Part shown: piece after piece, positions 1-33,485 of the stretch | How positions within the stretch are numbered: position 1 is the first letter of the stretch | Layout: every line of letters begins with the position of its first letter | Assembly (NCBI GenBank): GCA_027859235.1 | Contig: JAQIBE010000060.1 | Coordinates: 1 to 33,485, forward strand | From: Desulfobulbaceae bacterium | GTDB taxonomy: Bacteria > Desulfobacterota > Desulfobulbia > Desulfobulbales > SURF-16 | Length of the DNA stretch: 33,485 nucleotides | Reading direction: 5' to 3' | The notes under the pieces: generated by a model | What the model was told of the DNA's origin: nothing | Database searches by the model: none | Seen by the model: only the letters and a program-made list of their open reading frames with translations | Program-made: the position numbers and the translations under genes

Positions 1-1164
<1,164 letters not shown>

Positions 1165-1660
1165 GGCAAACAGGTGGGATTGTTATTTTATAAGGATACC
1201 CATGTGTTTCAACACGATCCGGCAAATTTATTGTCCTCATTGATAGCTAACGAAGTGAGACTTCGCAATGGAGCGAGAACGACGACAGGCACTATCTAAG
1301 GAAGAACGGGAAAATGAAGAGCAAGAGTGCGGTCATGCCAACCCTGGACGGCGTCGTCTGCGCCTTATGGCCGAGTGGTACGAAGGGTTTGCTCCGCATG
1401 GCCAGTTTTACAACAATAAGGTTCAGTATTATGGCCTGGGGGTGTTCCTGGGTTTTTGATAGAATTGTGTGAGGCAGGGCAACGACATAAACACCGACGA
1501 GCTGCCGGCAACGGATTAATGGGTGGTTTTTGGCTATATCCCTTAGGTGGGCAGATATTCTTAAAATGAATTTATGCCTCGGCTGAAATCAGACAGTCCC
1601 GCCTCCTCGTATGACCCCATCTTCATCTCTACTTCGCAAGGCAGCATAGGCCCCCACAGC
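1165..1660. other. Gene-poor gap, no supported gene
   Basis: About 500 bp between the activator and the convergent permease gene. The only structure seen is a small perfect hairpin, CGAAGT-GAG-ACTTCG, at 1251-1265. A 63-codon plus-strand frame (1268-1459) has no ribosome-binding site and no recognisable motif, and is not called. Confidence 0.4.
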
Positions 1661-2938
1661 TCAACGATGACGGCTTTCCGTTCTTACGTGGCGGAGTAAT
1701 ATCGGCCGCCCAAACATGGCAATGAGTACCAGCAGGCAGAGAAAAACAAGCGCCAGAGGATCGGTTTTGAGCATACGCCCAACGAGGGCAACGGAAGCGG
1801 CGGCCGCGGCCAAGGCCCCAAAGCCGGTGATGAGCCGCAGGCCCACCCGTTCCCGAAAAGCGAGGCCGCCCACGACGGCAAAGGTGAACAGAAAAGAGAG
1901 GCTGGCGGCCTCAACGAGTATGGTGAGCCCGCCCAGCACGGCGAGGATCGCCGCCAGCACGCCTAAGATGATCACCGCCCGGTTCGGGATTCCCGCCTTA
2001 TTTTTGTGATCGAGTACGGCCGGTAATTCGCCATCCTCTGCCACCTCGTAAACGAGCCGGGCGGTTGCAAAGAGCGTGGAATTAATGGCCGAGCCGGTGG
2101 AGAACGCCGCGGCAATCGTGACGATGACGACACCGAAGGTGCCGAGGGCCTGCCGCCCGGCGATGGCCAGCGCCACTTCCTGGTTTTGGATGATCTGGTC
2201 CGCCCCGATCAGCATCGCTGTACCCAGGGCGACGACGACGTAGATGATGATTACCACGACGATGGCCGACAGTACTGCGAGCGGCAGGGTCTTCTGCGGA
2301 TTATCGATGTCGTCGTAGTCGTAGGTCAGCAACTGAAAACCCTCATAGGCCATAAACACGGACGCCGCCCCGAACAGTGCCGCGCTGATTCCGGTGACCG
2401 GCACCCCCTGCGAGAGCATCGGCGGATCCCATTGCGCCAACCCCCAGCTCGCCAACCCCACCAGCACTGCGATCTTAAACCAGACGAGAACTATCTCCAC
2501 GCCGCCCGCTTCTCCGACTCCCCGCAGGTTCAAGCCGATAAACAAAGCTAAAATAGCCACAGCCGCCGCCCGCGGGAACCACGGCCCCAGACCCACGACA
2601 TGACCGAGGTACTGCCCGAAGGTGTAGGCATAGACCGAATTTGTCAACACGTAGCCGACAATGAGCACCCACGAAAGGCTGCCGGCGAAGCTATTGGCGT
2701 TGATCTCGCGGAGAAAAGTGAAGGCGCCGCCACCTTCCCCGTAATGGGCGGCCAGTTTCACGTAGCTGTACCCTGCGGCCAGAGCGATAAGCCCGGCGAC
2801 CACAAAGCTGAGCCAGGTCCAGACTCCGGCGATTCCGACAACCACCCCGAGGGTCGAAAAAATGCCGCCGCCCACCATCCCCCCCACGGCCATCGACCAT
2901 GTCGCGTTGAAACCGAGCTTCGTTTGAGTTTGTTTCAC
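1661..2938 (-). CDS. APC-superfamily amino acid/polyamine permease
   Basis: A 425-residue integral membrane protein with about 12 hydrophobic segments, the usual length for the amino acid-polyamine-organocation superfamily. The first transmembrane segment carries the glycine-rich signature WSMAVGGMVGGGIFSTLG, matching the family's unwound substrate-binding helix (GxGIF). A middle segment, YEGFQLLTYDYDDIDNP followed by QKTLPLAV, is the conserved stretch after TM6 in many APC members (F-Y-G-F...E-x-x-NP-x-x-x-P). It probably imports or exchanges an amino acid or related amine across the inner membrane; the substrate cannot be read from sequence. It stands alone, convergent with the upstream activator gene, and its coding DNA is GC-richer than the genes to its right. 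The start is the only good Met before TM1. Confidence 0.88.
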   Translation of the reverse strand: MKQTQTKLGFNATWSMAVGGMVGGGIFSTLGVVVGIAGVWTWLSFVVAGLIALAAGYSYVKLAAHYGEGGGAFTFLREINANSFAGSLSWVLIVGYVLTNSVYAYTFGQYLGHVVGLGPWFPRAAAVAILALFIGLNLRGVGEAGGVEIVLVWFKIAVLVGLASWGLAQWDPPMLSQGVPVTGISAALFGAASVFMAYEGFQLLTYDYDDIDNPQKTLPLAVLSAIVVVIIIYVVVALGTAMLIGADQIIQNQEVALAIAGRQALGTFGVVIVTIAAAFSTGSAINSTLFATARLVYEVAEDGELPAVLDHKNKAGIPNRAVIILGVLAAILAVLGGLTILVEAASLSFLFTFAVVGGLAFRERVGLRLITGFGALAAAAASVALVGRMLKTDPLALVFLCLLVLIAMFGRPILLRHVRTESRHR

Positions 2939-3060
2939 TTTATAACATCCAATCGTTTACACTTCTGGTTACGGGAGCGGGATAACGGAATAATCACCGG
3001 GCAAAAAAGAGATCCCAGGTGCCAGGTGATTGGTTGGTGCAGGGATCAGCACCTGATTTT

Positions 3061-3366
3061 TTATCTCATGTGTGTTTTAGCCGTCTTCAGCGCAACATCT
3101 TTATCCTTTGTAAACAGCCGCCACTTCATTTCTGCTGAATGAATTCCGGCCTTCTTGTCTTGACCTCTACTGTAATACCAGTGGCCAAAGAGTTCTACCG
3201 TAGAAAATGGATGATTTTCGGTGCAGAAAAGACCGCAAGGATTAACCTCTTTGAAAAAAATAGTTTCATCCGGGATTTCATCATAAGACATATTGGTCGG
3301 CAAGGTGATTTGGGATACATCCACTTTCGCTGCCTCCTGTTCATCCAGCCAGTCTGAAATTTTCAT
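3061..3366 (-). CDS. Small hypothetical protein, 101 aa
   Basis: A soluble, charged 101-residue protein beginning MKISDWLDEQEAAKVD. It has an internal NPCGLFCTENHPF stretch (Cys-x3-Cys, His) and a tryptophan/tyrosine-rich FGHWYYSRGQDKKAGIH segment. A plausible Shine-Dalgarno (AGGAAA) lies about 10 nt before the ATG. No signal peptide or membrane segment is evident and no domain family is recognised. The Cys and His residues could bind metal, but that is a guess. It lies on the same strand as the permease, about 120 bp upstream of it, and could be co-transcribed. Confidence 0.6.
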   Translation of the reverse strand: MKISDWLDEQEAAKVDVSQITLPTNMSYDEIPDETIFFKEVNPCGLFCTENHPFSTVELFGHWYYSRGQDKKAGIHSAEMKWRLFTKDKDVALKTAKTHMR

Positions 3367-3540
3367 TTGGTTTGGTTTCCTGTGGAAATTGGTGATAAGA
3401 ATTTTCTTTTACGCTTCTGCCCTTTTTGGGGCGAACCGATAAGCCCACCCCAGAATCTTCCTAAATCATGACTAATAATCTTCACGGATTCAAGTTCCAA
3501 ATGCAACAGCAGGGTTAAGGCCGAAGAAGTGGTTCGTCGT

Positions 3541-3600
3541 TTCTCTCGTTTATTCCACTCTCAGAATATTCTGAGTGTCCGGCCGAACTTCCGGCCGGTC
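3541..3600. repeat. Two adjacent palindromic hairpins
   Basis: The perfect 16-nt palindrome CTCAGAATATTCTGAG lies next to a GC-rich inverted pair, CCGGCC...GGCCGG. Both are just downstream of the minus-strand DUF3096-like gene. There is no T-tract, so a Rho-independent terminator is only one possibility; a binding site or an RNA-stabilising hairpin is equally possible. Confidence 0.4.
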
Positions 3601-3629
3601 CCTAATCCATCAGAGCGAGTGCTAAGATC

Positions 3630-3758
3630 TCACTGAAGCAAGCCGGAGATTCCAAACAGAATAAGGTAGCCGGCGACGATATAATTCAGCGCCTTGGGGA
3701 TCGCCAGGATCAAGATTCCGGCCGCAATTGACAAGATAGGTTGCAATTGTACATACAT
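3630..3758 (-). CDS. DUF3096-like 42-residue membrane peptide
   Basis: Reading the minus strand from ATG 3758 gives a 42-residue peptide beginning MYVQLQPILSIAAGILILAI and continuing through PKALNYIVAGYLI to LLQ. A strong AGGAG sits about 8 nt before the start. The pattern is a hydrophobic helix, a proline-lysine turn, an N-Y-I-V motif and a second hydrophobic helix. It matches the very short DUF3096 family as I know it (x-LQPLLALIAGILIL-P-LLNYIVAIYLI-type). The role of that family is not established. It sits upstream of nothing obvious and follows the two small lipoprotein genes on the same strand (gap 45 bp), so all three may share a transcript. Family assignment is by motif memory only. 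Confidence 0.7.
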   Translation of the reverse strand: MYVQLQPILSIAAGILILAIPKALNYIVAGYLILFGISGLLQ

Positions 3759-3803
3759 GATGAGGACTCCTGTTGAAGGTTGCTGTTGCAGGCCTTCTAC
3801 GAC

Positions 3804-3962
3804 TTAGTTCGTGGCGTCTTTGACCGTATCCGTTGTTTTCTCCACGGCATGATCGATCTTTTCCCCGGTCTTTTCAGCGGGCCCGTTGTTATCGCAAGCG
3901 GCGAACATCATGGTAAAACTGAGAGCAAGGACAACGGTGAGTAGCGCAATGAATGATTTCAT
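3804..3962 (-). CDS. Entericidin-like small lipoprotein, copy 1
   Basis: A 52-residue lipoprotein: signal peptide MKSFIALLTVVLALSFTMMF, lipobox FAAC, then a short charged tail (KTGEKIDHAVEKTTDTVKDATN) predicted to be a single amphipathic helix. The start was chosen at 3962, not at the upstream in-frame ATG, because AAGGA lies about 7 nt before it and the signal peptide then begins correctly. The residue after the lipid-bearing Cys is Asp, which in Enterobacteria favours inner-membrane retention; whether the rule holds here is unknown. The tail resembles entericidin and other stress-induced envelope peptides. It is nearly identical to the gene at 4144-4302 and lies on the same 340-bp duplicated unit. 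Confidence 0.75.
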   Translation of the reverse strand: MKSFIALLTVVLALSFTMMFAACDNNGPAEKTGEKIDHAVEKTTDTVKDATN

Positions 3963-3996
3963 AATTTTTCCTTTATTTTCTGAAGTTGATTTATCT

Positions 3997-4039
3997 GTAC
4001 AAAACTGTACCGATCTTATTTCAGGTCTGCAAGACCTGG
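3997..4039 (-). promoter_or_regulatory. Palindromes upstream of lipoprotein copy 1
   Basis: Two inverted repeats lie 35-77 bp before the start: GTACA-N4-TGTAC (3997-4010) and CAGGTCT-GCA-AGACCTG (4022-4038). Both recur at the same place in copy 2. They could be operators or leader-RNA hairpins. Confidence 0.4.
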
Positions 4040-4143
4040 TTGCCCTCGCCTGTCCCAACATCAGGATGTTCCGATTTGTTTGACTAACGCGGGCTTTTCT
4101 CTTTCAAGGGAACTCGAGGAAACGGGTACTGAGTTTCTACGAC

Positions 4144-4302
4144 TTAGTTCGTGGCGTCTTTGACCGTATCCGTTGTTTTCTCCACGGCATGATCGATATT
4201 TTCCCCGGTCTTTTCAGCCGGCCCTTTGTTATCGCAAGCGGCGAACATCATGGTAAAACTGAGAGCAAGGACAACGGTGAGCAGCGCAATGAATGATTTC
4301 AT
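4144..4302 (-). CDS. Entericidin-like small lipoprotein, copy 2
   Basis: The second copy of the 52-residue lipoprotein. It differs from copy 1 by only two residues (CDNK for CDNN, GEN for GEK), while the surrounding DNA carries about a dozen substitutions over 340 bp. Signal peptide, FAAC lipobox and AAGGA ribosome site are all intact, so both copies look functional. Gene dosage or slightly different regulation are the simplest reasons to keep two copies. The upstream palindromes are more perfect in this copy than in copy 1. Confidence 0.75.
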   Translation of the reverse strand: MKSFIALLTVVLALSFTMMFAACDNKGPAEKTGENIDHAVEKTTDTVKDATN

Positions 4303-4336
4303 AATTTTTCCTTTATTTTCTGAAGTTGATTTATTT

Positions 4337-4379
4337 GTACAAAATTGTACCGATATTACTCCAGGTCTGCAAGACCTGG
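4337..4379 (-). promoter_or_regulatory. Palindromes upstream of lipoprotein copy 2
   Basis: The perfect palindrome GTACAAAATTGTAC (4337-4350) is followed by CCAGGTCT-GCA-AGACCTGG (4361-4379). Each is longer than its counterpart in copy 1 because of single-base differences between the copies. Confidence 0.4.
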
Positions 4380-4450
4380 TTGCCCTCGTCTGTCCCAACA
4401 TCAGGATGTTCCGATTTGTTTGACTAACGCGGGCTTTTCTTTTTCAAGGG

Positions 4451-4485
4451 AACTCGAGGAAACGGGTACTGAGTTTCCTCGAGTT
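4451..4485. repeat. 13-bp perfect inverted repeat at duplication end
   Basis: AACTCGAGGAAAC (4451-4463) pairs perfectly with GTTTCCTCGAGTT (4473-4485) across a 9-nt loop. No T-tract follows on either strand. The right arm is absent at the internal duplication joint near 4134. Confidence 0.8.
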
Positions 4486-4579
4486 GGATGGCAGCAAATT
4501 GCACTTCCATCTAATTTTTCACGATATTCTTCGCGAAAACGTTATGACCTTATTAATCACGATCATGATCGCCATGGCC

Positions 4580-4729
4580 CTAATGACCTTTATGATGACC
4601 ACTATGACGACCTCTGTCATGCCCGCCACCCCCTGTCGGTGGCAGCGGTGGCGGCCTCAAGATACAACCTGACAGCATCGCTATTGTCAGGAGCAAAACG
4701 CCAAACTTAAGCAAATGTAATTTCTGCAT
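4580..4729 (-). CDS. Small His/Gly-rich lipoprotein, 49 aa
   Basis: Starting at ATG 4729 the product is MQKLHLLKFGVLLLTIAMLSGC, a clean lipoprotein signal with an LSGC lipobox. A proline stretch (ILRPPPLPP), a TGGGG hinge and a basic His-rich tail (HDRGRHSGHHKGH) follow. An upstream in-frame ATG at 4765 would put 12 polar residues before the signal and is less likely. The His-rich tail could bind Ni, Zn or Cu ions, but there is no metal-transport gene beside it. It is divergent from nothing and may form a small lipoprotein cluster with the duplicated genes. Confidence 0.5.
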   Translation of the reverse strand: MQKLHLLKFGVLLLTIAMLSGCILRPPPLPPTGGGGHDRGRHSGHHKGH

Positions 4730-4765
4730 CTGTATACCTCGCTGATTGTTGCAGGACAGTTGCAA

Positions 4766-5444
4766 CTTGTTATTGTAATCCCGAAAATTGTCTTTGCTGT
4801 CTTATGGCCCTAGGGTAATGGCCACTTATAAGCAGAACATGACAACGCTGTCCTTCAACCGGGATAATTGCAAATAGCATGCCGGGGAGGTGCAGAGGCT
4901 ATAACATCTTGATAACACAGCATAAAAAATAAAGATGGCCGATGGGGAAAGACAGAACCGTCACTCTGCCCGTCATATTTGCAAGTTATGTCGCCCATGG
5001 CTGCACCTTTTGGTGGCCATCGTCGTCTCCCCTCACGACCACTCCCCGATTTTCTCTGTATAATTATATCCATCCAGTGTAACCAGTCTCCTGTTACCAT
5101 CTGCCCGCAAGCCTAATTTTACTTTTCCCAAAGAGAACGCCTTCAGGCGGGATAATCAGAATCTTGTTCACTCATTATTGCACACAGCATTCCAAACTTA
5201 ACAGCGGAAAAATATATATTTTAAAATCGTTGCAATATCAGCAGGTTAGGGGGGGGCAAGTCTTTTCTTGGCTCATCTCCTGCGTTTTCGTAACCTGTTC
5301 CCATGTCAAGATCATTGCGAATAGATTACCCAGAGGCCTGCTGAATCAGTGGTCTACTCTACCTGGATATTCTCCTGGAAAACAGTAGGTGAGCCCGCAT
5401 CCGGCGAGGAAGACAAGGAGCAAATGGCCAGTATGGATTTCAGC
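4766..5444. other. 680-bp gap, no supported gene
   Basis: Several frames of 60-80 codons exist, but none has a credible ribosome-binding site, signal peptide or motif. No tRNA or recognisable structured RNA was seen. A small CGCC-TTCA-GGCG hairpin occurs near 5140. The function of the stretch is unknown. Confidence 0.4.
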
Positions 5445-6140
5445 TTATTTATCCCCGGGGAGTTTATCCTGGAACGATAACGACTTCTTAGGGCAATTTA
5501 CCACACAGTTTGAACAACGCAAGCATTCAACGGAAGGGACTTGGCCAATGCCGTTTTCTTCACGAAAAGCTCCGGGGTAAGTGGATATGGGGCATACCTT
5601 GAAACATTTTTTGCAGCCGACACAGCTGTCTTCCACGGTGAGTAAATAGGTATTGGTTGAACTGATTCCCTGCAGGGATCCCATGGGGCAGATAGTACAC
5701 CATACCCGTGGCTTGAAATAGAGGCCGAGGCTGATGGCAAAGGTCATGGATACGATCCACATGAGCCGAAAGACACCGCCAATGGCCGGGGCATCACCCC
5801 AGTGGCCAATGAGGCGAAAGGTCATGAAGCCCATCATGAGGCTGAAAAGAGCCCAGCGAAACCAGCGTGTTTTGAAGAGGGAGGGGATAGGCTTCTTGAG
5901 GCTCAATCGGGATAGAATACGTTCGTGGAAGGCCCCCATAGGGCAGAGCCAGCCGCAGTAAAAACGTCCACGTTTACTGGCAATGATCATGAAGAGGGTG
6001 ATGAGGCCCAACACCGTAAAACCGATTTTTGGGCAATAATACCCCCCGATGATGATCAGGGGCAGAAGTGTGATCATCAGATACTGACTGATGTTCCGAC
6101 AACAGGTCTCTTCAGTTTTCGATACGGTTTTCTTTTTCAT
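5445..6140 (-). CDS. NapH-like membrane polyferredoxin (4Fe-4S)
   Basis: A 231-residue protein with about five membrane segments. It has the family's two CxxxCP motifs, C62-GWL-C66-P and C148-TI-C151-P, facing the membrane. At the C-terminus are two classical 4Fe-4S motifs, C173-VG-C176-KK-C179-FKV-C183-P and C206-LR-C209-SN-C212-VVN-C216-P. This is the NapH/NosR/RdxA-type architecture, which passes electrons between the quinone pool and a periplasmic or cytoplasmic partner. There is no nap, nos or cco gene nearby, so its partner is not known. A GGA about 9 nt before the ATG supports the start. The architecture call is firm; the pathway is open. Confidence 0.85.
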   Translation of the reverse strand: MKKKTVSKTEETCCRNISQYLMITLLPLIIIGGYYCPKIGFTVLGLITLFMIIASKRGRFYCGWLCPMGAFHERILSRLSLKKPIPSLFKTRWFRWALFSLMMGFMTFRLIGHWGDAPAIGGVFRLMWIVSMTFAISLGLYFKPRVWCTICPMGSLQGISSTNTYLLTVEDSCVGCKKCFKVCPISTYPGAFREENGIGQVPSVECLRCSNCVVNCPKKSLSFQDKLPGDK

Positions 6141-6350
6141 TATTATCTGTCCAAATTAGCTGAGGCGTTGTTTACTTAAAGGAGATCTTCTGTGCATCTT
6201 GTTTAAATCGCGTGATTTGCGATAATGGGATGACGTTGCAGGGTGAATCCCTTGCTGAAACAGACGGTTATGGGTTGGTCGTGTTTTTTTATGTTTTGCA
6301 CAAGGCGGAGATTCAGAACTCCAACCATACTATTTATGGTAATATACTTA

Positions 6351-6785
6351 ATGAAAAACAATATGGATCAAAAAATCTTCAATGCCTTTAATAAACACGG
6401 CCACACGGTGCATCGCCTTTCCCTGGGGTTTATTTTTATTTGGTATGGCCTGCTTAAGCCTTTTGGTGCCAAGACAACAACCTCTCTCCTGGCCCATACA
6501 ATATATCTAGTCCCTCCGGAAGTCCTCCTGCCTCTGCTTGGGTGGTGGGAGGTCGCAATCGGCATCTGCCTCATCTATAAACCTTTAGTCAAGTTCTCAA
6601 TAATACTACAGTTTATTCGAATTCCAGGCACTATACTGGCTTTTTTCATGCATCCGGAAGTATGTTTTGTGCAGATACCTTTTGTGCCAAGCCCAGAAGG
6701 TCAATACTTGATAAAAGACATCGCCATCCTCTTTGCCGGCATTGCCATTGCGGGAACAGTGCATAGTGAAAAAGATTTAAAGTAG
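6351..6785 (+). CDS. DoxX-like small membrane protein
   Basis: About 144 residues with four hydrophobic segments. The opening motif, HRLSLGFIFIWYGLLKPFG, and the later PLLGWWEVAIGICLIY are typical of DoxX/YkgB-type membrane proteins (LGxxFxWxGxxKF...LGxxEVxxG). The start at 6351 gives MKNNMDQKIFNAFNK before the first segment. The upstream frame to 6243 adds hydrophobic but unlikely residues, and an ATG at 6363 is an alternative. No strong Shine-Dalgarno decides between them. Members are often tied to redox or thiosulfate metabolism, but the biochemical role is rarely known. It diverges from the NapH-like gene, sharing an intergenic space of about 210 bp. Confidence 0.65.
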   Translation: MKNNMDQKIFNAFNKHGHTVHRLSLGFIFIWYGLLKPFGAKTTTSLLAHTIYLVPPEVLLPLLGWWEVAIGICLIYKPLVKFSIILQFIRIPGTILAFFMHPEVCFVQIPFVPSPEGQYLIKDIAILFAGIAIAGTVHSEKDLK

Positions 6786-7189
6786 TATTTGGGTAAATTA
6801 AAGACATTGATCAATATCAGACTGGGAAAAATGCGGCACCGCAGATGCGGTAAGCTTGGGAGACCGGCTGTTTCCTCCCAACCTTTGTTTGCCTCAACAC
6901 GGGTGTGCAACCATGGGTGACCAGTTATCTCTCTGAAATTCCATGCGACTTTAAAGTGAGCACAGTCAATGCTGCCAATCTGCAGCAATATTAAGTTAGA
7001 TTTATATATTTAATCTTTAGTTTTCCTAACAGACACGATAACATTATTTTAATGGCCTGTTGTTTCTACTTAATTTCTGAAATCTTGCATTTAGATTTTG
7101 GGTAAATTGACCGGCAACAGGCTCAATAATGGTCAATAGGTAGTGTCTTCACTGAAAATGACCAACAACCTTAACCACGGAGAATAGTC
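6786..7189. other. 400-bp gap with one hairpin
   Basis: No gene is seen. An inverted repeat, TTGGGAG (6856-6862) with CTCCCAA (6875-6881), is followed by a T-rich stretch and may terminate the DoxX-like transcript. The rest is AT-rich and likely holds the dodecin promoter, which I could not place. Confidence 0.4.
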
Positions 7190-7405
7190 ATGGAGAAGAG
7201 TGTTTACAAAATCATCGAAATGGTCGGATCAAGCGCAGTTTCATGGGAAGACGCTGCCCAGAATGCCATCAAGGCCGCCGAACTTAGCCTGCGTGACCTG
7301 CGCGTTGCAGAAGTTGTTACCCTGGATATGAAAATTGATGAGAATGGCAAAGGAACTATCTTTCGGGCACGGGTGAAACTTTCTTTCAAGATCGTTTCCG
7401 ACTAA
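7190..7405 (+). CDS. Dodecin, flavin-storage protein
   Basis: A 71-residue protein matching dodecin in length and sequence: VYKIIEMVGSS, then SWEDAAQNAI, then LRDLRVAEVVTLDMKID, then FRARVKLSFKI. Dodecins form hollow twelve-subunit spheres that bind pairs of riboflavin, FMN or FAD. The conserved tryptophan that stacks on the flavin is present (Trp 19). GGAG lies 8 nt before the ATG. It is monocistronic, and the hairpin of a dispersed repeat begins right after the stop codon. Confidence 0.92.
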   Translation: MEKSVYKIIEMVGSSAVSWEDAAQNAIKAAELSLRDLRVAEVVTLDMKIDENGKGTIFRARVKLSFKIVSD

Positions 7406-7520
7406 GCAGTTGTAAAAAAATAATATGGGCAACTCGATGTCCATAGCTGCATAAGGGGCCGTAAAGAATGGCGACAACGGAGCCTGCGCTTACCGGGTCA
7501 ACATTCTTTACGGCCCCTTG
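7406..7520. repeat. Dispersed hairpin repeat, copy 1
   Basis: It begins GCAGTTGTAAAAAAA directly after the dodecin stop and ends with a perfect 18-bp inverted repeat, 7453-7470 with 7502-7519, closing on a 31-nt loop. A diverged copy lies at 22412-22540 after the NifA-like gene. Shared blocks are GCAGTTGTAAAAAAA, AGCTGCATAAGGG, CTGCGCTTACC and ACGGCCCCT. Confidence 0.8.
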
Positions 7521-7573
7521 TGTTCATAGCTGGATCGAGTAGAGAATGGGGCTTTGCTAAGCTATTCTGCTGA

Positions 7574-8329
7574 TCAGACAAGCTCACCACTCCGCGTGGG
7601 AATCCAGCATTCTTCCCATTGATTGAGCTGGATTCGTAACCAGTAACCGCGTTTTTCCCTAACCTGAAATTCTGTCCCCACAGCAAGAGGCTCCTGAAAG
7701 CTTGGTGCAAAGCTCCGCCCGTTGCCCTGGCGTCCCATGGTGTCGCTCAGGGTAATAACGCCTTCCTTGGCTGTCGGCTGGAGAAATTCCAGACCAATGG
7801 GGGTTGAGCTGGCCAGGGTGAGGCAGAGGAAACAGAGGGGGATGCCAAGGGGCATGATCTCTTTCTTTGCATAGCGCATGGCTGCTGTTATCCAGAAAAA
7901 CCCATAACAGGCGAGAAAGATGTATTGAATGTTGGCGGTGAAAGACACGGGGAGCCACAGAACCCCTTCCGGGTCAGGAAGACTGCTGAGGTGTAATTCT
8001 TCCCGAACCAGTTCCAGGTTATGCTTGAGGTTCTGGTCGGTGGGGATGCTCTTGAGGGCGCGTTTATAATAGACCAGGGCCATGGGTTTATTATTCATCT
8101 GGTAATAGGTGTTGCCGATATTATAGGCCAGCCGTCCTGCAGGTTGATCCCTGTATAACTGCTCATAGCGCAGCAGGGCCTTGTCTAAAAGGACAAGGGC
8201 TTCATCCTGGTTGTCGGTGTCCACACCCTGGCTGAACAACTTGTTGGCTTCATCCAGGATCGGCTCCTGGCAGAATCCTGCAGTGGGGAGAAAGAGGAGG
8301 AAGAGGGTGATGATGATGGTTATTTTCAT
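7574..8329 (-). CDS. batE: BatE-like TPR and SH3 protein
   Basis: A 251-residue protein with a signal peptide (MKITIIITLFLLFLPTAGFC). A TPR-like region near residues 40-115 contains the canonical AYNIGNTYYQMNNKPMALVY repeat, then come two membrane segments near 130-180. A C-terminal SH3-like domain (TLSDTMGRQGNGRSFAP and onwards) resembles bacterial SH3 modules. This is the build of BatE, the last protein of the Bacteroides aerotolerance operon. Its start codon overlaps the batD stop by one base (TAATG), implying translational coupling. The exact biochemical role of Bat proteins is unsettled; they probably form an envelope complex. No partner genes follow it. Confidence 0.78.
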   Translation of the reverse strand: MKITIIITLFLLFLPTAGFCQEPILDEANKLFSQGVDTDNQDEALVLLDKALLRYEQLYRDQPAGRLAYNIGNTYYQMNNKPMALVYYKRALKSIPTDQNLKHNLELVREELHLSSLPDPEGVLWLPVSFTANIQYIFLACYGFFWITAAMRYAKKEIMPLGIPLCFLCLTLASSTPIGLEFLQPTAKEGVITLSDTMGRQGNGRSFAPSFQEPLAVGTEFQVREKRGYWLRIQLNQWEECWIPTRSGELV

Positions 8330-10116
8330 TACAGCACCTGGTGTAAATGGTGGGCGGCAGCAAGGATGGTTTGTGGTTCCAGAGGTTGGCTTGCCCCGCC
8401 ATAGGTCAGGGCCTCTCCGGTCTGGAAGATGTGCTGCACTGTTTTGGCCAATTCTGGCTGGTTGCGCAAACGCGGGAGGACATCTTGCACCGTGATGGTT
8501 TGCGGCGGCCGGTTGAGCTCGTTGCCGAGGAAGGTCAGCCAGGCTGGAAATGGGTCCTCTTTCCGTGCCAAGGCCTTTTTTAGTTGCCGCATGGCCTGTT
8601 TTTTTCTTTGCTTCGCCTCCTTAGAACCGGTGTCAATATCACGTTTAAGCAGCATGACAAGGACAAAGAGGGCTACGGGCAGGAACAACCCGACCCAGAG
8701 TAAAATTTTATTGGTTCCGGGGGAGAGGGGTTCCTGGATGTCTGAATAATTATAGCGAATGCCGCGGTGTACTTCTGCTCCGGGCTCAGACTCCTGCACC
8801 TCAGGAGCGATGCTGCCGCCCAGGGCGTCATCTGCGGTAATGATGCGGGTGGCGCGAACCGTGATGGGGATGGGGGTGGTGTGCACGGTTTCGTATTGAC
8901 CTGATTCCACATTGAAAAATGAGAGGGGGATCCCCGGTATTTCGGTCACCTCTTCATCCCGGGCCCGGATGGTGGTGGTGAAGGTGATGGCATCGTCTGT
9001 TGCCCTCTGTTTGACCGGGTCATTACTGATCTTGAAACGGTCAAAGAAGAGGCTTGGCATGGTGACGCTGGTGGCAGCCTCCCCGCCAATCTCAAGCTGC
9101 AGGGTAATGGGGTCGCCAACATTCACAGTCAAGGGTTCGGCGCTGGCCTTGATGGAATAGTGTCCCACCAGGCCGTTGAAAGATGGCGGGACGTCATGCT
9201 GGGGTAAGGGGAGAACCGTAAGAGAGACCGGATTGGCCGGAACGACAATGGTGTTGTATATCTCTCGTTGTCTGCTGCCCCAGATAGCAAATGGATCACG
9301 ATTTCTGCCACCACCGGCTGTCTGATAGCCTGACAGGGCATCCACGGCAATCGTGCCCTGAGGCAGGGTGAGTTCCCCTGCTGTTTGGGGGATCAAGGTG
9401 TGGAAAAAGGTAATGGCTGTGAAATCCTGATTGCCAACTCGTTTCTGATGCTGTTTGGCGAGGATGACCTCACCGGCAAGTTCAATCCGGATGAGTTGCT
9501 TCTGGTCACGGGGCAGGAGGTCGTTGCGGACACTGGTTTTGAAACGGTTATCGCTGAGGACGGGCAGGTTGAAGCCGCCTCCTCTGGCCTTTTGGCCAAT
9601 GAGCCAGGTGGTGGTCATGAGTAAGGGTTCACCCACATAGGCGGAGGGTTTTGAGAGACGCACCTCCAGTTTGAAATACTCGTTTTCCTCGGGTTGCTTG
9701 ATGGTGATGGCAATTGGTTTTGTGGTGTACGGTTTCCCATCCGCCACAACCGTGACGGCGGGGATTGTGGTGGTGTCCGTTTTTCTGGTGATGAGTTTGT
9801 AGCTGAACTCGATGGTATTTTTCGACTCGATTTGCCTGCCGTTGATGGTCAGTTGAAAATTACTACTGTTTGGGTTTTGTCCTAAATCTTTGACCTGAAA
9901 ATCGATAAGGTGTGTCAGGTCCGGCGGGATGACCTCATCAGCCCCTTCGACAGTTATGGTCAGTGCAAATGGTTGACCGGCAAAAATGTTCGGCTGGTTC
10001 ACCCGGGCGTTGACCTGAATCTCTCCTGCTGTGGCTAAGGAGAAAAGGGCGAACCAGAAAAGTCCTGTGAGTGTGATGAGTCGGGTGTAGTTCTGTTTCA
10101 TGGTGTTTGTCTGCAT
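8329..10116 (-). CDS. batD: BatD-like oxygen tolerance protein
   Basis: About 595 residues. A signal peptide (LITLTGLFWFALFSLATAG) precedes a long periplasmic part of beta-sandwich repeats, including IQVNARVNQPNIFAGQPFAL near the N-terminus and a similar VNVGDPITLQLEIGG later, typical of the BatD/oxygen-tolerance family. One membrane helix (NKILLWVGLFLPVALFVLVML) and a short cytoplasmic helical tail follow. The start at 10116 is chosen because AGGA lies before it and the signal peptide then sits at the N-terminus; the open frame to 10194 would overlap batC by 58 bp. Nineteen bp separate it from batC. It is probably an inner-membrane-anchored scaffold. Confidence 0.85.
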   Translation of the reverse strand: MQTNTMKQNYTRLITLTGLFWFALFSLATAGEIQVNARVNQPNIFAGQPFALTITVEGADEVIPPDLTHLIDFQVKDLGQNPNSSNFQLTINGRQIESKNTIEFSYKLITRKTDTTTIPAVTVVADGKPYTTKPIAITIKQPEENEYFKLEVRLSKPSAYVGEPLLMTTTWLIGQKARGGGFNLPVLSDNRFKTSVRNDLLPRDQKQLIRIELAGEVILAKQHQKRVGNQDFTAITFFHTLIPQTAGELTLPQGTIAVDALSGYQTAGGGRNRDPFAIWGSRQREIYNTIVVPANPVSLTVLPLPQHDVPPSFNGLVGHYSIKASAEPLTVNVGDPITLQLEIGGEAATSVTMPSLFFDRFKISNDPVKQRATDDAITFTTTIRARDEEVTEIPGIPLSFFNVESGQYETVHTTPIPITVRATRIITADDALGGSIAPEVQESEPGAEVHRGIRYNYSDIQEPLSPGTNKILLWVGLFLPVALFVLVMLLKRDIDTGSKEAKQRKKQAMRQLKKALARKEDPFPAWLTFLGNELNRPPQTITVQDVLPRLRNQPELAKTVQHIFQTGEALTYGGASQPLEPQTILAAAHHLHQVL

Positions 10117-10135
10117 TTTGAGTGATGTCCTGCCA

Positions 10136-11206
10136 TTACCAATCTTTCCCCTGATGGGGGCGGGTTTTCCGCATCTGTCGGCGGCGTAATTCATGGAGCA
10201 GTCGTTCGTTTTCTAAAATTTCATCGGCCAGGGTCGTCGCGTTCGCTCCTGGCGTTGCCGCTTCCACCTCTTTCTCTTCTGGCGCTTCGGGTTCAGCGGT
10301 TTCCTGTGGTGCAGAATCCTCCCCTGTCTCTGAATCGTCCTGGCCCGTTTTCTGCAGCTCTTCTTCCGCCTTGTTCTGGTGTTTTCCGGCCTCAGCCGCT
10401 TGGCCCTTGCGCAGCGATTCTTCGGCCTTTTTCTGGGCATCGATGGCCTTTTGTAGCGACTCTTCCTGTTTGGCGGTTTCTGGGTCCTCCGCCAGCTTTT
10501 CCTGTAACGCTTCCAGCTGCTTGCGCAAGGCTTCCTGCTCATCAGCCATCTTATTCATGTCCCCTTGTGATGCCGATTCCCCCTGGGTGGACCCATTTTT
10601 TTTGTTCATCTCCTGCTGACTTTTGCTTGCCTGATCCAGTTGCTCCTGTATATTTTCCTGACCGTCCTGACCGTCCTGACCGTCTTGACCCTTCTGCCCC
10701 TCCTGATTTTTTTCTGATTCCTGCTGTTGTTGTGGCTCTTGCTCAATCTTCTTGAACGCCTGACGATATTCCTTGAGACCACGGCGGGCATGGCTGAGTT
10801 TTGGGTTATCCTCTAACGCTTGCTGGAAGGCGGCTCCTGCCTGTTGCAGGAGGGGTTTCGTGCCGTTAATTGCCCGGGTTTGTTCGGCCTGGGCGAAGAG
10901 GGAACGGCCCTGATTGTATTTGGCTTCAGCCCGCTTAAGCCTGTCTTGTTCAACCTGACTGGACTTGGTGAATGTTTCTGCCGCCTGTTTATATTTCCCT
11001 GCCTTATACAGGCCGGTTCCATAGTTGTAGAGGAGGGTCGGGTCTTGTGGATCTTTGGCAAGCTCCCTGGCAAGATGCATAACCTCCTGTGCGTACTGTT
11101 CCTGCGGGGTTGCTGTCTCTTCCCCGCTGTGGGCCTGTATTGGCAGAAGGAGGAGAAGGGCGAGCACGCAGTAGTGGATGAATGTCCCTGTTGAGTTCTT
11201 AACCAT
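10136..11206 (-). CDS. batC: BatC-like TPR protein with Gln/Glu-rich tail
   Basis: A 356-residue protein: a signal peptide (FIHYCVLALLLLLPIQAHSG), TPR-like helices (TLLYNYGTGLYKAGKYKQAA), then a long low-complexity region. That region starts EPQQQQESEKNQEG, runs through a Gly-Gln-Asp repeat (GQKGQDGQDGQDGQ), and becomes a Glu/Ala/Lys coiled coil and an acidic tail. Its C-terminus (LLHELRRRQMRKTRPHQGKDW) is basic. GGAGG lies 5 nt before the ATG, the best ribosome site in the operon. It overlaps batB by 8 bp. In the family the TPR part is thought to bind partner Bat proteins; the tail function is unknown. Confidence 0.82.
   Translation of the reverse strand: MVKNSTGTFIHYCVLALLLLLPIQAHSGEETATPQEQYAQEVMHLARELAKDPQDPTLLYNYGTGLYKAGKYKQAAETFTKSSQVEQDRLKRAEAKYNQGRSLFAQAEQTRAINGTKPLLQQAGAAFQQALEDNPKLSHARRGLKEYRQAFKKIEQEPQQQQESEKNQEGQKGQDGQDGQDGQENIQEQLDQASKSQQEMNKKNGSTQGESASQGDMNKMADEQEALRKQLEALQEKLAEDPETAKQEESLQKAIDAQKKAEESLRKGQAAEAGKHQNKAEEELQKTGQDDSETGEDSAPQETAEPEAPEEKEVEAATPGANATTLADEILENERLLHELRRRQMRKTRPHQGKDW
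10657..10690 (-). repeat. 9-bp tandem repeat inside batC
   Basis: The unit CCTGACCGT (plus strand) is repeated three times with a fourth degenerate unit, encoding GQD repeats. Because the unit is 9 bp, copy-number change would keep the reading frame. Confidence 0.85.
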
Positions 11207-12200
11207 GTTGCCTCCGCCATACTATCTCTGCAAGCAGATCCAGGGTGATAAAAAGGATGCCGCAGGCCAGAAACCAGCCGTAGAGCTCCTGATACGTATT
11301 AATGGTCTCCTCGCCAAACTCGCGCTTAGGTTGACTGCGAATGAGATCCATATACACCTCGCCAAGGTCAACTGAACCTGTGCCCACCTCCAGATAGATT
11401 CCGCCCGGGGTGGCAAGACCGATGCGCTGTAATGAGTCGCTGTCAAGCCTGGTCAGTACCCGTTTTCCTTCGTATTCTAGATAGTTGTCGTTACCTGCAA
11501 GGGGGATGGGCTGGCCGGTGTGCTTGTCGCCAAGACCGATCACAATGAGACGAATGCCCTCATCCCCGAGGGATTCGGCGGCATTCACCGGGAATGAGTC
11601 ATGGTCACCGCCGTCACTGATAATAATAATATCCTTATACGCCTTCAGCTGATTATCAAAGACATCCGTATGGATGGTGCGCAGGGTGTCGCCAATATTG
11701 GTGCCGCCTTTCACCGCAAGATCGGGTCTGGTGTCCTCCAGCATCTGTTTGAAGAAGCCGTAATCAAGGGTGAGGGGGCAGCGCACTATGGCTGAGCCGG
11801 CAAAGGCCACAAGGCCCACGCGGTCGCCCTGCAGCCGGTCAATGCAGTCAAGGATGGCCAGCTTGGCCCGTTCCAGCCGGTTGGGGGCAAGATCCTGGGC
11901 CAGCATGGAACGGGATACATCCAGCATGAAGACCACATCGCGGCCTTGGCGTTTTACCGTGGTGGGTTCCTGCTCGGCAACGGGGCGGGCCAGGCCGATA
12001 ATACAGAGGCCAAGCCCTATGAAGAGCAGGATATGTTTAATGACCCCTGCAAACAGAGATGGGCTGCTTCCTGTTGACTGATGCAGAAGTCGTGCCCTTT
12101 TCCCTGCCTGACGCTGCATATGGAGGATGAGAATCCCGCCTAAGATGGGGAGTATCCAGCCCAAGAGGAGGTATTCATGCTGCAGGAATTGCATGCTCAT
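11199..12200 (-). CDS. batB: BatB-like VWA-domain membrane protein
   Basis: About 333 residues: two N-terminal membrane segments, then a von Willebrand A domain with a full MIDAS site (DVSRS in VVFMLDVSRSMLAQDL, the threonine in GGTNIGDTLRT, and aspartate in IIISDGGDHDS), and a last membrane helix near the C-terminus. MIDAS residues bind a divalent metal and a partner's acidic residue. The start at 12200 is preferred over the upstream ATG at 12224 because it forms an ATGA overlap with the batA stop and has GGGG upstream. It pairs with batA; both probably present VWA domains to the same side of the inner membrane. Confidence 0.88.
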   Translation of the reverse strand: MSMQFLQHEYLLLGWILPILGGILILHMQRQAGKRARLLHQSTGSSPSLFAGVIKHILLFIGLGLCIIGLARPVAEQEPTTVKRQGRDVVFMLDVSRSMLAQDLAPNRLERAKLAILDCIDRLQGDRVGLVAFAGSAIVRCPLTLDYGFFKQMLEDTRPDLAVKGGTNIGDTLRTIHTDVFDNQLKAYKDIIIISDGGDHDSFPVNAAESLGDEGIRLIVIGLGDKHTGQPIPLAGNDNYLEYEGKRVLTRLDSDSLQRIGLATPGGIYLEVGTGSVDLGEVYMDLIRSQPKREFGEETINTYQELYGWFLACGILFITLDLLAEIVWRRQHG

Positions 12201-13228
12201 GCCAGTACCCCAAGCATGGTCCATTTGAGGAGTAGGCCGAACCCGATACAGCCAAGCCCTGCCAGGATAAAGTAATGGAAAAACTCGTTGTAGTCCATAT
12301 AGCGGATGGATTCTATTTCACTCTTTTCAAGTTGGTCGATGGCAGCGGTGACATCTGCTAGATTTTCACCCCCGTTTGCCTGCCAGAAGAGCCCGCCGGT
12401 CTCGGCGGCGATATTCTGCAGGGTGCGGACGGCCTCTGGGCCGCGATTGCCTCTCCGAAAGAACCCCCCGGTCTCTGGTTTGTCGCCAATATAGACGGTA
12501 TACACCTTTATTCCCCATTCCTTTGCCAGTCTGGCGCCCTGCATGGGTGTGTATTGCCCTGCTGTCTGCATACCGTCGGTGAGGAGGATGATGATCTTTG
12601 ATTTGAGTTCATAGCCCGTTTCCTCATCGCTCTTGCCCGCCTCATGGAGCCGTGCGGCAGCCAGTCCCAGGGCATCACCGATGGCGGTTCCGTCATCGAA
12701 CTGGTCATTGCGGTTGGCCAGTTTGATCTGGCCGATAAAGCCGCCCAGGGTGTCATGGGCCAGGGTGAGGGGGCAGATTGTTTCGGCAAAGCCGGCATAG
12801 GCAATGATGCCGATAAGGTCGTTTGTTCTCCCTGAAAGTTTCCTGTTGTCACCAAAGACAAAGCGGTTAAAGGCGATTTTTACCGCTTCCAGACGGTTCA
12901 TGCGCTGCCCTTCGTAACTCAGGACTTCACCCATGGAGGATGAGCGGTCAACAACAATTTCAATACCGATGCCGTGGCTGATCTCCTCCATCTTCTCAAT
13001 CCCCTCCTGGGGGCGGGCCAACCCGATAATGAGCAGGATGAGTCCTGCTATGAGCAGCAGAAACGGCAGGTGAATGAAGTGCTGACGCCACGATTGACCA
13101 GAGATCCGCAGAGCGGACAGGTCGGAGTAGCCAATGGCTGGACGATTCCTGCGTCCACGAAAGTAGAGGAGGACAAGAATTGGTATGATGAGCAGTCCGC
13201 AGAGGAACCAGGGGTGGGCAAGGGTCAT
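12197..13228 (-). CDS. batA: BatA-like VWA-domain membrane protein
   Basis: A 343-residue protein with two N-terminal membrane segments, a VWA domain and a C-terminal helix. The MIDAS motif reads DRSSS (in IEIVVDRSSSMGEVLSYEG), the threonine is in GTAIGDAL, and the aspartate in IIILLTDGMQ, so the metal site looks intact. A long insert after MIDAS (GEVLSYEGQRMNRLEA) is common in BatA. The gene abuts the CTAAAC-type spacer: the bases before ATG are CTAACCA and no Shine-Dalgarno is present. It is the first gene of the tightly overlapping batA-batE block. Confidence 0.88.
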   Translation of the reverse strand: MTLAHPWFLCGLLIIPILVLLYFRGRRNRPAIGYSDLSALRISGQSWRQHFIHLPFLLLIAGLILLIIGLARPQEGIEKMEEISHGIGIEIVVDRSSSMGEVLSYEGQRMNRLEAVKIAFNRFVFGDNRKLSGRTNDLIGIIAYAGFAETICPLTLAHDTLGGFIGQIKLANRNDQFDDGTAIGDALGLAAARLHEAGKSDEETGYELKSKIIILLTDGMQTAGQYTPMQGARLAKEWGIKVYTVYIGDKPETGGFFRRGNRGPEAVRTLQNIAAETGGLFWQANGGENLADVTAAIDQLEKSEIESIRYMDYNEFFHYFILAGLGCIGFGLLLKWTMLGVLA

Positions 13229-13245
13229 TGGTTAGGTTAGTAGGT

Positions 13246-13349
13246 GTTTAGGGTTGTAGTCTGTAGTCTAAGAGGTGTGTTCTGTGTTATCGAGTTTGTC
13301 TATGGCATATTGTATCTTATGGTTAAGCTAGCTAAACAGCTAAACCCCT
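13246..13349. repeat. CTAAAC-bounded spacer A upstream of batA
   Basis: The 231-bp gap holds GTTTAGGGTTG (13246-13256) and CTAAACCCCT (13340-13349), near-inverted ends also seen in the spacer before the DUF58 gene. The interior is otherwise unrelated between the two. Confidence 0.5.
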
Positions 13350-13373
13350 GAATCATGTTAGGGGTGAGGTGTT

Positions 13374-13425
13374 AGGGGTGAGGTGTGAAGAGTGTAGGGG
13401 GGAATACGCCTCACACCTCACCCCT
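13374..13425. repeat. 15-bp perfect inverted repeat in batA leader
   Basis: AGGGGTGAGGTGTGA (13374-13388) pairs perfectly with TCACACCTCACCCCT (13411-13425) over a 22-nt loop. The preceding bases repeat GTTAGGGGTGAGGT twice in tandem (from 13357 and 13371). Confidence 0.8.
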
Positions 13426-13429
13426 CTCT

Positions 13430-13452
13430 AAAATTGCCAAACTGGCAATTTT
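13430..13452 (-). terminator. Hairpin after DUF4381-like gene
   Basis: AAAATTGCCA (13430-13439) and TGGCAATTTT (13443-13452) form a 10-bp stem with a 3-nt loop just past the stop of the minus-strand gene. The arms end in a short A/T run, so it could act as a weak bidirectional terminator within the operon. Confidence 0.5.
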
Positions 13453-13459
13453 CTCATTT

Positions 13460-14419
13460 TCACCATCTGCCGCAGGTCTTCGTATCCTCGCCCGGCCGCA
13501 GCGGTTCTGCGCAATCCTCAATATAGTCAAGGGCCTGCTGGATCAGTTCAGCCATGGATTCAGCAGATAATGGCGTGTTGCTGTAATTGCTGTGGTCACA
13601 TGACTCGAGTATGGCAAGAATGATGTTCGCTTTGTGAATATGTGGATGGTTGGTGATGAACGGTTCATACTCCTTATAGGTCTTCTCATTGGTGCAGAGG
13701 TTAAAATTAGCATCCAGAAATTGTCTGATGATCGCAGAGAGGTGCATGGCCTTTTCTTTGCTGTCCCCCTGGAGCCCATGCAGCCTGGCACGGGCCAGCT
13801 GTTTTGGTGAAAGCGGGCGCTCCCGTTTCTGTCCTTTTAGCCAGATGACCAGAAGGATCAGAAGTGCGACGATGACGATGGCGGTCAAAATGAGCAGCCA
13901 TGGGTTGTTTTCTGTGATCTGCCGGGGGGGAAGGATGTCAAAGTCCTGGTCTGCTGCGTCAAGGTCACGCACATGAACCGCAGGTAGGTTGAGGGTGAAG
14001 GTCTCCACCGCGCCATTTTGGGCTGTACCTGTAATGATGAGAGCGGGCAGAGTGTATTCCCCCGGGTTGTACGGTTCAATGAGCCACGACGATGTCCTGG
14101 AGATGATGTCGCCTGTGCGGAAGCGACTGGTCTTGCCCCGCTCCACCAGGGTAAAGTCGCCAAAGGCCGCCCCTGAAAAGACGGGCAGCTGCATAACGTA
14201 TGCTTCCGGACTCTCCACCGTGAGTTCACCCTGCAGCCGGTCAACGGAACTCACCTGGGGATGGTCCTCAGGGTCACGGGTGAGGGTGTTGCCGGTCAGT
14301 GAAAAACTGGCAATGATCCCGTTATGCTGCTCTTTCACCTCAAGAATGGTGATGGGTTCAGCAGCCATGGCCGGGGTAAGCGACATGAAAAACAGACAGA
14401 ACAGAAGCAGCCGCATCAA
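13460..14419 (-). CDS. DUF4381-like Bat-operon membrane protein
   Basis: A 319-residue protein: signal peptide (MMRLLLFCLFFMSLTPAMAA), a periplasmic beta-rich domain of about 150 residues resembling the BatD family's smaller modules, a membrane helix (LLILTAIVIVALLILLVIWL), and a cytoplasmic helical domain (LARARLHGLQ to the C-terminus) of the kind seen in DUF4381 proteins. It is placed between the DUF58 gene and batA, as usual for these clusters. Its start overlaps the DUF58 stop by ATGA. The tail ends in a Cys-containing RPGEDTKTCGRW. The family name is by arrangement and topology, less firmly than for its neighbours. Confidence 0.65.
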   Translation of the reverse strand: MMRLLLFCLFFMSLTPAMAAEPITILEVKEQHNGIIASFSLTGNTLTRDPEDHPQVSSVDRLQGELTVESPEAYVMQLPVFSGAAFGDFTLVERGKTSRFRTGDIISRTSSWLIEPYNPGEYTLPALIITGTAQNGAVETFTLNLPAVHVRDLDAADQDFDILPPRQITENNPWLLILTAIVIVALLILLVIWLKGQKRERPLSPKQLARARLHGLQGDSKEKAMHLSAIIRQFLDANFNLCTNEKTYKEYEPFITNHPHIHKANIILAILESCDHSNYSNTPLSAESMAELIQQALDYIEDCAEPLRPGEDTKTCGRW

Positions 14420-15297
14420 TGCACCTTTCGTTGGTCACGGGATTTGAAAAAACGCACCAGATCACTCACATAATCATCTTCAGTCATGATGGGGATGTGG
14501 TCAATACCCTGTTTTTTGAACAGGGTGGCAAGGTCAGCCTGCCGGGCTGTGTTGATGCGCTTGAAGTTCTTGCGTACCGTCTTTGAGGAGCTGTCCAGCA
14601 AAAGAATCTCACCTGTCTCATTATCCCTGAATTCCACCAGCCCTGTCTTGGGAAGAACCATTTCCGCAGGGTCGGTGATGGAGAGGGTGATGATGTCATG
14701 GCGTTTTGCGGCCACGCGAATGGACTTGGAAAAATCCGGGGCACGAAAGTCAGAGATGAGAAACAGCACCGCCTTCTTCTTAAACAGTTTGGCGATATGG
14801 TTTAAGGCAAGGTTGATGTCTGTTTTCCTCCCTTTGGGCTGCAGTCGTAAGACCTCACGGATGATATGCAGGACATGGCGGGTTCCCTTGCGGGGGGGGA
14901 TGTATAACTCGATATCATCGGTGAAAACCAGCAGCCCCGCCTTATCGTTATTGCGGATTGCGGAAAAGGCCAGCAGCCCGCACAGTTCGGCTGCAACTTC
15001 ATTCTTGGTCTTTCCTGCTGAACCAAATTGACCTGAGCCTGAAAGATCCACCAGGAGGAGGACCGTGAGTTCACGCTCTTCAACATAGCGCTTGATGTGG
15101 GGGACACCGGTGCGCGCGGTAACATTCCAGTCAATGGTGCGGATGTCATCCCCCGGCTGATACTCCCTGACCTCATCAAATTCCATGCCCCGTCCCTTAA
15201 AGACGGAGTGGTATTCACCGGCGAGAATATCGGTGACAGCCTTTTTGGCCATGATCTGGATATGGCGGATCTTATGCTGTAGCTCTTTATTGATCAT
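14416..15297 (-). CDS. DUF58 VWA-like protein
   Basis: A 293-residue soluble protein with the DUF58 signature FDEVREYQPGDDIRTIDWNV followed by ARTGVPHIKRYVEERE, then a VWA-like core with a MIDAS-type DLSGS (LLLVDLSGSGQFGS) and a LISDFRAPD segment. DUF58 proteins always travel with MoxR ATPases and VWA proteins and probably act as adaptors or substrates of the ATPase. The ATG is preceded by CTAAACCA with no Shine-Dalgarno. The gene sits 119 bp downstream of moxR, with spacer B between. Confidence 0.9.
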   Translation of the reverse strand: MINKELQHKIRHIQIMAKKAVTDILAGEYHSVFKGRGMEFDEVREYQPGDDIRTIDWNVTARTGVPHIKRYVEERELTVLLLVDLSGSGQFGSAGKTKNEVAAELCGLLAFSAIRNNDKAGLLVFTDDIELYIPPRKGTRHVLHIIREVLRLQPKGRKTDINLALNHIAKLFKKKAVLFLISDFRAPDFSKSIRVAAKRHDIITLSITDPAEMVLPKTGLVEFRDNETGEILLLDSSSKTVRKNFKRINTARQADLATLFKKQGIDHIPIMTEDDYVSDLVRFFKSRDQRKVH

Positions 15298-15345
15298 TGG
15301 TTTAGGCTTTTAGGGGGTTAGGCTGCGGTGCTGGCGCTCCTAGCC

Positions 15346-15405
15346 GTTTAGGGTTGATGTCTCGTGTTTAGTCTAAATACCTAACAGCCTTCAGACTAAA
15401 CCCCT
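15346..15405. repeat. CTAAAC-bounded spacer B between moxR and DUF58 gene
   Basis: GTTTAGGGTTG (15346-15356) and CTAAACCCCT (15396-15405) recur here as in spacer A. Inside, GTTTAGTCT and AGACTAAAC form a further 9-bp inverted pair. Confidence 0.5.
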
Positions 15406-15416
15406 CAAGCGAAGCG

Positions 15417-16400
15417 TCAAGGAACCTCAACGGTTTCCATTATGCGGGTGATGAGCTGCTCGGAATCCACCTCTTCAGCTTCGGCCTCATAGGTGAGCAT
15501 GAGGCGATGTCTCAGGACATCGAGGCTGATGTCCTTGATGTCCTGGGGAGTGACATAGGATCTCCCGTCAAGGAGGGCTGTGGCCCGGGCTGCCTGGGCC
15601 AGGAAGATGGACCCCCTGGGGGATGCGCCAAATTCGATAAAGGGGGCTATGTCCAGATTATAGTCGGCCGGGTTCCGGGTGGCGGCCACCAGATTGACAA
15701 TATACTCCTCCACTCGTGGGTCGATGAAGATGGATGATGCAATCCCGCGAAACTCGATAATCTGGGACGGGGAGAGTATGGCATTGACCGTGATGTCTGT
15801 GCCGGTGGACATGGTGCGGAGGATCTGTAGCTCTTCAGCCTTGGTGGGGTAGGAGACCTTCAGCTTGAACATGAAACGGTCAACCTGGGCCTCGGGCAGG
15901 GGGTAGGTTCCCTCCTGCTCCACCGGATTCTGGGTGGCAAGGACCATGAATGGTTCATCCAGCTTGAAGCTGGTGTCGCCGATGGTCACCTGTCGTTCCT
16001 GCATGGCTTCAAGGAGCGCACTCTGCACCTTTGCCGGGGCGCGGTTGATTTCATCGGCCAGGATGATATTGGCAAAGACAGGCCCTTTTTTAACGGAGAA
16101 GGCGCCGTCTTTCTGGTTGTAAATCAGGGTGCCGATGAGGTCACCGGGCAGGAGGTCCGGGGTGAACTGAATACGGTTATAGCTGGTGCCTGTGGCCTGG
16201 GCCATGGTGGTGACGGCCAGGGTCTTTGCCAGACCCGGCAGCCCTTCAATGAGGATATGGTTATTGCAGAGCATGCCGGTGATGAGCCGATCGATGAGAT
16301 CGTGTTGCCCCACGATTACTTTTGAAATTTCCGCGCGGATCTGTTGGAGTAAGGGAGTGATCTCGGTGACTTGGCTGTTGATGTCTGTTTGTGATGTCAT
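15417..16400 (-). CDS. moxR: MoxR-family AAA+ ATPase
   Basis: A 327-residue AAA+ protein with Walker A GLPGLAKT, Walker B IILADEINRAP, the sensor-1 stretch ATQNPVEQEGTYPLPEAQ, an arginine-rich DRFMFKLKVSYP loop, and a C-terminal lid with a GASPRGS motif. MoxR ATPases act as chaperone-like remodelers working with VWA-domain partners. Here they would be DUF58, BatA and BatB, all encoded just downstream. It is the first gene of the operon and has a good promoter candidate upstream. The leader is C/A/T-rich with no clear Shine-Dalgarno. Confidence 0.94.
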   Translation of the reverse strand: MTSQTDINSQVTEITPLLQQIRAEISKVIVGQHDLIDRLITGMLCNNHILIEGLPGLAKTLAVTTMAQATGTSYNRIQFTPDLLPGDLIGTLIYNQKDGAFSVKKGPVFANIILADEINRAPAKVQSALLEAMQERQVTIGDTSFKLDEPFMVLATQNPVEQEGTYPLPEAQVDRFMFKLKVSYPTKAEELQILRTMSTGTDITVNAILSPSQIIEFRGIASSIFIDPRVEEYIVNLVAATRNPADYNLDIAPFIEFGASPRGSIFLAQAARATALLDGRSYVTPQDIKDISLDVLRHRLMLTYEAEAEEVDSEQLITRIMETVEVP

Positions 16401-16454
16401 GTTATGTAGAGTGATGTGAGAGTAAAAAGATCCATCTTAATTTATATGAAATTA

Positions 16455-16483
16455 TATTTACGAACGATCCGGATGGATGTCAA
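16455..16483 (-). promoter_or_regulatory. Candidate sigma-70 promoter of the moxR-bat operon
   Basis: Reading the minus strand, a consensus -35 TTGACA (16483-16478), a 17-bp spacer and a -10-like TAAATA (16460-16455) lie about 55 bp before the moxR start. The -35 is perfect and the -10 only half-matching. Confidence 0.45.
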
Positions 16484-16528
16484 GGGAGGAGTGCGGCGGC
16501 CTGACCGGGCCTGAACTCTGCTGAGGTG

Positions 16529-16729
16529 CTAATCCGGCAATTGTTCATTATGCTTTTCGAGCTGGCGTACGGCATCCCTTGCCTTGTCAATGGTCTGCCG
16601 GATACGATCGGTTTGTTTTTTGGCCTCTTTGTCGGTGATGGCCTGGCGATCTTCTGACGAGCAGCCGGTGAGGCTCGTGGGAAGGAGTACGGCCATGAGG
16701 ATCAGGAGTGTCGGAACGATTCTTTTCAT
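16529..16729 (-). CDS. Small putative lipoprotein, 66 aa
   Basis: Signal peptide MKRIVPTLLILMAVLLPTSL with an LTGC lipobox, then a 43-residue helical, charged tail (DKEAKKQTDRIRQTIDKARD). The residue after Cys is Ser, which in Enterobacteria would suit the outer membrane. The tail likely forms a coiled coil. No family is recognised. It is on the same strand as moxR, 128 bp upstream, and could be its own transcription unit. GGA lies before the ATG but is weak. Confidence 0.65.
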   Translation of the reverse strand: MKRIVPTLLILMAVLLPTSLTGCSSEDRQAITDKEAKKQTDRIRQTIDKARDAVRQLEKHNEQLPD

Positions 16730-16918
16730 AGTTGTCTGTCCGGTGATGTGGTGTGTTTAAGTTTTAATATCCAGCAAGCTGCCCAGTATGGCCACCTCCA
16801 CCTGAGTAATTAAGCATTATTCTGTGTCTGCACAATTTATTTCTATTGTTATATGCATATAGTGCTCGTGGATCAGGTGATCGTGTCCATCATCAGTTGT
16901 ATCGGGCAAGGACATAAA

Positions 16919-16954
16919 AAAAGGTTCTGTTCTCAGAGGAGAACAGAACCTTTT
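16919..16954 (-). terminator. Rho-independent terminator of DUF1566 gene
   Basis: A perfect stem, AAAAGGTTCTGTTCTC (16919-16934) and GAGAACAGAACCTTTT (16939-16954), with a 4-nt loop. On the minus strand it is followed by a run of T. It lies just past the stop of the gene at 16977. Confidence 0.9.
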
Positions 16955-16976
16955 CTGGGCGGAGATGCCTTGCGGT

Positions 16977-17924
16977 TTAAATAGTTCGGCACACCTTGCC
17001 ATACCCCCCTGGAATTGTACCGGAGGCCCAAAAGACAGTGCCCTGTTTATAGTCACAGAACCAGTAGCCGCCGGGGTTACGTTTTTCTGCGACAAAGATG
17101 AAAGGTGTGTCATCTTTGAAGCATGGATCCATGTGTAAGTCATTGTTTTGGACATCAGGGGTCATGAGGGAAAAGGCCTCTTCCATGGTGGGGAGGCGCC
17201 AATCGGAAAACCCTGCATAATCCTCGGCATTTAAATGGTCAACATGGGCCCGCATTTTTCTAATGGAGGTGAGGTCAGCTCCACCCTGTTGCCACATGAG
17301 ACCTGTAGCCTTGTCACTGATGGTCTGATTATCGCCACTGTCCACAAGGAAGCTGGCAAAAGAGCCATTCTGGTTGCGGGATGAATCATAGAAGTTGTAT
17401 TTTGATAAAATACCCAAAATCTCATCTTCCTGGGCTGTTTTCGTTGTGCTGGTGAGCTGTACGGGGGTAATATTCTCAGGCAGAGGTGTGTTTGGGGCTG
17501 GAAGCTCAGCAGCCTCAAGGGCGGGTGGTTCTTCTGCTACTATGGGGTGAACCATGGAGAGGTCTGTGCTGTCGACGACATTGTCAAGAAGCCATGTCTT
17601 AAGACCCTCGTTAATAGCGTAATTCCGGTCAAAACTCTTGGACAACCCCTCATCCTTAATGGCTTGGTCTATAAGGTCCTGTGGTGCATCGATAGTGGCG
17701 ATAATCCGGGCGTGTTTGATGCCCCGTTCCATTAAACATAATGATGGGGGACTGCCCCAGCCATCAACGAAAAAATAATAATAGCGTTCACTTCCACTGC
17801 GCAAACGTTGCTGGTCTTTGCCGCCCCAGCTTTCAAAGATCGCAAATGTTTCGGCAGGGATGAGATCCCAGTCAATGGTTGGGGATAACTGTTTGTTAAT
17901 TCCAAGTTTTTCGAAAAGTTCCAT
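16977..17924 (-). CDS. DUF1566-domain protein
   Basis: A 315-residue protein without a signal peptide. The C-terminal half carries the DUF1566 (Lcl-type) signature: DKATGLMWQQGG, then LNAEDYAGFSDWRLPTMEEA. The motif ends in YWFCDYKQGTVFWASG, with many aromatic residues. The N-terminal ~150 residues (LGINKQLSPTIDWDLIPAET...) form a separate alpha/beta-looking domain I do not recognise, linked by a proline/alanine-rich stretch. A GGAGG 6 nt before the ATG supports the start. Its function is unknown; family members often sit on the surface, but this one shows no export signal. Confidence 0.8.
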   Translation of the reverse strand: MELFEKLGINKQLSPTIDWDLIPAETFAIFESWGGKDQQRLRSGSERYYYFFVDGWGSPPSLCLMERGIKHARIIATIDAPQDLIDQAIKDEGLSKSFDRNYAINEGLKTWLLDNVVDSTDLSMVHPIVAEEPPALEAAELPAPNTPLPENITPVQLTSTTKTAQEDEILGILSKYNFYDSSRNQNGSFASFLVDSGDNQTISDKATGLMWQQGGADLTSIRKMRAHVDHLNAEDYAGFSDWRLPTMEEAFSLMTPDVQNNDLHMDPCFKDDTPFIFVAEKRNPGGYWFCDYKQGTVFWASGTIPGGYGKVCRTI

Positions 17925-18063
17925 GGTAACCTCCGGCTAGATATGAGTAAAATGACCTAAGTTATTTAGGACTGTTTTCCAAGCTGATCCCGCAAAACTG
18001 TTTACTGGTGTGGGGCAGTTGCCCTATGCAGATAAAATTAAGCATAAACAGTGCGCTTGTCAA

Positions 18064-18078
18064 TGATAATTATTACTA
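18064..18078 (+). promoter_or_regulatory. Fur-box-like site before glgX
   Basis: TGATAAT-T-ATTACTA matches the 7-1-7 Fur consensus (TGATAATNATTATCA) at 12 of 14 informative bases, 17 bp before the glgX start. AT-rich promoter DNA produces such matches by chance, so it is only a candidate. Confidence 0.25.
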
Positions 18079-18094
18079 AATAGGTGAGACAGGT

Positions 18095-20230
18095 ATGTCC
18101 CCTCTTCAAAATCGTCAAGGTGTGCCTCTTCCCCTGGGGGTTAGTCTGCATGGCGATAAACTCAACTTTGCCCTTTTCTCACGCCATGCCGAATCGGTTT
18201 CTCTTCTCCTGTTTCAGGCGGGCAAGACGGATGCCTGGGCTGAAATTGAACTGGATCATATCATCAATAAGACGGGTGATATATGGCATATTATGCTGGA
18301 TGATCTGCCCGAGAATACAGAGTACGGTTATCTTTTACTTGGTCCGTATGACCCGTATGGTTCAGGCCATTTTTTCAGTTCTGACCGGGTTGTTCTGGAC
18401 CCCTATGCCCATGCCCTTTCCAATGGTGAAGAATGGGGCAGGGCAGAGGAGCTGCAGGGTAAGACAAAAAGCGGGCGTGATTTTGCGCGGCGTGGCGTGA
18501 TCTGCAAAAATGAATTTGACTGGCAGGGGGATCGGCCTCTCAATATTCCCTTAAGAGATTCTATTATCTATGAGATGCATGTCAGGGGTTTTACGAAGCA
18601 TGCAAGTTCAGGTGTGAAACATCCAGGTACGTATCGTGGGATCATTGAAAAGATTCCCTATTTAAAGAAGCTCGGCATCACCGCAGTTGAACTCATGCCC
18701 GTTATGGAATTCTTCGAGAATGAAAAACTCTTTAAAGATCCTGAGACGGGTGAATATTTAAAAAATTACTGGGGGTATAACCCCATATGTTTTTTTGCGC
18801 CTAAGGCCTCTTATGCTGCAGATGGTCTGCATGGCCGCCAGGTTGATGAGTTCAAGGAAATGGTGCGTTGTCTGCATGCGGCAGGCATTGAGGTTATTTT
18901 GGATGTGGTGTTTAATCACACTGGCGAGGGCGATTATGATGGTACAACCTATTCTTTTCGCGGCATTGATAATGTAATTTATTATCTCCTGGGGCCGAAT
19001 AAGGAATATATGAATTATTCAGGCTGCGGAAACACCATTAACTGTAATCATCCACTGGTGCGTAATTTCATCATGATCTGTTTGCGCTATTGGGTCATGG
19101 AGATGCATGTGGATGGCTTTCGTTTTGATCTGGCCTCAATCCTGGGGCGTTCCCCTACCGGTGAGATCTTGAGTAATCCGCCCATGGTGGAGCAGATTGC
19201 TGAAGACCCTGTGCTGGCGAACACCAAGATTATTGCTGAGGCCTGGGATGCTGCAGGTGTCTATCAGGTGGGGAGCTTCTCAACCGATCGGCGCTGGGCC
19301 GAATGGAATGGCCGTTTTCGTGATGACCTGAGGGCCTTCATGTGTGGTCATGAGAACTGTGTTGCTAATCTTGCCACTCGCATTGCCGGCTCCTCTGATC
19401 TCTATCAGTGGAGCAGCCGCAGGCCTTATAACTCGATCAATTTTGTCACAAGCCATGATGGTTTTACCCTGGCTGATCTGGTGAGTTATAATGATAAACA
19501 TAATAACAGAAATGGTGAAGAAAACCGTGATGGTGATAATCACAATATCAGTTGGAACTCTGGGGCAGAGGGGGTTACGACAGACCCGGTCATTCTTGAT
19601 TTACGGAGTCGTCGAGTAAAAAGCATGGCAGTGATCCTCCTGCTCTCCCAAGGGGTGCCCATGCTGATGGCGGGCGACGAGTTTGGTCGGAGTCAGCAGG
19701 GAAATAATAATTGCTGGTGTCAGGACAATGAACTCAGTTGGATTGATTGGCAGGATGCCCAGAAACAGAGGGGGTTGCGGCGATTTTTTACAAAACTCAT
19801 AGCCTTGAGACGGAAACATAAAATTTTCCGCCGCTGTGATTTTTTTGCAGATAGTGAGACGAATAAAAATGGGATCAGCTGGTGGGGTGAAGGCGGGGAG
19901 GAACAGAAATGGGACGCCTCGGTGCATAGCCTCGGATTTGTTCTGCATGGGCATGGGCTAGAGGAAATTCCTGATGCTGATTTCCTGGTCATGGTGAACG
20001 GCGGTTCCGTACCGGTGGATTTTACCCTCCCTCCAGTTGTGACAGGGTCTTGGTGCCGATTGATTGATACGAGTTTGCACTATCCGGCGGATTTTTGTGA
20101 TGAGATGAAGGCACACGGGGTGCAGCGCAAGATTATAAAGGTGCAGCCAATGGCTGTGGTTGTCTTTATTGTGAAACGGAACAGTGAGAGGGGATGTGGT
20201 GATGAAAGAGCGAATACTCCTTGCGGTTGA
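18095..20230 (+). CDS. glgX: Glycogen debranching enzyme GlgX (isoamylase type)
   Basis: A 711-residue GH13 enzyme. An N-terminal CBM48-type beta-sandwich (about 1-140) is followed by the catalytic barrel. Conserved region I is DVVFNHTGEGD (about 270-280). The nucleophile is D345 in GFRFDLAS, the acid/base E382 in IIAEAWDAAG, and the third acid D455 in FVTSHDGFTLAD. It cleaves alpha-1,6 branch points of glycogen, in the cytoplasm. The length fits bacterial GlgX/TreX. A GGTGAG precedes the ATG. It leads a plus-strand block with a small protein and a NifA-like regulator; no glgB, glgC or glgP is in view. Confidence 0.93.
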   Translation: MSPLQNRQGVPLPLGVSLHGDKLNFALFSRHAESVSLLLFQAGKTDAWAEIELDHIINKTGDIWHIMLDDLPENTEYGYLLLGPYDPYGSGHFFSSDRVVLDPYAHALSNGEEWGRAEELQGKTKSGRDFARRGVICKNEFDWQGDRPLNIPLRDSIIYEMHVRGFTKHASSGVKHPGTYRGIIEKIPYLKKLGITAVELMPVMEFFENEKLFKDPETGEYLKNYWGYNPICFFAPKASYAADGLHGRQVDEFKEMVRCLHAAGIEVILDVVFNHTGEGDYDGTTYSFRGIDNVIYYLLGPNKEYMNYSGCGNTINCNHPLVRNFIMICLRYWVMEMHVDGFRFDLASILGRSPTGEILSNPPMVEQIAEDPVLANTKIIAEAWDAAGVYQVGSFSTDRRWAEWNGRFRDDLRAFMCGHENCVANLATRIAGSSDLYQWSSRRPYNSINFVTSHDGFTLADLVSYNDKHNNRNGEENRDGDNHNISWNSGAEGVTTDPVILDLRSRRVKSMAVILLLSQGVPMLMAGDEFGRSQQGNNNCWCQDNELSWIDWQDAQKQRGLRRFFTKLIALRRKHKIFRRCDFFADSETNKNGISWWGEGGEEQKWDASVHSLGFVLHGHGLEEIPDADFLVMVNGGSVPVDFTLPPVVTGSWCRLIDTSLHYPADFCDEMKAHGVQRKIIKVQPMAVVVFIVKRNSERGCGDERANTPCG

Positions 20231-20323
20231 TTTTTGTCACTCTATTAGAATATTCTTAAAAAAAACTATACGTATTTAGCCAATCCTGCAGGTGGGAACA
20301 GTCTCTTTTGACGGGGGTCTTTT

Positions 20324-20596
20324 ATGATTTTTGCGCAAGTTGAAAAAGAAAAATTTCATGCAGTTATTTTTATTGGTCGTCTTAAGGTTGAAGGGATCAT
20401 TCATCTTCTACCCCAGGAACGGGTCACTGATTTTCTCGATGCGGATGATATCGACTTCCTGCCTGTCACCTGTGCCACTGTATTTCATGTGGATAGTGGT
20501 GAAGCGCTTTATACCTCAAAATTCATGAGTCTCAATAAGAAAGAGATCCTGGTTATTTGTCCTGCGGATTCAGAAGCAAAAATGTTTGGTTGTTAG
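20324..20596 (+). CDS. Small conserved protein, DUF6812-like
   Basis: A 90-residue soluble protein: FHAVIFIGRLKVEGIIHLLP, then QERVTDFLDADDIDFLPVT, then VDSGEALYTSKFMSLNKKEI. The pattern of a beta-strand-rich core around R-V-x-D-F-L matches small proteins I associate with DUF6812, whose function is unknown; that name is from memory. A G-rich stretch 7-12 nt before the ATG could serve as the ribosome site. It lies 93 bp after glgX, and the regulator gene follows 246 bp on. Confidence 0.55.
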   Translation: MIFAQVEKEKFHAVIFIGRLKVEGIIHLLPQERVTDFLDADDIDFLPVTCATVFHVDSGEALYTSKFMSLNKKEILVICPADSEAKMFGC

Positions 20597-20842
20597 ATCT
20601 CTTGCAGGTAGTTGTGTTTAACTGTGGACTGTCATGGTCTGGCACGTGTCTGCGTTTCACTTCTTTTTTGTTTCTGTAGAGATGGTTTTCTTACTCTTCC
20701 GCCTGGAGTAAAATGCATATTTTTCATTTTACAAATTAGAATTAGTGACTCGTTTTTTTTTCATATTTGTAATATAGTCCCCCATGTATTACTTGGGTTA
20801 AATCGGTTTTAAAAAGAGTCAGCTGAATTGGACAGGGCGAAT

Positions 20843-22393
20843 ATGAGTGAAGATCAGAGTCAGAAATTAGCAGAGATAACCACCTTGTATGAAATTACCA
20901 AGGTGCTCGCCTCATCCACGGATTTGCGTGACTGCCTTGAGCAGATTATGGATATCCTGTCTGGTCAATGGCAGATGCATAACGGTACTGTCACCATTAT
21001 TAATCCGGTTACATCTCAGCTTGAAATTGAAATTGCCCATGGTCTTACTGCTGAAGCCCGTAATCGGGGGAAGTATGAAGTCGGGGAGGGGATTACTGGT
21101 CGGGTGGTAGCCAGTGGCGTACCTGTTGTCGTGCCCTCTATCAGCGATGAACCATTGTTTCTCAACCGGACCAGGTCCCGTGGCGATCTGAATCAAAAAA
21201 AACAGATTTCTTTTCTCTGTGTTCCTGTGAAGCATGGTCAGCAGGTTATTGGTGCGTTGAGTGTTGATCGTGAATACCGGAAGGGGCTTGATTTTGAGAA
21301 TGATCTGCAGTTTCTTGCCGTTATCTCCGGCCTCATTGCCCAGTCTGTGGTGCGGATTCAGGCCTTTGCTGAAGAGAAACGTAAGCTGGTCAATGAGAAC
21401 AGTTCACTCAGGCGAGAGTTGTCCGGTAAGTATCAGATTGGTAATATTGTTTCCAACTCCTCCCGTATGCGCGAAGTGTTTGACATGATTCACCGGGTGG
21501 CTGAGTCCAATGCCACCGTGCTTTTGCGGGGTGAGTCCGGCACAGGCAAGACCCTTGTGGCCAAGGCCATTCATTATAACAGTCAGCGGGCGGATCAACC
21601 CTTTGTGGTGGTAAATTGTTCAGCCCTTCCCGAGACACTTATTGAAAGTGAATTGTTCGGCCATGAAAAAGGCGCGTTTACCGGGGCTCATGCCGCCAAG
21701 AAGGGCCGTTTTGAGGTTGCAGAGGGCGGAACCCTATTTCTTGATGAGATTGGTGAGCTGAGTCCGATGGTGCAGGTGAAACTCCTGAATGTGATTCAGG
21801 ATCGGGAGTTCCAGCGCCTAGGGGGGATTGCCCCGGTTAAATGTGATGTGCGCCTTGTTGCAGCGACCCATGTCGATCTGGAAAAGGCAGTTGCAGCGGG
21901 CAAGTTTCGGGAGGATTTTTATTATCGTCTCAATGTCTTCCCTGTTTATCTGCCATCGTTACGCAAGAGGCGCACTGATATTTTGCTTCTCGCGGAGTAT
22001 TTCCTCCAGAAGTATTGCCGGGAGAATGATAAGGATATTGCCCGTATTTCAACCCCTGCCATTGATCTCCTTATGCAGTACCATTGGCCGGGTAATGTTC
22101 GGGAGCTGCAGAATTGTATTGAGCGTGCGGTGCTGATTTGTGATGACGATGCCATCAAGAGTTATCATTTGCCTCCCACCCTGCAAACCGCGGAGAGTTC
22201 CACTAATAAGAATCCCATGTCTTTTGCTGCTGCCGTAGAACATTATGAACGTGAGCTCATTGTTGAGGCGTTGAAGCATACGGGCGGCAACCAAACCAAG
22301 GCCTCCAAGTATCTTGATACCTCCCTGCGGATCATTAACTATAAGATCCATAAGTATAGCATTGAGCCGAAGGAGTATAAGCTTGCGGTATAG
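20843..22393 (+). CDS. NifA-like sigma-54 activator (GAF-AAA-Fis)
   Basis: A 516-residue regulator. An N-terminal GAF domain (about 15-170) opens with [20 protein letters not shown], as in NifA. A sigma-54 AAA+ domain follows with Walker A GESGTGKT (about 230-237), a standard GAFTGA loop (about 277-282), Walker [12 protein letters not shown] and [10 protein letters not shown]. The Fis-type helix-turn-helix ([25 protein letters not shown]) lies at the C-terminus. The start at 20843 is chosen over an upstream TTG because AGGG lies 6 nt ahead. The Cys-rich linker of oxygen-sensing NifA from alphaproteobacteria is absent. No nitrogenase gene is in view, so its target could be nif or something else. 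Confidence 0.88.
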
Positions 22394-22411
22394 GTCACCA
22401 TTACCACCTGA

Positions 22412-22540
22412 GCAGTTGTAAAAAAAGCATGGCCAACGGAGATGTTCCAAGCTGCATAAGGGCCATAAAGAAATTGCTATAACGGAGTCTGCGCTTACCC
22501 GGAGTCTACGCTTACCTGGTCGCCATTCTTAACGGCCCCT
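22412..22540. repeat. Dispersed hairpin repeat, copy 2
   Basis: A diverged copy of the element at 7406-7520. The terminal inverted repeat is imperfect here, and a 17-bp part (GGAGTCTGCGCTTACCC / GGAGTCTACGCTTACCT) is duplicated at 22484-22500 and 22501-22517. It lies between the NifA-like gene and queH. Confidence 0.75.
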
Positions 22541-22561
22541 AACTAAACACCTATTGTAATC

Positions 22562-23122
22562 ATGAATATCCTCCTCCACGCCTGTTGCGGTCCCTGCTCT
22601 GTTTATCCCATAGCAGAGTTGCAGAAACAGGGGCACCAGCTCACGGGCTATTTCTACAATCCCAATATCCATCCCTTTCGTGAATTCAAAAAACGTTTGG
22701 CATCCATGCGGTTATGCAGCGCGGCAACAGGTGTTCAGACTGAGTATGCCGCGGAGTATGGTCTCACTGAATATTTACGCAAGGTTGTCTTCTATGAGGA
22801 GGGTCGTTGCGGGATTTGTTACCTGATGCGGCTTGAAGAGGTGGCCAGAAAAACAAAGGAACTTGGTTTGCAAGGGTTTACGACCACCCTGCTGTACAGT
22901 CGCTATCAGAATCATGGGCTTATCGCCGCCATTGGTGAGAACATGGCGGCGAAGTATAACGTAGAATTTTTATATCAGGATTTTCGCGAAGGGTGGCAAT
23001 GGGGGATTGATCAGTCCATAGCGCTGGATCTGTATCGGCAGCCCTATTGCGGCTGTATCTATAGTGAACAGGAACGGTATGATAAAAAGATGCACAAGAA
23101 AAAACCGGAGATTTCAGGATGA
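22562..23122 (+). CDS. queH: Epoxyqueuosine reductase QueH (DUF208)
   Basis: A 186-residue protein with the DUF208/QueH signature: LLHACCGPCSVYP (C8, C9, C12), GRCGICYLMRLEE (C83, C86) and PYCGC (C163, C165). QueH reduces epoxyqueuosine to queuosine at the wobble position (34) of GUN-anticodon tRNAs and replaces the unrelated QueG. In the family, the two N-terminal Cys and the CxxC ligate a 4Fe-4S cluster and the late CxC pair is redox-active. It overlaps mnmH by 4 bp (ATGA) and shares its wobble-base target. The bases before the ATG form a G-poor leader with no Shine-Dalgarno. Confidence 0.92.
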   Translation: MNILLHACCGPCSVYPIAELQKQGHQLTGYFYNPNIHPFREFKKRLASMRLCSAATGVQTEYAAEYGLTEYLRKVVFYEEGRCGICYLMRLEEVARKTKELGLQGFTTTLLYSRYQNHGLIAAIGENMAAKYNVEFLYQDFREGWQWGIDQSIALDLYRQPYCGCIYSEQERYDKKMHKKKPEISG

Positions 23123-24141
23123 CCCTGGTGAAGGTAAAAGATGTTCTGGCAGACCCTGAACGGATTGTAGTGGATTTACGCACTCCGGGTGAATATGCAC
23201 AGGGACATATCCCTGGCAGCGTCAATATCCCTCTGTTCACCGATGAAGAGCGGGCAAAGGTCGGAACACTCTATAAGCAGGCAGGTAAGGAGATTGCCTT
23301 TCAGCATGGGTTAAAATTTACCGGTCCCCGCCTTGCTGAAATGGTGAAGCGGGTCCGTAATCTTGCCAAGGGCAGACATCTTGTCTTTTATTGCTGGCGT
23401 GGAGGCATGCGCAGTGAGAGCGTCTGCTGGCTGATGCGTCTTGGCGGCATGAATGTGAGCCGAATTAAGGGGGGGTATAAGGCGTATCGCCGGTATATCA
23501 GGGCCTCCTTTGCTGAGCCGGCCAATATGGTTATTCTCGGGGGGTATACGGGAGCCGGCAAAACCGACGTGTTGCTTGAATTGGCCCGCCAAGATGTGCA
23601 GATTGTTGATCTTGAGGGTGTTGCAAATCATAAGGGCTCGGTGTTTGGTCATATTAATGAAGGGTTACAACCCACCAGTGAGCAGTATGAGAACAATCTG
23701 TTTGAGGTGTGGCAACTAATTGATAAGAAACGTGTGGTGGTGGTGGAGAATGAGTCTGCTTCGGTTGGTAGTGTGTCGGTGCCTGAGCCGTTCTATCGCC
23801 AGATGAGAAAGGCGCCGGTGGTTTCCATTGCAATTCCCCTCAAGAGGCGGGTACAGCGCTTGGTGGCTGAGTATGGGGTGGATGACACGCAGCAGCTTCT
23901 TGAAGCAGTGCAGCGTATTGCCAGGAAACTTGGGGGTAAGAATAAGCAAAAGGTGGAGAACTATATCTCTAAACATCAATTTGCTGAGGCGTGTGAACTT
24001 CTGTTGGAATACTATGATAAGTATTATGAGCGGGGGATGCAGGCCCGCGATATTGAGACGTATCAGTTTATTGAGCTTGAAGGTGTTGATGTGGTCGCGG
24101 ATACGGGAAAGGTGAAAGCGCTGATTCTTGAACACTATTGA
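23119..24141 (+). CDS. mnmH: tRNA 2-selenouridine synthase MnmH/SelU
   Basis: A 340-residue two-domain protein. The rhodanese domain (1-125) has DLRTPGEYAQGHIPGSVNIP, and its active Cys is C92 in FYCWRGGMRS. A P-loop domain follows with Walker A GGYTGAGKT (141-149), then NHKGSVFG. MnmH converts 2-thiouridine at tRNA position 34 to 2-selenouridine, via a geranylated intermediate, using selenophosphate. So the organism very likely makes selenophosphate (selD), not in this window. It starts inside the queH stop (ATGA), so the two are translationally coupled. It is a direct sign of selenium use, and relevant to the UGA gene at 33258. Confidence 0.95.
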   Translation: MTLVKVKDVLADPERIVVDLRTPGEYAQGHIPGSVNIPLFTDEERAKVGTLYKQAGKEIAFQHGLKFTGPRLAEMVKRVRNLAKGRHLVFYCWRGGMRSESVCWLMRLGGMNVSRIKGGYKAYRRYIRASFAEPANMVILGGYTGAGKTDVLLELARQDVQIVDLEGVANHKGSVFGHINEGLQPTSEQYENNLFEVWQLIDKKRVVVVENESASVGSVSVPEPFYRQMRKAPVVSIAIPLKRRVQRLVAEYGVDDTQQLLEAVQRIARKLGGKNKQKVENYISKHQFAEACELLLEYYDKYYERGMQARDIETYQFIELEGVDVVADTGKVKALILEHY

Positions 24142-24164
24142 CTGGCGATTGCTCACTGACAAAT

Positions 24165-24200
24165 AAAAAAAGGCGCCGGGTTTCCCCGGCGCCTTTTTTT
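24165..24200. terminator. Bidirectional terminator between mnmH and bamD
   Basis: A perfect 16-bp stem with 7 A at one end and 7 T at the other: arms 24165-24180 and 24185-24200, core GGCGCCGGG/CCCGGCGCC, loop TTTC. It serves both the plus-strand mnmH and the minus-strand bamD. Confidence 0.95.
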
Positions 24201-24216
24201 GTTGTGCGGTATAACT

Positions 24217-24954
24217 TTACTGGGACTGACGGGCGCCAATGGTTTTAAATGTTTCCCAGTCCGGCATGCCTATTTCTGGAATCCAGTCCTGCCACGAACC
24301 GTTTGGCTTTTCACCTGTTTTTAGGATGGCAAGAAGCTCTTCAGCCCTGGGACCGGCAGTTGTGGTTGGGAAATTATCCAGCAGAAACTCAAGTCGTGTG
24401 GCCGCTTGCTTGAGTTTATCCGTTTTAATATAAAAATTGGCGACATAGAGTTCGTGATTTGCCAGAAAATTTTCTGCGGCAATAATTCTTGCCCGTGCCT
24501 CTTGAACATAGGGGCATTTGGGGAAGGTGCGAATGAGTCTTGAAAAGGTTGAGATCGCCAGGTGCGCCGCTGATGGGTCACGGTCAATGGTGGTAAGTTG
24601 TTTGTAATAGCTCATGCCAATTTGAAATTGGGTATAGGGAATGGCTTCGTTGGTGGGATGATTCTGTTCAAAATCCTGATAGGCTGCAATGGCTTCAAGG
24701 TGTTGACCAAGGTAAAAATGACAGTCTCCTGTTTTCAGTTCAGCCATGAGGCTGTATTCACTGAAGGGAAAGCGATCTCTTAATATTTGAAAATTTTTGA
24801 GGGCAGCACTGTATTGCCCTGTGTTGAAATCCTCCATGGCATCTGCAGCAATGAATTCAGGCGATGGCGGTGTGGAAGAATCATTGAGCCAGGAGCAACC
24901 GGAACTGGTAAGGGCAAATGCGGCCAGAATAAGTGCGTAGAGTAATTTCTTCAT
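24217..24954 (-). CDS. bamD: Outer membrane assembly lipoprotein BamD
   Basis: A 245-residue lipoprotein, the length of E. coli BamD. The signal peptide ends in a SSGC lipobox (C20), with Ser next, suiting outer-membrane sorting. Five TPR-like repeats follow, including AMEDFNTGQYSAALKNFQIL, RDRFPFSEYS, and YTQFQIGMSYYKQL. A conserved FLDNFPTT near the end is typical. It is part of the BAM complex that inserts beta-barrel proteins. The leader before the ATG is CTAAACC-rich with no clear Shine-Dalgarno. It stands alone between mnmH and trxB. Confidence 0.92.
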   Translation of the reverse strand: MKKLLYALILAAFALTSSGCSWLNDSSTPPSPEFIAADAMEDFNTGQYSAALKNFQILRDRFPFSEYSLMAELKTGDCHFYLGQHLEAIAAYQDFEQNHPTNEAIPYTQFQIGMSYYKQLTTIDRDPSAAHLAISTFSRLIRTFPKCPYVQEARARIIAAENFLANHELYVANFYIKTDKLKQAATRLEFLLDNFPTTTAGPRAEELLAILKTGEKPNGSWQDWIPEIGMPDWETFKTIGARQSQ

Positions 24955-25169
24955 AGGTAATGTGTTTTGGGTTTAGATTGGTTTAGGGTAAGGCGGATAG
25001 ATTTATACGATGTCAATCTTTGTAACGTAGAACCTTTTTTTATGCCATAAAAAAGGCGTGCTGGCAGGAGGGGGCGGGCTGGTGAGCGTATGGGTTTCTT
25101 TGTGTTACAGAATGGGGCAACCTGTAAATAATTGCTGGCCTCTGCCGGTTGATCTTAAATATGGGCCCG

Positions 25170-26105
25170 TTACTCGTCGGGTAGGTGGGCCAGGTAATGC
25201 TCGGCAGATAGGCAGGCGGTTGTGGCTTCGCCCACAGCATTGGCAATCTGCCTAAAGTTTTTAGAGATGAGATCGCCTGCGGCAAAAACTCCAGGGATGG
25301 AGGTATGCATCTCCTGGTCGGTGACGATGAACCCATCCTTTGTCTTAAGCTGCTCCATGGGGAGCATCTCATTGTTCGGGCGAAGACCGATGAGGACAAA
25401 GACGCCTTCAACATCCAGACTGGATGTCTTGTCCGTTTTAACATTTTTAAGTTCAATTCCCGTTACACCGCTTTTGTCCCCGGTAATTGCAGTGGGGACG
25501 GTATCCCAGACAAATTCAATTTTATCATTGGCAAAGGCCTTCTCCTGGAGGATCTTTGTGGCACGGAGCTCATCGCGCCGGTGGATGACATATACCTTGT
25601 CGGCAAATTTGGTGAGATGGGATGCCTCCTGGATGGCGGTGTTGCCGCCGCCAATGACAGCCACAATACGGCCGCGATAAAATGGTGCATCGCAGGTGGC
25701 ACAGTAGGAGACGCCCCTTGCTGCAAATTCAGTTTCGCCGGGAATGTCGATGTGGTTGGGCCGCGCTCCTGTTGCCAGAATTACTGCCCGGCAGGTAAGC
25801 GTACCGCCTTCTTCCAGATGTAATGTCTTGACGTCTTCTTGGAGATCCATGCCGGTTACGGGGGCCTGTTTGATCTCAAGATCAAAACGTTTGGTCTGGG
25901 CTGTCATCTTATCCGCCAGATCAAAGCCTGAGAGACCATCGGGAAAGCCCGGATAATTGTCAACCCAGTCGGTGTTTAAGACTTGACCGCCCGGCGCGCC
26001 TTTTTCAAGCAGGGTGACATCCAGCATGGCACGGGCCGCATAGAGACCCGCTGTAAGTCCTGCCGGGCCACCGCCGACAATGATGAGCTGATGATCGACT
26101 TTCAT
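25170..26105 (-). CDS. trxB: Thioredoxin-disulfide reductase TrxB
   Basis: A 311-residue flavoprotein. FAD-binding GGGPAG (11-16), redox-active C135-AT-C138, NADPH-binding GGGNTA (152-157) and the HRRDELR motif that selects NADPH over NADH (about 175-181) are all present, as is the C-terminal FAAGDLI...FRQI. The start at 26105 is chosen because AGGG lies ahead and 19 upstream residues are non-family. It reduces thioredoxin TrxA, whose gene is next upstream on the same strand, separated by a terminator-like hairpin. A Sec-form would not be expected here. Confidence 0.95.
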   Translation of the reverse strand: MKVDHQLIIVGGGPAGLTAGLYAARAMLDVTLLEKGAPGGQVLNTDWVDNYPGFPDGLSGFDLADKMTAQTKRFDLEIKQAPVTGMDLQEDVKTLHLEEGGTLTCRAVILATGARPNHIDIPGETEFAARGVSYCATCDAPFYRGRIVAVIGGGNTAIQEASHLTKFADKVYVIHRRDELRATKILQEKAFANDKIEFVWDTVPTAITGDKSGVTGIELKNVKTDKTSSLDVEGVFVLIGLRPNNEMLPMEQLKTKDGFIVTDQEMHTSIPGVFAAGDLISKNFRQIANAVGEATTACLSAEHYLAHLPDE

Positions 26106-26138
26106 GGTTACCCTGGAAAATGGATTGAAAAGAGGCAA

Positions 26139-26168
26139 AAAAAAGTGGAACAGTGGTTCCACTTTTTT
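26139..26168 (-). terminator. Hairpin between trxA and trxB
   Basis: A perfect 13-bp stem, AAAAAAGTGGAAC (26139-26151) and GTTCCACTTTTTT (26156-26168), loop AGTG. Read on the minus strand it ends in T-rich DNA. It likely lowers trxB expression relative to trxA. Confidence 0.75.
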
Positions 26169-26189
26169 CAGTCAGACTGGCTGTACAGC

Positions 26190-26513
26190 TTATTTATCCA
26201 ACATGGCCTTGAGCTGGGGCTTGCCAATGGCACCAGTGACCTGGTCGGCAACCTCGCCGTCCTTAAAGAAAATCAGGGTCGGGATGGCGCGGATACCATA
26301 CTTTCCAGGGGTCTCCGGGCTGTCGTCGACATTCATCTTGCAAATTTGCACCTTGCCGTCATACTCAGCTGCCAGTTCGGCAATCATGGGGCCGATGGCC
26401 TTACACGGGCCGCACCAGGGGGCCCAGAAATCTACAAGGGTGGGGAGGGATGCTTTGAGAACTTTTTCGTCAAAATCAGCATCGGATACTTCAATTATTT
26501 TGTCACTTGCCAT
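26190..26513 (-). CDS. trxA: Thioredoxin TrxA
   Basis: A 107-residue classical thioredoxin: VDFWAPWCGPCK with active cysteines C34 and C37, the cis-proline in AIPTLIFF, and the final amphipathic helix. It reduces protein disulfides in the cytoplasm and is recycled by the adjacent TrxB. An AAGGAG ribosome site lies 8 nt before the ATG. No Sec codon replaces either Cys. Confidence 0.96.
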   Translation of the reverse strand: MASDKIIEVSDADFDEKVLKASLPTLVDFWAPWCGPCKAIGPMIAELAAEYDGKVQICKMNVDDSPETPGKYGIRAIPTLIFFKDGEVADQVTGAIGKPQLKAMLDK

Positions 26514-26905
26514 GGGAATTGCTCCTTGAAAGATGTGAAAATATATAAAAAAAGAAAAATAAACACCATTACGTGGTTGTCAAGTCCCTCCTGTGGAGGA
26601 TTACTTCTTGTTAATATTACAGGGTGTTTTCTCCAAAAACAAGAGAAAAGACATCTATTCTGAGAAGTGATTTATGGGAAATTAATCCATGGATGATCTT
26701 ACTAAAAGAATAGTTATATAAGCATGTTATGATCTTTTTTCAGGTGAAAAGTTTTTTTAGAGAATAAATGGATTGACCATTTCAAACAACTGTTTTAACT
26801 ATGCGGATGAATGACAACGTGTAAGGTAAAAAAAGCTTTCCGTGAATGCCTTAGTAACCTTACGAGCGCTGTCCCCCAAAAAAATAACAACAACCATTCC
26901 AACCT
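26514..26905. other. Divergent promoter region between trxA and tetR
   Basis: 392 bp, AT-rich, no gene. A -35-like TTGACC (26773-26778) precedes TAACTA (26796-26801) at 17-bp spacing. GTAAGGT (26821-26827) and ACCTTAC (26857-26863) form an inverted pair that could be a TetR operator. Both are weak. Confidence 0.3.
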
Positions 26906-27520
26906 ATGACAACCAAGACCAAAATAATGAAGGCGGCCGAGGAGCTGTTTGCCCATGGAGGTTTCCATCATACCACCATGCGCGCCATAACCAGTAAGGC
27001 TGGGGTGAACCTGTCTGCTGTGAATTATCATTTTGGTTCAAAAGAGGCGCTCCTTACGGCTATTTTTGATATGCATTGGACGCCGATAAACGAGGAGCGG
27101 GTGCAGCGGCTCAGCCGGGTCGCCAAGAAGTCTCAGGAAGAACCACAACCGCCAACCATTGAAGAGGCGATGCGATCCTTCATCGAGCCAACCTTTGCCC
27201 TGTTCCAATCGGGTGCAAGCGGCGGTTATTTCCGTATTATTGTTGGCCGCGCCCTGAGTGAGCCGGATCAGACGGTGCGGGAGATCTTCTTGCACAGGGT
27301 TATGCCTGTTATTGAGATGCTCAAGGACTTACTCTGTCAGGCCATGCCTCGTACGAGTCGCGCAGAGGTATCATGGAAACTGCGCTTTGCCCTGGGTGCC
27401 ATGAGTCAGACCCTGACCGGTCACAACCAGCCTCCTCTTTTTTATTTGGGTGAAGAGAAGGTGTCCAGTGGTGTGGTTGATTTGCTCATTGGCTTTATAG
27501 TGAAGGGGATGCAAGAATGA
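26906..27520 (+). CDS. TetR-family regulator of the RND pump
   Basis: A 204-residue regulator. The TetR helix-turn-helix is clear: TKIMKAAEELFAHGGFHHTT, RAITSKAGVNLSAVNYHFGS and KEALLTAIF. The C-terminal ligand domain (about 60-200) is all-helical and not assigned to a ligand. It leads the pump operon and overlaps the OMF gene by ATGA, so it is probably an autorepressor released by a pump substrate. There is no Shine-Dalgarno before the ATG (the leader reads CAACAACC), so translation may start weakly. Confidence 0.9.
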   Translation: MTTKTKIMKAAEELFAHGGFHHTTMRAITSKAGVNLSAVNYHFGSKEALLTAIFDMHWTPINEERVQRLSRVAKKSQEEPQPPTIEEAMRSFIEPTFALFQSGASGGYFRIIVGRALSEPDQTVREIFLHRVMPVIEMLKDLLCQAMPRTSRAEVSWKLRFALGAMSQTLTGHNQPPLFYLGEEKVSSGVVDLLIGFIVKGMQE

Positions 27521-28935
27521 AGTCTTTTATAACTAACATCTGCTGGCTGTCCATGGTGCTGCTTCTTGGCGGCTGTTCTCTCCATGCGGACCAGGCCCAG
27601 AAAGTTACCGGTTTTGCTGAAACGTTTGCCGGGGATTACAGGCGTGGTGAACCGGCCTCTTTCACCACCCAGCGCTGGTGGGAGATGTATGGTGATGACA
27701 AGCTGAATTCCCTAATCAGACGTGGTTTCTCGGAAAATCTTGATTTGGAGATGGCATGGGCACGGCTGCAGCAGGCCCAGGCCCTGGAAAGAGTGGCGGG
27801 TGCGAATAAAAATCCGGATATCAATGGCTCAGCAGGGACAGGTCGTTCGCAGTCGATGCCTAATTCCTCCAGTTATCCAACCCACCAGTTGTCGGTGGCT
27901 GCCAGTTATGAGCTTGATGTATGGCAAAAACTTGCCAATAAACGTCAGTCAGCATCCCTCCTCCGTCTGGCGTCTGAAAATGATGTGAAAGCCCTCTATA
28001 TAAGTCTGTCAGCTGAAATTGCTGAAGCCTATTATCTGGTGCTGGAGTTGCGGGCCAAGATTGATCTTACCGTGCAGATGATTGAATCTTTTGACAAGAC
28101 CGTATCCCTTGTGCGCTTGCGCTATGATCGCGGTGTGGCCCCAAGCCTTGATGTATATCAGGCCAAGCAGAATCTCCTCAGAATCAGGGCTGACTTGCCT
28201 GTTCTTGAAGGTGATCTGGTGGCGGCCGAAAACAGTCTGGCAATCTTACTGGGGTTCAGGCCGGGGGAACATGATCTTGGTTTGTTGACCGGTCTGCCTG
28301 AGATTGAAACCACATATGTGGCTGGCCTTCCCTCTGAGCTGCTGGCCCGACGCCCTGATGTGGAAGGCTCCTTTCTGCGTTTGCAGGCCATGGATGCGGA
28401 TATTGCGGTGGCCATTGCCGCCCGTTTCCCCAGTTTTAACCTCAGCGCCGATTACGGCAGCAGCTCCAGTAGCTTGCAGCATTTACTCCAAAATCCCAAT
28501 GTGTTCTGGAACCTTTTGGTGGCAGTGAGTGCGCCCCTTATTGATGGTGGTAGCCGGAAGGCCGATGTTGAGCATAGGCAGGCACGGTTTCGTGAGCAGC
28601 TGGCACGCTATCACCAGACGGTGCTCAGGGCCTTTGGGGATGTGGAGGACAGTCTGGCCAGGGAGCAGGGGGTGGATGGCCAATATGTCCAGCTTAAAAC
28701 CTATGCAGACGTCACCGGGGCGACATTGCGTTTGTCCCTGCAGCGCTATCAGCAGGGGCTTGACACCTTTCTGCCGGTATTGACCGCCCAGGTGAGCCAT
28801 GCCCAAGCCTTGATGGCAGTGGTTACGGTAAGACGCAAGAAGATATCAAGTCGTATTCAGCTGGCCCGAGCCCTGGGCGGGCGCTGGATGGCGGCTGAAA
28901 TGGACGCACTCCGGATTGGAGAGAGACAGAAATGA
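27517..28935 (+). CDS. Outer membrane factor, NodT/TolC-type lipoprotein
   Basis: A 472-residue outer-membrane efflux lipoprotein. The signal peptide ends in LLGGC, followed by Ser, suiting outer-membrane sorting. Two repeated outer membrane efflux (OEP) halves contain LAQ-type coiled coils; markers include RRGFSENLDLEMAWARLQQA, ARRPDVEGSFLRLQAMDADI and AARFPSFNLSADYG. It forms a trimeric channel that joins the MFP and RND proteins encoded next. It overlaps its neighbours by 4 bp on both sides, so subunits are coordinated by translation. Confidence 0.92.
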   Translation: MKSFITNICWLSMVLLLGGCSLHADQAQKVTGFAETFAGDYRRGEPASFTTQRWWEMYGDDKLNSLIRRGFSENLDLEMAWARLQQAQALERVAGANKNPDINGSAGTGRSQSMPNSSSYPTHQLSVAASYELDVWQKLANKRQSASLLRLASENDVKALYISLSAEIAEAYYLVLELRAKIDLTVQMIESFDKTVSLVRLRYDRGVAPSLDVYQAKQNLLRIRADLPVLEGDLVAAENSLAILLGFRPGEHDLGLLTGLPEIETTYVAGLPSELLARRPDVEGSFLRLQAMDADIAVAIAARFPSFNLSADYGSSSSSLQHLLQNPNVFWNLLVAVSAPLIDGGSRKADVEHRQARFREQLARYHQTVLRAFGDVEDSLAREQGVDGQYVQLKTYADVTGATLRLSLQRYQQGLDTFLPVLTAQVSHAQALMAVVTVRRKKISSRIQLARALGGRWMAAEMDALRIGERQK

Positions 28936-30110
28936 TGACCACAATGCAGAAGATAAATCGCCTAATTCTATTCCTCGTTATTATTGGTGTTGCTGGTTTT
29001 ATTACCATGCGGCTGGTTCAACACAAGCAGACGCCGCAACGTCTCATTCAGGCAAGCGGCGGCGCGGTGGTTGATGTGGTGACCGCTCAATCCACCCGTT
29101 TGCATCTGCAGGTCACTGGCACTGGTCTGGTGAAGCCGCTGTTGGAGGTTGATGTGGCCCCGCAGGTCTCCGGCGCGGTGGTGTTCACTGCACCCAGCCT
29201 TGTCCAGTCCGGTTTCTTTAAGAAGGGAGAGGTGCTGTTTAAAATTGAAGACACCGATTCCATCCTCGCCCTCGAGCAGGCCAAGGCCGAGTTTGCCCGG
29301 GCTGAGCTTGAATTCGCCCAGATTGAAGGTCTGGCAGAAATAGCCCGCCAGGAATGGCAACTCTTGAGTGAAACTGAAACAAGACCCAATCCCCTGGTTA
29401 TGTATGAGCCGCAACTGGCCAGTGGAAGGGGGATGGTGTCGTCTGCCAGGGCCAAGGTGAAGCTGGCCGGGCTTGATGTGCAGCGCACCATTGTTACTGC
29501 CCCGTTTAATTGCTTTATTCGCAGTAAAAACGTAGATATGGGCCAGTATGTTCGTGACGGCAATGTGGTGCTGAATCTGGTGGGTACGGATCAGGCGGAG
29601 ATCATGGTGCCCTTAGCCCTGGCTGATCTCGGGATGATATCCGTTGCCGGTTCTGCAGGCACACACGGTTCTCCTGTGACGGTCCGCTTGGAAATTGGTG
29701 GTGTAACTCATCGCTGGCAGGGATATGTGGATCGGTTTGGTGGTGAGATTGATGCGACAAGCCGCATGCGTGATGTGATTGTGGAGGTGGATGATCCCTA
29801 TGTCCTGCAGGAGAAGAGTCCCCATACCAGTCCCCTGGTTGTCGGCAGTTTTGTCAATGTCGATATTGACGGCCGTGGATATGATAATGTCTTTGAAATC
29901 TCGCGCATGGGTCTGCGGGATAATGAAACGGTGTGGATTGCCAAGCCTGATTCCACCCTTGAGATCAGAGCGGTTCAGGTTCTGCGCAGAAATCAGACCA
30001 GCGTCATTATAAGAGAGGGTCTTGAGGACGGCGACCGGGTCATCCTCACCCCCCTGCGCGGGGCAGCGCAGGGGATGAAGTTGCGTGTGCAGGAAGGTAA
30101 TCCGTCATGA
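28932..30110 (+). CDS. RND membrane fusion protein (MFP)
   Basis: A 392-residue periplasmic adaptor with an N-terminal signal anchor (LILFLVIIGVAGFITMRL). The lipoyl motif is split around a hairpin: VDVAPQVSGAVVF, then VQSGFFKKGEVLFKIE, a coiled coil (AKAEFARAELEFAQIEGLA), then TIVTAPFNCFIRSKNVDMGQ. The C-terminal half is beta-rich. It bridges the OMF and the RND pump. The product is slightly shorter in its hairpin than most AcrA homologues. It is joined to both neighbours by ATGA overlaps. Confidence 0.9.
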   Translation: MMTTMQKINRLILFLVIIGVAGFITMRLVQHKQTPQRLIQASGGAVVDVVTAQSTRLHLQVTGTGLVKPLLEVDVAPQVSGAVVFTAPSLVQSGFFKKGEVLFKIEDTDSILALEQAKAEFARAELEFAQIEGLAEIARQEWQLLSETETRPNPLVMYEPQLASGRGMVSSARAKVKLAGLDVQRTIVTAPFNCFIRSKNVDMGQYVRDGNVVLNLVGTDQAEIMVPLALADLGMISVAGSAGTHGSPVTVRLEIGGVTHRWQGYVDRFGGEIDATSRMRDVIVEVDDPYVLQEKSPHTSPLVVGSFVNVDIDGRGYDNVFEISRMGLRDNETVWIAKPDSTLEIRAVQVLRRNQTSVIIREGLEDGDRVILTPLRGAAQGMKLRVQEGNPS

Positions 30111-33100
30111 AGGCTGCAATCCGCTGGATGGCTGAGAATCATGTGGCCGCCAATCTCCTCATGCTGTTTTTTATTGTCGGTGGCCTGGTGGTCAGTCTGC
30201 AGATCAAGCAGGAGGTGTTCCCTGATATTGCCCTGGATTATATTGAAATTCAGGTGGCCTATCCGGGTGCCGGGCCTGAAGAGGTTGAAGAGGGCATCAT
30301 CCTGCAAATTGAGGAGAATATCACCGGTATAGAAGGGATTAAAGAGGTGCGTTCCACCGCTTCTGAAGGGGTTGCCAGCGTCATAGTGGAGCTGTATCCG
30401 GGTGAAGATCAGGATGTTATTCTCCAGGAAATCAAGAGTGAGGTTGACCGCATCGTCACCTTTCCGGGTGAGGCTGAGAAACCCGTGGTGAGTAAGATTA
30501 TCCGCAGAAGAGAGGTGCTGACTCTTGCGGTGTATGGTGATGTGTCCGAACGGTCGCTCAGGGAAATCGGCGATGATGTGCGGGATGAACTCCTCACCCT
30601 GCCGAACATCACCCAGGCTGAACTCGGGGGGATTCGGCCCTATGAGATTAGTATTGAGATTGATGAAGACAGTCTCCAGCGCTATAACCTGACCCTGGCG
30701 CAGGTTGCCCTCCGTATCCGCCAGGCATCCCTTGATCTGCCCGGCGGAACCATCAAGACCCGGAGCGGTGAGATTCTGGTCCGCACCAAGGAGCGCAAGT
30801 ATAGCGGGGCCGAGTATGCTCGGATCTCTATTTTGACCGAACCGGATGGTCGTGAGGTGACGGTGGCGGATCTTGGTGTCGTGCACGACTCGTTTGCAGA
30901 GACCGATGAGACGTCCTATTTTGACGGTAAACCGGCCGTGATGATTGAGATCTATCGTATCGGCAACCAGACCCCGAAGGATATCTCCCAAACCGTTTAT
31001 CAATATGTGGCGGAAAAATCAGGCAACCTGCCCGGCACGGTCAGTCTTGCCGTGTGGAAGGACCGCTCGGAGGCGTTGCAGTCGCGCATGAGTCTGCTCA
31101 CCGTTAATGGTGTGCTGGGGCTCTGCCTGGTTCTGGTGGTGCTTGGGCTGTTCCTTGAGTTCAGGCTCGCCATGTGGGTGATGATGGGAATTCCCATCTC
31201 GTTCCTCGGCGCCTTTCTGTTTATGCCGGCGACTAGTGTGTCGTTGAATATGATCTCCCTCTTTGCCTTTATCATGGCCCTTGGCGTGGTGGTTGATGAT
31301 GCCATTGTGGTGGGGGAGAATATTCATAGCCATCGGAGAATGGGCAAGAGTCCCCTGAATGCCGCGGTGGATGGCACCTACGAGGTGGCGGTGCCCGTGG
31401 TGTTTGCCATTCTCACCTCGATAACCGCCTTCATTCCCCTGCTCTATGTCACAGGTCATATCGGCAAGTTTGTGGATACCATTCCGCGGGTGGTGATCCT
31501 CATTCTGGTTGTTTCCCTGGTGGAATGCCTCTTTGTCCTGCCGGCCCATCTGGGCCACCAGAAGTATCGTCGGCCGCCGACCTTTATTGTCTTCAGAAAG
31601 CTTGGCGAGGGGCGGCAGCTGTTCGGTCACTTTCTGTCCAAATGGATTAACGGGCCGTATCGCTGGTTCCTCGGTAAATGTCTGCAGGAGCGGTATATCA
31701 CCATCGGTATTGCCATTGCCCTGCTCATTATCACGGTGGGTATGGTGAAGGGACGGGTTGTTAAGTTTGATTTCATGCCCAAGGTTGAGAGTGACACCAT
31801 CAAGGTGAAACTGGAGATGCCGCCGGGCACGCCAATCTCCAAGACCCGGGCGATTCAGGAGATGATTGAAGAGAAGGGACGGGCGACCATTGCCCATTTT
31901 GACTCGAAATTGCTTCAGGAAACCAGTGTGCTGCGTCATTATTATTCAACGGTGGGGAGTGGGGGTTCCCATCTGGCAAGCATGTCCCTCTTCCTCATTC
32001 CCAGTGAAGAGCGTGAAATTGGTTCCAGTGAGGTGTCGGAGTTTTGGCGTAACGAGGTGGGTGAGGTTCCGGGGGTGGAGTCCCTGGCCTTTGAAAATAA
32101 TATGGTGCACATGGGGGCGAATATCGACATTCGTCTCAGTCACGAAGATTATGATGTGCTTGAACTGGCTGCGGCCAGGGTGCGTCTGGCCCTTGGTGAG
32201 TATCCCGGGGTGGGGGATATCACCAATAGTCTCTCCCGTGGCAAGCGGGAACTGAAAATTACCTTGAATCCCCAGGGTCGGACTTTGGGAATTACAGAAG
32301 AGGAGCTGGGGCGTCAGCTGCGTTCCGCCTTCTATGGTGTCGAGGCGCTGCGTCTGCAGCGCGGCCGGGATGAGGTGAAGGTCATGGTTCGTTATCCGGA
32401 GGAGGACCGTCAGTTTCTGTGGAACCTGGAGAATATGCGGATTCGGACCCCCAGCGGTGGCGAGATCCCCCTCATGCAGGCCGCTTCGGTGGTTGAATCA
32501 AAGGGGTTCAGTCAGATCAATCGTGCTGATCGGAAGCGGGTGACGAATCTCACCGGGTCGGTGAATAAAAAGGTGGCCAATAGCGCAGCCATCCTCGAAG
32601 AGGTTGAAAAGACGGTTCTGGCCCAGCTCAAGTCCGATTATCCCGGTTTGAGCTATGATCTGGAGGGGGAATCCAAGGAATCCAAGGATTCACAGATGTC
32701 CATGCTCATGGGGCTCGGGATGGCCATGCTGGTGATCTACGGCCTCCTGGCTATTCCGCTGCGGAGTTACGCCCAGCCGCTACTCATCATGGTGGCCATT
32801 CCCTTCGGTATTGTCGGGGCGATATGGGGCCATCTGCTTACGGGCTATGATATGGCAATCATGTCCATGTTCGGTATGGTTGCCCTGGCCGGGGTGGTGG
32901 TCAATGATTCCCTGCTCCTCATTGATTTCATCAACCAGAAGCGAAAAGAGGGGTTGGCGGTTAAGGAGGCGATTGTTGAAGGAGCAATCCGCCGTTTCCG
33001 GCCCATCCTTCTCACCAGTCTCACCACCTTCTTCGGCCTTGGGCCGATTATTCTGGAAACCAGCACCCAGGCCCAATTTCTCATCCCGATGGCCATCAGT

Positions 33101-33229
33101 CTCGCCTTTGGCATCCTCTTCGGGACGGTGATTGCCCTGGTACTGTTGCCGGTCTTGTATCTTATCTTTGAGGATATAAAGGCGCTGTGTATTGAGGTGA
33201 TTGGTGGGCTCTTTGGCTGGGAAATGTGA
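30107..33229 (+). CDS. RND efflux transporter (AcrB/HAE1 family)
   Basis: A 1040-residue inner-membrane pump with two repeated halves. TM1 is NLLMLFFIVGGLVVSL. TM4 carries the proton-relay pair VDDAI (in ALGVVVDDAIVVGENI), and the second half ends with LAGVVVNDSLLLIDFI. Two large periplasmic porter domains separate TM1-2 and TM7-8. It exports hydrophobic or toxic compounds using the proton gradient; the cognate OMF and MFP are encoded just upstream. The substrate is not evident. It is convergent with the UGA gene that follows. Confidence 0.95.
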   Translation: MKAAIRWMAENHVAANLLMLFFIVGGLVVSLQIKQEVFPDIALDYIEIQVAYPGAGPEEVEEGIILQIEENITGIEGIKEVRSTASEGVASVIVELYPGEDQDVILQEIKSEVDRIVTFPGEAEKPVVSKIIRRREVLTLAVYGDVSERSLREIGDDVRDELLTLPNITQAELGGIRPYEISIEIDEDSLQRYNLTLAQVALRIRQASLDLPGGTIKTRSGEILVRTKERKYSGAEYARISILTEPDGREVTVADLGVVHDSFAETDETSYFDGKPAVMIEIYRIGNQTPKDISQTVYQYVAEKSGNLPGTVSLAVWKDRSEALQSRMSLLTVNGVLGLCLVLVVLGLFLEFRLAMWVMMGIPISFLGAFLFMPATSVSLNMISLFAFIMALGVVVDDAIVVGENIHSHRRMGKSPLNAAVDGTYEVAVPVVFAILTSITAFIPLLYVTGHIGKFVDTIPRVVILILVVSLVECLFVLPAHLGHQKYRRPPTFIVFRKLGEGRQLFGHFLSKWINGPYRWFLGKCLQERYITIGIAIALLIITVGMVKGRVVKFDFMPKVESDTIKVKLEMPPGTPISKTRAIQEMIEEKGRATIAHFDSKLLQETSVLRHYYSTVGSGGSHLASMSLFLIPSEEREIGSSEVSEFWRNEVGEVPGVESLAFENNMVHMGANIDIRLSHEDYDVLELAAARVRLALGEYPGVGDITNSLSRGKRELKITLNPQGRTLGITEEELGRQLRSAFYGVEALRLQRGRDEVKVMVRYPEEDRQFLWNLENMRIRTPSGGEIPLMQAASVVESKGFSQINRADRKRVTNLTGSVNKKVANSAAILEEVEKTVLAQLKSDYPGLSYDLEGESKESKDSQMSMLMGLGMAMLVIYGLLAIPLRSYAQPLLIMVAIPFGIVGAIWGHLLTGYDMAIMSMFGMVALAGVVVNDSLLLIDFINQKRKEGLAVKEAIVEGAIRRFRPILLTSLTTFFGLGPIILETSTQAQFLIPMAISLAFGILFGTVIALVLLPVLYLIFEDIKALCIEVIGGLFGWEM

Positions 33230-33257
33230 GTGGGTACTCCTGTACACCGCATGATCA

Positions 33258-33470
33258 CTATGACTTTTCGGCGACAATCACCACTCCGGCAGGGGTGGTG
33301 ACCCGGCTGACCATCCTGCCATCGGCAAAAATAATAACCCGGTCCATTTTTTCCGCCACCGGTTCATCGCAGATAAACTGAATCTGCCCGCCGGTGGCTA
33401 AGTTTTTGAGACGTGCCCGCACGTCTTTGAACCCTTTTCAGCAGTCGCTGCGGTAATCCTGTTGTTCCAT
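33258..33470 (-). CDS. Candidate small selenoprotein with in-frame UGA (Sec11)
   Basis: On the minus strand, ATG at 33470 is preceded by AAAGGGA. The frame reads MEQQDYRSDC, then UGA (33440-33438), then runs 59 more codons to a TAG at 33258: KGFKDVRARLKNLATGG, IQFICDEPVAEKMDRVII, FADGRMVSRVTTPAG, VVIVAEKS. The product would be 70 residues with a Cys-Sec pair at 10-11 and a further Cys at 34. A SECIS-like hairpin starts 11 nt after the UGA. MnmH, 9 kb away, shows selenophosphate use. No known family is recognised. Alternatives are a nonsense pseudogene, or a shorter protein from GTG at 33422 (AAAGGG lies ahead). If Sec is inserted, a redox role is the natural guess. Confidence 0.65.
33409..33426 (-). 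promoter_or_regulatory. SECIS-like hairpin downstream of UGA
   Basis: In the message, AGACGTGCGGGCACGTCT folds as a 7-bp stem with a CGGG loop (a G among the first two loop bases), 11 nt past the UGA. This fits the published bacterial bSECIS model as I recall it: a short stem, a small loop with an early G, and a 16-37 nt distance from UGA to loop. It is also coding DNA (DVRARL). Confidence 0.55.
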
Positions 33471-33485
33471 GGATGTCCCTTTTTT

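Follow-up and report, generated by a model that had tools for sequence, protein, structure and literature searches.

Does an in-frame TGA codon in a short reading frame of a draft bacterial genome encode selenocysteine (Sec), and, if so, what might the product do? The window analysed here comprises all 33485 bases of contig C93, part of a draft genome of 2.85 Mb. A sequence-only reading of it had described, at one end of the minus strand, a well-placed ATG, a UGA at codon 11 directly after a Cys, and 59 further codons to a TAG. Reading the codons directly gave the same picture: the start ATG lies at 33470-33468, TGC TGA at 33443-33438 and the stop TAG at 33260-33258. With TGA taken as Sec, the product is MEQQDYRSDCUKGFKDVRARLKNLATGGQIQFICDEPVAEKMDRVIIFADGRMVSRVTTPAGVVIVAEKS. 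Because the window is an entire contig, its sequence ends 15 nt 5' of the ATG and lacks the region further upstream. The features of the locus are as follows.

33258..33470, minus strand: 70-aa selenoprotein ORF (predicted), from codons read directly and from relatives
33476..33481, minus strand: Shine-Dalgarno-like AAGGGA, 5 nt before the ATG, read directly
33441..33443, minus strand: Cys10 codon TGC, the partner residue preceding Sec; Cys in 91/97 sites
33438..33440, minus strand: Sec11 codon TGA; TGA in 92/97 distinct sites, Cys in none
33410..33425, minus strand: bacterial SECIS hairpin GACGUG-CGGG-CACGUC with a 6-bp stem, from comparison and a published model
33416..33419, minus strand: apical loop CGGG; G at loop position 1 or 2 in 92/92 sites

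A gene for an RND transporter converges with the ORF and ends at 33229. Elsewhere in the window, two 300-nt direct repeats at 3795-4434 (97% identical, 340 nt apart), each with an 85-aa lipoprotein-like ORF, are a recent tandem duplication. At 22562-24141, queH overlaps an mnmH-like rhodanese gene by 4 nt; the QueH and rhodanese domains were assigned by Pfam. An Rfam scan of the window gave no match.

The TGA codon among relatives

Peptides from the window itself, scanned against 84,980 species genomes, yielded nine relatives, 48-60% identical, from metagenome-assembled genomes of Desulfocapsa and Desulfobulbaceae and from one genome labelled Proteobacteria. All nine carried TGA at the same codon. 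A profile of these first relatives gave 105 matches in 82 of the 258 genomes of the order, 97 of them with TGA. A wider profile matched 26 of 395 genomes across the phylum; TGA was present in 24, the two weakest matches being those without it. These two were left out as members, one of them (L116) being an ABC-type ATPase as judged from its sequence. A search of a further class within the phylum matched 18 of 56 genomes, and TGA was present in 18/18. One member lies in a single-contig genome (G071, 1945407-1945616). No relative was found among plasmids, phages or viral contigs.

In 97 distinct sites examined by codon, codon 11 is TGA 92 times, TTA three times, CTG once and TAA once; TGC and TGT do not occur. 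No form with Cys at the Sec codon was found in roughly 680 genomes of the one phylum; beyond the phylum, the search for such forms consisted of the single scan with the window's own peptides. The residue directly before codon 11 is Cys in 91/97 sites, and the residues following Sec conform to U-[KWRAS]-[GA]. Cys34 is retained in 71%.

The best-conserved stretch of the protein precedes the TGA (D in 97/97, Y in 95/97 and R in 95/97 sites), R7 is encoded by all six Arg codons among the relatives, and an in-frame ATG is found upstream of the TGA in 90/97 sites. The homologs thus do not start at the downstream GTG. Several relatives deviate: L067 has TAA at the Sec codon and an intact stem, L057 has an extra TAA, and L077 has Ala before Sec. 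These anomalies may reflect recent decay or assembly errors. Two very distant relatives (L112 and L113) read DSR..CU, carry an insertion of two residues, and retain the TGA and a hairpin.

A hairpin after the UGA and the machinery to read it

The palindrome of 18 nt said to begin 11 nt past the UGA was found as AGACGTGCGGGCACGTCT at 33426-33409 (minus strand). The hairpin within it starts 12 nt past the UGA and places its apical loop 18 nt after that codon. The calculated energies were -11.0 kcal/mol (45 nt) and -12.5 kcal/mol (51 nt), and those of the relatives' hairpins were -7.5 kcal/mol or lower. Compared with shuffled sequences, the hairpin of the window was thermodynamically unremarkable (z -0.87). 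A lone sequence thus proves little, and single-sequence folding was not counted as evidence.

Comparison of the relatives was far more informative. All six stem pairs were formed in 86/92 sites, against 2.6 expected (maximum 10) from 1000 synonymous recodings, in which the proteins were held fixed and the codons redrawn from the family's usage. Among 34 distinct sequences, 99.5% of cells were paired, double changes were seen in five of the six pairs, and the observed covariation was matched by 0/500 shuffles. Residue 19 is Ala, Leu or Arg across the stem variants GACGUG-CGGG-CACGUC, GACGUA-AGGU-UACGUC and GACGUC-AGGC-GACGUC; the stem partners change along with it, and pairing is kept. Selection acts on this hairpin at the level of RNA. 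The hairpin also satisfies the published bSECIS model (PMC13188914). The SECIS-like character that had been ascribed to it from the sequence is thereby supported by both covariation and model.

The genes selA, selB, selC (tRNA-Sec) and selD, which the sequence-only reading had suggested looking for, were all found in the genome of the window; its selD has an in-frame TGA of its own. Since selA is present in 216 of the 258 genomes of the order, its co-occurrence with the family carries no information. Ten genomes bearing the family had no selA match. In five of them tRNA-Sec scored above the gathering score; the other five are drafts of 72-88% completeness, four of which had selB above the cut-off. 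G115, a complete genome of two contigs, has tRNA-Sec, selB and two genes of the family, and no selA match.

The only homologs with another sense codon at the Sec position form one small clade, with Leu at codon 11 in four of the 97 sites. This clade has lost both Cys10 and the stem and serves as a natural control. Its members nest beside a Sec form (L078), with which they share an upstream tatC, in a tree built from few columns in which only some forks are supported. The Leu paralogs thus appear to derive from a Sec form. In a further member of the clade (L063:1920-2141), TGA follows Thr and the SECIS stem is absent; this could reflect gene decay, an error in the sequence, or Sec being read without this hairpin.

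The sequence-only reading had regarded a decayed gene as the main alternative. By this account, the gene has decayed or ends prematurely, or starts at the downstream GTG, and the UGA is an ordinary stop. The in-frame TGA fits such a history, as do the few relatives that look damaged (TAA in L067 and L057). However, TGA occurs phylum-wide at one codon with conserved protein on both sides, the stem covaries, and Sec machinery is present. Decay therefore has a negligible probability, and we take it to be ruled out by the phylum-wide conservation of protein and stem. Conservation of TGA, flanking protein and stem among the relatives bears out the proposal of an undescribed small selenoprotein with a Cys-Sec pair. 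The predicted insertion of Sec is strongly supported computationally by the insertion signal, the conservation and the machinery, and the gene is almost certainly that of a real selenoprotein.

Fold, gene neighbourhood and possible function

Pfam and NCBIfam scans with the protein and with the family gave no credible match. A profile search against PDB sequences returned nothing but a designed protein at E 0.47. An AlphaFold2 model, computed from an alignment of ten sequences with Cys substituted for Sec, had a pLDDT of 81, a pTM of 0.67 and the order beta-alpha-beta-alpha-beta-beta. Its top structural matches were YeeD/TsuB (Z 9.8), TusA (Z 8.2) and the SirA-like DSY4693 (Z 8.0). One unrelated methyltransferase domain also reached Z 8.2, so the fold match on its own is moderate.

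The motif D-x-R-[GN]-x-x-U of the family corresponds to D-x-R-G-x-x-C of TusA with equal spacing. This equal, ungapped spacing would align Sec, at the N-terminal end of helix 1, with the catalytic Cys of TusA. The CPxP active-site motif of TusA/SirA is absent, the Pro after the TusA Cys being replaced by Lys, Trp, Arg or other residues. The Pfam TusA model (PF01206) gave a best E of 0.1, under its curated cut-off. Comparison with TusA by hhalign gave a probability of 0.7% with 29 rows and of 13% (P 0.002, collinear) with 98 rows. By sequence, kinship with TusA is therefore suggestive but not significant, and we call the family TusA-like in fold and keep it out of PF01206. We consider a TusA-like fold very probable.

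The gene neighbours, named by Pfam except for the LysR-type regulator, which was named from reading its sequence, vary widely, and so no partner is fixed. A CxxCxxCC (YkgJ-like) protein is encoded upstream in the Desulfocapsa group; other neighbours are TatC in family f2, CreA in g30, polyphosphate kinase in g23 and a LysR-type regulator in f63. A fixed operon partner was sought among the relatives' loci, and none was found. In three genomes of genus g26, selB lies directly upstream of the family gene (L170, at 7703-7918; L177; L178) on the same strand, about 20-30 nt from the match, which may be a functional link to selenium. In a Desulfocapsa-group genome, L181 is followed by an unknown gene of 213-216 aa and then by two genes of moeA type, of which one has a PBP-like domain; L184 has the same downstream arrangement, as judged by similar sequence. 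Pfam was run on the neighbourhoods of L177 and L181.

We favour, with a probability of roughly 0.5, a selenoprotein of an undescribed family that has a TusA fold and relays sulfur or selenium as a carrier. SelB and tRNA-Sec would read the UGA at codon 11 as Sec, directed by the hairpin. The product would be a compact 70-aa domain with the TusA/SirA carrier fold, in which Cys10 is a second nucleophile before Sec. The selenol would accept a chalcogen, either persulfide sulfur or selenium, from a donor (for example a cysteine desulfurase or a selenocysteine lyase), and the cargo would then be passed to a partner protein. Cys10 would close a Cys-Sec selenenylsulfide, freeing the cargo or shielding the carrier. 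The relay and its partner proteins are what we infer. Any naming of a donor or acceptor would be guesswork; given the neighbouring selB and moeA genes, selenium delivery and molybdenum-cofactor sulfuration are the natural starting points.

Cys10 is as conserved as Sec (91 and 92 of 97 sites), and both are lost together in the Leu clade, which suggests that the pair acts jointly. This behaviour would suit a redox enzyme with a TusA-like fold, whose Cys-Sec pair cycles between selenenylsulfide and reduced forms while reducing a peroxide or a disulfide. Among the neighbours are several Fe-S, ferredoxin or CxxCxxCC proteins, and a 2026 catalogue describes redox roles as the presumed function of most known selenoproteins (PMC13188914). 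However, the fold is that of sulfur carriers and not of thioredoxin, and the adjacency to selB or moeA in some lineages better fits trafficking of a cofactor or of selenium. We regard a redox enzyme as possible, though less probable than a carrier.

It is improbable that the protein instead binds a metal or metalloid, the vicinal Cys-Sec, often together with Cys34, holding a soft metal or arsenic. The same catalogue places CU motifs in the mercury- or metal-related selenoproteins SaoL, HgcA and MbdU (PMC13188914); Cys34 is frequent, and an RND efflux gene is convergent both in the window and in L118. That neighbour, however, is only convergent and is absent near most relatives, and there is no consistent metal-resistance context.

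Relation to known selenoprotein families

Among known systems, the family stands close to TusA/SirA (PF01206; E. coli TusA 1dcj/3lvj; YeeD/TsuB 8k1r), with which it shares the predicted fold, a length of about 70 aa and the D-x-R-G-x-x-[C/U] spacing before helix 1. It differs from them in having Sec for the catalytic Cys, an extra preceding Cys and no CPxP, and in scoring under the Pfam cut-off. YedF (TIGR03527) also combines a TusA-like domain with a genomic tie to selenium genes; it is described as SirA-like plus DsrE-like and linked with selenium use (PMC5322559, PMC2432076). YedF, however, is a Cys protein with a second domain and selD as neighbour, whereas the new family is a single Sec domain that is adjacent to selB in one genus only. 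The adjacent Cys-Sec pair is common to the CU-motif selenoproteins (SaoL, SaoC, KCU-star/DUF466, MbdU and HgcA), which are different families without a credible NCBIfam match to the new one.

The sequence-only reading recognised no known selenoprotein family, and this still holds: no Pfam or NCBIfam family, and no family listed in the catalogue, covers the protein. The NCBIfam selenoprotein models gave no credible match, and a TusA-like family does not appear in the table of the 2026 catalogue, which covers 119 families of prokaryotic selenoproteins (PMC13188914). GrdA, the selenoprotein A of glycine reductase, is an unrelated protein that was once thought to lack Cys homologs, as the new family appears to; such homologs have since been reported (PMC12013277). 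According to the same source, which describes deep-Sep (2025), Cys homologs now seem to exist for every known selenoprotein, and 22 known and no new selenoprotein genes were called in Desulfolithobacter dissulfuricans GF1 (3,596,428 nt). Families that lack Cys homologs may be removed by the filters of deep-Sep (PMC12013277).

A wider proposal, which we consider somewhat unlikely as a whole, is that sulfate reducers and related bacteria have a TusA-type carrier that is Sec-obligate and forms the first family of selenoproteins to lack Cys homologs. It would handle sulfur or selenium for the synthesis of selenoproteins or the maturation of the molybdenum cofactor, and upon loss of Sec it would be replaced by a form with Leu, not Cys, losing the partner Cys and the SECIS as well.

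Annotation libraries lack a model for the family, which occurs in about a third of the searched genomes of one order, because gene callers take the UGA as the end of the gene and selenoprotein prediction relies on Cys homologs. With a TusA-fold protein in Sec form, the separation of selenium from sulfur during delivery would become open to testing.
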